Assembly (NCBI RefSeq): GCF_010111755.1
Contig: NC_088962.1
Location: 62,001-126,000 of the forward strand
Origin: Nakaseomyces glabratus
Taxonomy: Eukaryota > Ascomycota > Saccharomycetes > Saccharomycetales > Saccharomycetaceae
Length of the DNA stretch: 64,000 nucleotides
Reading direction: 5' to 3'
In this document: one piece after another, positions 1 to 64,000 of the stretch
Position numbering within the stretch: the first letter of the stretch is position 1
Layout: the number at the start of each line of letters is the position of its first letter
Made by a program: the position numbers and the translations under genes
Notes under the pieces: model-generated
The model's input: the letters and a program-made list of their open reading frames with translations, nothing else
Told to the model about the DNA's origin: nothing
Databases searched by the model: none

Positions 1-1
1 T

Positions 2-457
2 TCAATGAAAGTTTTTTTGATCGTCTATAGAAAATACCTATCTGAAATGCTTTCTGGTTACTACAATCGAATCTTAAATGAAATATACGGGTCATTTTAT
101 AATTCCGACGAAGTGATTTTTGAAATATTGGATAGCAATGTCAGTAATGAGAATATACTAATAAGAGATGAAATATTTGAGCATTGCCTGCGCTCAGTTC
201 TTACACCTTTCAGCGCTAATATGGTGGGCCGAGGTTTGAGGTATTTGTACTCTTTAGTACGAAAATGTACAACAGTCAACTATCTTGCAAATTATAGCCC
301 TGCTGAAATCCACGGTATAGCAAATATATTAGGGTTCGGATTATCTTTTGTTGCCCAAAAAGCATTCCATCTTTATTTAACAAAACTGCGAATTAAAGAG
401 ATAAAAGAACTACAGAAAGCATCTGATACTTATGAGATTGACCAACTCGATATATAG
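2..457 (+). CDS. C-terminal part of a YMR187C-like protein (5' end outside window)
   Basis: An open frame enters from the left edge (the first full codon in frame is at position 2; the first ATG is at 5) and stops at 457, giving about 151 codons. I do not recognise a domain. The predicted helices near the end (around residues 85-130) are moderately hydrophobic, and the tail is charged. The identification rests on position: the gene converges on HSC82, which is followed by RTP1, ADD37 and an SSO gene, just as S. cerevisiae YMR187C converges on HSC82 (YMR186W). YMR187C is an uncharacterised protein of about 430 residues, so this would be its C-terminal third. The ATG at 5 may simply be an internal methionine. 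The function is unknown. Confidence 0.6.
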   Translation, partial: SMKVFLIVYRKYLSEMLSGYYNRILNEIYGSFYNSDEVIFEILDSNVSNENILIRDEIFEHCLRSVLTPFSANMVGRGLRYLYSLVRKCTTVNYLANYSPAEIHGIANILGFGLSFVAQKAFHLYLTKLRIKEIKELQKASDTYEIDQLDI

Positions 458-804
458 TTCTCGGGTTATTCGATTTCAATTATCTTAGTATCGATGGTTT
501 TTTGTAAGTCTCACTTGTAAGAAATGTAATTACGATAGAAATGTTTTTATTTGATATGCAATTTTTAAGCCGGGACAATATTATATGCATAAGTTCTGAA
601 AACATTATTAGGTATGTCCAAAATATTAAGAACAGATACTAAGAATTTAAAATATTTTGCTGTATAAAAAAATTAGAAATTTACATAGATATTTAATGAA
701 CTGAATGAGAAATGAGGTTATTAAGTTGAACATATAGAAACGTAAGCATCGACCAAAAAAAAAATGGCATTTCATCTATAATAATATGGATGCTTCTATT
801 ATGC
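458..804. other. Convergent intergenic region, YMR187C-like / HSC82
   Basis: This is AT-rich sequence between two gene ends and should hold the two 3' UTRs and polyadenylation signals. It includes an A-run at 756-764. I see no gene in it. Confidence 0.6.
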
Positions 805-2979
<2,175 letters not shown>

Positions 2980-3231
2980 TTAAGTTTAATGAAATGAAAA
3001 CTTTCTCTTTTAGTTTAGTTCTTGATCGATTCGAATAAATTAAAGTGAAGTGAAGATCAGAGATTTAAAAAAATATAACAGTCCCAATCTAAAAAAAATC
3101 ACTTAGAAGAGGCAATAACAATATCTTCGAAAGTGCAGCTATTTGTTCCTGATCTGATTAGTCTAAGTGAGGAAAGAACGCAACACGCCAACAGCCAGGA
3201 ACCGGGGAAGAAGAACGACAATTCCTCATCC

Positions 3232-3239
3232 CTTTTATA
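3232..3239 (-). promoter_or_regulatory. TATA box of HSC82
   Basis: On the minus strand this reads TATAAAAG, about 310 bp upstream of the HSC82 ATG. It lies between the ATG and the heat-shock elements. If it is the functional TATA box, the transcript has a leader of roughly 200 nt or more. Confidence 0.6.
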
Positions 3240-3429
3240 CTTTTTTCCCAACTGCCCAGGTTATAGAACTTCTGTAGGTTCCATGAGCTTCCACCAGAAG
3301 AGAACGCCCTGTGCTTCCCTCCCCCCAACACTTATTTTGCAGGGCTAACAAACGCTAACAAACCGCAGTACAAAGAATAACGCAGGACCAACCTCTTGAC
3401 CAGTGTGCTTTAGTGTTCAGAAGCCGATG

Positions 3430-3452
3430 GAAGCTGGTGGAAGCTGGTGGAA
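3430..3452 (-). promoter_or_regulatory. Step-type heat-shock element (three units at 10-bp spacing)
   Basis: Three GAA units start at 3430, 3440 and 3450 in a perfect 10-bp direct repeat (AAGCTGGTGG repeated). Units in the same orientation, each separated by one skipped 5-bp module, are the 'step' arrangement recognised by yeast Hsf1. It lies about 510-530 bp upstream of the HSC82 ATG and about 190 bp upstream of its TATA box. Confidence 0.65.
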
Positions 3453-3555
3453 TCAAGTCGTAGGTCACTACTTGCTCTAACAAAAGGAAATCAAAGCAGA
3501 TTTTCACTGCGGTGTGACAGAACACTCCGTAGAAATAGACATAAAAAAGATTTGA

Positions 3556-3578
3556 GAATTTTCGTTTCTGGAAGTTTC
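3556..3578. promoter_or_regulatory. Canonical heat-shock element cluster upstream of HSC82
   Basis: Five modules sit in strict 5-bp register: GAA at 3556, TTC at 3561, TTC at 3566, GAA at 3571 and TTC at 3576. The last three form a perfect three-unit TTCnnGAAnnTTC element, the classical Hsf1 trimer site. The RTP1 coding region ends about 130 bp further on, so the site belongs to the HSC82 promoter. Confidence 0.75.
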
Positions 3579-3707
3579 TGCGCAGAACGATTAATTACAT
3601 TTGGGTGTGCATGTGCATTACGTGTGTGGGTATATACTATATAGTGTGTGATAATAGCAGAGACTTGGGCTTTTGGCTATATACCTTGATGTTCGTATCT
3701 CTTTAGT

Positions 3708-6700
3708 CTATAGTTGTGTAAATGCGGATAGCTCCTCGACGATGGTGGAGCATTGTTGATGGACCAAGTAGTCGTTGTCATGTAGCTTCAAGTAGTCCAG
3801 TGTGGCTGTCAGTTTCTCGACTGTGTAAGGCTCCGGTAATGTAACGTGCATTTCTTGATCTGAGTCGCCGAGCTTGGAGATGAGGTAGTCGTGGACAAGG
3901 TGTATTGCGGCTCTTCGTAGGATGCTCTTGGGCTCACTGGTCTCCAATTGCAGTACACCGAAGACACAGTCGAAGATGTCTCGCATCCTGGAATCAGTGA
4001 TGGCGTCGACGTTGCTCTTGATACAAATACCTAAGATAGACAAAGCTGACATCCGTAAACGATCATCCACTGCTCTTGCGGTCGATGAATTGACTCTGAT
4101 CTTTTCCAGACAGAGGTCGACCAATCGGCTCATCTGAGGCTCAGTCACAAGTTCATTCCTCACTTGCACGTAATTGATGAAAACTTCTCCCAGACGTAGA
4201 CATAGGTCCAATTTTGTTCTGCGTGATTGATATTTATCAAATAATTGTTCCAGTGTTTTACCACTGCTATCAACCTCTATCAAATATGTCAAGCCCTTTA
4301 TCACATTCAAGTACAAGAAGGGATCTTCATTGCTCAAAAATTCTAAGTGAATATTAACAACTTTCTCTATTGTTATCACTTTGGTATGTTGCAGTACCAG
4401 GTTTCGCAGCTCTGCTAGACCATGTGCCCGAATAGGTACCAAGGGATCAGCAAGACTTGCAATCGCTTTAGTCATTCTTTCTTCGTCGTTTTCTTTATTC
4501 GAATTCTGGGCTGCACCATTTGAACCTTTATACATTAAGACCTCCCGTAATTGTTTCTTTATATCTTCATAATCGTTAGGAAATGCTGCTTCTAGTTTAT
4601 TCAACAGGCGTTCAATAGTAGGGCGGAATTGGTGCAACGTTTCGACCGAACAATCACCAATCACAGACTCTAATAGAGCAATAACGATGTCAATGGCGTT
4701 ATCTGAGAAATTTGTCAATTCATTCTCAATGTTGTCAGGTTTTTCATGCTGCTGATCACCGTTTGGTTGTTCCTCATCATCACTATCCTCATCATCTGAA
4801 TCCCTGACTGAAGATATTACACCCTCTATTTTTGTTACTTTATCGCCATCATCAAGAATATCAAATAACTCAGCAACAACAATCAAAATATCTGCGACAC
4901 TACTAATAATTTCCGATCTAAACTCTTTAATAATGTGCTGTGAGAGTTTTAAATTGACCAACGCTAAAAGATTACTTGTTGTGGCGTCATTCACTGTTTC
5001 ACTAAGGAAAGACAATTGCTGGCTCTTCTGACTCTTTACAGCCGTGTCCTCAATCCATTTCTTAAAGACGTGAAGGAATACTGAACGAGTTTGTTTAGGA
5101 TCATCGATAATTCTCAGCAATTCAATGAATAGATCACAAACCTTATCCATATCTTTAAATAAAGTGGTTAATTCCTCAGTTTTATAGTCATTCGATGTTG
5201 CATACGCCAAATCTTTATCTAAATCATTCCTCTTGACTTCAATCAAAGGCAATCCTGATTTAATATCAATAGAAAACCTCCATTTTTCATGCTCATAATT
5301 CAGTATATTCTGACATATTTGGTTCAGTATAGTAGTCTCAGAGTCAAAAACCAGCAGAAAAGTCTTCATTAAGGAAAGAATAACATTACAATACTCCTGT
5401 ATATCCAACTGCTCGTTTTTGCCAGACTCTTCTATTCTAATATCTTTTGAAGCGCCTTTTGATTTCAAAAATACTGCATATACCCACAAATACTGAAAGA
5501 ATGAGATATCTGTTTTCTCACTTGATATAGTATTTCTTGAAGCAAAATCCATTAATAGTTCCTTAGATGTGTTTTTGGATAAAGACAATATAACATTAAT
5601 ACAATCGTTAAGCTCCTTGTATGTATACTCTGTGGCTGAATCGTTAAAGAAAATATTGTATACTCTTTGAAAGAGGAAATCCTGAACTATACGCTTATTC
5701 TTGAAATAAAATTCGGTAATCACGCCATTAATCCCACTAACCAATAAGGGCCTATTAATAAAGCTCATACAATCGTATATTTGATTAAACAGGTTTTTCA
5801 GATAGTCAATATTCCGTATCGTCTTTGGTCTGGTCAATAATATTTGATTTAATCTGGAGAATTTCTCGATGTCTATTTGTTCCTGTTCCCTAACACCTAA
5901 TATGAAGTCAACTAGGGTAATTAAACCATTATTCTCCCGCCTATAAGTTAAAGTGGATAATCTGACAAGGAATATAGACTTTAGCTTATGATTTGCTATA
6001 GTCTGAGAATAATTATTGTAAAGCTCAAACAGTGAGTATGTCTCCTGTAAGTTTTCTATATCTTCAACAGTACATTCTAAGGTGTAGTTTTTCATGTCTA
6101 TTAAATAAGTTGCTGCCAAAAATATATTACTGTACATTACACCATTTAACAACACTATCGAAATGTAATTCTTTTGCCCATCTATGGAATATTTCTTCAA
6201 CATGATTTCCAAAACCCGATTTACAATTACACTAAGTTCGTCATCATCTATACTTTCAACCCCAGAGATAGTAAATTTCTTTTCTATTTGATTCCGGCTG
6301 AACTTACTGGCTAACTTTTCATTAAGAGGAATTCTACAGTCACTTGGAAGATATGCATCTATACCATGGACAATGAGTAAATTTATCAAATCGTCTAAAT
6401 ATTTCATATCATTTAGTGAAATAGGTATGACATCTTTCTGTACATCAATATGTTTACTATTTGACTGTAATATGTTATGAATTTCCTGTAATTGCTCAAT
6501 AAGATATGCAACAAATAACTTCTGACTACCAAATCCCAAATATTCAAATAACTGCGGGCTCTCTCCTTCATCGTCAAACTTTCTAAGTTTGTCTATCAAA
6601 TTATTTTCCAGTTTACTGAAAAACGTATCGATTGGCGTATCATTTGTAAAATCAGGTCCTCGGTCAAGTAGTGCTGCTATTGATTGCTTAGTATTATTAT

Positions 6701-6731
6701 GTTGGACCATATTATCTTGTGCAGAGCTCAT
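3708..6731 (-). CDS. RTP1: RTP1, RNA polymerase II nuclear import factor (HEAT-repeat protein)
   Basis: This 1007-residue, helix-rich protein matches S. cerevisiae Rtp1 (YMR185W, about 980 residues; human homologue TANGO6). Rtp1 is needed for assembly and nuclear import of RNA polymerase II and interacts with nucleoporins and polymerase subunits. I see no catalytic motif. The C-terminal third shows HEAT-like helical repeats, for example around SLADPLVPIRAHGLAELRNL. An acidic Asp/Glu-rich insert lies near residues 640-665 (SDDEDSDDEEQ). The start ATG at 6731 gives the full expected N terminus. It lies immediately upstream of HSC82 on the same strand, as in S. cerevisiae, and this synteny is the strongest support. 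Confidence 0.9.
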   Translation of the reverse strand: MSSAQDNMVQHNNTKQSIAALLDRGPDFTNDTPIDTFFSKLENNLIDKLRKFDDEGESPQLFEYLGFGSQKLFVAYLIEQLQEIHNILQSNSKHIDVQKDVIPISLNDMKYLDDLINLLIVHGIDAYLPSDCRIPLNEKLASKFSRNQIEKKFTISGVESIDDDELSVIVNRVLEIMLKKYSIDGQKNYISIVLLNGVMYSNIFLAATYLIDMKNYTLECTVEDIENLQETYSLFELYNNYSQTIANHKLKSIFLVRLSTLTYRRENNGLITLVDFILGVREQEQIDIEKFSRLNQILLTRPKTIRNIDYLKNLFNQIYDCMSFINRPLLVSGINGVITEFYFKNKRIVQDFLFQRVYNIFFNDSATEYTYKELNDCINVILSLSKNTSKELLMDFASRNTISSEKTDISFFQYLWVYAVFLKSKGASKDIRIEESGKNEQLDIQEYCNVILSLMKTFLLVFDSETTILNQICQNILNYEHEKWRFSIDIKSGLPLIEVKRNDLDKDLAYATSNDYKTEELTTLFKDMDKVCDLFIELLRIIDDPKQTRSVFLHVFKKWIEDTAVKSQKSQQLSFLSETVNDATTSNLLALVNLKLSQHIIKEFRSEIISSVADILIVVAELFDILDDGDKVTKIEGVISSVRDSDDEDSDDEEQPNGDQQHEKPDNIENELTNFSDNAIDIVIALLESVIGDCSVETLHQFRPTIERLLNKLEAAFPNDYEDIKKQLREVLMYKGSNGAAQNSNKENDEERMTKAIASLADPLVPIRAHGLAELRNLVLQHTKVITIEKVVNIHLEFLSNEDPFLYLNVIKGLTYLIEVDSSGKTLEQLFDKYQSRRTKLDLCLRLGEVFINYVQVRNELVTEPQMSRLVDLCLEKIRVNSSTARAVDDRLRMSALSILGICIKSNVDAITDSRMRDIFDCVFGVLQLETSEPKSILRRAAIHLVHDYLISKLGDSDQEMHVTLPEPYTVEKLTATLDYLKLHDNDYLVHQQCSTIVEELSAFTQL

Positions 6732-7453
6732 ATCCTATAACAAAAGCAGCTAAGCACGCCAATACCAAATGTTCTGTCTGCCGTTATGCAGTTTCTACTA
6801 AACCGAAGAAATACATATCCGTCAGCTCAAAAGAATTTGCCAAAAGAACAATGCAGAGTCTACTCTATATAAGTTACACTGCCATACCTAACATGGTCAC
6901 TGTTCCCTCATCGCTCTTTTTCTTCTTTAGAAAATTCCGCTTTTAGCCGTTCTACTAGTGATTTGTAGAACAATAGCAAGCATCAGAGATAGGTATATAC
7001 AATAGTATGTCGAACGAGGTACTAGATTTTAGCATAATGAGTAAAATTTTAAAAAATCACATCAAAGATATAATGTAATTATACTATAAAACTACACAGA
7101 GCCGCCTTATGTTATGGACAATATTACATAATCAGTGCAGATTACTATTGCGTACAGAAGATAAAATGTAACATTTGAATCCTGGTATGTCCCGACTTAT
7201 CTACCCCAATGCTACTATTATATACTTGATTTAACTGATGATTGCTGCCAATACTCCTATAGAAAGAATTTAGAATCTCAAAAATAAAAAAAAAAAGATA
7301 ACTAAATATACATGTTTAGTGTGAATCAAAATATAAGAAGAAAAGAACACGCCAAAATTTGCGATTAAAATTGTTATATGTCATTAATGTAAATATTAAA
7401 TACAAAATACTTGTCTACAAGCTGAACAAAATTGATACGGTAGTATAGAGATA
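6732..7453. other. RTP1 promoter / ADD37 3' flank
   Basis: This AT-rich spacer lies between two genes on the minus strand and serves as the RTP1 upstream region and the ADD37 3' UTR. I see no further gene or RNA. Confidence 0.5.
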
Positions 7454-8125
7454 TCAGCAACAGCTGGCATTATCAAAAATCTTATGAAAGGCTGGACACC
7501 AGCTATTGATTGTTGTATCAGATGTCATACCTCGAAGTAGTATTTTCTGAGCGAATTCCTTATTTTTTGAAGATTCTAGCTCGCTAAAAAATCTAGATAG
7601 GAATATTCTCACTTTATCATTTTTTAAACTCTCCTCTAAATTGCTATCGATTTTGCCCTTGTAATATTCATATTCTTTATTTGATAACTTTGACTCAGCA
7701 TTCAATATATTAGCCACTTTTTTCATCAATTCATTCTCATCTAATAGTGACACATTGTCTAAGGTTGACATGCTAGATGACCTCGATTGAAGAGGTGTTG
7801 GCGAGTCACACATTAACGATGATACCGATGAAGATGTAGATCTCCGTCCTATTGGCGGAGGCGGTACTGCACTCGCTTTGGCTAACCTTGACTTTGGTAA
7901 ATTTAACACGTCATCATCTTTGCTTGCTGATTCTGAAGAAACACCCTCGTTTATTTTACTTGATTGAGTATCAGTATTCACACTAACAGGGATACGCCTT
8001 GGTCTTGTTTTCTTGGCTGCTTTTACCGCTGGCATAACGAAAAGAGATTCAGGACAATCGTTGTAGCCAACGACATCGTTCTCTGAACAATTCTGATAAC
8101 TTCTGACAGGCATAGTGTTCGTCAT
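7454..8125 (-). CDS. ADD37: ADD37-like protein (ER-associated degradation, role poorly known)
   Basis: This 223-residue protein has a Ser-rich, basic, probably disordered N-terminal half, including a Pro-rich PPPPIGRR segment, and a helical C-terminal half (about 125-215) around LMKKVANILNAESKLSNKEY and FLSRFFSELESSKNKEF. Position identifies it: next to RTP1, same strand, and divergent from an SSO gene, exactly like S. cerevisiae ADD37 (YMR184W, 198 residues). Add37 is linked to ER-associated protein degradation, with no known biochemical activity. A second in-frame ATG four codons downstream is an alternative start. Three cysteines lie within the last 15 residues, ending in a CC pair that could be prenylated or palmitoylated; that is inference only. 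Confidence 0.75.
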   Translation of the reverse strand: MTNTMPVRSYQNCSENDVVGYNDCPESLFVMPAVKAAKKTRPRRIPVSVNTDTQSSKINEGVSSESASKDDDVLNLPKSRLAKASAVPPPPIGRRSTSSSVSSLMCDSPTPLQSRSSSMSTLDNVSLLDENELMKKVANILNAESKLSNKEYEYYKGKIDSNLEESLKNDKVRIFLSRFFSELESSKNKEFAQKILLRGMTSDTTINSWCPAFHKIFDNASCC

Positions 8126-11018
8126 CGCGATTATGTTATAGACTTGCTTTATTTTCGTATTCTGAATGGCCCCAATTTACTATCTTATTATTGTGTTTTT
8201 CAGTATGCTTTTTTTATAATTTCAAATGCTGATAGTATTTTCTTGAAGTTATCTGATCCACTTTATGAGCTATATTGGAAAGCACCTTAAAAAAAGACAA
8301 CAATAAAATATAATCCCAGCTTTAAATGTTTAGATCCGATCAGTTCAATAAGATTGTAAGATAGTTCAGATCTTGCTTTCTTTATATGATGTTTGTTTCT
8401 TTAGTTGGATTCTGGATAGTTCACGGGGATGTTTCACAAATGTCGATCAATGGGACGGCTACGCCGTATTACTCTAAATAGTAACCAACCGAAATAATAT
8501 CAGACAGACAAACTGCTTCTGCTTGATACTGATAACAAAGTGGGATATACTACCTGCAATGTGGGATCACAACTGTGAGTAACACGAAGTCTCGAGGATC
8601 AAAAACTCGTTTGGATTTAAGCTGCTTTTCTTATGCAGGTTCCAGTTCTACGGGCTTTTAATGAACTGAAGAAAACGTATAATTTTCAGCACAATGCGAT
8701 ACGTTGAATTGCAACTCTTAGAACCTTATATAGTGCAGAGTTCCTTTAATGACACCAAGGAGCTAAATTCAACGTTTCAAGCTCTTGTGATTATCAACCA
8801 GTCAATGTTGAGGACCTTTATTTTTGGTTTCTCAAAATGATATAATAACAAAATTGCCTGTATGGTTGCTTATATAGTTTCTGGTAAAACTAATAACGGA
8901 AAATAACTGTGTATTGTTTTAAAAAGTCTTATGCTCCTTTGATGGCTGTTTGTATTTTTATTATAAGTTCGTAATCCGCTTGATACTACGTATCAGGATA
9001 AAAATAGAAATTTGAATTGCCTTAGCGTATTAGGTGTTTCTCAGCTTGCTGTAAAAGATATATTAAGTCCTAAAAGGGGAACCGCAAAAGTATTAAACTC
9101 TCAATTAGGATATGTAGCTATGAGTATTATATGAAGTTTGTCTTAGTTGCAAATTTTTAAAATAGCCAACACAACCTTACTATCGAACGCAAAATAAAAG
9201 ATACTGGAAAAGCAAACGACATAGAAAGTGTACACCCTGGCAATTACAAAATCAAGACATTGGGATAAAGCTTTTCTACACAAATTATTTTTCTTTATAT
9301 AACAGAGAAATGCAAATTAAGAGGGGTCCCTAATTTATCGAGTTGTTCATAAATTTAATGTCAACAATTGCACACACGCGCAATATCATAGATGAGGTAA
9401 CCTTCCTGGTTCTTCTATTCTCTCTAGTTTTATAAGCAAATCCCTTAAACATGCACTAATAACTGGGAGTAAAGTATTATCCTCTGCACTAGGATAGTGA
9501 CAATTATCGGGCCCTATCCCCATTGAACGCACTTCGGTATTGGCTAAAAGAAAGCACAAGACTTATTCACCAATTCATACAAAACATCCGAAATTTGACT
9601 GGTGTCCCCAGTAGACACCCGCACTCCTACATATACAAAATGTATCATCCAATTGCAACATACATATCCTTGCCTCTGATGGTGAGGGAGAGAGTCTATC
9701 TTGCAAAGTATGGAGCCTTATAGGAGCTTGCGGCCTAACCCAGATTTAGGACTTACTCTCAGTTGCACTCTCCTCTCACTGACACCTCATCTTCTTAGTG
9801 CCTGCCCTACGCACTGAACCTCGTCAGCCTACGTATACTTTCCTCAAGAGACGAAAAAGGATCTTCCAGCCTGTTCCTCAAGGATTTTCAGTCTGTGAAG
9901 CTACGTAAGCCGATCTTATTTGAAAAAAATCATATGCAAGGAAGAACCTGTAGGACACGATAAGTTGATCTTTCTGCTGCTTTTATCCTGGGGGCAAAAG
10001 AAAAGAAGTGAAATAGCTTATATTAGAATTCTATTCTTAGAAACAGAAACCATGTGAAAAACAGGTTAGTTTTAGTTGCTCCAATATTAAATATAGTCAC
10101 ATATGTAGCAGTTTATGCTACCGTCGGCATGAATCGGCATACCTTGTTCTTTGTTAGTTTTTAAAGTATCTGTGCAATTGTAGTAAGACATGATGATATT
10201 GTTAGTGAAATGAATCAAGGCAATTTATATAACACTACAGAATCTCGGCATTCGTAAACCTTCGTTAGTAGTCGCGGCTGAAATTACAATTAGCTGTTCA
10301 ATAAATATTACCACTTCAATTTTTACCATTAGTGGATGTATGCCAAAATAAAGGAACCATTGGTGTAAAGCCCCATTAATTTGCATTAAGGCAAGAATAT
10401 GCATAAAGATTTCATAAAACATCATATAACATGGAAACTGAAAAGAACTAGAACTACTGGTGGAGGGTGTATAGTTTTTGAGGTGTTTTCTCCCAAGCAA
10501 TATGCCAGTTTGAAAGAAACATAAAAAAACTTTAGGTGTCCTTACTATTAAAAACATATCATGACACAACTATAATACAACTGAGTTGCAATTATTAATC
10601 CTCCCATAGTAGCTATCTCTCTGTTTTCAATATAACTATATAGATAGCATTTAATTCCCAATGAGTATCTCACGCACATACTATTACTATCAATTTCTTG
10701 AAGTTTGTGACTCAAAAAACATGACTACAATAGATGAATAATTTCTGCCACAAACAAAATCCCAAGACCTTAGGGAAGTAATGTTGGGTATCTAACGTTC
10801 AAAATCTCAAATACTATGCTTTTGTGTCTCTACACCAAGTGAAGAACTCCTGATGCTTGTTAGTGATGCATTGCTTCCTAGGAATGATATGCACATATCA
10901 GTACCTATGAAAATGACTTCTGTGGTACCCAATTCCTGATATGATCCTCAAATACCTTCTCTTTAACATTACATATTATCAGCAGTAATAATACAGCTAG
11001 GGTAAGTATACAACCACT
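8126..11018. other. Long gene-free region between ADD37 and the syntaxin gene
   Basis: This is a 2.9 kb divergent spacer. I found no ATG-initiated frame that looks protein-like. A pyrimidine-rich, more GC-rich stretch lies at about 9600-9850; within it 9615-9627 matches 12 of 13 positions of the Rap1 consensus. A TGACTCA (Gcn4-type) heptamer is at 10708-10714, about 300 bp upstream of the syntaxin ATG. Nothing else is recognisable. Confidence 0.5.
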
Positions 11019-11813
11019 ATGTCACAAGAATACCAAGCCATACTATCTGATGTACAAAATATACAAACACAGTTAAGAATATATGACCAGCTGTTACAGA
11101 ATATATCTAATTTACATAATGTAATATATTCACAAATTGATGAAAACTCTGAAGTAAATAAAGGCAAATTAGATAACTTAGCGGCAGAAATTGCAAAATT
11201 ACAACAAGGAGTTGCAAATAAAATCAAACAACTGAGCACAAAAATTAAATTTCATGACAATGAACACTATGTCCATTATAGTGCCATAAGGGATCAATTT
11301 CTCTCTTTAATTAGAAAACAGAGACTAATAGAATATAACTGGAAATTGTCCTGCAGAAATGAAGTCAAGAGACAGATTGATTTAATGAGCCTCGATTTAT
11401 CAGACGCTCAGATCGATGATTACTTAGCAGACCCAGAAAACGAAATATATCAGAGCATTTTTAAAAGATATTTGTTGAGCAATGAAGATGCAAAAATGGC
11501 TCTGAATGAAGTTGAGCACAGGATGAAAGAAATTAAGAATCTTGAGAAGCGAATGAATGATTTGGCAATCTTATTCAAAGAAATGGAGGAGCTCGTTGTT
11601 CAACAAGAAGAGCCAATAGACAAAATAGACACCAATGTTGAGAAAGTGGTAGTCGATCTTGAATCTGGTATAACGCATACTGAACAAGCAATTCATATCG
11701 CGGAACAGAAGAGGAAAAACAAGAAACTGCTAATATCAATTATCTTTTACGTTTGTGCTATACTGCTCCTGTCAATCTTTGTTGCAGTAATAGTCACAGT
11801 CAGTCTTCATTGA
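11019..11813 (+). CDS. SSO2: Diverged Sso1/Sso2-type plasma-membrane syntaxin (Qa-SNARE)
   Basis: This encodes a 264-residue tail-anchored syntaxin. The N-terminal 150 residues form the helical Habc-type region. The SNARE motif (about 165-230) keeps heptad packing, and the zero-layer glutamine is Gln196 in EELVVQQEEPID. A single membrane anchor occupies about 237-264, preceded by the basic juxtamembrane run QKRKNKK. It lies beside ADD37 and before RGM1/USV1, as SSO2 (YMR183C) does in S. cerevisiae. Sso proteins drive exocytic fusion with Sec9 and Snc1/2. The protein is about 30 residues shorter than Sso1/2, lacks their N-terminal extension, and looks far more diverged than neighbouring genes. 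It may be a specialised paralogue, for example in sporulation or spore membrane, with another SSO gene elsewhere doing the main work. The family call is firm; the exact role is inferred. Confidence 0.8.
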   Translation: MSQEYQAILSDVQNIQTQLRIYDQLLQNISNLHNVIYSQIDENSEVNKGKLDNLAAEIAKLQQGVANKIKQLSTKIKFHDNEHYVHYSAIRDQFLSLIRKQRLIEYNWKLSCRNEVKRQIDLMSLDLSDAQIDDYLADPENEIYQSIFKRYLLSNEDAKMALNEVEHRMKEIKNLEKRMNDLAILFKEMEELVVQQEEPIDKIDTNVEKVVVDLESGITHTEQAIHIAEQKRKNKKLLISIIFYVCAILLLSIFVAVIVTVSLH

Positions 11814-14800
11814 GATGACATTCGAATAGTTAAGAGGCGTGATAATAACGCTTAAAGTATTTAGATTATTGTACTTCAAGAATTGATATACATAGAGTAC
11901 TTCACAAAGTAATTTTCTGAAAATATCTCCCCAGATAAAAATAGTCCTAAGAACATAATGGAAAACAATGAAACAAATTTCATTGCATACAGAAATTAGG
12001 GTGGAATCAGGGATATTGCTATGCCAAATTAATTGATTAACAAACTAGTTTCCAATAGAACGTTGACGGAACAAGACAATTGGTGCGATCGCAACCGCGT
12101 TAATTGAATTCTCCACTCGTATCAATCCTGAAACAAGACTGAGGATGTAGAGAGCATTGCATTGGAAGGCTTAAGTTTTTGGCGTGTTTTCTTTAATGTG
12201 AAAGGAAATGAGAAAAAAATGAGTAAGAGAACATATTTTATTCAAGGATGAATCAAGAAGACTCATTTATTTATAGTTAAAAAGTCTGCACTGTGCTGCC
12301 ACAAGTTTTCCAATATTCATGAAAATTTTCTTCACAGGCTACGCCATTCGTTTATCGGTATAGTGCTGATACTGGAAATTATCTTTATAGGGCTTGAGAT
12401 TAACTTCACGAAAATAGGTATTCAGTGCCATTATGATGATCGAATTTTTAACAAATCTGAAACACATTGTATTTTCAATGAGACTGTACAGAAACAAACT
12501 GATTTAATCATTATGCTATGCACAGCTATTTCAAAAATATATCTTTACAAGCAACATATGCTGGCAATAAATAAAACTGACGCGTGATCACGTTAAATGT
12601 CAATTAGAGAACACTTATTTTAAATGTATCAAGTTCAGCATCTACATGGATTTTCACCGTCTACAGACCCACTTTCACAATAATATACTCTAACCTTCAC
12701 TTTAACAAACATACAATACGAGTGACTCTTCTCTACCCATTAATTAGAACAGGTATATGACGGATTTTCCTATATATGTATTTACATCTTGGCATAAATA
12801 CGCTAGACCCTCAAGTAACTGTCTTGTAAGAGGCGACGATTTGATCGAAAAGGGATCTTCAAATGCATCAACTGGTTGCTGTCTCTCCCTTAAACTGAAA
12901 TCAATTCATTAGAATCTAAGAAGTGTTTTATGCAGTACTATAGATCAAGAATTACGTCGCTGTTCTCACTATCTCATCGAAGCATAAATCAATCGGGTAT
13001 GATATTTTCTTACCGAGGTAGCTGGACAATTTCTGGCAGATTCATACTTCCGAACCCCCCATAGAGGATGATCATGAAAGATCGAATGATATTGGGGGAA
13101 GTACTTGGACTCGGAAAATATTGAACTAATTTGATATTGCATAATTCTCCTTTATTTCGCTATGGTAGCAATTGACACTGTTTCTTAGATTTTAATAGTT
13201 CAACTTTTAAAAAATGTTCTACTTTAGTTTGTAAGAGAAAAGGTTCTAGTACTACAATACTAATATGGAGTATATCTAATAAGAAGTAGTTAACATAAGA
13301 AGCCTATCAAACAACCGAGATGTACCAAGCTTATTAGTGGTGAATAGTAGACCGTAGTTCAAGAGTAGGAACCCTAAGTAATCTACAGCAGTCAATGCGA
13401 ACCAGATTTAATAAGTGTTTTATTTGGTCAAATAATCTGTATGACTACCATGTGTCGTCCGTATATTACCAGGAATAACTGAGTTCAGAGTACAATGCTT
13501 ACCAAGATGAAAAAGGACTAGACAAAAACCTAAACATTATGAAATATGATGATAATATGTGATATTGTATTTGCTTACCACCTAAACTCTTCAAACATAA
13601 AGTATCGTACTAGCAAAAGGATTCAACCCGAGTTACCACTAAGCTAACTATACTAACAAAACTGGCATTTGATAATATTGTGGAGGGAAAGGGTCTTAAC
13701 GTTCTGAGGACGTTAAATAAATACCTTAGCTAGGGGAAGATTAGGAATATAAACCACAGAATATTATGGAGACAGAAAATGACGTTGCATAAATAACTCT
13801 TTCCTAATTAGGAAAATGGAAGCTTTTTGGTTTTCAAATTCTCTGCTTTTTTCCGATTCTTGTATCTGTCGATATTCCAAGGCTCAGACCCGCTAGAAGC
13901 CGTCTTAGTGAAGTTGAAATGATGTAAATATGAAAAAAGTAACACGTTAATGTGTTCAGTTGTTTTCGAGAACTCGCATTATTTCTTCCTTGAATCAAGA
14001 CTACATATTGCGTTGTAATGAGAGATTTTTCTTTTTTCCCCTCTACTAGCAATATTACCATTATTTGTATTCTTAAACTCCATTCAATAAAGGTGTGTTT
14101 GCTTTTCTACATAGGGTCTACCTTGTGCTGCTATGTAAACAGGATCCGATTCTAATTATAAATCAACCAAAAAAAGAAACTAAATGGTCTTCAAGAGGGG
14201 AAGGACATTTTCTTTTGTCCCCCGCTACGCCGTCACTTAATAAACACATTGCAATAAAAAAATAAGAAACAACAAGTAAATTTACAAGAAAATCCAAACT
14301 GCTTACTAGCTAGTACAATTTTGCTACACTATTGTAGATTTTAACATCTTGGCATAAGAAGAATGAGTTCGGTATCTTACTGAACCTGAGTTTTGACCAC
14401 TATCAATTTTTTATTCTCCTTGAATTATCTATGTGTTCTGACCACTTCTGCTCTCAAACTTTCACAAAAGCAAGATTTAACATACTAACTCATTGTTGTT
14501 TTCCATATTACCGAAAGACAACAGAGAAAGGCACAGCATTTTTTTATTTTTGCTTTTGTTTTTTTTGCAATTTTTGTATGTAATCTTATAACTCCTCAGA
14601 TTTTAACGAAAGTTGCGTTGTAATATACGTTTGCGACTTTTCTTCTACGCTAACTCAATCTATTTGGGTATCACAAGCTAGGGATTGCTGCTGTTCCAAG
14701 ACTATACGAAGCCGTGAAGAATATGATACATCTTCAGAACTGCACAGTCGAAAAGCATGGGTACCGCAAGTTAATTGTATAGCAGATCGTATAACTTAAA

Positions 14801-17076
14801 CAGAAACCGTTTGGAAGTATTTCTATCCCGATTTCCGTTACATCATCCTCTGAAGTAGATGTGCATAATTATGCAACGAGTATTTCATTAACTTATATAC
14901 AGAGGACATAGGGCCAATCAATTCCACAGCAGTCAAAAAGATACCAACTCTACAGCCAGCAGCGGCTAACCAATCATTTATCTTTGCAGGCTGTCTTGTG
15001 ACTAGCTTCCTCTGCCCCTCTTTGCCCCTCTCTAAAACCCATATTTGTGCAAGGTGCAGTTTTTTGTTCCTTACAATATCTTGGAACGTAAGATAGTTCC
15101 CAATGCAGTAGGGCCATTGATTGTCATTATGCGACAAAACAGCGGAAAAACCAGCAAGAGAAAAACAATTTACGATTTTTTCCTTGGTGCTGCCTCCTTT
15201 TTCTCCTCCTACACTCCCAGTCTCCTACGGTTCTTTTATGGTGATCCTTTTTCAAATGATTAAAAAAAATTGAAATAAAGAACAAAAGAACGAAAGAACA
15301 AGAGACCAAAAGTATACCCACTAAATCCCCGCACGCATACTCATACCACAGATTTTGTAACTTCTCAATGTACATTAGCCACCGGAAAGTGGCCAGAATG
15401 TCCCAGATGGTGTCGTGCGGACCATTCCTCTCCACTCTCTTCCTCCACCATCCCCTCTCTTTCCCCCCTCCCTCAATTCTCTCTCACCTTTTAGTTTTTT
15501 TTCGCAGCCTACGAAATAGAAAATCTGAAGAGAGTCACCCAAAGAAAACTCTGCACATCCCAGTGGGAACAAAAATGGAAGTTTCTATACCTTTGCGAAG
15601 AAGGGAAAAAAAAAAGAAACTAATCTACGGTTTCTGCTGCGGGCACATCTGTGCATTGTTACAATTCACTACAAGTCTTCGATTTTGTTATTTCGTCCCT
15701 TTGAAAGCGATGAACTTGTAGTAGAACACAATAAGAGCATTCAACTGGGACTTAATCTATCATTTGCCAAAGAGCGCACTGTACGTCCCTCATACAGAGA
15801 AGTAGCGAACACTGAACTTCGAATCACTAAGTAGGTGATGAAATCGACCTGATTTCGGAATAACATTGCTACGGATCCTTCAGAAAAGAACGCAAAGATT
15901 TGAAGGGGGAACGGTGTCTGGAAAATGAGATGCTTCCATGCGTAAAGGGGGGTCCAAAATTTTTTCCACCTAATAACTTTGTACTTCCTGTTGTTTTTTT
16001 ATTGTTCCTAGTGTATTCTTTGCACAGTTCTAATATATCGATCTATATTGTTATTCTTGCTCTAGTAATGCTGTTTTTCCTTACACATAATATATCTAGC
16101 GTAGAACAAACTCATAAATTATTTCTTTTTTTCTTTTTTGTTAGTGAAAATCTACCAACTCTTCACTTGATTTCAGTGTTTCTGCTTACCCTTGACTCTA
16201 TCTTTTTTTAACGTTCTCTGAACCTAAGACCAGCTGTTATAATATAAGCATGGCCTTTGGATTCGGTTCCCAGAACCCTTTCCAATTGTTTATAAAGTAT
16301 TGAACCATATAACCGGATCTCCCTGCATTTGATATTTGATTGCGTCCCGCTGTAGGAGCTAGTCAACACATACACTCAATATCCACATTTTTTTTTAGAC
16401 TGATCATCAAAGTCGCAAGCATATAATAATATTCTTGCAAACAATCACATTCCCACTGTTTATTACACTTTGGTGGGAAAGATTTCGAAGAGAAACCCTT
16501 TCATCTGAAGTTAGCTATATTTGAAACCCCCATTCAAATAAAAATTGAGAATTATAGCCCCTCCAAGAAGATTTTATACTGATAACTCATACAACAAACA
16601 ATTGGAGGTTTCATAATAACTTGCCTACTGATTCCATTATCGAGCGCAGCAATTTGACAATCTTTTTACTTTCAGGAAAAATAAAGGCAAAATACAAGGC
16701 ATAGTTTTGCAACCCTGGTACAATATTAGTCTGGTACATTATTTGTATGGTGTATCATAGCTTTCAGATAGGTTGATTAATATCCATTAGTCAAAAATAA
16801 TAGCACCATAAAGTGAAATTAATAGTCGTTTATCTTCTGAGAACCACTCGGGATATATCACACTCAGACTTTATTCCAAAAGGCTAACTCATATATTTAA
16901 CAAAAGGACTATCTATCCATTATCAACCATTTAGCTTCACGTCTTTTGCGTATCAGTTTAGAACCTGCTCTTCATTTGAATGTCTACTTGACGATAATAA
17001 CTGTTTCTATTTGAACCAAACGCCAACTCATAGGACATAAGTTTTAAGGCTACCTAGAATATTAAATTTCTTCACT
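11814..17076. other. 5.3 kb gene desert upstream of RGM1/USV1
   Basis: I cannot support any gene in this interval. The open frames of 60-117 codons here overlap each other, several start at non-ATG codons, and none resembles a known family. Visible structure: eight CCCCT/AGGGG STRE cores (14197, 15015, 15025, 15452, 15465, 15904, 15946, 16558), a polypyrimidine tract on the plus strand at about 15424-15490, and many A/T runs. I interpret it as an expanded regulatory region for the stress-related zinc-finger gene downstream, possibly with a non-coding transcript or a decayed gene such as a former FAS2 neighbour; neither is shown. Confidence 0.5.
15015..15029 (-). promoter_or_regulatory. Paired stress-response elements (STRE)
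   Basis: Two CCCCT cores (AGGGG on the minus strand) lie 10 bp apart within a short tandem repeat of the form TGCCCCTCT. The spacing equals about one helical turn. STREs bind Msn2/Msn4 and, in S. cerevisiae, related C2H2 factors. The distance to the USV1/RGM1 ATG is about 2.05 kb, so function there is inferred. Confidence 0.4.
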
Positions 17077-18393
17077 ATGATGCAGAATAATAAAAGCAAC
17101 CAAAGCAATTCATCAAACGAAATAAATCGACCTTCGAACGGTCGAAAAAAATACAACAGTTTTGCTGCTACACAACAAACTCAAAACAAAAAGATCTTTA
17201 AGTGTGAAGGTTATGAGGATTGTTCTATGGCATTCACAAGGGCTGAACACCATGCTAGACATATACGTAAGCACACAGGAGAAAAACCATTTCAATGTGA
17301 CATTTGTATGAAGTTTTTTAGTCGTATCGACAATCTGAAACAACACAAAGATTCTGTTCATTCAGCAAACAAGGCAAAGGGATTCAATTCTGTCTATTAT
17401 GGCCAGAAAAAGGTTAAACAAAATAAAAAATCAGAGTCATCTTCTCCAGATAGCATTATTAGCAAGTTAGGCCAATATAGTTCCCCAGACTCAGATTCTT
17501 CATCAAAATCACAATCTTTCAAGAATAGTAATTCGGCCAATTCAAACAATCTTGATCGGAAAACTCAAGAAAGTAGATTTGAAAAATCCACACGCAAATC
17601 CTATGCTTCGTCTATTTTCTCGAATTCCGATAACAACGATAGCTACAATACCTCTTTTTCAACTTCATCAATATCACAATCGTCAGTTGTACCTCGACTA
17701 TCCAGTAACAATGAGGGAAATATACCCAATGAGAGAAATGTTAGCTTTAAGAGTGTGCCTCAATATCAACAAAGTCATCCGATCTTTCAGTTGAATGTTT
17801 CTAATCCTCCAAATCAATTTGCGCCATTATTGCACTCACAAGCCAACAGTCAACAATTTCCAATGCAACCGCTCCCGACACATAACCAAGAGAGGCGTTT
17901 TAATGATAATCGTGGATTTGCGTATTTTAATAATGATAATAGCAAAATAGCTGTATTTCCACACGCATTTGGATATGAAAGAACAAAAACTTATCCTGAA
18001 CCGGCTATTTCCCACAATGAAATTTTGATTACTCCTAATTTTGCCCAATATGGTCAATCGTTCAGTAACAATACGAACAACAATACATTCCGAACAACGT
18101 CACCCTCTTCATATAGGTGTCCTAACCCATCAAGTAAAAAGAGGCAACATAGTTATGAGAAATTGCATGAATTGAATAATAATTATAACCATCCTAGACC
18201 AAACATTAGAAATGACAAAAATAACTTGGATATTAAAAATAAGCCAGACAATAACTCGACGAGTTTTGCAGACAGGGGACCAGAAATTATTACGACTGAC
18301 CAAAAGACATCAGCATCTGAAAGTCGTGCAACTGATAGTTCTGACGATGACGCCTCTACATCTAGACTAAAGTTAAAGTACATTATCACTTAG
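17077..18393 (+). CDS. USV1: C2H2 zinc-finger transcription factor, RGM1/USV1 family
   Basis: This 438-residue protein has two tandem C2H2 fingers at the N terminus: Cys43-Cys49...His62-His66 (unusual five-residue spacing between the cysteines) and Cys74-Cys77...His90-His95, joined by the TGEKPF linker. The rest is low-complexity Ser/Asn/Gln-rich sequence and ends in a basic LKLKY segment. In S. cerevisiae RGM1 (YMR182C) and USV1 (YPL230W) are duplicates; Usv1 controls genes for growth on non-fermentable carbon, salt stress and cell wall. The finger arrangement plus the position beside an SSO gene fit this pair. The length is nearer Usv1 (391) than Rgm1 (211). It is preceded by 5.3 kb of non-coding DNA rich in STRE cores, suggesting complex stress regulation. 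The family is secure; which duplicate it represents is not decided. Confidence 0.85.
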
Positions 18394-20935
18394 ATGAATG
18401 CCATTTAATTTAAGCCTTGCCATTATACTCTCCGCATATAGTAATACGTATCATTATTAGCATTGAAATAAGCTTACTGACTTACTTTCATTATTTGATT
18501 CTAGTCTCTGTAACATTTTAGGATTTTCTAGACTGCTTCATTAGCATCAGTGTCAAACCATAAATTGTGTCATATAGATTTCTAAAAGGGTGCTAATATA
18601 TTTTGCACATAGTCTCTTTTAGACAAACAGCAGTGGTTTATCTGAAGGGATAATTTTGTCCTTCAACGGATTGAATATAGTTAATTGGAGCTCAAAACCC
18701 TATCCCATCAACAAGTTTAATTTTAAAGAGCGGAATCACTCTTATTTGATAAAACATAAACGCTTAATAGGTATATGGTATTGCTTCCATCAGAACAACC
18801 GCCTTATATGGAGGCAAAGTTTTCAACCATATTATAACAAATCGAATATTGTTTATACCAACAAACATATTCCTAAAGCTGCCTAAAAAAACCCACTGAT
18901 GCTCATATCTCATAGTTAATTTATTCTGTGACTCACTCTAGCCACATTAGAAACTGAAGTTACATTTATAGCAATATTGGTTTATTTACTTTTACCAATG
19001 AAAGTTCTAGTTACTAGAAATAGCTCTTTTTCCATTTTCTCGTCATATTTTTATTTATTTTTTTTATTTTTTTTTGGCCAGTACTATGCTTAGATGTGAT
19101 CCCGCCAACAACCTTTACAAACGCAATGATACTTGATCACCATAGAAAATAGCAAAGACTATTACCAGAAAAAAATATTGTAAAAATCATCTATATGCCA
19201 AGAATTACAAACCTTGTCTCCGTCTCAAAGAGTAAACTCTTATATAGCAATACTAACCTCCTGGAACAGCATTGGTAAAAGGAAAGAAAGAACTTTCGAA
19301 CCGATGAATTGCGATTCGACCCCTTCATTTCTTCTTTTCAGAGACCTCTCCCCTTCTACATACCGCCATCTGCTGGAACACCTTCTCCTTCCCTTTATTA
19401 CACAGTGAATGCAATAATTTTGAACTCTTGGGAACCTCCAAACTTATCTTCTCCTTTCCGAATTAGGAAACTGAAAATCAGGCAACACAGTATTTGGTAA
19501 CCCTTTCTGCTGTAAAAAGGCGGGAAAAAAACTTCTTCTCAACTGCCCATGGAGAAAGGCGTATGGAAACGAGACGGTTGGAAAAGAAAAGAGGAAAAAG
19601 AAAGGATAGTTCAGAGGGCTCTTACTATTTGCCGATTCCATTGTAGGTGCAACCCTTAGGGAAGTCTGATTCATGGTGTTAGTAGGATGTTATGAATTGG
19701 AAAAGCACTTATCAGACTTTCCAACGTTAGACATAGGTGTGCAGCGTTTGGACTGCTTGGGTGAATAGAATAGATGAAGGTGAAAAAAAAAGGAAAAAGA
19801 AAAAAGCTGAAAGAAAGAGTACTATCAGAGGAAATCGAAGTACGTTATTAGTATAGCGATTGAGTATAAGTAACCCAGTGCCAAACGTTACTTGCTGTGG
19901 GGTCTTCTTCCATAACTCGAAGTCATATATACTTTACTTTTCTGTATCTTTCAATCAGCTAGGTACACCATAAAAAGTCCCAGCGAAAAAAATAAATTTG
20001 CCCGTACACCTCCAAACGTTTTGTTGGATGGCTACACTCTTGATTCTGCACCAAACAGGTTAGTCTTTCAGCATTTACAGACAGCTTAGTTTGTGTTCAT
20101 TCAAAATAGCTTAGCTTTTTTTATACACTAAGTTAGATGACATTATCAACCTTTAAGAGACTCACTATTGCATATCAAACATGTATATCCAATAAAGACT
20201 ATATATATTGAATTTAGACTCTATGTATTAGTTGTGTGGTTTAACTAGATCAAACTTGTGAAATTATGTGGTTATTCAAATTAGGTAAAAATTCAGGGAC
20301 ATCGTACATATCATGCAGTGCTAACACTACTTTAGTTTCTATTATTTCCCTTGAAGCTTGTATCGGTAGACTAGACTTTTAAGAAAGTCTCTGTAGTGTT
20401 AGATGTGTAGTAATAGTAATTCATATGGTCAAACTGTATGTGATGCTTCTCACAGGGTTCAGACGGTTACATACCATCGCTTGAGAGTCATAGTAAATGT
20501 TCAGGTTCACGATTAAATCATGCTTTCTCTTTGATGTACCTAACTACGGTATACTTGTCCTTCATTTTTCATTAATTTCTAAAGTTAGCAGTTCCTTACC
20601 TAGTGCAGCGGAACTTAGCCAGAACATCCCAAGAGCATGCAATATAAGTGAACAACATTTTCGATAATAATTACCTACTCCGTTTCATAGTGAAATACAG
20701 AAGTAAATATATATACTCGAGATCTGCTGGCAAAACTTATCATATTCTCTTTGGTTGAAGGGTGAAAATAACAGAAGAAGGAGAAGCATAGTTTTTATTT
20801 TGAGGGTTTTGTTTTAGAAACTTAGCAGACGGCATATTATTTAGCATAGTGCACATACAGGTTTGATAACAATTTATCAATATCATAGTTATAACTATCA
20901 GAAATCTAATTCAAGAGAAGTATTAATCAAGGGAA
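18394..20935. other. Gene-free region between USV1/RGM1 and CNB1
   Basis: This is 2.5 kb without a supportable gene. A long T-rich stretch lies at about 19048-19075 and a purine-rich stretch at 19780-19815. A TGACTCA heptamer is at 18929-18935 and a GCCCGTAC octamer at 20000-20007. Short frames here start at TTG or lack protein character. The right part presumably contains the CNB1 promoter. Confidence 0.5.
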
Positions 20936-21463
20936 ATGGGAGCTGCACCATCTAAAATTGTAGAGACTCTATTGGAGGACACCAATTTTGACAGAGATGA
21001 GATAGAAAGGCTACGTAAACGGTTTATGAAATTAGACAGAGATAGTTCAGGGTCTATAGACAAAAATGAGTTTATGAGTATACCTGGCGTGTCTGCAAAC
21101 CCATTAGCTGGACGTATTATGGAAGTCTTTGACGCTGACAATAGTGGTGATGTTGATTTTCAAGAGTTTATTACTGGGCTTTCTATATTCAGTGGAAGAG
21201 GTTCAAAAGACGAGAAGTTAAAGTTTGCATTCAAAATATATGATATAGACAAGGATGGTCTGATATCCAACGGTGAGCTTTTCATTGTGTTAAAGATTAT
21301 GGTGGGCTCAAACCTTGATGACAAGCAATTGCAACAGATTGTTGACCGTACTATCATGGAGAATGATTTAGATGGTGATGGTCAACTAAGTTTTGAAGAA
21401 TTCAAGAGTGCTATTGAAACTACCGAAGTAGCAAAGAGCCTGACCCTTCAGTACAGCGTGTAG
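20936..21463 (+). CDS. CNB1: Calcineurin regulatory subunit B (EF-hand protein)
   Basis: This 175-residue protein is nearly identical to S. cerevisiae Cnb1, the Ca2+-binding regulatory subunit of the phosphatase calcineurin, which activates Crz1 in stress, ion homeostasis and azole tolerance. MGAAPSK at the N terminus is an N-myristoylation signal. Four canonical EF-hand loops are complete: residues 34-45, 66-77, 103-114 and 144-155, each starting with Asp and ending with Glu. The reading frame is continuous from ATG to stop, whereas S. cerevisiae CNB1 has a small intron close to the start codon; the intron is absent here. About 2 kb of non-coding DNA flanks the gene on either side. Confidence 0.98.
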
Positions 21464-23480
21464 TTCAGGCAAGAAACTTAACGAGGAGAGATGTAACTTA
21501 GGGCGACTAAGTATTTATGTATCTATGAATATCATGATATTTATTATTAAAGGACTCGATGAATAAAAGCAATCGATCACAAAATATCTAATGGTAAAGG
21601 AAATATAAAATCACCCCTTACAATAGTAAAGTGGTTGTCTTTCCTAGTGAGGGACATCAACACCCATTTCAAGGACAGAATAATCCTTGATCTACATTTC
21701 AGAGTTCGCATTTCTACTAATAGACAGTGATCAATAATATAACAAATAAAAACAATCCGATATATTGATTATTTCAACGTCATTAAACATATTGTATTAA
21801 TGTGGTTGGCACAATATAAATGCCATATGCAAGTGCAGTGATTAACGTAACAAATATATCATTGGGGAGTTGCTAAATAATAGCAACTTTTCTTTACCTA
21901 TTTATTTTACCCACCCACATTAGAAGAAAGAGTGGTTGGGGACTGTCTCATCCCAATATGAGCAAATAGTGATATCAAAGATTACCAATTGGTTGCATCC
22001 GGGTAAACCTTTCCTTTTGCGTTATCATCGCCCTTTCATGCTGGCTAGAAGTAGCGAGGATGTGGGATCCTTGCTATGAGGATAATGTGATCGATGAGCG
22101 TACGGGCATGTGAGGTGAGGATTCCATCAAGAGTTTCCTAATTTTGGTCGCATATGCATTTCATCGTGTATTCCTACATTTCAGTTAGACTGTTGCAGTG
22201 TTGCAGTGCTGCCCGTACACAGTTCAGCTCTTTCTCACTATAGAGGTCTTTCACTATAGAATAGTTTTATAGAATAGCTATTTCAGGAAAAGTGGAAATA
22301 ACGACCTTCGAATTAGTACTATTCGAGAGCCCATAGAGAAGCATATCAGAGACCATCAATTAAACATCTCTCTCCGAAAGTGTTGGAGGCAGTTTAGGTT
22401 TGTTTCTCTCTTAATACAGTTTTTGAAAGAGCTACTCTGTTGAAGTTGATAAAAAACCAAGATTAATCTTTTGGGAGAAGTGGTTTCTGTCAGGACAACA
22501 AGGTGCTACTACAACAAATCGAGTTAAAAGAAAAGACACGTTTGGTGCAGACTATCAGATTGGTAATACAAATCACAGTGCTGTAACTGAATACAGGTCA
22601 TCTCCAGAAAGATTGAAATAACTAATCAATAGCCTACCTTAGAATAGGGACTATCATATTCGGAATCTTTTTCTTCGAAAAAGCTCAGGCACCAATTTAA
22701 AAGAGTTGTGAGTATTTTGTTGGTGTGTATTTTGAGACTAAAAGGCAATTCAGGTAGATGAATTTCTGCATATTGAGTGAATTTTAGTTTGTTGAAGGTC
22801 ATTTATTCACATCGCATTCCTACATATAGTACAGACTGAGAAGCATTTACTACTATAATCTTCTATCTGAACTCCTGTTCCTCATTTTTTTTCTATTGGC
22901 AATACCGAACCGTTTAATTCTTTTCCTGTAAGAACAAGAAATTAAAAGTTCGTTTTTCATTTTGCTACTTGAGGAACACAAAGGCAAAATCTACAGAGAT
23001 AAGTGAAAACTTTTATAACGAGGGCAATTAATTGATTGTAAAATAAGTATCTCAGTTTAGGAGAATTGAAACTGTTGTTTTTCAATTTTGTGGCTATTTT
23101 GGTTGTCTTTACTAGAATCGTTTGGTAAGACCGAAGTATTGGTTTTGTGTAAGCTTTACATTTTTTTGCATTTTTGCATTTTTGCATTGAGGAACGTCAT
23201 CCTCATCTAGCCACTTTCTGTTTGAACTGTCCACTTTCTTAGTTTCCTCTGCATTAGGTTTTACACGGAAAATAAATTGATAGTACAAGATTTCTTGGTC
23301 GTCCATACCTTTGTTATAACTAGGAGATAAATTTTGAACATTTGTATCAATAAAAATTTGGTTTAAGAAGGCTGAGGTTAAAATTTTGAAAGGCCTTATC
23401 TTCAACTAACTGAAGTAAGATAAAAACTACTAATTCCAGTTTAGTCTTTACTGATTGTAATTTTACCATAACCAACAAAA
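21464..23480. other. CNB1 3' flank and GPB2 upstream region
   Basis: This 2.0 kb spacer holds a Reb1-type site (CCGGGTAA, 21999-22006), two GCCCGTAC octamers (minus strand at 22100-22107 and plus strand at 22211-22218), and a three-copy 8-bp repeat at 23163-23186. An antisense frame of 64 codons (23112-23306) looks mildly protein-like but has no recognised family. No gene is called. Confidence 0.5.
23163..23186. repeat. Tandem 8-bp repeat, TTTTTGCA x3
   Basis: Three perfect head-to-tail copies of TTTTTGCA lie about 300 bp upstream of the GPB2 ATG. The copy number is likely to vary between strains. The function is unknown; T-rich tracts of this kind can keep nucleosomes off promoters. Confidence 0.85.
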
Positions 23481-26024
23481 ATGAACGAATTAAGCCTAAG
23501 TGATGAAAACTTCTCTGATTTTGGGTCTCCAGTACCTCCAAACATAATTCATACCGATCGAAATTTGATGGATGAAAAGCTGACAGCTAATGTATCTAAC
23601 TACGTTGATGTCTCAGATCTGAAACAATTTAGTAATATCCCATATCTCTCAAATTACAATTCAATTCTATCATTACTGCTTTCAAACCAAAAAAAAAGTA
23701 ATTTCTCAAAGTATAATGAAACATTGTTAAAAAAATACTACCTCTCGAGGCGGAACATCAATTACCAAACATCAATAAGAAATGATAATCCAATAAAGTC
23801 GATATCAAATAATAGTTCGGTAGAGCATAACATTAATGAGGAACATTCTGATGACGGTAGCTATATAGCCAATTCTTCTGATACCGGATCCGATAATAAT
23901 TCGAAAGTGCAAGTACCGTCTTTAACACACATAGATTTTGATATGAATATTATATTGGAAAAGCTAGAAAAACCTTTGGATGAGGAAAAGTTATCGAGTT
24001 TAATACAGTCAAAGGAGGTGATTGACCTTCATACTGCAGCATCATATATCAAATATTGTCAGAAGTTGTTCACTGTCAATGTTAGAAAAGAAGATATTTT
24101 GAAGCAACATAATCTTTGGGTTCCATCAGTACATGATGACTTTAAGAAATATCTTTTATCTGAGAGAAGAAAGGAAAATTCCTTTTCGTATATACAAGAC
24201 AGAAAGTCAAATCCTCTATTTGTTGATGGTGAAAGTTATATGGCTGGTAAATACGATATATTCTCCGGAAGCTCGTTGGTACCGTCCTTGTTTTCTGAAT
24301 ATAAGCCGCCATCGTTCCTTTATCATACAGCAGTAGAACTGGCAGGTAAATGCTACATTCTTGGAGGTCTAATCCCAATTTATGGGTATGAAGAAGATGC
24401 ACCGGATTTAAGTCAGTTTAAAGTTGATGGGATTAAGAATATACCACCTCCTCTGTTGTCACAAATTATTAATAACCCATCGATGATTAATAATCCACAC
24501 TTATACATATACTCTTTGCCTTCTTCCAGGTTAATTAGGCCCATAATATCTGGACAAATACCGCCGCCACTTATAGGAATGAGAGGGTCTAAATTAACGG
24601 ATAGATATCTATTTTTCTATGGTGGGTTTGAAATAAAAACAGATTCTGTCTGTGACGAAAACGGTGTTATTTATTTGAAAAAAAGGGCATTTGTCAATAA
24701 TATGGGGTATATTTTGGATGTAGTTTCTTTTAAGTTTACCAAGGTGGAAATTATTGCACCTACCATAAGCTCAGCAGGTTATCCAGAATTACATCCTAGA
24801 TTTGGACATACTCAGATATCGGTGAATATGAATGCTACTGTCTCAAATACTCCCTTTTCTTCGAATGTTAGCCAAACGAGTTTATACACTGAGCCTCAGT
24901 TAAAATTGGATAGCAAAGATAATGAGGAGAAGTCTGACAAGAAGAACAATTTTGGGTTGCACACTATATACATATTTGGTGGTTATAGACAAACAGGAGA
25001 TGATAGATATGAAGCTATTGCTGATATGTGGAAAATTGAGGTTACTGTAGTTGCAAGGGGAAAAGGTGGTTTTTGCAAGTTTGGTGATGCCGCATTAGCA
25101 AAGTCAATTAAGACCATTCAAAATTCGGAGAACTGGCCTAGTGGTAGAGCTTTTTGTGGTTACTGTGTACCTAATATGAGATTGGTTTATAAACAATCGT
25201 TTGAAACTTATCTACTCGATAGGCTTGATTCTGAATATATGGTAGATTTTGAGAGCATTAATGTAAGGAACAAGTCCCGACCTATATTCCCCAATGTTGC
25301 AACGAATATGGAGTCGGATGTTATTAATTCGCGCAAGCCAATGGATGCAAGTAATAAAGTAAATACTTCGGGCAGTGGTCTCTTTCCACCAGAGCAGGTT
25401 CCTGGTGGTGGATTACCAGGACGAGGAAAACCTAATAGAACCATTGCATTACCAACCAACGCTGGTGCTAGGACAATTGTCATTCATGGTGGATCTGCTG
25501 GAACAGATATTTATAGTGACATGTGGTGGTTTGATCTGGAGTTAGAAGTGTGGAGGAAAATAGATACTTATGCTAAGACGGAAAATAAAATGGAAGGTTT
25601 AGTACCGTTGAATTTGGGGATAGTGGGACATTCAATGAATCTCATAGGGCACATGCTTGTATGCACTGGAGGTATGATCGAATCAGATGTAAATAAATAC
25701 TACAAAAACATCCCATATCAATTCAACCTTGATAGAGTTCCTGCTGGTAGTACAATATTCAATACCTTTGATCTCAATACACAAAGTCTTGCCGTTAGGT
25801 CAATAAAGTCACGTAAGACAGAGGATGATAACACAGCATATTTGACTATGGAAGATACCCCCGAAGCCATGCTTGTAGTGAGTGTGGGTGGTGAAGCTAT
25901 TGAGTATGACGGTAATATAATATTAATTGGTGGAGTTGTGATTCCTAGAAAGAACATGGATCTTTTGTACTTGAGAGGTGCTATGCTAGAGTGTATAATG
26001 CCTTCTATGAGTTTATTGGCCTGA
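23481..26024 (+). CDS. GPB2: Kelch-repeat protein Gpb1/Gpb2 (negative regulator of cAMP-PKA signalling)
   Basis: This 847-residue protein has kelch blades recognisable by hydrophobic-GG signatures: CYILGGLIPIYG, RYLFFYGGFE, HTIYIFGGYRQ, TIVIHGGSAGTD followed by DMWWFDLELEVWRKI, HMLVCTGGMIE, and NIILIGGVVIP near the C terminus. The first 280 residues are acidic and Ser/Asn-rich, without a known domain. Gpb1/Krh2 and Gpb2/Krh1 (897 and 880 residues) bind the G-alpha protein Gpa2 and stabilise the Ras-GAPs Ira1/2, damping PKA signalling in response to glucose. Orientation toward ACS1 matches S. cerevisiae GPB2 (YAL056W) and ACS1 (YAL054C), so GPB2 is preferred, although one gene may stand for both duplicates. 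The start ATG directly follows an A-rich leader. Confidence 0.85.
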   Translation: MNELSLSDENFSDFGSPVPPNIIHTDRNLMDEKLTANVSNYVDVSDLKQFSNIPYLSNYNSILSLLLSNQKKSNFSKYNETLLKKYYLSRRNINYQTSIRNDNPIKSISNNSSVEHNINEEHSDDGSYIANSSDTGSDNNSKVQVPSLTHIDFDMNIILEKLEKPLDEEKLSSLIQSKEVIDLHTAASYIKYCQKLFTVNVRKEDILKQHNLWVPSVHDDFKKYLLSERRKENSFSYIQDRKSNPLFVDGESYMAGKYDIFSGSSLVPSLFSEYKPPSFLYHTAVELAGKCYILGGLIPIYGYEEDAPDLSQFKVDGIKNIPPPLLSQIINNPSMINNPHLYIYSLPSSRLIRPIISGQIPPPLIGMRGSKLTDRYLFFYGGFEIKTDSVCDENGVIYLKKRAFVNNMGYILDVVSFKFTKVEIIAPTISSAGYPELHPRFGHTQISVNMNATVSNTPFSSNVSQTSLYTEPQLKLDSKDNEEKSDKKNNFGLHTIYIFGGYRQTGDDRYEAIADMWKIEVTVVARGKGGFCKFGDAALAKSIKTIQNSENWPSGRAFCGYCVPNMRLVYKQSFETYLLDRLDSEYMVDFESINVRNKSRPIFPNVATNMESDVINSRKPMDASNKVNTSGSGLFPPEQVPGGGLPGRGKPNRTIALPTNAGARTIVIHGGSAGTDIYSDMWWFDLELEVWRKIDTYAKTENKMEGLVPLNLGIVGHSMNLIGHMLVCTGGMIESDVNKYYKNIPYQFNLDRVPAGSTIFNTFDLNTQSLAVRSIKSRKTEDDNTAYLTMEDTPEAMLVVSVGGEAIEYDGNIILIGGVVIPRKNMDLLYLRGAMLECIMPSMSLLA

Positions 26025-26618
26025 GTTCTTGCTAAATGAGTATCTCCTCAGTTATTCTCCATGTGTTGTTGGGATTGCTTACGTAGTTGATAAATTTATT
26101 TTTTGTTTGTATATCTTTCTTCCTATTGCATATCTCAACTATATTATATATAAATTGCATGCATAGTAACTATTTTCTTATGCTTAAATATGTGGAGTTA
26201 AAGGGCTTGGATTTTTTTTCATTGCGATGTATTAGCTCTTCAGTGATGTCGATGGAATAATACAGTCCCCAGTAAATTGATCTTTAGTTCATTCCATATG
26301 TGGGACATAGCCTATTAGCCCCAATCTTCTTCATATTTCCAAAACGGTAAACTTATATTTCTTAATTTTAATTTTATGTTAAAAGAATATTGATATTATA
26401 ACAAATATATATAGATGTAGATATCGACACGTACACTATTTCATAGTTAACCAGCAACTAACATGCAATTCTTGACTTCATCATAAATATTACAGATATA
26501 AAAGGAATGGAAATGAGAAAGAACAACATGAAAATGTGTATTTTGTTTTGACACAGGTCAAAAAAGAATAAAAAGCCAAGTAATAGCAGAATATCCCTTC
26601 TCGATTGCTAGACAATTT
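26025..26618. other. Convergent intergenic region GPB2 / ACS1
   Basis: This is 594 bp of AT-rich 3' flanking sequence. S. cerevisiae has PEX22 (YAL055W, about 180 codons) here, but neither strand shows a frame that could encode it. Confidence 0.6.
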
Positions 26619-28733
26619 TCACAATTTAACAGAGTCAATCAAATGCTTAACAACGCCAGGATTGGATAAGGTAGAGACGTCACCTAATTGATCAGACTCA
26701 CCTGCCAAAATCTTTCTCAAGATACGCCTCATGATCTTACCGGATCTGGTCTTTGGTAAGTCATCAACCAAGACAATCAATTTTGGTGCAGCAAAGGGAC
26801 CAATGTCTTTTCTCACAGTCAAAATCAAGTGCTTCTTAATATCTTGAAGTTCTTCCTCGGAGGCAGAAGCCCAGGTCGATTTGTCCTTCAAGACCACGAA
26901 AGCAGCAACAGCTTGACCGGTCAGATCGTCGTTGAAACCAACGACAGCACACTCGGCGACCATTCTGTCCTCGATAATGGCAGCTTCAATTTCAGCTGTG
27001 GATAGTCTGTGACCGGAGACGTTAACGACATCGTCAACACGACCCAAAATCCAGATGTAGCCATCCTTGTCTCTAGCGGCACCATCACCTGTGAAATAGT
27101 AGCCCTTGTATGGGTTCAAGTAGGTGTCCAAGAATCTGTCATGGTTCTTCCAAATGGTTCTGGCAAAGGATGGCCATGGTCTCTTAATTGCCAGGACACC
27201 TTCTGCATGAGAGTCGTTAATCTCTTCACCAGTAGTTGGGTCCAGGATGACGGTTTCGATACCAAAGAATGGCAATGATGCAGAACCTGGTTTCATTGGT
27301 GTGACACCACCTGCCAAAGGAGTGACCAAGTGAGAACCAGACTCGGTTTGCCAGTAAGTGTCGACGATAGGAATCTCGTTCTTACCGATCTTGTCAGAGT
27401 ACCATTCCCAGACTTCAGCAGCGATAGGTTCACCAACTGAGCCCAAACAACGTAGAGACTTCAGGGAGAAGCCGTCGATGAATGAGTCACCAGCTCTCTT
27501 TAGTAGACGCAGAGCAGTTGGTGCAACGTAGAACTGGGTGACTTGGTGTTTGTCAATGATTTCCCAGTAACGAGAGAAGTTTGGATAAGCAGGGGTACCT
27601 TCGAAGACCAAAGTAGTACAACCGTACAGCAAAGGACCGTATACACAGTATGTGTGGCCTGTGATCCAACCGATGTCACCAGCGGTGAAGAACACGTCTT
27701 CCTGATGGACGTCGAAAGTGTATCTCATCGTCAACAGGGCGCCCAGTAGGTAGCCTGCGGTAGAGTGTTGAACACCCTTTGGAGTACCTGTAGATCCCGA
27801 GGTGTAAAGCAAGAATAATGGGTGTTCTGAGTCGACGGGTTCGCAAGGGAAGTAAGTCTTGTACTTCTTTCTCTCAGTTTCCCAGTCCAAGTCTCTTGGA
27901 GCTTGGAAGTTGACTTGAGGGTTGTTGGTACGCCTGTAGACCAGGACGTGTTCGACTTGTGGGGTTTCTCTCAAGGCGTCATCTACGATTCTCTTTGTTT
28001 CGATGATCTTGCCGCCTCTGTTGGACTCATCAGCGGTGATCACTACGCGGGAGCCGGCGTCATTGATACGGTCTCTTAGGGAGTTTGAAGAGAAACCTGC
28101 GAAGACGACGGAGTGGATGGCACCGATTCTCGAGATGGCTAGCAAAGTGATGAGTGCTTCTGGGATCATTGGCATGTAGACTGCAACAGTGTCACCTTTC
28201 TTGACGTTCATGGAGTACTTCAAGATCTGTGCCACTTGGCAGACTTTCTCCAGCAGTTCCTTGTAAGACATCGAGTAGCCTTCACCGGGCTCGTCTGCCT
28301 CGTAGATGATGGCGGTCTTGTTTGGAGTCTTCAAAGCGTGTCTGTCGACACAGTTGTAGCAAGTGTTCAATTGGCCGTTCAGGAACCAGGCGTTGTTCTC
28401 GAAGGAAGGTTTTGTTGGGTTGTCCACGTCTGGCACGAAGACCCTGTCGAAGTCCCTGAACCAGTTCATGAAAGAGCGTGCCTTCTCGCTGAAGAACTTC
28501 TCTGGGTTCTCGATGGACTCCTGGTACTGTCTCTTGTACTCCTGCAAGCCGTCCAGGTGAGGCGAGTAGTGGGTCTTGATGTTGTCCTTCAACCTGTGGT
28601 CGATAGGCTTCTGCTTGACCACACCGACATTGGTCAAGTGCTCGTACTCGTGGTGCGCAGGCTCCTGGTTCTTGTCCTTGATCTCCTGGATGTTGTCCAC
28701 CTGTTTCTTCTCAGCAATAGCAGATGGTGACAT
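26619..28733 (-). CDS. ACS1: Acetyl-CoA synthetase Acs1
   Basis: This 704-residue AMP-forming acetate:CoA ligase converts acetate, ATP and CoA to acetyl-CoA, feeding the glyoxylate cycle, lipids and histone acetylation. The adenylation P-loop motif [11 protein letters not shown] lies at about 309-319, the WQTESG A5-type motif is present, and the catalytic lysine is Lys666 in [10 protein letters not shown]. The C terminus (DSVKL) lacks a peroxisomal PTS1. The long acidic N-terminal region before the ACS core is characteristic of Acs1 (713 residues in S. cerevisiae) rather than the shorter Acs2. Gene order with GPB2 also fits ACS1. The promoter has a TATA box, a match to the carbon-source response element and an Adr1-like site, consistent with derepression on non-fermentable carbon through Cat8/Sip4 and Adr1. 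Confidence 0.96.
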
Positions 28734-28823
28734 GTTATAAAGTTTGGTTGTTTTGTTTTTGTTTTTTTGTTAAGTATTTCCAATTTGGAAGATGAGATCT
28801 GAAAAGTACCCAAACTCTGGCCC

Positions 28824-28831
28824 TATTTATA
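28824..28831 (-). promoter_or_regulatory. TATA box of ACS1
   Basis: The minus strand reads TATAAATA about 90 bp upstream of the ACS1 ATG. A T11 run (28833-28843) and a C10 run (28846-28855) lie immediately on the distal side. Confidence 0.65.
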
Positions 28832-28879
28832 CTTTTTTTTTTTATCCCCCCCCCCTGTTTCCCATTACCCACTATTCAG

Positions 28880-28890
28880 TTTGGGGGGGG
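28880..28890 (+). promoter_or_regulatory. Adr1-type site (TTTGGGGGGGG) in ACS1 promoter
   Basis: It contains TTGGGG, agreeing with the Adr1 core TTGGRG. S. cerevisiae ACS1 is Adr1-dependent. The G8 run can also pair with the C10 run at 28846-28855. Confidence 0.45.
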
Positions 28891-28972
28891 TAAGGTGGAG
28901 AACGGCGGCTACGGCATGACCTGAAAATCCCCAACAGGGAACTCCGAGGGTCATCTCCTTGCGAATTGGAGT

Positions 28973-28983
28973 CCATTGACCCG
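28973..28983 (+). promoter_or_regulatory. Carbon-source response element (CSRE) of ACS1
   Basis: CCATTGACCCG agrees at every position with CCRTYSRNCCG, the CSRE consensus as I remember it for the Cat8/Sip4 activators. It lies about 240 bp upstream of the ACS1 ATG. Cat8-dependent activation of ACS1 is established in S. cerevisiae; function here is inferred from the match and position. Confidence 0.6.
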
Positions 28984-29031
28984 AAATAAGGTTTTGGCTG
29001 CGAGGCAGTGGCAGTTGCAGTGGCAGTAGTA

Positions 29032-29077
29032 CTTGTACTTACAGCGTAGCACTTACAGGCGTAGCACTTACAGGTGT
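29032..29077. repeat. Imperfect 14-15 bp tandem repeat, three copies
   Basis: Three head-to-tail units have the shape GTAGCACTTACAGG with small differences; the CTTACAG cores start at 29038, 29052 and 29067. Confidence 0.75.
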
Positions 29078-29316
29078 AGCAGTTATTGCGAACTCGATCT
29101 CCAACTCGAGCCTCAACGAGGTCACAGCCCATTACCCCACTCTTCCCCACACACCGCGAAACCCCTTGTCTGTTGTCTCTGTTGTAAGGGGTGCGGGGTG
29201 TCTGGGTTGTTGGGTGGTTGCTTGGAAGGGGGGGAGTCGCGGGATACGTGTTTCTTTTGCAGCGCGTGACTCTCTGTGTTAATCTCTGGCCGTGAGTAGA
29301 GAGAACTTGCATGTGC

Positions 29317-29372
29317 ATGTCACTGTGTACTTACAGATGCATGTATGTCACTGTGTACTTACAGATGCATGT
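29317..29372. repeat. Perfect 28-bp tandem duplication
   Basis: The segment 29317-29344 is repeated without change at 29345-29372. Each copy contains GTGTACTTACAGATGCATG, again including the CTTACAG core found elsewhere in this promoter. Confidence 0.9.
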
Positions 29373-29593
29373 GCATGTCGTCTGGTACAATATGCCTGTA
29401 CATGTTGAGATAAACTCGAAACTACTTATTGTTCTAAACGAAAATGATCATATGATCATACCGTGCCACGAATATGAGCGTCTTAAACGCTAATGACACC
29501 AGGCATTATAGTACCGCTCATACAGGCACAGAAGTATATAAACGAAGGAGAAGATAAGATAAGATATAACTAGGCCGGAAACGGACTATGGTC

Positions 29594-29628
29594 ATCTTAC
29601 AGGTGAAAAGAATTTTCACCTGTAAGAT
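29594..29628. repeat. Perfect inverted repeat (16-bp arms, 3-bp spacer)
   Basis: The left arm ATCTTACAGGTGAAAA (29594-29609) is followed by GAA and its exact reverse complement (29613-29628). It could form a hairpin in DNA or RNA, or be a dyad-symmetric protein-binding site. It contains the CTTACAG core in both orientations. Confidence 0.9.
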
Positions 29629-30808
29629 TACTAATCAGAAAAGAAACCGAGTTAGGGCTTCTTAGAACCAGTTTATCTATTAAAGATAAAAGGTATAAAA
29701 GGAGCCCTCATCTCCATTAGTCTATGAAGTTAAACCTAAGTTCTAGTATCTTATTCTGTATAATGAAAAAGGATAACCAGTATAATTTGTATAATATACC
29801 CTTAGAGTTTTGAATTAATGTCTTATCATCATGTCTTCTAAGTATAACTGTACACAAGAACTAACTGATCCACAAGATCGCTTTAGACTATATCAACAGT
29901 TACACGCTTGATCATATAACAGACGTACAACCTTATCAGCTGTGCGATTATTAATCACAAGATTTCAATCTATCACGAAACACATTATCTACATCTGCAC
30001 TACTAATCGGAATGGGCCATAGTTGATTATACAATTTACTTCTCTGCTAATAAAATCTGTCTAGATGGTAATTTATCCGGCAGTGACTCCATCCTTACCC
30101 GATGCCTGGTCCGAAAAGCAGCACACGAAAACCCACGAACAAAGATTGCTCGTGTCACCATATCACCGTGCCATCCTGTAATCAAATCGTTATCTCCTAC
30201 ATGATAACAACTGTACAGCCATCTTTCTTGCAGGGAAAAAGAAGTTAAAGAACTTACGATAGGTCATCCATCTAGTATCATTAAATTATCAATGATAACT
30301 AATTAATCAGGAAAAAAGTAATATTTTCTATCAGTAATGCTGCGGAAAAACAAAAAAAAATTTTCACCGAAAATCACTTTGGTTGTACGGGGATATAATG
30401 AGTCTTGAAAAAAAAAATGGCTTTACTATAGAGAGGGGGCCCGAACAGCTAGAGACTCTAATGCGATGAGCTTGGGCAGAATCAAAGTCTATACTGATTC
30501 TTGGTTGTAGAGGTGAATGGGCGATAACTCTTGAGTTCCTGTCTAGGATATACGGTTTCCATTTACTTCCTATTGTACAAGGCTTTCATAAAGAAACAAA
30601 AAAGAAAGAAAGCTACAATAGATAACTATTTCCTCTATTTGTGTTATATATATAAAGGCTATTTTGTGAAATAATATTCGACCATTCTTTTGCAGAGTAT
30701 ATCGAAGGTGATTGGAATTTCTTTGCTGAAGAGTTACGTTATCTTTATTTGTCGGGTTATATTTACCTAACAATAATACTACAACATCCAAAAAATAATA
30801 AATCTGCA

Positions 30809-32440
30809 ATGGAGTTGAATTATAGAAACCACGACCATAGTGGTTCTGACGGTAGTCACTCTAATGACTATGAGCTGAATGAAGTTGAGAAGCAACCTGT
30901 TGAAGATGTCAAGACCACCAACGTAAATACTAATGACTTTGAGTATGACTATGGTGATGATTTCACAAACTCTTCTGAGGCTGCTACTGTTGAAGAAACC
31001 AAGCTAAAACTTGGTTTCATTAGTAGATTGGCTCTTAAGATGAACGCAGAGACCAAAGGTGTTGAACCAGTTACAGATGAAGAGAAGACCGATGACTCAG
31101 TATTGAACGCCGCTTCCATGTGGTTTTCCGCCAACTTGGTGCTGGCTTCTTATGCTCTTGGTGCTTTGGGTCCTATCGTCTTCCGTCTGAATTTTGGTAC
31201 TAGTGTCTTGACCATCGTGTTCTTTAACATGATTGGTTTGGTTTCCGTTGCGTTCTTCTCTGTCTTTGGTGCCGAGTTTGGTCTAAGACAAATGATTCTA
31301 TCCCGTTTCCTTGTTGGTAATGTCACAGCCAGAGTGTTTGCAGCTATTAATGTTGTCGCCTGTGTTGGTTGGGGTGTCGTTAACACTGTTGTTGCCGCAC
31401 AATTACTTCACATAGTTAACCAGGGAAGCCATCAACTACCTCTGTGGGGTGGCTGTCTAGTCATCGTTGGTGGTACAGTTATGGTCACTTTCTTTGGGTA
31501 CAGTATCATTCACGCTTATGAAAGATGGTCCTGGGTTCCTAATTTTGCTGTGTTCTTGGTCATTATCGCAAGACTACATAAGTCTGGCCAATTTAGTAAT
31601 GGTCCATGGACTTCGGGTGCTACCACTGCTGGTGGTGTCTTGTCTTTCGGTTCTGCAATTTACGGTTTCGCCGCTGGTTGGACTACTTACGCAGCTGACT
31701 ACACTGTCTACATGCCAAGAACAATGAACAAATTCAAGATTTTCTTCTTCCTATGTGCCGGTCTGGCTTTCCCATTACTATTTACCATGATCTTGGGTGC
31801 CGCCTCTGCTATGGGTGCTGTTAACAACCCAGAGTGGATGGCCTTGTATGACAAGGACAACATGGGTGGTTTGACTTATGCTATTTTGGTTCCAAACTCC
31901 CTACACGGCTTTGGTGAATTTTGCTGTGTCTTGCTAGCCATGTCTACTATCGCCAACAATATTCCTAACATGTACACCATTGCTTTGTCTGTGCAAGCTC
32001 TATATGAACCATTCTCAAGAGTTCCAAGAGTCGTCTGGACCCTAGCTGGTAACGCAGCTGTTGTTGGTATCTCCATTCCTGCATCTTATTACTTTGAAGG
32101 CTTTTTGGAAAACTTCATGGACTCTATCGGTTACTATTTGGCTATTTACATTGCTATTTCCCTATCCGAACATTTTATCTACAGAAGGGGTTTCAAAGGT
32201 TACAACATCGAGGACTGGAACAACTGGGACAGGTTGCCAATTGGTATTGCTGGTTGCTCAGCTTTGTTTGTCGGTGCTTTCGGTGTCGCCTTGGGTATGT
32301 CTCAAACTTACTGGACTGGTGAAATTTCAAGACATATCGGTAAGCATGGTGGTGATATTGGTTTCGAATTGGGTATGAGTTGGGCTTTTATTGTCTTTAA
32401 CATTGTCAGACCTCTAGAAATCAAGTACTTTGGTCGTTAA
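30809..32440 (+). CDS. FCY2: Purine-cytosine permease Fcy2
   Basis: This encodes a 543-residue nucleobase:cation symporter-1 family transporter for cytosine, adenine, guanine and hypoxanthine at the plasma membrane. It is also the route for the drug 5-fluorocytosine. A hydrophilic acidic N terminus of about 100 residues is followed by roughly 12 membrane segments. The conserved stretch from SMWFSANLVLASYALGALGP and the later GFAAGWTTYAADYTVYMP are family hallmarks. The ATG at 30809 (MELNYRNHD) gives a length close to Fcy2 (533). The frame is open for 20 further codons upstream but without an ATG. In S. cerevisiae FCY2 (YER056C) is next to HIS1 (YER055C); here DFG10, NEO1 and SYG1 lie between them on the merged block. 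Confidence 0.95.
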   Translation: MELNYRNHDHSGSDGSHSNDYELNEVEKQPVEDVKTTNVNTNDFEYDYGDDFTNSSEAATVEETKLKLGFISRLALKMNAETKGVEPVTDEEKTDDSVLNAASMWFSANLVLASYALGALGPIVFRLNFGTSVLTIVFFNMIGLVSVAFFSVFGAEFGLRQMILSRFLVGNVTARVFAAINVVACVGWGVVNTVVAAQLLHIVNQGSHQLPLWGGCLVIVGGTVMVTFFGYSIIHAYERWSWVPNFAVFLVIIARLHKSGQFSNGPWTSGATTAGGVLSFGSAIYGFAAGWTTYAADYTVYMPRTMNKFKIFFFLCAGLAFPLLFTMILGAASAMGAVNNPEWMALYDKDNMGGLTYAILVPNSLHGFGEFCCVLLAMSTIANNIPNMYTIALSVQALYEPFSRVPRVVWTLAGNAAVVGISIPASYYFEGFLENFMDSIGYYLAIYIAISLSEHFIYRRGFKGYNIEDWNNWDRLPIGIAGCSALFVGAFGVALGMSQTYWTGEISRHIGKHGGDIGFELGMSWAFIVFNIVRPLEIKYFGR

Positions 32441-33012
32441 AATGCTACCCAGTAACTCCTAATTTTGTTTTTGAGATTATATTCCTCTTTCATAATGAAA
32501 TCATACACATTCGAATAAGTCCACTTCGATAAAATATAATTTTTTCAATTATACCTTGCTAGAAAATTTATTTTGTTACGCTTGCTAGAGATTGCACTCA
32601 GGATAAAGTTCTGCCCGAAAAGCTATGTTACTTTACTGAAATATGCGAAGAATGACACTATTCAAACATATGACTTCAAATTTTTTCATAATTAATTATT
32701 TTTGCATTTCTCTTATTTTTTTTACCATCTTTATATAATGGTTTACTTGTATAATATAACGTATTAAATTAATAATAAAGTTTAAAAACTCGAAAGCTCA
32801 GTTTCACATTTAGCTTAATAATATATGAATAATTAGTTTTTCTATTCGGACAGGGTTGTCTCTACTCATCCATTTCTCCATCTTAACTAGCAAGATTTTG
32901 AACAAAAACATTAAAATGATGAAAAAAATAGAAATATCCATCATATACAAAATAGTAAATATTCATGACTTTTAAGAACAGATCAATATAATTTTGCAAG
33001 GAATGACATCAA
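32441..33012. other. FCY2 3' flank / DFG10 promoter
   Basis: This is 572 bp of strongly AT-rich sequence with several T-runs. A short upstream ATG at 33003 overlaps the DFG10 start (see findings). No other gene is visible. Confidence 0.5.
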
Positions 33013-33762
33013 ATGATAGATAACTCAAATATATTACAATTGATAACCATATGTCTACGGTTAAGTAATATTGTTGGGCTCATGTCCTTGATTATTGCAA
33101 AGTACTACCTTCCTGACTTCCTTAGATATGGAAAGACATTTACATTTGCGAAGAATGGTAATGAGAATATATGGGATAAAATCAAGAATTTTAGTGTACC
33201 TAAGTCATATTTTGCCCATTTTTATATTCTCTCATCAGTGTTAGCATTAGTAACACTGGCATCATACCCAACAGATATCCTAGTATGGCAACTGTTTTTA
33301 CATTCTTCAAGAAGACTCTACGAAACGCTTTATATCAGCAAATACACAGAGAAATCCAAGATGAACTGGTCCCATTATGCCGTTGGCTTATGGTTCTATA
33401 GCCAGCTCAATATACTAGTGTATCTAAGAGTGCAACGAGAAAATACTACAGCTAGAGTGTTGCCCATATTGGTAATGGTTTTGGCTTCCTGGGATCAATA
33501 CAAAAACCATGTAGTCCTATCAAAACTGAAAAAATACAGTCTACCAAGGTCTCGACTCTTTGAATTGGTTTGTTGCCCCCATTACTTAGATGAAATGATC
33601 ATTTATGGCTCTCTTGTCTCTTATGGACACGAATTTGTATGGCCATTGATCTGGGTAATCGCCAGTCTAAGCATTTCAGCTTTAGAATCAAGGAAGTTCT
33701 ATCTTTCAAAATTCAAAGATACAGAAGTTCCTCGTTACGCAGCTATTCCATACATCTTATAG
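33013..33762 (+). CDS. DFG10: Polyprenol reductase-type protein Dfg10
   Basis: This 249-residue ER membrane protein is of the SRD5A3/steroid 5-alpha-reductase family. S. cerevisiae Dfg10 (253 residues) is needed to convert polyprenol to dolichol for protein N-glycosylation and for filamentous growth. Several hydrophobic segments span the first 230 residues. HSSRRLYETLYISKYTEKSKMNWSHY resembles the family's conserved His/Arg region, and the C terminus ends in the typical aromatic/proline signature (PRYAAIPYIL). The tandem order DFG10-NEO1 facing SYG1 is identical to YIL049W-YIL048W-YIL047C. An out-of-frame upstream ATG 10 bp before the start overlaps the start codon and may reduce translation. 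Confidence 0.9.
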   Translation: MIDNSNILQLITICLRLSNIVGLMSLIIAKYYLPDFLRYGKTFTFAKNGNENIWDKIKNFSVPKSYFAHFYILSSVLALVTLASYPTDILVWQLFLHSSRRLYETLYISKYTEKSKMNWSHYAVGLWFYSQLNILVYLRVQRENTTARVLPILVMVLASWDQYKNHVVLSKLKKYSLPRSRLFELVCCPHYLDEMIIYGSLVSYGHEFVWPLIWVIASLSISALESRKFYLSKFKDTEVPRYAAIPYIL

Positions 33763-34489
33763 ACCAAGTTACGACTAAATTGCATCACCCGATAGACTCT
33801 AACCTATAGATAGCAATATATAACTAATGACTATTCAATTCGTTTATATGGGTCTAATGGCTCAGATCACAAAATACGTAGTACATTTTAGGCTTAGGAA
33901 TTTAATTTCAAGGCATCTTGATTTCTTAAAAACACAAAGGATCTTCAATATTATAGAAGTAACCAATTGTGTTTGGTACTCGGATTAGATAATTTACCAC
34001 TACCACAGCCTCTAAGACCTCAAAAAGCGCTACTAAATCGAGAAAGCTCCAATTGCTAGATATTTGTGCACTATCGCACCGATAAGAAATAATCTAAGAG
34101 AATAAATCGAAGAAATACCCTGTTTCTACTTCAGAAACTGATTTAATTGATTAAATTATAAATCAAAACAACAGTTACTGAGGGATTATTACAATTACTA
34201 GCACTATTCTACTCTTTACCAACTTTTTATCTTTATATTGGTAAGGATCATTGTTTCTTGGAAGTGATTTATTGCGACCAGTTTACAAACTGCGCATTCC
34301 GCACCAAGACTAGATAGACCAATAATTGAACCATTGGGGTATATGACATAAAAAGAGATTTTTAAATTTTAAGAAAATAAGGCAGAAGTTTGGATTTATT
34401 GAACCCATTTAACCATTTGATTTAATCGCTCTCTAAGTTTTCTTTCTGACTTATTTTGACTGGTTTCAAATAATATCATAATAATTCAA
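33763..34489. other. DFG10 3' flank / NEO1 promoter
   Basis: This is 727 bp of AT-rich sequence between two genes on the plus strand. I see no gene or recognised site. Confidence 0.5.
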
Positions 34490-37400
34490 ATGTCTGCATC
34501 TCCACACAACTTGAACTCACGAAATAGCGTTAGTTTAGATTCATTTGAAAATAGTTTTGACGAGGCATTGGACAATATAGAAATCAACCCGGTACGAGGA
34601 TATCATATTGATAATTCATTGAACAATAGCAATAGAATCACCGATTTTGACATAGACGAGAATTTTGAAATGAGAAGTGTTTTAGAAGATGAAGAACATT
34701 TTGATAACGATGGCCACCCACTCATGCGTGATAGGACAAGATCTAATGCTTCCACGCTGAACAGTAGGTATAACAAGTATAATAATGTTTCCGGTTCAAG
34801 ATCTGTAACAGGCTATACCCCTTCAACGATAGGAGTTGGACTGAAAAAATGGTTTGTAAATGTTAAAACAGCAATATCTAGCGGTTGGAAAGATTATAGT
34901 ACATCTGTTGCATTGGGAGATGAGCATACAGAAAGGGAAGTCCATCCTGGTACAACTCAAGTTTATGATAGACATAGATTTCCATCAAATGAAGTCTCAA
35001 ACGCAAAATACAATGCTGTCACATTCTTGCCTACTTTATTATATGAACAGTTCAAATTCTTCTTCAACTTATACTTTTTATTAGTTGCATTATCGCAAGC
35101 AATACCAGCCCTTAGGATTGGTTATCTTTCATCATATGTGGTGCCACTAGCATTTGTCCTAACTGTCACTATGGCGAAGGAGGCATCTGATGACATCCAA
35201 AGGAGAAGACGTGATAGAGAATCTAACATGGAGCTTTACGAAGTTCTTGGAAGACCAAGACCAGTTGCAAGTAAAGATCTTAAAGTTGGAGATTTAATCA
35301 AGATTAGCAAGGGTGCAAGAGTTCCAGCAGATCTTATCCTACTGCAATCAAGCGAACCTTCGGGTGAAGCATTTATCAAGACAGACCAATTGGATGGTGA
35401 AACAGATTGGAAATTAAGAATAGCTTGCACACTTACTCAAAACTTGAATGAAGATGATTTACTGGAAAAGATTACTATTACAGCCTCAGCACCTGAAAAG
35501 TCAATTCATAGTTTTCTGGGCAGAGTAACATATAAAGATACAAATACCTCGGGTCTAACAATTGACAACACATTGTGGGCAAATACAGTTTTAGCATCTA
35601 GTGGATTCTGTATAGGATGCGTTATTTATACAGGTAGGGACACTAGGCAAGCTATGAATACAACTTCAGCTAAGGTCAAGACAGGCCTTTTAGAGTTGGA
35701 GATTAATGATATCTCGAAAATTTTGTGTGCTTGCGTGTTCATATTATCCATATTATTGGTTGTATTTGCGGGCTTACACAACGATGATTGGTATGTTGAC
35801 ATTATGAGATACCTCATTCTGTTTTCCACAATTATCCCTGTCTCTTTAAGAGTTAATCTCGATTTAGCAAAGTCAGTGTATGCTCACCAAATAGAACATG
35901 ACAAGACTATACCTGAAACAATTGTTAGAACTAGTACTATTCCGGAAGATTTAGGTAGGATTGAATATCTATTGAGTGATAAGACAGGGACATTGACACA
36001 GAATGATATGCAACTGAAGAAAGTACATCTCGGCAATGTCTCGTACACTACAGAGACTGCAGATATTGTTTCAGACTATATTCAGGGAATGATAGAATCC
36101 AAAAATGACTCTGTCACTAATTTAGGACCTAGGTCGACAACCAGAAAAGATGCTGCCACACATGTAATAGACCTCATTACAACTCTTGCAATTTGTCATA
36201 ATGTTACCCCAACATTTGAAGATGATGAACTTACATATCAAGCAGCATCTCCCGATGAAATTGCAATTGTTAAATTTACTGAGTCAGTTGGTCTTTCACT
36301 TTTCAAACGTGATCGTCATTCCATGTCTCTATTACATGAGCATAGCGGCACCATATTAAATTATGACGTATTGACTATGTTCCCTTTCAATTCTGATACT
36401 AAGCGTATGGGCATAATAGTTTATGATAAACAAAAAGATCAGTATTGGTTCTTACAAAAAGGTGCCGACACAGTTATGAACAGAATTGTCGCAAACAATG
36501 ATTGGCTTGAAGAAGAAACAGGTAATATGGCAAGAGAGGGTTTAAGAACTCTTGTTATTGGGCGCAAGAAATTAACCAAGAAGATTTATGAGCAGTTCAA
36601 GAAAGAATATGAAGAAGTTTCAGCATCTATGTATAACAGAGAACAGGAGATGGCAAACACAATCTCAAAGTATCTTGAACATGATTTAGAACTATTAGGT
36701 TTAACGGGTGTCGAAGATAAGCTTCAAAAAGACGTTAAATCGTCAATTGAACTTCTAAGAAATGCTGGTATCAAAATTTGGATGTTAACGGGTGATAAGG
36801 TTGAAACTGCAAGATGTGTATCGATTAGTGCGAAGTTGATATCTAGAGGACAATACGTTCATGTGGTCACAAAACTGTCCAAACCAGAAGGTGCCTTCAA
36901 TCAGCTAGAATATCTGAAAGTGAACAAGAATGCATGCCTTTTAATTGACGGTGAATCATTGGGAATGTTCTTGAAATACTATAGACAGGAATTTTTTGAT
37001 GTAGTAGTTCATCTACCAACTGTGATTGCATGCCGTTGTACACCTCAACAAAAAGCTGATGTAGCTTTAATCATCAGAGAATTAACAGGTAAAAGGGTAT
37101 GCTGTATTGGCGATGGTGGTAACGATGTTAGCATGATTCAATGCGCAGACGTAGGTGTTGGTATCGTAGGAAAAGAAGGTAAACAAGCCTCATTGGCAGC
37201 AGATTTTTCCATAACTCAGTTTTGCCATCTAACAGAGCTCTTACTGTGGCATGGACGTAACTCCTACAAGAGATCAGCCAAACTTGCCCAATTTGTTATG
37301 CATAGAGGACTAATAATAGCCATTTGCCAAGCCGTTTTCTCTGTCTGTTCTCAATTTGAACCAATAGCACTGTATCAAGGTTGGTTAATGGTTGGTTATG

Positions 37401-37924
37401 CGACGTGTTATACCATGGCTCCAGTTTTCTCTTTAACACTAGATCATGACATAGATGAATCCCTAACCAAGATGTATCCTGAACTATACAAGGACCTAAC
37501 AGAGGGGAAATCTTTATCATACAAGACTTTTTTTGTGTGGGTAGCGCTCTCATTTTACCAAGGTTTAGTAATTCAAGGATTTTCACAAACATTCACAAGC
37601 TTAGCTGAAATAGATTTCACTAAAATGGTCGCAATTGGATTTACTGCTCTGATATTTAATGAGTTGATAATGGTTGCTTTAGAGATATACACATGGAACA
37701 AAACCATGATTATCACCGAGATAGTAACTCTAGCCATATATGTGTTTTCAGTACCATTCTTGGGAGAATATTTTGATCTGAAGTACATTTCAACCTTGAA
37801 ATTCATAACTGAGCTGATATTGATTCTTGTTGTTTCGATTTTCCCTGTGTGGCTAACTAAGGCTATATATAGAAGATTGAATCTGCCCAGTTATGCTAAG
37901 GTCCAAGAATTTTCAACTGTATAA
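34490..37924 (+). CDS. NEO1: Neo1, P4-type phospholipid flippase
   Basis: This 1144-residue P4-ATPase (S. cerevisiae Neo1 is 1151 residues and essential) flips phosphatidylethanolamine and phosphatidylserine in Golgi and endosomes with Dop1 and Mon2, independent of a Cdc50-type subunit. All P-type hallmarks are present: the DGET actuator motif at 302-305, the phosphorylated Asp497 in DKTGTLTQND, the TGD hinge motif (WMLTGDKVETAR), and GDGGNDV at 874-880. The TM4 motif IPVSLRVNLDLAK has the flippase-type sequence. The N-terminal 130 residues are hydrophilic and acidic. It converges on SYG1 with only about 100 bp between them, as in S. cerevisiae. Confidence 0.97.
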   Translation: MSASPHNLNSRNSVSLDSFENSFDEALDNIEINPVRGYHIDNSLNNSNRITDFDIDENFEMRSVLEDEEHFDNDGHPLMRDRTRSNASTLNSRYNKYNNVSGSRSVTGYTPSTIGVGLKKWFVNVKTAISSGWKDYSTSVALGDEHTEREVHPGTTQVYDRHRFPSNEVSNAKYNAVTFLPTLLYEQFKFFFNLYFLLVALSQAIPALRIGYLSSYVVPLAFVLTVTMAKEASDDIQRRRRDRESNMELYEVLGRPRPVASKDLKVGDLIKISKGARVPADLILLQSSEPSGEAFIKTDQLDGETDWKLRIACTLTQNLNEDDLLEKITITASAPEKSIHSFLGRVTYKDTNTSGLTIDNTLWANTVLASSGFCIGCVIYTGRDTRQAMNTTSAKVKTGLLELEINDISKILCACVFILSILLVVFAGLHNDDWYVDIMRYLILFSTIIPVSLRVNLDLAKSVYAHQIEHDKTIPETIVRTSTIPEDLGRIEYLLSDKTGTLTQNDMQLKKVHLGNVSYTTETADIVSDYIQGMIESKNDSVTNLGPRSTTRKDAATHVIDLITTLAICHNVTPTFEDDELTYQAASPDEIAIVKFTESVGLSLFKRDRHSMSLLHEHSGTILNYDVLTMFPFNSDTKRMGIIVYDKQKDQYWFLQKGADTVMNRIVANNDWLEEETGNMAREGLRTLVIGRKKLTKKIYEQFKKEYEEVSASMYNREQEMANTISKYLEHDLELLGLTGVEDKLQKDVKSSIELLRNAGIKIWMLTGDKVETARCVSISAKLISRGQYVHVVTKLSKPEGAFNQLEYLKVNKNACLLIDGESLGMFLKYYRQEFFDVVVHLPTVIACRCTPQQKADVALIIRELTGKRVCCIGDGGNDVSMIQCADVGVGIVGKEGKQASLAADFSITQFCHLTELLLWHGRNSYKRSAKLAQFVMHRGLIIAICQAVFSVCSQFEPIALYQGWLMVGYATCYTMAPVFSLTLDHDIDESLTKMYPELYKDLTEGKSLSYKTFFVWVALSFYQGLVIQGFSQTFTSLAEIDFTKMVAIGFTALIFNELIMVALEIYTWNKTMIITEIVTLAIYVFSVPFLGEYFDLKYISTLKFITELILILVVSIFPVWLTKAIYRRLNLPSYAKVQEFSTV

Positions 37925-38028
37925 TTCATTTATGGAACTAAATTGAATTGTTTATATTATTTTATTTTCTATAATTATTGAATTTTTTTGCATTCGAACA
38001 AGTTATTTTTTAAAAAATCCGACCATGA

Positions 38029-40764
38029 TTATGCTATACTTTCTCCCTCACTTTCGCTATCAGATTCATAGGTTTTAGAGCTTTCACCATTATGTTGGGT
38101 CAGTGGCCTTTGAAAGTCCTTAGCATGAGCCCATGGTATTGATCTTGAAATATTATCAAAAATGGCAGTTCTTCTTCTCACAATTGAATGATAGGTAGCT
38201 GTAGGTTCCTCAAACTTATTATTTATATCAGACAAAGATAGATCCAAATCATGAAGATGAGATGGCCTTGATGATTCAATAGAATCCCGACCCTGCTGGA
38301 AATGCTGATCATCATATAAATCGGTAGTCGCTTTTCCACTAAAATCAACGACATCTTGATTTGGATAAGGTAATAGGGCTTCGCCTGTAACTCTAAACAA
38401 GTGAACATTAGCAACATGTTCATTCTCTACTCTAAATATCACCCATATAAATCTCCTACAAACCTCAGTCACGGCTAGAGCAAATGATGTAACCGCACTT
38501 TGTTGAATAGTTTGAGGTGCTACTGCATAAACGATCCACTGAAATCTAATAACCACATCCAGTACCATAGCAATATAGTAAACAGCTTTTCTAGACCAGT
38601 CATACTTACCAGTTTCCCAATTTCTTTTACCAGCAAGGTAGAGGTCCTTACGTAGAAATAAATTTTCATTACCGATTGACGATTGTAATACCGACCAATC
38701 CATAACCAAATCCCAAATCGAGGTGGAAATAGAGTTGAGTGTTGCAAAAATTATGAAGGGATTTCTTTTTGCTGGTGAATGATTCGAAAGTCTGTATGCA
38801 CACAAGGTTGCATTATAGGCAACGCCCAAAAGATATTTTGCGGCATTAGGAAGATGTGGAAACCAGTCATTTGAGTCAAAGAATCTCCTGACACACTGCA
38901 TAAATCTCCAAAAACTTGGCAAGCACGATAATACACCCATTGCCTTAGAATGTGATGATCCGCACATCCCCAAAGGGTCCTTCCGAGTTTTTGGTGCATA
39001 ATAGCATGCAAAAATAGCAAGATCAGAAAGGGTGTATGTCAATGAACATATAATATCACCTAAGAAGAAATCTTTGAACTCAACTGGATATAAACCAGAA
39101 AGTACCAATCTAATCGTGGTTGTGACTAAGAACTTTCTCGTTTCAACCAATTTATCCCAATATGGGATCAAATCATATGGTGTGATAAAGAGAAGTCCTA
39201 CAACAATGAAGTAAATGTAGCCATATGGAGTTAAGTGATCAAAATGGAAACTGAGAGCAGATATGATAGCACATGATATAATAAAGAACGCCAAAAAATA
39301 TAATCTCAGTGGTATTCCTGTAGTTGCAAAATCATTATTGAAAAACTGAGTACCACTTTTCGCTTGAACTTCACCAAACATAATAAATCTATAGTTGATT
39401 CCTGTACGGTGCCAAATGAAGCAATCGATCAAGAAAAACAGGGAAATTAATAGTATCATATACCAACCACCCCAAATTGGGAACAAGATTTTATGTCTCT
39501 TTGTATTTAGTGGTGATAGAAAGGCCAGATATAAGGTATATGCAATTAATGTCACTGCAATACCTGTAAACACACCAAAAACAGTCATCTGCAAGATAGC
39601 CCTATTGTTTCTATGAATCATTTGTTCATTTAGTGAATATTGAATGCTTACTTTCTTAAGTTTCTCCAAATGTCTTTTCTTCTCCGATAACGAGTTTACT
39701 ACATCTACGGTGTACCATTTAGTCAGTTTGGCTTCCCAAGCTCTTAATGGGTCAATCGTGGTCGATGTGAGCGATACGTTAGTATCAGTAATCGTTGAGG
39801 AGTCCTCCCCAATATCATCGTCGGTGAGAGTTTTTGCCTTTGAAGCTTTTATTGTAGCTTCTGTCGACACTGCATCATGCTTGAAGATGGTATAATTAGC
39901 TCTAACGAATCTCATAAATCCTGCGAGTTCTTGAGTCTTGCATGTTTTATCGAATTTCTTTACTATTTTACGAAACCCTACAACATTGACATCTCTGTAG
40001 CTCTTGACTAGTTGTAGGAAAAGGTAGAATTCAAGTAAGGCATCGCTGAGTAAAGCTCTGGCATGCTTCAACTCTTTATGTGGGTTTTTAAGTATCTTAT
40101 TACCGTGTTCATCTTTATTGCGCATTAGGTTAAGGTTTAAGTTTAGCTTATTACTGTATGCAAAAGTCTCTTTCAATTTGGTGTTGATACTTTTAGGCTT
40201 CAATGCCTCGGGTATCGTCTCTATAAACATTTTGGGCCAGGAAGGCATCAAATCATGCTCGTTCAGGAAGTGTTTCAAAGTCATCTGGAACATATTGTCG
40301 TGCTTCTTGAAACTGAGCTCGGGATCCTCTTCGATATCTTCCTCCGGCGCATTTGAGATAGACCCGTACGCCTGCAACACCGAGGTAGATGACGTCTGGT
40401 AAGTGACACGCGATGATATCTCCCTGAACTCCTTCTTGTGCTCCCTGTAACAGTCAAGCTGCTGCGACAAGATCAAGTACTTCTCCTGACACTGGCTGAG
40501 CAACCACAAGTAGAACTCATTACATTTGTACAGCTGGTTGGGTATCAACCAGTCCTCTATAAAATCGTTTATACATTCGACCTGGAAATCGTTGTACTTC
40601 TTCTTGGGCGTCCCACGCCCGCTCACATACCCAACTGCCGGAATGTTAAGCTTGGCAGTGTTCGCCTTGTACTTCTTCAGCTTCTTCTTGCCATACTTGT
40701 AATCGATATACTTGCCCTTCCACTCTGAAATCGTAGACTCCCTAAGATGATCCGCAAACTTCAT
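38029..40764 (-). CDS. SYG1: Syg1, SPX-EXS domain membrane protein
   Basis: This 911-residue protein of the XPR1/PHO1 family has an N-terminal SPX domain beginning MKFADHL, with the KYIDYKYGKKKLKKY cluster that binds inositol pyrophosphates, then about eight membrane segments and an EXS domain (about 600-830; FWRFMQCVRRFFDS and FRRFIWVIFRVENEH). Human XPR1 exports phosphate. S. cerevisiae Syg1 (902 residues) was found as a suppressor of G-alpha loss and is linked to phosphate handling. The start was set at the ATG at 40764; the frame extends seven codons upstream only to a GTG. The C-terminal 100 residues are acidic and Ser-rich. A CACGTG box lies about 220 bp upstream, and HIS1 is divergent. 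Confidence 0.95.
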   Translation of the reverse strand: MKFADHLRESTISEWKGKYIDYKYGKKKLKKYKANTAKLNIPAVGYVSGRGTPKKKYNDFQVECINDFIEDWLIPNQLYKCNEFYLWLLSQCQEKYLILSQQLDCYREHKKEFREISSRVTYQTSSTSVLQAYGSISNAPEEDIEEDPELSFKKHDNMFQMTLKHFLNEHDLMPSWPKMFIETIPEALKPKSINTKLKETFAYSNKLNLNLNLMRNKDEHGNKILKNPHKELKHARALLSDALLEFYLFLQLVKSYRDVNVVGFRKIVKKFDKTCKTQELAGFMRFVRANYTIFKHDAVSTEATIKASKAKTLTDDDIGEDSSTITDTNVSLTSTTIDPLRAWEAKLTKWYTVDVVNSLSEKKRHLEKLKKVSIQYSLNEQMIHRNNRAILQMTVFGVFTGIAVTLIAYTLYLAFLSPLNTKRHKILFPIWGGWYMILLISLFFLIDCFIWHRTGINYRFIMFGEVQAKSGTQFFNNDFATTGIPLRLYFLAFFIISCAIISALSFHFDHLTPYGYIYFIVVGLLFITPYDLIPYWDKLVETRKFLVTTTIRLVLSGLYPVEFKDFFLGDIICSLTYTLSDLAIFACYYAPKTRKDPLGMCGSSHSKAMGVLSCLPSFWRFMQCVRRFFDSNDWFPHLPNAAKYLLGVAYNATLCAYRLSNHSPAKRNPFIIFATLNSISTSIWDLVMDWSVLQSSIGNENLFLRKDLYLAGKRNWETGKYDWSRKAVYYIAMVLDVVIRFQWIVYAVAPQTIQQSAVTSFALAVTEVCRRFIWVIFRVENEHVANVHLFRVTGEALLPYPNQDVVDFSGKATTDLYDDQHFQQGRDSIESSRPSHLHDLDLSLSDINNKFEEPTATYHSIVRRRTAIFDNISRSIPWAHAKDFQRPLTQHNGESSKTYESDSESEGESIA

Positions 40765-41354
40765 CGCTCCAAACACAATGCACACGCACTACAACATATA
40801 GAGGGAGCTCCAGAAGCCAAAAAGCCAGAAGTATGACAGGAACTCGCCAATATTATAGCTTCCATGATGGGTTTATGTGCTGCCTTTTCTACCAAATGCT
40901 CATCGCATCGGCCCATCGGCAACAGCGAAACTAAACCCATGTGACACTAATAAGAATTGAAAAAATAATATTAAAAAACCAGTCACGTGTCATACAGCCT
41001 AAAGGCTGCCAAATATATAGCTTATACACAGAAGTAGACAGGAGTATACAGGAATATACAGGAGTAACTGGCCTTGCTATATATCTCATGTAGCATGTGT
41101 CGAGAGACGTTTGTGTTAGTGTCTTGAGTTTGTAATATCCCTGCCCCTTCCACTCCATATTTCAGCCTTTTGTATTTGGTCCTTGCGAAATGTATCCATT
41201 CATGCACCAATGCAGTCCTTTGATAATGGCTAAACTTGCAACTACAAGAGCAACTGGAACTCGGGATTGTGCCAGTGGAAGGTTTGGTCATGATCATGAG
41301 TGATTGTGCAGGGAGGCTGTTGTTGCTAGTGATAAGCGTGGGCTTACACTAAAG

Positions 41355-41361
41355 TGACTCA
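41355..41361. promoter_or_regulatory. Gcn4-binding site of HIS1
   Basis: TGACTCA is a perfect Gcn4 core, about 170 bp upstream of the HIS1 ATG and about 60 bp upstream of its TATA box. HIS1 is a classic target of general amino acid control in S. cerevisiae. Confidence 0.8.
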
Positions 41362-41422
41362 TTGGGAATTGCGTTGCAAACGTGTGCGTCATCTTGCTTG
41401 TGAGAGCACTCTCTGGGCAAAG

Positions 41423-41430
41423 TATATAAA
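41423..41430 (+). promoter_or_regulatory. TATA box of HIS1
   Basis: TATATAAA lies about 100 bp upstream of the HIS1 ATG, properly placed relative to the Gcn4 site. Confidence 0.7.
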
Positions 41431-41527
41431 GCAATTGGCATTCTAGTTTGCAGTTGTTGACTGGGACTAGTTTCGCCATTGATAAGGAGACCTCTCACAC
41501 ACAAGACGCTCAATAAGATTAGGAAGA

Positions 41528-42448
41528 ATGGATTTTGTGAATCACTTGAACGACAGACTGCTGTTTGCTGTGCCAAAGAAAGGTAGACTGTATGAGAAGA
41601 CGAAGCAGCTGCTGAACGGGTCGGACATCAAGTTCAACCGTTCCAACAGACTGGACATTGCGCTGTGCACTACGCTGCCAATTGCGCTTATCTTCCTTCC
41701 TGCAGCTGACATCCCAACGTTTGTCGGCGAAGGTAAGTGTGACCTGGGTATCACTGGTCTGGACCAAGTGAAGGAGTCTGGTATTGAGGAGATCGACCTG
41801 CTGATGGACCTGGGCTTCGGAGGTTGCAAGCTTCAAGTGCAAGTGCCTGAGAAGGACCGCAAGTACACAGACCCCAAGCAATTGGTCGGCAAGACCATAG
41901 TCTCCAGTTTCGTCAAGCTGAGTCGCGACTACTTCCAGCAGTTGGAAGAAGAAGTCCTGGGCAAGCCAGTGGATAAGCTATCTACAAAGATCAAATACGT
42001 AGGTGGGTCCGTCGAGGCCTCGTGTGCCCTGGGCGTCGGTGACGCAATTGTGGACCTGGTCGAGAGCGGTGAGACCATGCGTGCTGCGGGACTGATCGAC
42101 ATAGCCACAGTGCTAGAGACAAGTGCATACCTGATCCAGGCAAGAAGACCACAGCAGGACAAGTCCAGAGAGGAGCTGATCGAAGTGATCAAGTCCCGTA
42201 TCCAAGGTGTGCTAACTGCGCAGAGATACGTATGCTGCTCCTATAACACCCCAGAAGGAAACCTGAAAGAGCTACTGAAGGTCACCCCGGGCAGAAGAGC
42301 ACCTACAATCTCCAAGCTGGACGACGACGGATGGGTAGCGGTGAACTCAATGATCGAACGTAAACGTAAAGCTGATATAATGGACGAGTTGAAGCGCAAA
42401 GGTGCCTCCGACATCATGGTCTTCGAGATTTCAAACTGTAGAGTCTAG
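41528..42448 (+). CDS. HIS1: ATP phosphoribosyltransferase, first step of histidine synthesis
   Basis: This 306-residue enzyme joins ATP and PRPP to give phosphoribosyl-ATP, the committed and histidine-inhibited step of histidine biosynthesis. It is the long form (HisG-L): an N-terminal catalytic domain beginning LLFAVPKKGRLYEKT, the PRPP-binding region around GSVEASCALGVGDAIVDLVESG, and a C-terminal ACT-like regulatory domain (about 225-300). The length is close to S. cerevisiae His1 (297). It is followed by MET30 and PIG2 on the same strand; in S. cerevisiae HIS1 (YER055C) adjoins GIP2 (YER054C) and FCY2, so the position is conserved on the merged block. Codon choice is noticeably more GC-rich than in neighbours such as NEO1, consistent with high expression. 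Confidence 0.97.
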   Translation: MDFVNHLNDRLLFAVPKKGRLYEKTKQLLNGSDIKFNRSNRLDIALCTTLPIALIFLPAADIPTFVGEGKCDLGITGLDQVKESGIEEIDLLMDLGFGGCKLQVQVPEKDRKYTDPKQLVGKTIVSSFVKLSRDYFQQLEEEVLGKPVDKLSTKIKYVGGSVEASCALGVGDAIVDLVESGETMRAAGLIDIATVLETSAYLIQARRPQQDKSREELIEVIKSRIQGVLTAQRYVCCSYNTPEGNLKELLKVTPGRRAPTISKLDDDGWVAVNSMIERKRKADIMDELKRKGASDIMVFEISNCRV

Positions 42449-43185
42449 GGTTTTAAGAGAAGTGACTACTGACCCCTTACAACCCCCCGCACACACTGGA
42501 TTCTATTCTATTATTATAGATAAAGCATAGTACATACAGAGGGACAAACCCTCCATTCCATAATTTATTATAAATGATAAACAGTAAATACTATTTAATC
42601 GAAATAGACATGGCACTCCAGAGCCACACTTTGCCATTCAGTTTATCAAAGGAGGGGGGCCAGAAGGACACAGGATATCTCTTAAGGCACTCATCCCATT
42701 CAGCCATACTGCCAGCACCCTTTTAATACTATCTGGTGCTCACTGCAACGCTGCAACTCAAAGTGCTGCCCCATTGAGCACCCCCCCCATTGTGTACTTC
42801 ATAGTGTGTATTGTGAGATTATATCGATAAGTCACGTGACTGAGCTACAAACTCATTTGCCATAATTCGCAGCTGCTTGAAGTAGTTCATCCAGCGCTGG
42901 CAGGTCCATCCAAAGCACCGGTGGCACATTACACAAGCTATAGCACTGGCATATATATATTGCACATGCTTCATGCCTGCCCCCCCCTCACTTGCCTCTT
43001 GTAACTGGTCCCACCATTACATACACCTCACACAGTTAAATTTTTTCTTGCAACTGTGCGGGCCCAACTGGATCAAATATTAAAGAAGTAGTGGTTTCAT
43101 TGGTAAGTATTACAGGTACAATCCATAGCAAGCGACGTTATAGCACAATAGCTTGCTTTGAGTTGTGTATCTAGTTAGTGAAGAT
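42449..43185. other. HIS1 3' flank / MET30 promoter
   Basis: This 737 bp interval contains the CACGTG palindrome listed separately and two C-rich runs (42781-42788 and 42980-42986). AACTGTG motifs near 43031 and 43043 resemble but do not complete the Met31/Met32 site. No gene is seen. Confidence 0.6.
42831..42840. promoter_or_regulatory. Cbf1-type E-box palindrome upstream of MET30
   Basis: GTCACGTGAC is a perfect 10-bp palindrome with the TCACGTGA core bound by Cbf1, which recruits Met4. It lies about 350 bp upstream of the MET30 ATG. MET30 is itself a Met4 target in S. cerevisiae, forming a feedback loop. Confidence 0.65.
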
Positions 43186-45207
43186 ATGGAGGTGCGACAG
43201 GTGAAGCATAGTCGCGACGATACTGAGGCTGAGGGTGCCAAGAGGCGGAAGATGCCCTATGATGAGCAAATACAGATGCTTGCGGAAGAGGAAGAGGAGG
43301 ACACGATGAAGCGCGATATGGGAGATGCGCTGGCTACGTCGACTGAGAGCCAGAGTGGCGTGAGCGTGCTTCCGCGGGACAACTTTCAGCGGTATTGCTA
43401 CAGACATAACCCTGAGATACAAACGTCGAATACGCACGAGCTGTGTTATAAGCAGGACATGCAGCGGATTAAGATGATTAATAACAAGATCTCGCAGCTG
43501 GCGTGCCCGAAGGAACAAGCGGACATCCATCACATAATATCAAAGTACACTAACTCTAATGACAAAGTAAGGAAACTGATACTGGACGGTATACTGACGT
43601 CAAGTTGCTTCCCACAGCTGTCGTATATTGCGCAGCATATCAACACCATGATAAAGATAGATTTTATAAGCGTGCTGCCGCAAGAGCTGTCCTTGAAGAT
43701 ACTCGGGTACTTGGACTGCCAATCTCTTTGCAATGCCTCGATGGTATGCAAGAACTGGCACCTGTTGGCTGATGATGACAGGGTATGGTACCATATGTGT
43801 GAACAACATATAGACCGTAAGTGTCCAAACTGTGGCTGGGGCTTACCGCTTCTTCATATGAAGAGAGCCAGAGTTTGCTACATAAAAGCCAAGAATCCCA
43901 ACACAACCGTGAATGACAGGAAAATGATTCAAGATAATGACAATAGAATAAGCCCACTTACTGATCGTACACAAGGGAACGAAAGTCCCGGAGCTACTTT
44001 CAGTACAAATGTTTGTACCACTGCATCCAACAATACCGTCAGTGGTAGTAAAAGCAGTGGACAAGGGCAGCAAGAGAATGGGAGATGCAGGCAGAAGTCT
44101 TGGAAAATGGTATATAGAGAACGGTTTAAAGTGGAATCCAACTGGCGTAAGGGACTTTGTACAATCCAGGAGTTTAAAGGTCACATGGACGGTGTGTTGA
44201 CATTACAATTTAACTATAGACTACTATTTACTGGCTCTTACGATACCACAGTTGCAATCTGGGATTTATTTACGGGTAAATTAATTAGAAGATTAACTGG
44301 TCACAGTGATGGTGTAAAGACGTTGTATTTTGACGATCAAAAACTAATAACAGGGTCCCTGGACAAGACTATCAGAGTGTGGAACTACATTACAGGTGAA
44401 TGTATATCTACATACCGTGGACACACTGACAGTGTAATGAGCGTTGACTCTCATAAGAAGATTATTGTGTCTGGTAGTGCAGACAAGACAGTCAAAGTAT
44501 GGCATGTAGAGTCTAGAACTTGTTATACATTAAAGGGCCATACCGAATGGGTTAACTGTGTCAAGCTGCATCCAAAGAGTTTTAGTTGTTACAGTTGTTC
44601 AGACGATACTACAATAAGAATGTGGGATATAAGAACTAACACATGCCTCAGAGTTTTCAGAGGGCATGTGGGACAAGTTCAGAAGGTTATACCATTAACA
44701 ATCATCGATGCTCAGAATCTGGTAACTCACGAGAGGAAACCTGGTGAGGAAGACGATATTGCCAGCAATGGTACCGGTGAGGATGATCCGGAAAATGGAG
44801 TCAATGGCCAACGTGAACTGGATAAAAAAATGCCATACCCAACACATTTGTTATCCTGTGCGCTAGATAACACCATTAAGCTATGGGAAGTAAGGAGTGG
44901 TAGATGTATCAGAACGCAGTTCGGGCATGTGGAGGGTGTCTGGGATATCGCCGCCGATAACTTCAGAATTATCAGCGGGTCGCACGATGGTAGCATCAAA
45001 ATTTGGGATCTACAAAGTGGCAAATGTATGCATACCTTCCATGGAAGAAAACTGAAAGGTTCTGATGTAAATACCAGTAGTAACCCGGACCACGATGAAA
45101 GGACTAAGAGTGCCCCAGTCGCATGCGTCTGTATAGGTGACTCTGAATGCTTCAGTGGCGACGAATTTGGGTGCGTTAAGATGTACAAGTTCGACAGTCA
45201 GGACTGA
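43186..45207 (+). CDS. MET30: Met30, F-box/WD40 subunit of SCF ubiquitin ligase
   Basis: This 673-residue substrate receptor of SCF-Met30 ubiquitinates the activator Met4, controlling sulfur amino-acid metabolism, cadmium response and cell cycle. The F-box (about 158-205; SVLPQELSLKILGYL, then MVCKNWHLLADD) binds Skp1. The C-terminal half from about residue 328 forms a WD40 propeller with repeated GH...W-D units such as GHMDGVLTLQF / AIWDLFTGKLIRRL and GHSDGVKTLYF. A charged loop around 510-545 is inserted between blades. The ATG at 43186 is used, because the seven upstream codons begin with GTG. S. cerevisiae Met30 is 640 residues. The neighbour PIG2 matches YIL046W-YIL045W. Confidence 0.95.
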   Translation: MEVRQVKHSRDDTEAEGAKRRKMPYDEQIQMLAEEEEEDTMKRDMGDALATSTESQSGVSVLPRDNFQRYCYRHNPEIQTSNTHELCYKQDMQRIKMINNKISQLACPKEQADIHHIISKYTNSNDKVRKLILDGILTSSCFPQLSYIAQHINTMIKIDFISVLPQELSLKILGYLDCQSLCNASMVCKNWHLLADDDRVWYHMCEQHIDRKCPNCGWGLPLLHMKRARVCYIKAKNPNTTVNDRKMIQDNDNRISPLTDRTQGNESPGATFSTNVCTTASNNTVSGSKSSGQGQQENGRCRQKSWKMVYRERFKVESNWRKGLCTIQEFKGHMDGVLTLQFNYRLLFTGSYDTTVAIWDLFTGKLIRRLTGHSDGVKTLYFDDQKLITGSLDKTIRVWNYITGECISTYRGHTDSVMSVDSHKKIIVSGSADKTVKVWHVESRTCYTLKGHTEWVNCVKLHPKSFSCYSCSDDTTIRMWDIRTNTCLRVFRGHVGQVQKVIPLTIIDAQNLVTHERKPGEEDDIASNGTGEDDPENGVNGQRELDKKMPYPTHLLSCALDNTIKLWEVRSGRCIRTQFGHVEGVWDIAADNFRIISGSHDGSIKIWDLQSGKCMHTFHGRKLKGSDVNTSSNPDHDERTKSAPVACVCIGDSECFSGDEFGCVKMYKFDSQD

Positions 45208-46227
45208 GAAAGTGCGTTGCCATTGCAGTGAATGCTAGCCTACATTAATTTTATTTTTTTTAAGCGTTGTTTTGAGTATTTCTGTTCAGGATGTATTCAA
45301 GAAAGGGACCAGTATATAGAGATAAATAGTATTTGCTTTTCTAATAGGGAATTTCCGGTTAATTACACATCTATAATCATAGTATGTCTAATTTTTTTGA
45401 TTGCTGGCTATGTTAATCTTACAGGACTAGTCAATAAATGCCGTTGTTGCACCAAGGGACAACACATCCCACACCCCCACGCAAACACAGAGAAACGCTC
45501 GCACCAACAGGACCAAGAAACGGGATAAGAGATGGCAAACTTACTTCACACCGAATTGTCACTAAAATCGCTGGGTCTTTGCTTTGCAAATGATGTGTAA
45601 TCAAGGGATGAATCTCGTTTATCATTGCTCGGTTGCCCTGCCCCACTGTGCCAATTGACTTCTTCCTCTGGCGTCGATAAACAATGGGGGAGTCATTTCT
45701 TGTTTCTATTGGGTATTGAAGGGGATCAATCGAGGGGCCATGCCCAGATAACGCAGGTGTTGGCGAGGGATGTGAAGTTAGCATGGATACTGGGCATATC
45801 AGCTATATTTCTTGCTCGTGGTACCCCCTCTCCCCCGGGTCTCAAGCCCCTTGGCACTTTGCACTTCGATAACAATTCCTTATATATACAGATAAATATC
45901 CTACTTTCGACTTAAACTCTGAACACCGATTTTCGAAGACCAGTTTCAGCAATTTCAACCAAGTAAAGGACAGTTTGTTATATAAACGTCTGTAATACAC
46001 TATTCTACTGGCTAGCATCGAGTAGCCTTACAAAGAGAGTATAACCCTTCGAGACTCTGGATAGTGTGACACGATCCAAACAAGCGTTGTGAAAAGTTCC
46101 CACAGTGAGGAGTCCGATAACGAAAGGAAAGCTCAACGGAAGGAGTCGCACGCAGAGGGATATTTAGTTCAATCACATCCTCTGGGGATAAAATAGTTCA
46201 AAGAGCCATTACCGTCTTAGTGATTGG
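45208..46227. other. MET30 3' flank / PIG2 promoter
   Basis: This is a 1.0 kb spacer on the plus strand. An ATG-started frame of 98 codons (45232-45528) with one hydrophobic segment begins 24 bp after the MET30 stop and is treated under findings rather than called. A TATATA-type element is at about 45880-45887. Otherwise I see nothing. Confidence 0.5.
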
Positions 46228-48711
46228 ATGTATATAGACGAGGAGATCGACAGTGTTTTTGTGCGGCGATTAGACGGCGATAGGAGTTCTGAAATGAAGA
46301 GTCGATCAACTAGGAGGTCGCTGAAGAAGAAGAAGAAAAGCAATGGATCTACAGCCAAAAGTACTTCTAGTGCACACAATGATAAGCCTGTGAAACAATC
46401 AGCTGTGGGACAACAACCTATGGCTGCTAAGGCCAATATGAGATCCAATGGCACTGCCGGCAAAACTGTGGTTGCGCAAGATGACTCAAAAATGGATGCC
46501 GAGAGGATTCATCAAGAGGCCACTAAAAGATTTGCGGTTATCGAGTCTATAAGGAACGACAAGGCCTTAGAGGCACAGACACCGTTTACTAAGAATTTCA
46601 CAATACATGAGAAACTACCAGATCACAAAGACAACAAAGATGTCAAAACAACCGCTGGCTCGGGAAAGAGTGACCTGGTAGTGGATACTGATGATCATAT
46701 TAAAACAGCTGAATCTATGGATATAAGGCTAAACAATCCCCTTTTGAAGGACTCACAAAATTCTGTGGAAAACGGTAAGGCCATTAATGTCGAATCTAAG
46801 AAGAACGAAGAACCTATGACTATTCTAAGAAAACATAATAATCAAAACATAACCGAAAACAAAAACGATACAGTACCCAAACAAAAAGATGCTATGCCAA
46901 ATGTAAAATACTCACCTAAGGTAAATGATACAAAAATCGAAACAGAAAATGTCTTAAAAAAAAATCACGATACATACACTCAACTTAATTCAAAGGTAGC
47001 CATTTCAATGGAAAATCCTGTGGAAAAAGTACCACTATCTTTGGATACATACCAAAGTCAACCTAAAATTAAAGCAGAGACCACCCCAGATCTTATTACA
47101 GGTGAAAGAAACATTAGGAGAACTTCAAATGTAATAGGGACTGGAAAGGGTAGAATAAACTCGCTGGATTTCTTGCACAAACCTCAAAGGGTAACGCAGA
47201 TGAAGTCCGAGGATTTCATATCTCCAGAGGAGCTCAAGCGGAACACTGATATGAACAAGCAAATTTTAATGGCTAAAATACTACCTGATGATAGAATTAA
47301 CGACAAAATAGATGATATAACGACACCAGAGGAAGAAATCACTGGTCTTAAACATGAGCTTGGCAAGATGTCTATAGGAAACGGCTCTGCCAACTCCCCA
47401 GCAATAAATTCTATAAAAGCGGAAGAGATAATCGAGCTAGCTCAAGATGAATCTATTTCGCCAACAGAGCACCATTATCCAATCCTAAATAGGGCCAACC
47501 AAGCCCAACAAGACGTGTGCTTACCCTTGCATGATTCATACGATCAATCTCCAGTGGAGGACCACATGATGCCATTGCCCCCGGTATACAAGAAGTCTGG
47601 GGAGCTGGTGAAGAGTTCTCTGAAGAGGAGATCGAAGTCCCTGCCGGTGACGCCAAACTCGAACAGGAGAACTCAGAACTCACGTGGCGTGCGCATGAAT
47701 AACCCCAGAGACCAATTGATTCGTAGTAAGAGTGTCCACTTTGACCAAAGGCTGCCAGTGAAGTATTTCTTCAAAGAGGAGAGTCCCAGCGTCGTTAGTA
47801 TCCGTGATGAAGAGGACGACGTGCTAAGTTTCCAACACAAGCCACTTGTTCGCAGTATTGATCGCAACAATGGCAGAAAGAAGAGGCTAGACCTGAACAG
47901 GAGACTTGAGGGTGGGTTTATGGATGACGATGAGGATGGGTATCCGTACAGCTATGATTACGACGAGGATGACGATGAGACAACGCGTGGGGGCACAGAC
48001 CTCGACCGGTACATGGACGAGTACGACTACGAGAACGGGTTCAGCCAGGGCGACAGTATCTTTAGCCGCGGGCTGAAGTCTCTGATGATGAACGACCGTG
48101 GCAGTGGTCTCAAGGACAACTTCAAGGACCCCACTCCGCCGGTCTCGCAATCAAGCACGAGCAAGAAAGAGGAGAAGATGACCACTCTAGTGAGCAAGAA
48201 CTTCCCAACGCTGGGCAGCAAGACGTCGAAGTCGCTGAAGTTGAACATCTTCTTGAACTCCACGAGCGACAAGAAAGTGCTGTTACAAGAGGTGAGTCTC
48301 AATGTACAGAAGCGCAAGTCCAACTACTACAACAGCAACTTTGGCGGACCCGGTATCGGCTTCTCCACTGGCCGAGACGAGGACGACAAGCTGATCATCA
48401 CGGGCACGGTGCTTGTCAAGAACATATACTTCGACAAGAAGGTCTCGATACGTTACACCTGGGACCACTGGCGCAGTTGCAACGAAGTGGAGTCCATGTA
48501 CGTGGGCTCCGGCAACAACTACCTGCCAGGATCGCAAATGGATATATTCAGGTTCATGATCGACAACACCGTGCTCAGCAACGGCCAGTACGTTTCCAAC
48601 CGCAGCCGAGAACTGGAGTTCTGCATCCAGTACACCACCCGCAGCAACACTGCCCGCGAGGAGTACTGGGACAACAACAACGGCAAGAACTACATCGTGG
48701 AAATCCAGTAG
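46228..48711 (+). CDS. PIG2: Glycogen-targeting subunit of protein phosphatase 1 (Pig2/Gip2 type)
   Basis: This 827-residue protein targets Glc7 phosphatase to glycogen. An RVxF-type Glc7-docking motif is present as KSVHF at 501-505. A CBM21 carbohydrate-binding domain fills about 655-825 (VLVKNIYFDKKVSIRYT, DIFRFMID, ELEFCIQYTT, YWDNNNGKNY). In S. cerevisiae PIG2 (YIL045W, 538) and GIP2 (YER054C, 548) are duplicates; this single gene sits where both would map (next to MET30 and HIS1). It is some 280 residues longer because of a low-complexity, Lys/Asn-rich N-terminal half that I cannot assign. An in-frame ATG at 46294, before a basic KKKKK stretch, is an alternative start. The 3' third is markedly more GC-rich than the middle. 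Confidence 0.9.
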   Translation: MYIDEEIDSVFVRRLDGDRSSEMKSRSTRRSLKKKKKSNGSTAKSTSSAHNDKPVKQSAVGQQPMAAKANMRSNGTAGKTVVAQDDSKMDAERIHQEATKRFAVIESIRNDKALEAQTPFTKNFTIHEKLPDHKDNKDVKTTAGSGKSDLVVDTDDHIKTAESMDIRLNNPLLKDSQNSVENGKAINVESKKNEEPMTILRKHNNQNITENKNDTVPKQKDAMPNVKYSPKVNDTKIETENVLKKNHDTYTQLNSKVAISMENPVEKVPLSLDTYQSQPKIKAETTPDLITGERNIRRTSNVIGTGKGRINSLDFLHKPQRVTQMKSEDFISPEELKRNTDMNKQILMAKILPDDRINDKIDDITTPEEEITGLKHELGKMSIGNGSANSPAINSIKAEEIIELAQDESISPTEHHYPILNRANQAQQDVCLPLHDSYDQSPVEDHMMPLPPVYKKSGELVKSSLKRRSKSLPVTPNSNRRTQNSRGVRMNNPRDQLIRSKSVHFDQRLPVKYFFKEESPSVVSIRDEEDDVLSFQHKPLVRSIDRNNGRKKRLDLNRRLEGGFMDDDEDGYPYSYDYDEDDDETTRGGTDLDRYMDEYDYENGFSQGDSIFSRGLKSLMMNDRGSGLKDNFKDPTPPVSQSSTSKKEEKMTTLVSKNFPTLGSKTSKSLKLNIFLNSTSDKKVLLQEVSLNVQKRKSNYYNSNFGGPGIGFSTGRDEDDKLIITGTVLVKNIYFDKKVSIRYTWDHWRSCNEVESMYVGSGNNYLPGSQMDIFRFMIDNTVLSNGQYVSNRSRELEFCIQYTTRSNTAREEYWDNNNGKNYIVEIQ

Positions 48712-49953
48712 CACAACTCCCCTACCTCTATCGGTGTGATATATAAGAATACTAACATATGTATCGGGCTTTAGCAATTATCGTCATATACGCAAATAAG
48801 TACTCCTCTTTTAACCTTCCGCCTTTGTGAGTGCTCTCCTAAATCACTCTACCTGCCCCTTCTCAGGGCCTCCCCCCGCTCCTCCTCCCCCACACATACC
48901 TGCGTACAGCTGAACTGGAAATAGAAAGAAACTTTGAAACAACCTGCAATAGGACTGAGAACTGCCCCTGAATACTCCAACTTCCTAAAAGGGAAACACA
49001 GGGATGTTATTGGTCTTGTACTAATTGTTTTCCTTACAAGCACAGACATTACAGCAGAAACTGCAACTTCCCACTGTAATGAATCATTTGTGTATTGGGA
49101 AGGGTAGTCCAGGGTCCGGTGTTTCTGCGTCTCCGTCTGTGGCTACGTCCCAGTTGAAATATAAATAGCCCTTGGCTATTCAGCTCGGTATTCTTGAAAC
49201 TCCCCACAGAAACACCCGCGCGACATTTTTCCAATTCCCTTTATTTCTGTTTTTCGCCACGGGCTTCTTCCCTGCTTGGTGCTCATGGCGCTCCTGTGCT
49301 CGGCCTATCATCGCTCTCCTGCGTACGTGTGAAAGCATAACTTATGTCCGGTTGTTCCGGTGTCTCCGGGTCTTTCACTGTGGCAGTCAAGTGTATATTG
49401 GCTGCCTCTCAAGTAGGACAGACAGCATCTGGACACAGATATTGCCGCACGCACCACCAGGTATTAGCTAATTAGAGATTTTCTCTTTGCAAGCACTGTA
49501 TCTCCGCAGCCTGTTGCACTCTCATCCTGCTAATGTGTGCTTGTCTTTTACAACCAAAAAATCTCTCAAAATGGCTGAAATGTCCAAAAAGTCCTCTTTC
49601 TTCCAAAAACCTGTGCACTTGTATGTACTTTGCAGGAGACACAGAGACATATCGGGGAGCACAGCCAGTGTGGACATGGGAGGCCTTCCCCTTTTTCTGA
49701 AGGGCATCGCCTATCCCAGTAGCCCTAAACAGTTACAAAGTGCCATTCTTTTTGCCATAATAGCGCACTTCCCAAGCAGTCAGCTACAACAACTCACACT
49801 AATGGCACCCAATCCCCAAGGTATATAAAGAGACCATGTCAATCAGGGGAAGTAAATATGTCTTCTGTAACATAATGACCAACACATTCAAGAAATAAAT
49901 AAACCATTAACTCCAAAATACAATAGAGAGATAGAAGAGACTAGGCAAAGTAT
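48712..49953. other. Region between PIG2 and the 37-codon gene
   Basis: This 1.24 kb interval is GC-richer than most spacers here, with C-rich STRE-like runs at about 48856-48890. A TATA element (TATATAAA, 49822-49829) is followed by an AGGGG core. Two short frames over 100 codons have no ATG start. I interpret most of it as the promoter of the small gene at 49954. Confidence 0.5.
49822..49829 (+). promoter_or_regulatory. TATA box upstream of the 37-codon gene
   Basis: TATATAAA lies about 125 bp upstream of the small ORF at 49954, a normal yeast TATA-to-ATG distance. An AGGGG STRE core lies just downstream. A 20-codon ATG frame at 49835-49897 comes first, so either transcription starts beyond it or it acts as an upstream ORF. 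Confidence 0.5.
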
Positions 49954-50067
49954 ATGCAAGACTTCAACATGCTGCTCACTATATTCTTTTTCGTTTGCGC
50001 TTTCTACTACGGTATTCACAGAACTGTGATCAACAGATATAAGGGCGAAGTACCATACCTGGCCTGA
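49954..50067 (+). CDS. Short membrane microprotein, positional match to YER053C-A
   Basis: This small ORF encodes 37 residues: a polar start (MQDFN), one hydrophobic segment of about 17 residues (LLTIFFFVCAFYYG, residues 7-20) and a basic/polar tail (HRTVINRYKGEVPYLA). It resembles a single-pass ER membrane microprotein. In S. cerevisiae a 37-residue protein, YER053C-A, lies directly downstream of GIP2 on the same strand and is reported at the ER; here the ORF lies directly downstream of the PIG2/GIP2 gene on the same strand. Length, topology and position all agree. Codons are mostly those favoured in yeast (TTC, GGT, AAC, GTT), and a TATA box precedes it. I did not align the sequences. The molecular role is unknown. 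Confidence 0.7.
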   Translation: MQDFNMLLTIFFFVCAFYYGIHRTVINRYKGEVPYLA

Positions 50068-50388
50068 AAACAGTACACAAGAAAAAAAAAAGACATTCAT
50101 GAATTTCCTTAAAAACATAATAAGCCGACCCCCTTCTTTACCACAACGAAATATCAATTCCCTTACAAAACACATCATCTAATTTATATCCACTTTTAAA
50201 ACCAATATTAAAATATAAGAAAAAAAAAAAGCTCTTAAAAAGAAGAGGAAATGAAATGGCTTCTGCATAGCTGGTCTAGCGCGAAATACCACAAAAAAAC
50301 AACAACAACATACATATCTAATCTTTAATTTTAATTTAATACATTATCTACATCAATTCTAATATATTATTACTTAACTATTCACAGC
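50068..50388. other. Convergent intergenic region, microprotein / AGE2
   Basis: This is 321 bp of A-rich sequence with several A-runs (for example 50080-50090 and 50219-50230), and should contain the 3' UTRs. No gene is seen. Confidence 0.5.
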
Positions 50389-51186
50389 TCAACTCCAGAC
50401 ATTCTTGAATAGCTCATCGTCATCGATGGAGAGCGATGAGTTATTCTGTGGTGTAGTGTTGAACGGTGTAGTCATGCCCATGCCGCTGGATACGTTCATA
50501 GTGCTGTTGTTGTTGCTCTTGCTGGCGTTGGCACTGGAGTACAATGATAGTATAGACTTCTTCAGGTCGTTTCGTTGCGGTGTGTCCTGCTGGGTGGGTC
50601 TTGCGGGCCTCTTATTTTCCACTATCTCTTTGCGGCCTTGTAAGTTCAGCAGGCTTGAGCTATGCGTGCTTTGTGGTTTCAACTTCTCTTCAACAGCAAC
50701 GGTGTTGTTCGTTGACTCATTAGACGAGGACATTGTGGACACCAGAGAGCTCGATGAGCTGTTGGCTTGGCTAACCACCGGCTGGTCGCGGGATAGGTCC
50801 ACACTGCTGTCCATCCAGCGCTTACGCTCGTACTTCTGCCTGATGAACTCTTGCAACAAGTTGATGTCGTTACCGAGGCTCTTCCCGTTGAACTTCGAAC
50901 TGTCGGGCAGCTTCGCCTCGTATACTCTGTTTGCGTTAACGTTGTTCCTCATCTGCACTAGCTCTTTCAAGTGCTCCTCCTTCCACGTATCCAGGTCAAC
51001 AGACTTGACCTTCGAGATATGTGTCCCCAGGGACCTGTGCACACCGGCACATTTGATACATATGAACACACCCAGAGACCACGATGCCCACCTTGGGTGC
51101 GACTGAGACTTGCAGTCCGCACATGAGGCGTTGCCGGGATCGCGCAGTAGCGTAGTAAGAGCTTTCTTCACTGGAACAGAGGTCAT
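50389..51186 (-). CDS. AGE2: ArfGAP Age2
   Basis: This 265-residue GTPase-activating protein for Arf1/2 acts in trans-Golgi and endosome transport. The ArfGAP zinc finger is complete: Cys22, Cys25, Cys43, Cys46, followed by the arginine finger Arg51 in GVHRSLGTHIS. The domain runs to about residue 120; the rest is Ser/Asn-rich and disordered. S. cerevisiae Age2 is 298 residues. The ATG at 51186 (MTSVPVKKAL) was chosen because it aligns with the family start; the twelve extra codons upstream begin with TTG. Neighbours CBR1 and PKP1 on the same strand give the YIL044C-YIL043C-YIL042C order. Confidence 0.95.
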   Translation of the reverse strand: MTSVPVKKALTTLLRDPGNASCADCKSQSHPRWASWSLGVFICIKCAGVHRSLGTHISKVKSVDLDTWKEEHLKELVQMRNNVNANRVYEAKLPDSSKFNGKSLGNDINLLQEFIRQKYERKRWMDSSVDLSRDQPVVSQANSSSSSLVSTMSSSNESTNNTVAVEEKLKPQSTHSSSLLNLQGRKEIVENKRPARPTQQDTPQRNDLKKSILSLYSSANASKSNNNSTMNVSSGMGMTTPFNTTPQNNSSLSIDDDELFKNVWS

Positions 51187-51713
51187 TAATGTGGTATTAT
51201 AAAGAACAAAAGTATTATGCAAAAAATATAGGAAATGAAGGGGAAGTTAAAGTATGGTGACTATGCCAAAGGATGCAGATATGAAACAGATGTATTCGTA
51301 GGGATATTCTATGCTTCAAAAAAAAAACTTGCTGATCAATGTGACCGTCTATCTATTCTTGTCTCTCTCTTATGATTTTTCTTTTGGTTTTTTTTATCGT
51401 GGGTATACGTTCAAACCAAAATTCGCGTAAATATAATTGACAAATGAGTACCTTTGCCGTTGCTCTGATGGCTAAATATAGCTTTTGTAGGTCTATCTTG
51501 GCAGCTTGATCCTTACAATTTCATATTTTTTTTTTGCAAAAAATCGACGATTTGAAACAATTATTGATCTTATAGTAACATACGAGTGCTATACAGCAAA
51601 TGTGCCTCTTCTTGAACTGCACATTTGTTTATTTCTATATGGGGTGTGCTAGTTGAAAACGTCCTTGGAATATCTTACTGGTATTTACATAGTTAATGGC
51701 ACCTGCCTTCAAC
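51187..51713. other. AGE2 promoter / CBR1 3' flank
   Basis: This is 527 bp of T-rich sequence between two minus-strand genes. I see no gene or recognisable site. Confidence 0.5.
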
Positions 51714-52915
<1,202 letters not shown>

Positions 52916-54175
52916 TCATTCGTCCTTCTTGGGCTCCAACATCTTCTTTGTTGGCCCTTTCAACTTGATATACACGTCTGTACCCCATCCCCATAGACTT
53001 TGAATATCCAACTTACCGTCGAACATCTCTATGTAGGCCTTGCACATCGGCAGTCCAAATCCCATACCTGAAACAATGTTTATATCCTCTCCTGGGATCA
53101 CATATGCGCTGGCACCGGACTCCTTCTTATCCGACTCCACCGTAGTGTAGGAGTACTCGAAAATGTGAGACTCAACGTTTGGTGGTATACCTCCGCCAAA
53201 GTCTCTTATTCTAATCTCCAACTCTTCATCGTATTTTTCATCCTTGACTATTTGCACTTCTACTGGCTTCTCAACGAGACAGTTGTGAGATGTGGTGTTC
53301 TCTATGTGAGCGCGGTATGAGTTTTTAAGAATCTCGGTTAGCACATACTCTAGAATGGTGGGGATGCAGGGGAATGTCACATCGTGGCCGCCATATATTT
53401 TTACAGGTGCTACGAGCTGGTCGTACTTGACAAAACATAGATCACTGACGAACTCCGAAACTTTCTTGACCATATCTGCCACTGGCAACGCCTTGTGAAT
53501 AGTCCCGATCATATTTGGATCAGAGTCCCGATTGTGATTACTCACAGCCAAATGATTTGTAGCAAGGATCTTCATAGCGATCCTGTCTCTTAAGTGTTCA
53601 TCCAAGAACTTGAATATAGTATCCTTCTCGAGGAAGTCCATGATTTCTTCCAGGCCACGCGACAATGTCTCTACGGTATCCTGATGATCATCGAGAAACT
53701 CTATCAGTAGTCCATGTATAATGTCTTTGTCATGCAATGCATAAGGAAATTCAATGGAGAGTAACGATTCCAACGTCTTAAGATATAGTGAGTAACTCTT
53801 CTCGATAGATGGATTCACAGCAGCCACATAAGGTAGTTTCTGAATAGCATTCAACCTCCTGCAAGTGTACGATAGAAGAAGATTGATAGTCTTGATGGTC
53901 AACATGTACTCTTCATTGGCACTCAGTGGTGGTTTGTAATGAGTCAGATAATCATAAGTCAACGGAGGAATCGGCTTGCTAGCATATTCTTGAATCAGCA
54001 GCTCAATGTTAGACCGGATCTTATAGTGCTTGTCAAACTCCAAGTGTTTCAGCCTATCCTGATAGTTAGCCACTGAACCATACTTGCTGTTTTTCAGTAA
54101 AACTGACGCCGCATGAAACTGTCTGCCAATTACTCTCCGATGGCCTCCCAAACGCAAAGCGCTACGTAAAAACAT
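52916..54175 (-). CDS. PKP1: Mitochondrial pyruvate dehydrogenase kinase Pkp1
   Basis: This 419-residue kinase of the PDK/BCKDK family phosphorylates and inactivates the pyruvate dehydrogenase E1-alpha subunit Pda1 in the mitochondrial matrix. The N terminus is a typical targeting peptide, rich in Arg, Leu and Ala without acids (FLRSALRLGGHRRVIGRQFH). The GHKL ATP site is recognised by the N box EILKNSYRAH (about 280), the G1 box DFGGGIPP (about 323) and the G2 box GMGFGLPMCKAY (about 370). The S. cerevisiae protein (YIL042C) is 394 residues. It is divergent from GVP36, as in S. cerevisiae. Confidence 0.94.
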   Translation of the reverse strand: MFLRSALRLGGHRRVIGRQFHAASVLLKNSKYGSVANYQDRLKHLEFDKHYKIRSNIELLIQEYASKPIPPLTYDYLTHYKPPLSANEEYMLTIKTINLLLSYTCRRLNAIQKLPYVAAVNPSIEKSYSLYLKTLESLLSIEFPYALHDKDIIHGLLIEFLDDHQDTVETLSRGLEEIMDFLEKDTIFKFLDEHLRDRIAMKILATNHLAVSNHNRDSDPNMIGTIHKALPVADMVKKVSEFVSDLCFVKYDQLVAPVKIYGGHDVTFPCIPTILEYVLTEILKNSYRAHIENTTSHNCLVEKPVEVQIVKDEKYDEELEIRIRDFGGGIPPNVESHIFEYSYTTVESDKKESGASAYVIPGEDINIVSGMGFGLPMCKAYIEMFDGKLDIQSLWGWGTDVYIKLKGPTKKMLEPKKDE

Positions 54176-54483
54176 CTCGCCTCAATAAATCAGTTTCAAG
54201 GCTCAGACTATACACTTATTACAAGGGGCACAGATCAGCAGAATGATGCTGATCATCCATTTCCATTATAGCAGTTTTGCTTCATTGACTTGACTCAAAG
54301 GTCCAGTTGGCGATCACTTCCCACTGGGTTTAAGGCTCTCCTTCACCCAAAATTTTTCTTCAGAAAGCTTGAAAAGGGAAGCCTACCAGGTAACAAAAAT
54401 GCATATGTATTTAGAAGCAATAGGTTTCTTCAATTGGCTTGCTCAATCGTATATTCCTATAGCAATTATATTAGCGAGAACAA
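54176..54483. promoter_or_regulatory. Bidirectional PKP1 / GVP36 promoter
   Basis: This is a 308 bp shared upstream region. It contains an AGGGG STRE core at 54224-54228 and an inverted repeat (GATCAGCA, 6-bp spacer, TGCTGATC) at 54233-54254. Confidence 0.55.
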
Positions 54484-55509
54484 ATGTCCAACTTCAATTC
54501 GTTTGCCAACTCACTAAGGGAGAACTTGCAAAGTTTCTCGAACACCGTGTCACAAAAGACCCATGAATTGTCTACAAACATCCCTACGTTGGCCCAGAGT
54601 ACCCAGCGTATGGTCCAGGAGAAACTAGGCCAAGTCACTGACATTAGTCAATTACCTCAAGAATATCTTGAGCTGGAGAACAAGGTAGACACCATTAAGA
54701 TTGTTTATGAGCACTTCTTGCAAGTCACTGCTGTTTATGAGAACGAGTCCTATGACTATCCAAAGTATGTTAGTGAATCTGTCAATGAGTTTTCCAAGAA
54801 TATGGCTGCTAAGGTTCAGGAGTTGAGTAAAGCCACTTCTGCCACCGAGGCACAAAATATTCTGGTTGCACCTGGTCCAGTAAAGGAACCCAAGACACTG
54901 AACTATGCCATGAGCAAAGTTGCTTTGAACGCCAGCGAGTACTTGAATCACAGCTTCGATGACCCAATGGACGCTAAGCTATCCAAGGTGCTCCTGAACT
55001 ACAGCGATGTCCAAACCAAAGTGGCCCAAGCAAGATTGCAACAGGATACCCAGATTCAAACAAAATTTAACAAAGTTATAAGGGAGAACTTGGCTGAAAG
55101 CATTGCCAGAGCCAACAAAGCACGTAAGGATGTCCAGTCTAAGAGACTACAATACGACGTCGCAAGAACTAACCTACAAAACGCGAAACCTGAGAAGGAA
55201 GCTGGTCTAAGAGTACAAATGGAAACTTTGGAGGATCAATTTGCACAAGCAACCGAAGATGCTACTGTAGTTATGCAAGAGGTTATTGCTAGTGCCAACT
55301 TCTTACCTAGTTTGAAAGAATTGGCTACCGCTCAATTAGAATACTACGAGCAATCTGCTAAATTGATGAAGGAATTTATATCTTCCGTTGACTCTTCTAG
55401 CTCTGACGCTCCAGCTTCCAAGACTTCCAAGACTTCTCAGACTAGCACCACTACTGATGCCGGCATCTCTCTAGAAGATGACGACGACGAGCCATTGCCT
55501 CCAAAATAA
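54484..55509 (+). CDS. GVP36: BAR-domain protein Gvp36
   Basis: This 341-residue protein (S. cerevisiae Gvp36, YIL041W, is 326) binds curved membranes of Golgi vesicles and acts in endocytosis, actin polarity and vacuole biogenesis. The body (about 20-300) is an all-helical BAR domain rich in coiled-coil heptads. The N terminus is probably an amphipathic helix (FNSFANSLRENLQSFSNTV). The tail is Ser/Thr-rich followed by an acidic DDDDEPLPPK end. No catalytic residues are expected. It faces away from PKP1 and is followed by APQ12, matching YIL041W-YIL040W. Confidence 0.93.
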   Translation: MSNFNSFANSLRENLQSFSNTVSQKTHELSTNIPTLAQSTQRMVQEKLGQVTDISQLPQEYLELENKVDTIKIVYEHFLQVTAVYENESYDYPKYVSESVNEFSKNMAAKVQELSKATSATEAQNILVAPGPVKEPKTLNYAMSKVALNASEYLNHSFDDPMDAKLSKVLLNYSDVQTKVAQARLQQDTQIQTKFNKVIRENLAESIARANKARKDVQSKRLQYDVARTNLQNAKPEKEAGLRVQMETLEDQFAQATEDATVVMQEVIASANFLPSLKELATAQLEYYEQSAKLMKEFISSVDSSSSDAPASKTSKTSQTSTTTDAGISLEDDDDEPLPPK

Positions 55510-57234
55510 ATGAATTAATCAAAAGTATTTGGCCTTGATTGGGACTGCCATTGCTCTCATAGTCAAAACACAGTGTTTTAACTCTTTTACTTTTGCTATA
55601 TTGTCAAAAGATATGCTACTTATTCGTATAAAACCCATATAATTTTACAAATAGAAAATAATATATATATAATCACCAGAAGATATGCAATTGTTATGTT
55701 AAGTAACTAAATATCTCGGTTTTGTTCTATCCTTTAGGACCACTTACCAGCACACCAACATTGTCCAACTGATAAGTAGAGTATAATGTTCACATCGGAA
55801 ACATGACTGATTAATGTATATCAAAATATCCTAAGATAGAAGTACTAGTCATATAGCTAATTTGATCTTGAATTTATATTAAGTACTGCAAAAAAATTAG
55901 GTCCTACCCGGATTCGAACCGGGGTTGTTCGGATCAAAACCGAAAGTGATAACCACTACACTATAGAACCATAAGAAGTTCTTGTTAGTCTACAAAAATC
56001 AGGCTGCCATGTTGAAAGATATGAAAGTCACATGATCTCATTATTGTGTGTCATAGTGTGTTTCCCTTTTATATCAGCAACTTCATTGTATTTATTCATA
56101 AAATCTATTCCAGGTGCTGGAGGTTTTGAAGAATACGTTGTAGGTTCTACATCGTTTCTATAAGTACTTGATCTCTAGACACAATGTCCCTCTAAATTAC
56201 TTATACCTCACATGCTATTCTGTAATGTAAGTTATTTTCATCCACAAATAGTATACTAGCTATGCTGATTTCGATATCAAGAGGTTGTTTAAAGTATACT
56301 TTGATGAATGATAATTCGATCTTAGGATATATATAAGCTGTGGAGTCACTTGTGCTTTCCCCTTCTAAACTCCGCGTTGGTAAGGAGCCGGGTATATCAA
56401 GAAACTGATTGACAGTCCCAAGACGGTTTTTTTGGACATGACTATTGTTTCATAACAAATACATCCCATAATCATTGAAATTAATTTTTAAGATATCTAC
56501 AACTTGGGAATTATCCAATAGATGATTTTAACCCTCTCACATGAACATCTAGTGATTCTTGAAGATATCCTCAGTAACAATATTCTGACCTGATTATATA
56601 CCTTGATATATTAGTGAATATTATTGTACTCTACTTTCAGTTAGTAACATGTGCCTGAGTAATTGGAAATAGTAAAAATGTTGGCCTTTCATTTGCCACA
56701 TCTCTAGCATCGCAATTGCTATTGCCTTGATGTTTTATTTCCATGTCAACTTTCACTTAGTGGAAATGAGTTGGATATAATTTTTAGGATTGGGGCTAAG
56801 GAATCTTGCTCAACATAACAAAAAGTTTCCAATTATGAATAAAATAACAGGTTACCAAGTTGGATATCAGTTGCTATTATTTTACCTTTGTCAGTATCAA
56901 ATTGTATGCTCCAACATTTCACATTATATAAATTCTAAATGGATTAGATATCGAATACAAGAAAGTGATGCACTAATAAAAGTAGAATATTTACAAAGAA
57001 TATTGCCAGTTACAATATGTATACTGTTAGAAACATTTTCATCTGCTATAATTATTACTTTGCATTTGACTCCTTGACCAATATTCTTGGTTAATGAGTC
57101 CAGCTTATAATTAGCTTCTTAATTTGAAAAAAAAGGAAATCTGCGATGACATGCATAAACAGAGGCAATATTGTACTTGAAGTAGAAACGAAACAGACAT
57201 AAATCAAAGGCAACAACACCTCAGAAAATCACAG
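55510..57234. other. GVP36 3' flank, tRNA-Gln, and APQ12 upstream region
   Basis: This 1.7 kb interval contains the tRNA-Gln gene listed separately. The rest is AT-rich with no supportable gene; a 95-codon frame at 56790 begins with TTG. I see no LTR next to the tRNA. Confidence 0.6.
55899..55970 (-). tRNA. tRNA-Gln (anticodon UUG)
   Basis: A 72-nt intronless tRNA is on the minus strand. The anticodon loop TTTTGAT, closed by stem TTCGG/CCGAA, gives anticodon TTG. The T arm carries GGTTCGAATCC and the D arm GTGTAGTGGTTATCAC, matching the A and B box promoters. The acceptor stem pairs fully if one T-G wobble (position 4 with 69) is allowed. A run of seven T's directly downstream on the minus strand (55890-55896) is the RNA polymerase III terminator. 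The sequence is very close to S. cerevisiae tRNA-Gln(UUG). Confidence 0.97.
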
Positions 57235-57678
57235 ATGATGGATAGAACAGTTACACACCCAGAGGAGAACATACAACAACTGATTGTTGGGCTTTTAAGC
57301 AAGGTCATCAATTTCTTGCAGATACTGATCCCAGTTATTGTTCGGTTTAGCAAGGAGTACCCTACAGCTTTTATAGTCATTTCTTTGATCATAGGCCTGT
57401 ATGTAGTCTGGAGATGTATCATGAGCTTATATGCTATGGTTAGAAGATTGTTCTATCTGTCTCTTGTGTTGCTTGTGGTGTGTGCTTACATGCGTGGTGC
57501 AGAACTGTTCTTCGAACACGACGTTCCACTGGTGGCGAACGGTATCTGGGACAACAGAGAACTGATTAAGAGCTCTGTGGTATCTACATGTACATACGGC
57601 TACAAAATACTAAGACAGAATTCCATTATTCTGTATTACTACCTGAAGAACCAACTGGAAGAAGCTATCCAAAAATGA
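57235..57678 (+). CDS. APQ12: Apq12, nuclear envelope/ER membrane protein
   Basis: This 147-residue protein (S. cerevisiae Apq12, YIL040W, is 138) is needed for nuclear pore assembly, mRNA export and nuclear membrane lipid homeostasis, together with Brr6 and Brl1. Two hydrophobic segments (about 47-65 and 72-90) are separated by a short basic linker (MVRR), and an amphipathic perinuclear helix probably follows around 95-110. The N and C termini are polar. Two consecutive ATG codons (57235 and 57238) allow either start. Position after GVP36 supports the assignment. Confidence 0.9.
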   Translation: MMDRTVTHPEENIQQLIVGLLSKVINFLQILIPVIVRFSKEYPTAFIVISLIIGLYVVWRCIMSLYAMVRRLFYLSLVLLVVCAYMRGAELFFEHDVPLVANGIWDNRELIKSSVVSTCTYGYKILRQNSIILYYYLKNQLEEAIQK

Positions 57679-58294
57679 TAAACTTCCTTGTCACATATGG
57701 ACATAGACAATTACCAATTATGTTTTTGATCGCTGGAGTTCGCACTAAGTATGGGTACGTTAACAGATTAGCTAATAGGTCTGCTTCTCTATAGAGTTTC
57801 TCCGTATGTGAAAGGATCTGCAAGAAGTTAAAGCCATACATTGGTGACAAAGACTCATCGAGGTGAAAGAGAGTTACTTACAACGATTTATCCGAGACTT
57901 CTTGTGAATCATTCAGGGGGAGTACGTTTGTCTTTATCCTTTGAGTGTTAAACTTTCTATGTTATTGAATGGCACTCTTATTGGGCATTCCCATCGTCTT
58001 ACTTTGGGAAAAGGGGGATTCTGGCTCTACGCCCATTCTTCCCTAACTTGATGGGTCGAAAGAAGATGCATTAGCTTGAAGTTGTTAGAGAGACTCATAT
58101 ACTGTATATTTGCTGTTGTAAACTCCAGGTCCCCTTTTCAACTTGGAACTTCCCTCATCAAGAAGTATTTAAAGTAGCTTCCCTAGAGAACTTTTATTAT
58201 ATCTGTAAAAACAACTTTAAACTATTGCTATAGCATTAATTATAGAGCACAGCATTAATAGACAAAAGTCAGCAGAACATAGGCACATACAAAT
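57679..58294. other. APQ12 3' flank / CAJ1 promoter
   Basis: This is 616 bp. S. cerevisiae has ISD11 (YER048W-A) divergent from CAJ1, but no matching minus-strand frame is present here. I see no other gene. Confidence 0.55.
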
Positions 58295-59416
58295 ATGGTG
58301 AAAGATACTGAATACTATGATATCCTTGGTGTGAAACCAGAGGCTACTTCTGCCGAAATTAAGAAGGCCTACAGAAGGCGGGCAATGGAAACTCATCCAG
58401 ACAAGCATCCTAATGACCCTAATGCCCAGGCCAAATTCCAAGCAGTTGGTGAAGCGTATCAAGTTCTGAGTGATGACGAATTGAGGAAGAGATATGATCA
58501 GCTTGGTAAAGAGAGTGCTGTGCCTCAACAAGGTTTTGTCGACCCATCTGAGTACTTTACTGCGATTTTTGGTGGTGATGGTTTTAAAGAATGGGTTGGT
58601 GAGTTCTCTTTGTTCAAGGAGCTTGGAGAAGCTGCTGCTGAGGAAGCTGCAACAGGAACTACTTCTGCTGAGGCTGCTGCTGAGGCTAATGGCAGTGCAA
58701 ATGGAAAGTCGAAATTGACCAAGGAACAACGGGAGAAACTAGCAGAAATGCAAAAGAGAAGGAGAGAGGACCTGATCAAGCAGGTCGAGGAACTTTCAAA
58801 CAAACTTAATGCCAAATTGGACAGCTATGTTGTTGCTGTTAAGGGTAATCACTTGGATGAATTCCAAAAGAAGTTGACTCAAGAAATTGAAGAGTTAAAA
58901 CTTGAAAGTTTCGGCCTTGAGTTGTTGCATATCTTGGCCAAAGTATACCGTAACAAAGCAAACAACTATCTTCTCTCTAAGAAAACACTAGGTGTTTCAC
59001 GTTTCTTGACAGGGTTCAGAGATGGTGCTAAAGATGTCAAGTCCACTTATAGTTTAATACACACAGGCTACGAAGCTCAAAAGACCATGCAAGGTCTAAG
59101 TGAAGTGAATCCTGAAGAATTAAGCCCCGAAGAGCGTGCTAAGTTCGAACATATGGTTGCGGGGAAGACCTTGGGTGTGATGTGGGCTATGTCTAAATTT
59201 GAACTTGAACGTAAACTAAGAGAAGTCTGCAACAGAATTCTAAATGACCGTAATGGTCACGATAAGACGTTGAAGGCCAAGGGTTTGCTGTTCCTAGCTG
59301 ACAACTTCTCAAGAGCCAGAAGATCGCCTGAGGAAGCAGAAGAAGCAAGAGTATTTGAAGAGTTGATCTTGGGCCAGCAGGAAAGACAAACTAAGAGACG
59401 TTACAGGGTCCAATGA
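58295..59416 (+). CDS. CAJ1: Caj1, type III J-domain protein
   Basis: This 373-residue J protein (S. cerevisiae Caj1, YER048C, is 391) stimulates Hsp70 and acts at the plasma membrane in quality control. The J domain occupies residues 4-72 with His-Pro-Asp at 34-36. It is followed by the conserved FVDPSEYFTAIFGGDGFKEW segment, a low-complexity Ala/Glu-rich linker (about 112-150), and the X-domain helical C-terminal region shared with Djp1, including GVMWAMSKFELERKL and RARRSPEEAEEARVFEELIL. There is no zinc-finger region, so it is not Ydj1-type. Its place between APQ12 and TED1 brings a chromosome V-type gene into a chromosome IX-type block. Confidence 0.93.
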   Translation: MVKDTEYYDILGVKPEATSAEIKKAYRRRAMETHPDKHPNDPNAQAKFQAVGEAYQVLSDDELRKRYDQLGKESAVPQQGFVDPSEYFTAIFGGDGFKEWVGEFSLFKELGEAAAEEAATGTTSAEAAAEANGSANGKSKLTKEQREKLAEMQKRRREDLIKQVEELSNKLNAKLDSYVVAVKGNHLDEFQKKLTQEIEELKLESFGLELLHILAKVYRNKANNYLLSKKTLGVSRFLTGFRDGAKDVKSTYSLIHTGYEAQKTMQGLSEVNPEELSPEERAKFEHMVAGKTLGVMWAMSKFELERKLREVCNRILNDRNGHDKTLKAKGLLFLADNFSRARRSPEEAEEARVFEELILGQQERQTKRRYRVQ

Positions 59417-59867
59417 ACACGAGAAGCCCTAACCTTATCACATAATTTAAACCTAATCGGTTACTTGTAAATTACAATATGTACTACACTCTATAAACGT
59501 GTATTTTGTGTTCTAATGAATAATTTAGCATTGTTACTGACCTGTCATTATGGGCTTCCAAATTGTAAATCCTTTCCCACGCACAATTCCTTTAATGGAT
59601 CAAATCCGATAAAACAACAAGAATAGAGATTATGGGAAACACAAGAATATTATCTGGCGCAATTGATTCTATCAGGAAAGGAAATTACCAACAAATAACT
59701 AAAAGTGAAGTTGGTAAATTGCAATTCCAAAACCATCGCCAAGTTTTCCTAGCTACTTTAACTCTGACTTTGCACTGCCTTAAACTGGTTAAATAATACA
59801 CTGCAGTAATCGATTTTATTTATTTTGTGAACAATAAAGGAGCAAACGAATTGAAACACAGGTGATA
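59417..59867. other. CAJ1 3' flank / TED1 promoter
   Basis: This is 451 bp of AT-rich sequence between plus-strand genes. I see no gene or clear site. Confidence 0.5.
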
Positions 59868-61295
59868 ATGGGGTTGCGTGGTTTTATCAAGCTCTTTGCT
59901 GTTTTTGGAACTCTTCTAGCTTTGTTTTCGAACTTATTCATATACACATACCCTTCAATTCATCCTGGTAGATGCTCCTGGGCACGTACCAAGAATGATA
60001 AGTTTGTGGATGTATCTCTACCAAAAGGTCTATCCACCACAAATAAAGTTAAAATAACTGTTCAGAACTACTTTAATGATCTATTTGGGTACACTGAGAA
60101 TACCGAGGATTCTGCTGTTGAAGATATTCATTTCATGGCATTTGGTGATCCTCAAATTAAAGGTATCTTTAAGAACACACCATATAATACCAGGTTAGAT
60201 ATTTTTGGAAATGATTACTACTTGGGTCACATATACTCAATGATGAAGAAAAGGTTAAAGCCTTTACATGTGGCGGTTCTGGGAGATTTATTCTCATCTC
60301 AATGGATCGGTGATTCCGAATTCTATAATAGGACCTATAGGTATATGGATCGCATCTTTCAAAGAGACACCACTGAGATTGTAAATATTAAGGAGAATCA
60401 TCATGACGAAGAAGGCCAGTATAAAACAGACTGGAAAGCTTGGGGTGATCAGTTTAAGGAATACTACGAGAATAACATGACGTTCCCATTTGGTTATTCT
60501 GATGTTTATTCGTGGAATCCTAACCAGGAAAACTTCTTATTTATTAATATTTCTGGTAACCATGACTGTGGTTATTCTGGAGATGCCACTTACCAACATA
60601 TGTCTAGATACTACGACATGTTTGGTAAAGATAATTATTGGATTGAATATGATACAAATACTGACCACCCATGGCGTATTGTTGTCCTGAATAGCTTATT
60701 GTTAGATGGCCCACCTTTGCAACAAGAGTTTGTTGATGCAACATGGGAATTCCTATACCAATTGTTTGAGCGCCGTTTTGAAGGAAACACAATTTTACTA
60801 TCTCACGTACCATTCTATAAAGAGGAAGGTCTATGTGTTGATGGTCCAGAATTTAGATACTATCCGGAAGTTTTCGAAAGAGAACCATATAAAGCTAATC
60901 TATTAAGATCACAAAACCATCTAAGTAAGGAAACTTCAGAAAAAGTTTTAAACTTGGTGTTCGATAATGATAAACCAGGTATAGTATTGACTGGTCATGA
61001 CCACGAAGGCTGTGAGACTATTTATAATAAGTTCAAGAATGGTACATGGGAAGCTACAAGAAAACCAGTTTATGAGGATACACTTGCTCATATACAGGAG
61101 GTTACGGTTAGAGCTATGATGGGTGAGTTCTATGGTAATACTGGCTTAATTACTGGTCATTTTAATAAGTCACTGAAAACCTGGGAATGGAAATTTTCCT
61201 TGTGTCCTTTTGCTATACAGCATGTCTGGTGGATTGCCAAAGTCTCAGCATTAATTTCAGGTTTTCTATGGTCTTTTATTGTTCTTCTGAACTAG
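59868..61295 (+). CDS. TED1: Ted1, GPI-glycan remodelling metallophosphoesterase
   Basis: This 475-residue ER enzyme (S. cerevisiae Ted1, YIL039W, 473) removes ethanolamine phosphate from the second mannose of GPI anchors, allowing export of GPI proteins with Emp24/Erv25. An N-terminal signal anchor (about 5-25) and a C-terminal membrane segment (about 455-475) flank the lumenal phosphoesterase domain. The metal-binding motifs are complete: GDPQ with Asp94, GDLF with Asp140, GNHDC with Asn231-His232-Asp233, SHVP, and GHDHE with His377 and His379. The ATG at 59868 is used; two more upstream codons start at a GTG. NOT3 converges from the right, as in YIL039W-YIL038C. Confidence 0.94.
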   Translation: MGLRGFIKLFAVFGTLLALFSNLFIYTYPSIHPGRCSWARTKNDKFVDVSLPKGLSTTNKVKITVQNYFNDLFGYTENTEDSAVEDIHFMAFGDPQIKGIFKNTPYNTRLDIFGNDYYLGHIYSMMKKRLKPLHVAVLGDLFSSQWIGDSEFYNRTYRYMDRIFQRDTTEIVNIKENHHDEEGQYKTDWKAWGDQFKEYYENNMTFPFGYSDVYSWNPNQENFLFINISGNHDCGYSGDATYQHMSRYYDMFGKDNYWIEYDTNTDHPWRIVVLNSLLLDGPPLQQEFVDATWEFLYQLFERRFEGNTILLSHVPFYKEEGLCVDGPEFRYYPEVFEREPYKANLLRSQNHLSKETSEKVLNLVFDNDKPGIVLTGHDHEGCETIYNKFKNGTWEATRKPVYEDTLAHIQEVTVRAMMGEFYGNTGLITGHFNKSLKTWEWKFSLCPFAIQHVWWIAKVSALISGFLWSFIVLLN

Positions 61296-61566
61296 GATAG
61301 TGATAATATTTATAATAATGATATTGAAGTTTTCTTTTGTGCATAGGCAATTTATGTCATTATATTCGGCGGAACCACTTTGTTTAGAACTATGGCATGC
61401 GTACTCCTTCTAATTGCACAAGCTTTAGAAAGAGCAGAATTTTTTTTTCTTTTAGCATAGCTTTTGCAGCTAACAATACTTCTCACTCTTATAAAATCAT
61501 AAAGATGTAAACAATTTATTATGTACAAAGTCGAAATATTTAAAATAAAATATGTCTTGAAATAAA

Positions 61567-63978
61567 TTATGCAGATATGGAGTCTTTGCCCCTTTTCAGT
61601 TGTTGCAGAAGTTGTTGTCCATGAGATAGTGCATTATCATCATCTCCAGTTAGAGAATTTTGTTCTGTATCCCGACCATCAGTATTGCTTTGTTTTTGAT
61701 TATCTTTTAATAATCCGTAGTCAAGTTTGAAATTGACCTTATCAATCACTGTCCAGTCGTCCAGTTTAAATATTTTATAATCTCCAATTTCGTACTGATC
61801 ATTCACTAGTTTAGGTTCTCCTTGTCTTAAGAACCACATAACTTCATTATTAGCCACTCTCCACTCTCTATTTTTGAGTACTTTAGAAGCGATCTGCTTT
61901 TCTAAGGGCGTTACACTAAAGTAATAGTTGTAAAATAGAGTGAACATGTCCAACGATTCAAATTTTGACATCAAGATTTCTTCATTGAAATTTGCTTCAT
62001 TGTTTCTTAAAGAAGACCATAATGAATGACGAGCTGTATCCCATTGCTGTGCCGATCTGAAAGCATCAAGAGGTGAAGGCGGATTAACGCCATAAGGAAC
62101 ATTATCTAGTCTGAATATATTGCAGGTATCTCTGGATCTTCTTATCTTACCTTCTGAAGTTGTTGTTATATTATTCTTCGTCAAATCCATGCCCATAATA
62201 AACTCTTGAATACCACTTGGTAGCAAAAGCATTTCAAAATCAGAAGATAAAGCAGATTTCAAATGCTCTTTCTTCAAGTTCTGAGTATTTGATTCATCCA
62301 ATGACAATTGTTCTTCAGAGTCACTTTCGATTTCCTCATAGTCTGAATCAGAGAAATCTGAAAATAGAGGTGCTTCCAATATAGGACTGTCAATATTCAC
62401 TTCTTGCTCTTTATTATTATTCTCATCTGATGTATTGTCCATAGAGCCTTTGGCATTATCATTTTGTGGTTCAGCAGGTTTCGTTTGCTCAGACACTGAA
62501 TTGATTTGAGTTGCGGCAGACACGCTTTGTTCGTGCGCTTTTTCCAATCTTTCTGCCAATGTTGTTCCAGTAGTGTTGATTTGTGTCTTTGAAATTGTGG
62601 GAGTCTGCTCATTTGTTTGTTGAGTTATCGAATTTGAGCGCGAAGACATAGTAGCTACCAAAGAAGGAGGTGAATTTATTTTGCGTTCTTTTTCTATACC
62701 ATGAGATGCTGCAACAGACCATTTTAAATCACCTGCCGGCCTGGCTGGAACCACAGCTGGTTTTAGAATGGTAGAACTTGTCATTCCATTTTGAGTTTGA
62801 ATGTGCGTATGACTACCCTTTATTTCAGCTGTGTCAGTATTGAAGCCAGTGGTTGTCGGCCTAGATGATACAGGTGTCGAAGTTGTGGGCTTTTTCACTA
62901 GAGGACTACGAGGAGTTGTATTTGCCGTTGAATTTTCAATTTTACTAACTATAGGAGATACCGACTCGCTCTTATTATTGCTCTTATCATCATTTTTATC
63001 ATCTGAGTTAGAAATAATGGATGAATCTGCTGACTGAGGTTTTGCAGCTGGTATTGATATAGTTGGTGGAGCATTTGCTGTAGCGATAGCAGCGTTTTTA
63101 GCGGCCACCTTTGCTGCTTTTTTAGCCTCTCTCTCTAGTTTCCTCAATTCCTTCTTAGAAAGTTTTGACGTGTCTATCGAATCCAAATCTATTGGTTCGT
63201 TGTTTTCGCCGCCTAGATTATCTTCTGAACTTTGTGCAGCAAAATATTGTGCCACTTCATGAGCAATAGCTTCATTTGAGGTTAAATCTAGAGTATCATA
63301 AATAGTTTCATCTTCCACAAAATCAGGTTCTCTGTTTGATTCGATGAAATATCGAATATCATCTTTGATAGCATTTACTTTTTGTGGATCTAATTCCTCG
63401 TTGGCTAACAACCTTAATGCAAGTTCCATTTGCTGCTGATGCCAACGATAACGAAGCTGTAATGCTTTTAGTTGGTCTTTCTTTTCATCGTTTGCTGCTG
63501 ATGCAGTCTTTTTCTTTTTGTTCAACACTATAAGTCGGTCAATTTCTATCTGAGCAGCTTCATATTGTCTTTCCAACTCGTCAATCTCTTGTGAGAGGTA
63601 ATCGGAAACTTCTTTTATCTCCTTTTCTTGAGGGCCCAGCGTGTCTGATTTTTTTAAACTTATATTAGAGTAAGCCTTCTCTTTTGAGGCCTTCTCAACA
63701 GCTTTATATTTTTCCATCGCAGTTTCTACTGACCTTCGGTATTCTAGCAGAGAGTCTTTATCTTTTATCTCTGGTGAGCTCTGCCATGATTTGATCTGTT
63801 CTCGTAGCCTTTGTAGTTTTTTTACTTCACGTTTAAGATCAGATTCGAGTTTCTCTTTTTGAGACGGATTATTTGTACAACTTTCATGCCTTTCATAATA
63901 ACTATCAAATATATCTAGACCTTCATTGATCTTTTTAAAGACCCTGTCTATTTCCTGTTGAAGTTTCCTATGAGCCAT
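61567..63978 (-). CDS. NOT3: Not3, subunit of the CCR4-NOT complex
   Basis: This 803-residue protein (S. cerevisiae Not3, YIL038C, is 836) belongs to the CCR4-NOT complex, which deadenylates mRNA and regulates transcription and codon-optimality-dependent decay. The N-terminal Not3/Not5 domain (about 1-235) begins MAHRKLQQEIDRVFKKINEG and is coiled-coil. A long Ser/Thr/Asn-rich linker (about 290-560) with a basic KKELRKLEREAKKAAK helix at about 272-288 follows. The C-terminal NOT box (about 640-780) contains LFYNYYFSVTPLEKQIASKVL and EVMWFLRQGEPK. The duplicate Not5 is shorter (560). Only 22 bp of upstream sequence is in the window, so the promoter is not visible. Confidence 0.93.
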   Translation of the reverse strand: MAHRKLQQEIDRVFKKINEGLDIFDSYYERHESCTNNPSQKEKLESDLKREVKKLQRLREQIKSWQSSPEIKDKDSLLEYRRSVETAMEKYKAVEKASKEKAYSNISLKKSDTLGPQEKEIKEVSDYLSQEIDELERQYEAAQIEIDRLIVLNKKKKTASAANDEKKDQLKALQLRYRWHQQQMELALRLLANEELDPQKVNAIKDDIRYFIESNREPDFVEDETIYDTLDLTSNEAIAHEVAQYFAAQSSEDNLGGENNEPIDLDSIDTSKLSKKELRKLEREAKKAAKVAAKNAAIATANAPPTISIPAAKPQSADSSIISNSDDKNDDKSNNKSESVSPIVSKIENSTANTTPRSPLVKKPTTSTPVSSRPTTTGFNTDTAEIKGSHTHIQTQNGMTSSTILKPAVVPARPAGDLKWSVAASHGIEKERKINSPPSLVATMSSRSNSITQQTNEQTPTISKTQINTTGTTLAERLEKAHEQSVSAATQINSVSEQTKPAEPQNDNAKGSMDNTSDENNNKEQEVNIDSPILEAPLFSDFSDSDYEEIESDSEEQLSLDESNTQNLKKEHLKSALSSDFEMLLLPSGIQEFIMGMDLTKNNITTTSEGKIRRSRDTCNIFRLDNVPYGVNPPSPLDAFRSAQQWDTARHSLWSSLRNNEANFNEEILMSKFESLDMFTLFYNYYFSVTPLEKQIASKVLKNREWRVANNEVMWFLRQGEPKLVNDQYEIGDYKIFKLDDWTVIDKVNFKLDYGLLKDNQKQSNTDGRDTEQNSLTGDDDNALSHGQQLLQQLKRGKDSISA

Positions 63979-64000
63979 TTTGTTTTCCTGGTTGATATTA

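What the first reader, a model, noticed from the sequence alone, without database searches (positions are those of the whole stretch)
49954..50067. Conserved-position 37-residue membrane microprotein gene missed by length cut-offs
A 37-codon ORF with one hydrophobic helix, yeast-preferred codons and its own TATA box lies just downstream of the PIG2/GIP2 gene. S. cerevisiae has a 37-residue ER protein, YER053C-A, at the same place and strand relative to GIP2. Identical length, topology and position over this distance suggest purifying selection on a protein of unknown function.
Basis: partly seen in the sequence, partly recalled or inferred. Interest (0 to 1): 0.75.

Follow-up and report, generated by a model that had tools for sequence, protein, structure and literature searches.

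The report
Tiny conserved yeast membrane-protein gene
This is a real, very small yeast gene for a 37-residue membrane protein, clearly related to a baker's-yeast endoplasmic-reticulum protein of unknown function, and it sits beside the duplicate of the gene that flanks the baker's-yeast version.

Summary
At 49954-50067 (+) there is an intact 37-codon frame. A database search that included a S. cerevisiae sequence I recalled from memory returned 37-residue proteins from S. cerevisiae, S. eubayanus and S. kudriavzevii, the last two named YER053C-A-like. The window's protein matches the S. cerevisiae one at 21 of 37 positions without a gap. Its synonymous codon choice is the most gene-like per codon of 158 intergenic ORFs in the window.

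One correction matters. The gene lies beside PIG2, not GIP2. This genome also has a GIP2-like gene, and no microprotein was found beside it. S. cerevisiae (position recalled) has its copy beside GIP2. So the two are probably sister copies from the whole-genome duplication, kept on opposite tracks.

Most likely it is a single-pass ER protein with a conserved basic tail, made under stress, acting as a membrane-anchored regulator. That mechanism is inferred. Not tested: dN/dS, transcription, translation and location in this species, and the S. cerevisiae PIG2 locus. Whether public annotations miss the gene is unresolved. New member of a known but uncharacterised family.

The parts
49954..50067 (+). 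37-codon gene for a YER053C-A-like single-pass membrane microprotein (stop included)
   Evidence: Intact frame; homologous to three Saccharomyces 37-residue proteins; best per-codon synonymous score of 158 intergenic ORFs; only match in the genome at E <= 10
49969..50016 (+). codons 6-21, hydrophobic helix (MLLTIFFFVCAFYYGI)
   Evidence: Hydropathy, helix H2-32 in the model; 7 of 16 residues identical to the S. cerevisiae protein
50017..50064 (+). codons 22-37, conserved basic C-terminal tail (HRTVINRYKGEVPYLA)
   Evidence: 11 of 16 residues identical to the S. cerevisiae protein, 10 of 16 invariant in 4 of 4 sequences
49822..49829 (+). TATA box, 132 bp before the start codon
   Evidence: TATAWAWR match; position suits a yeast promoter, transcription not tested
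48712..49953 (+). 1,242-bp upstream intergenic region, presumed promoter and leader
   Evidence: 3 TATAWAWR (0.37 expected); 5 CCCCT stress-element cores (3.11 expected, 0.202 of shuffles reach 5, not significant)
46228..48711 (+). PIG2-like gene (glycogen-targeting regulatory subunit of phosphatase PP1), upstream neighbour
   Evidence: CBM_21 Pfam match; second copy at C10; name by family and recalled gene order
50389..51186 (-). AGE2-like ArfGAP gene, downstream neighbour
   Evidence: ArfGap Pfam match; name by family and recalled S. cerevisiae gene order

Best explanation
A genuine protein-coding microgene, the counterpart of S. cerevisiae YER053C-A, in a genome consistent with Candida (Nakaseomyces) glabrata. 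SHOWN: frame, homology, gene-like codon choice, one match in the genome, location beside one of two PIG2/GIP2-type genes, and no detectable copy at the other. INFERRED: the gene stood downstream of the single ancestral PIG2/GIP2 gene before the yeast whole-genome duplication; this lineage kept the PIG2-side copy and Saccharomyces the GIP2-side copy. INFERRED mechanism: the product is a single-pass ER protein with a very short N-terminus in the lumen and a basic 16-residue C-terminal tail in the cytosol (positive-inside rule). The helix is mainly an anchor; the conserved tail (HRTV..R.K.[D/E]VPYL) is the working part and binds a partner membrane protein or lipid headgroups. It is made from a TATA promoter under stress and tunes that partner, as small proteolipid regulators tune membrane pumps. 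My confidence by step: real gene 0.97; YER053C-A homologue 0.97; opposite-track retention 0.85; ER location with cytosolic tail 0.6; stress-induced regulator of a membrane partner 0.3.
For: Intact 37-codon frame. Profile search hits from S. cerevisiae, S. eubayanus and S. kudriavzevii, all three 37 aa. 21 of 37 identical to S. cerevisiae, no gap; block-shuffled controls average 4.0 and never exceed 12 in 10,000. Codon choice 1st of 158 per codon, p = 0.0002. One match in the genome. GIP2-like paralogue next to an aspartokinase/HOM3-like gene, with no relic of the microprotein in the 528-bp gap: 30 of 200 shuffled queries score as well or better. Conservation concentrated in the tail: 11 of 16 versus 7 of 16 in the helix. 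In S. cerevisiae the GFP fusion is at the ER and abundance rises on DNA replication stress (PMC6523553, passages). YER053C-A is listed 9.8-fold induced by ochratoxin A and 7.2-fold by citrinin plus ochratoxin A (PMC5086634, passages), and is among the 10 upregulated outliers of hrq1-K318A cells (PMC7718736, passages). TATA box at 49822.
Against: No transcription, translation or localisation data for this species. Stress-element cores upstream are not enriched (5 observed, 3.11 expected; 0.202 of shuffles). Three ATGs (49836, 49858, 49875) lie between TATA box and start codon and would hinder translation if included in the mRNA. Reports on YER053C-A are not uniform: its two mentions in PMC5086634 fall in the ochratoxin A and combined tables, none in the citrinin-only table of genes over 5-fold, and the ochratoxin A table opens with meiosis genes, so sporulation-type control is possible; it is down-regulated under CdS quantum dots, with a tolerant deletion strain, and in a yhl042w deletion. 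A conserved helix face, which an in-membrane docking model would predict, is not seen (permutation p = 0.70, 0.86, 0.82 for three ranges). Whether S. cerevisiae lacks a copy at PIG2 was not tested. Four sequences from two genera is a thin alignment.
Confidence: 0.6

Rival explanations
1. The protein is real but is a constant small subunit of an ER membrane complex (in the manner of Ost4, recalled), needed for assembly rather than for stress regulation.
For: Very short single-helix ER proteins with a conserved tail often are complex subunits (general knowledge); ER location reported for the S. cerevisiae protein.
Against: Induction of YER053C-A in two toxin-response tables, and abundance reported to rise on replication stress.
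Confidence: 0.2
2. The gene is the strict orthologue of YER053C-A and reached the PIG2 side by a later move or gene conversion, not by opposite retention after the whole-genome duplication.
For: Only one copy was found in this genome, so the history is not directly visible; no relic was detected at the GIP2-like locus.
Against: It lies directly downstream of, and on the same strand as, a PIG2/GIP2 gene, the position recalled for YER053C-A beside GIP2; the flanks here follow the recalled S. cerevisiae chromosome IX order.
Confidence: 0.1
3. The frame matters as a translated regulatory element or by-product of transcription, not as a protein.
For: Short, with three upstream ATGs.
Against: 21 of 37 residues conserved with the same length and start; biased synonymous codons.
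Confidence: 0.02
4. Chance ORF.
For: 83 intergenic ORFs of 30-60 aa occur in the window and 8 of them, this one included, reach a hydropathy of 1.6.
Against: Homology to three Saccharomyces proteins and codon score.
Confidence: 0.01
5. The true gene is the 96-codon frame on the other strand (49888-50178), and the 37-codon frame is its shadow.
For: It is longer.
Against: It ranks 146th of 158 by coding score, has a negative synonymous score and no Pfam match; the same antisense frame over these 114 bases is open in 26% of 5,000 synonymous recodings.
Confidence: 0.01

Closest known systems
S. cerevisiae YER053C-A and the YER053C-A-like proteins of S. eubayanus and S. kudriavzevii
   Same: 37 residues, same start (MQD), single hydrophobic helix, tail HRTV..R.K..VPYL; 18 of 37 columns invariant in 4 of 4 sequences
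   Different: Here beside PIG2, there (recalled systematic-name order) beside GIP2; 16 of 37 residues differ from the S. cerevisiae protein; no localisation or expression data here
Yeast Pmp1/Pmp2 proteolipids and animal sarcolipin/phospholamban (recalled)
   Same: Architecture only: a very short protein with one helix; Pmp1 also has a basic tail
   Different: No homology was tested or claimed; no evidence that this protein binds a pump
Ost4 (recalled)
   Same: ER single-helix protein of about the same length
   Different: Subunit of oligosaccharyltransferase; not compared by sequence; YER053C-A is reported as stress-responsive

Membership tests
YER053C-A family | Sequence similarity over the full length | tested here: met
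   21 of 37 identical to the S. cerevisiae protein, E = 3e-16 single comparison; profile hits
YER053C-A family | 37-residue length with conserved start and end | tested here: met
   4 of 4 sequences are 37 aa and gap-free; MQD and VPYL invariant, last residue A here and Q in the other three
YER053C-A family | Single membrane-spanning helix | tested here: met
   Hydropathy and predicted helix 2-32; prediction only
YER053C-A family | Position just downstream of, and on the strand of, a GIP2/PIG2 gene | tested here: met
   Downstream of the PIG2-like gene here; S. cerevisiae position recalled from systematic names
YER053C-A family | Strict orthology (same post-duplication track); not needed for family membership | tested here: inconclusive
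   PIG2 side here and no copy found at this genome's GIP2-like locus, which speaks against it; the S. cerevisiae side is recalled and its PIG2 locus was not examined
YER053C-A family | ER location and stress induction | not testable with these tools
   Reported for S. cerevisiae only
Small proteolipid regulators of P-type ATPases (Pmp1 type) | Binding to and regulation of a P-type ATPase | not testable with these tools
   Architecture alone resembles it
Small proteolipid regulators of P-type ATPases (Pmp1 type) | Sequence homology to Pmp1 | not tested
   No direct comparison was run; no Pfam or NCBIfam match for 4 of 4 sequences

The most novel reading that the evidence does not exclude
A stress-induced ER regulator whose working part is a 16-residue cytosolic tail was already present before the yeast whole-genome duplication, was duplicated, and was then kept from opposite copies in two lineages. 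It would be an undescribed kind of micro-regulator with an unknown ER partner, and a reciprocal-loss locus among the smallest of genes.
Probability: 0.25. Interest if true: 0.55.

Novelty: new member of a known kind. Interest (0 to 1): 0.35.

Why it matters
YER053C-A is a stress-responsive ER protein of unknown function in the best-studied eukaryote. A counterpart outside Saccharomyces, at the duplicated sister locus, shows it is not a recent orphan and points to its C-terminal tail as the constrained part, which makes the function testable in a laboratory yeast. It also shows that small genes can be recovered by combining gene order with a known relative when sequence searches from one member alone fail: the window's protein used alone found only a shorter version of itself.

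Tried and rejected
Searching from the window's protein alone found only a shorter version of itself; relatives appeared only after adding the S. cerevisiae sequence. A third protein search with the four sequences found the same four database proteins and nothing further. Scans of bacterial/archaeal genome contigs and of viral contigs found no relative, as expected. A conserved helix face for in-membrane docking was tested and not supported (p = 0.70, 0.86 and 0.82 for three residue ranges), so I moved the proposed function to the tail. Eleven promoter motifs were scanned: stress-element cores not significant (two forms, 0.202 and 0.194); HSE-like sites 2 where 0.36 are expected (0.050), one of them downstream of the TATA box; TATA as reported; the other seven motifs had no site. 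PDB profile search gave only chance-level matches (7 at E <= 10, best E = 0.51). No Rfam match at E <= 1 in 48600-50500. No Pfam or NCBIfam family for 4 of 4 sequences. No relic at the GIP2-like locus. Papers: the SearchDOGS paper (PMC3161974, passages) added 16 genes to C. glabrata; whether this is one of them could not be seen, because its main text has no string beginning YER0 and supplements could not be read. PMC7394265, PMC2675101 and PMC11232214 (passages) gave no mention of YER05 or YER053. A paper I recalled on the C. glabrata transcriptome is not held. The search for 'YER053C-A' listed 6 papers; I saw passages of 5, and the sixth, PMC2447204, showed no occurrence in the text held. 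Paper-search listings; two searches found no paper.

Full report
WHAT IS THERE. The window has an intact 37-codon frame at 49954-50067 (+), MQDFNMLLTIFFFVCAFYYGIHRTVINRYKGEVPYLA. The genome holding the window has 12,726,212 bases in 13 contigs. That is consistent with long-read assemblies of Candida glabrata: the table seen lists assemblies of 12.35-12.73 Mb, 12 of them in 13 contigs at 12.60-12.71 Mb (PMC9548116, passages). The species name is therefore an inference. The protein has one match in the genome at E <= 10; that search scores only candidates of a first look, so a strongly diverged copy could be missed.

IS IT MORE THAN CHANCE. A hydrophobic stretch in a small ORF is weak evidence: 8 of 83 intergenic ORFs of 30-60 aa in the window, this one included, reach a hydropathy of 1.6. 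Overall codon score ranks it 6th of 158 intergenic ORFs of 25 aa or more. Synonymous choice alone ranks it 1st per codon and 2nd in total, and 0.0002 of 5,000 recodings with intergenic triplet frequencies reach it. The 158 include at least two evident longer genes that my 200-aa gene cut-off left as 'intergenic': 20936-21463 (175 aa, looks like an EF-hand protein by eye) and 57235-57678 (Apq12 by Pfam). The 96-codon frame on the other strand ranks 146th of 158 and is an expected shadow: that antisense frame over these 114 bases is open in 26% of synonymous recodings.

HOMOLOGY. Searching 5.8 billion proteins with the window's frame found only a 32-residue version of itself. I then aligned it with the S. 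cerevisiae YER053C-A sequence as I remembered it. Because I had already seen the window's protein, that recall needed a check. The search with this alignment returned a S. cerevisiae protein identical to the recalled one, plus S. eubayanus and S. kudriavzevii proteins whose UniRef names read YER053C-A-like. The visible part of the S. cerevisiae row does not print the name YER053C-A, so that label rests on recall and on the sister species' names. The window's protein shares 21 of 37 residues with it, without gaps, against a mean of 4.0 and a maximum of 12 in 10,000 block shuffles; BLASTP E = 3e-16 for the single pair. In the four sequences 18 of 37 columns are invariant. Identity to the S. cerevisiae protein is 3 of 5 in the N-terminus, 7 of 16 in the helix and 11 of 16 in the tail.

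PLACE. Pfam shows the neighbours as an F-box/WD40 protein (MET30-like), CBM_21 (PIG2/GIP2), ArfGap (AGE2-like), flavin/NAD oxidoreductase (CBR1-like), mitochondrial protein kinase (PKP1-like) and BAR_2 (GVP36-like), then Apq12. From memory this is the S. cerevisiae chromosome IX order YIL046W to YIL040W; that PIG2 is YIL045W and GIP2 is YER054C was seen in PMC2965658 (passages). A second CBM_21 gene at C10:301830-303329 (49, 56 and 50% identity in three pieces) is flanked on the downstream side by aspartokinase (HOM3-like), a Jumonji-type gene (match below Pfam's cut-off), mitochondrial S18 (best PDB match RSM18) and an Ofd1-type oxygenase (TPA1-like), the recalled chromosome V order around GIP2. 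Two further CBM_21 genes (C6, C8) are more distant (25-27% identity) and were not examined. In the 528-bp GIP2-HOM3 gap no microprotein was found: the best local match is reached by 30 of 200 shuffled queries with the window protein and 69 of 200 with the S. cerevisiae one, while in the positive control 0 of 200 reach it for either query. So this genome has the gene on the PIG2 side and not on the GIP2 side; S. cerevisiae has it on the GIP2 side (recalled). Opposite retention after the whole-genome duplication is the simplest history. It needs the S. cerevisiae PIG2 side to be empty, which I did not test.

REGULATION. The 1,242-bp upstream gap has 3 TATAWAWR sites (0.37 expected; 0.014 of shuffles, uncorrected for 11 motifs), one 132 bp before the ATG, and 5 CCCCT cores (3.11 expected; not significant). 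Three ATGs lie between TATA box and start; their relevance depends on an unknown transcription start. In S. cerevisiae, passages report ER location and rise on DNA replication stress (PMC6523553; the rise also in PMC7718736, and PMC4236716). YER053C-A is among the 10 upregulated outliers of hrq1-K318A cells. It is listed 9.8-fold induced by ochratoxin A and 7.2-fold by citrinin plus ochratoxin A; its only two mentions in that paper fall in those two tables, so it is not in the citrinin-only table of genes over 5-fold (PMC5086634). The ochratoxin A table opens with meiosis genes, so sporulation-type control is an alternative to general stress control. Against a simple stress-gene reading: down-regulation under CdS quantum dots with a tolerant deletion strain, down-regulation in a yhl042w deletion, and an unusual time course of genetic effects (PMC4256076).

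HOW IT MOST LIKELY WORKS. AlphaFold2 predicts one helix, 2-32, confident to about residue 20 (block means 90, 93, 74, 55). The flank after the helix is net positive (+2 without His), so the positive-inside rule puts the tail in the cytosol. I first expected a conserved helix face docking in the membrane; the test did not support it (p = 0.70). The tail is the more constrained part, so I propose it is the working part: a membrane-anchored peptide that binds a partner or lipid headgroups and tunes it under stress. This is inference at about 0.3.

NOVELTY. The family is known by name and has no known function in the passages seen. The window's gene is a new member of it as far as I could see from the paper searches. 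Whether databases already list it is unresolved: sources of the window's own proteins are hidden, and a synteny-based re-annotation added 16 genes to C. glabrata without a list in the passages I saw (PMC3161974).

Noticed in passing
L008:6758-7285 (G000:C10): The GIP2-like locus shows no microprotein and no other long gene between GIP2-like and HOM3-like, where S. cerevisiae (recalled) has PIC2 and YER053C-A.
   Followed up: partly
49836, 49858, 49875: Three ATGs opening 20-, 5- and 7-codon frames between the TATA box and the start codon; possible upstream ORFs if the mRNA starts early.
   Followed up: partly
49888-50178: 96-codon frame on the opposite strand covering the whole gene; scores as non-coding.
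   Followed up: yes
57235-57678: 147-aa Apq12-like gene (Pfam PF12716), continuing the conserved gene order.
   Followed up: partly
23112-23306: 64-codon frame on the minus strand with the third-best coding score of 158 intergenic ORFs and no Pfam match; another possible small gene.
   Followed up: no
45232-45528: 98-codon frame with a hydrophobic stretch in the MET30-PIG2 gap, where S. cerevisiae (recalled) has a small annotated ORF, YIL046W-A.
   Followed up: no
55899-55970: tRNA-Gln (anticodon TTG) on the minus strand.
   Followed up: no
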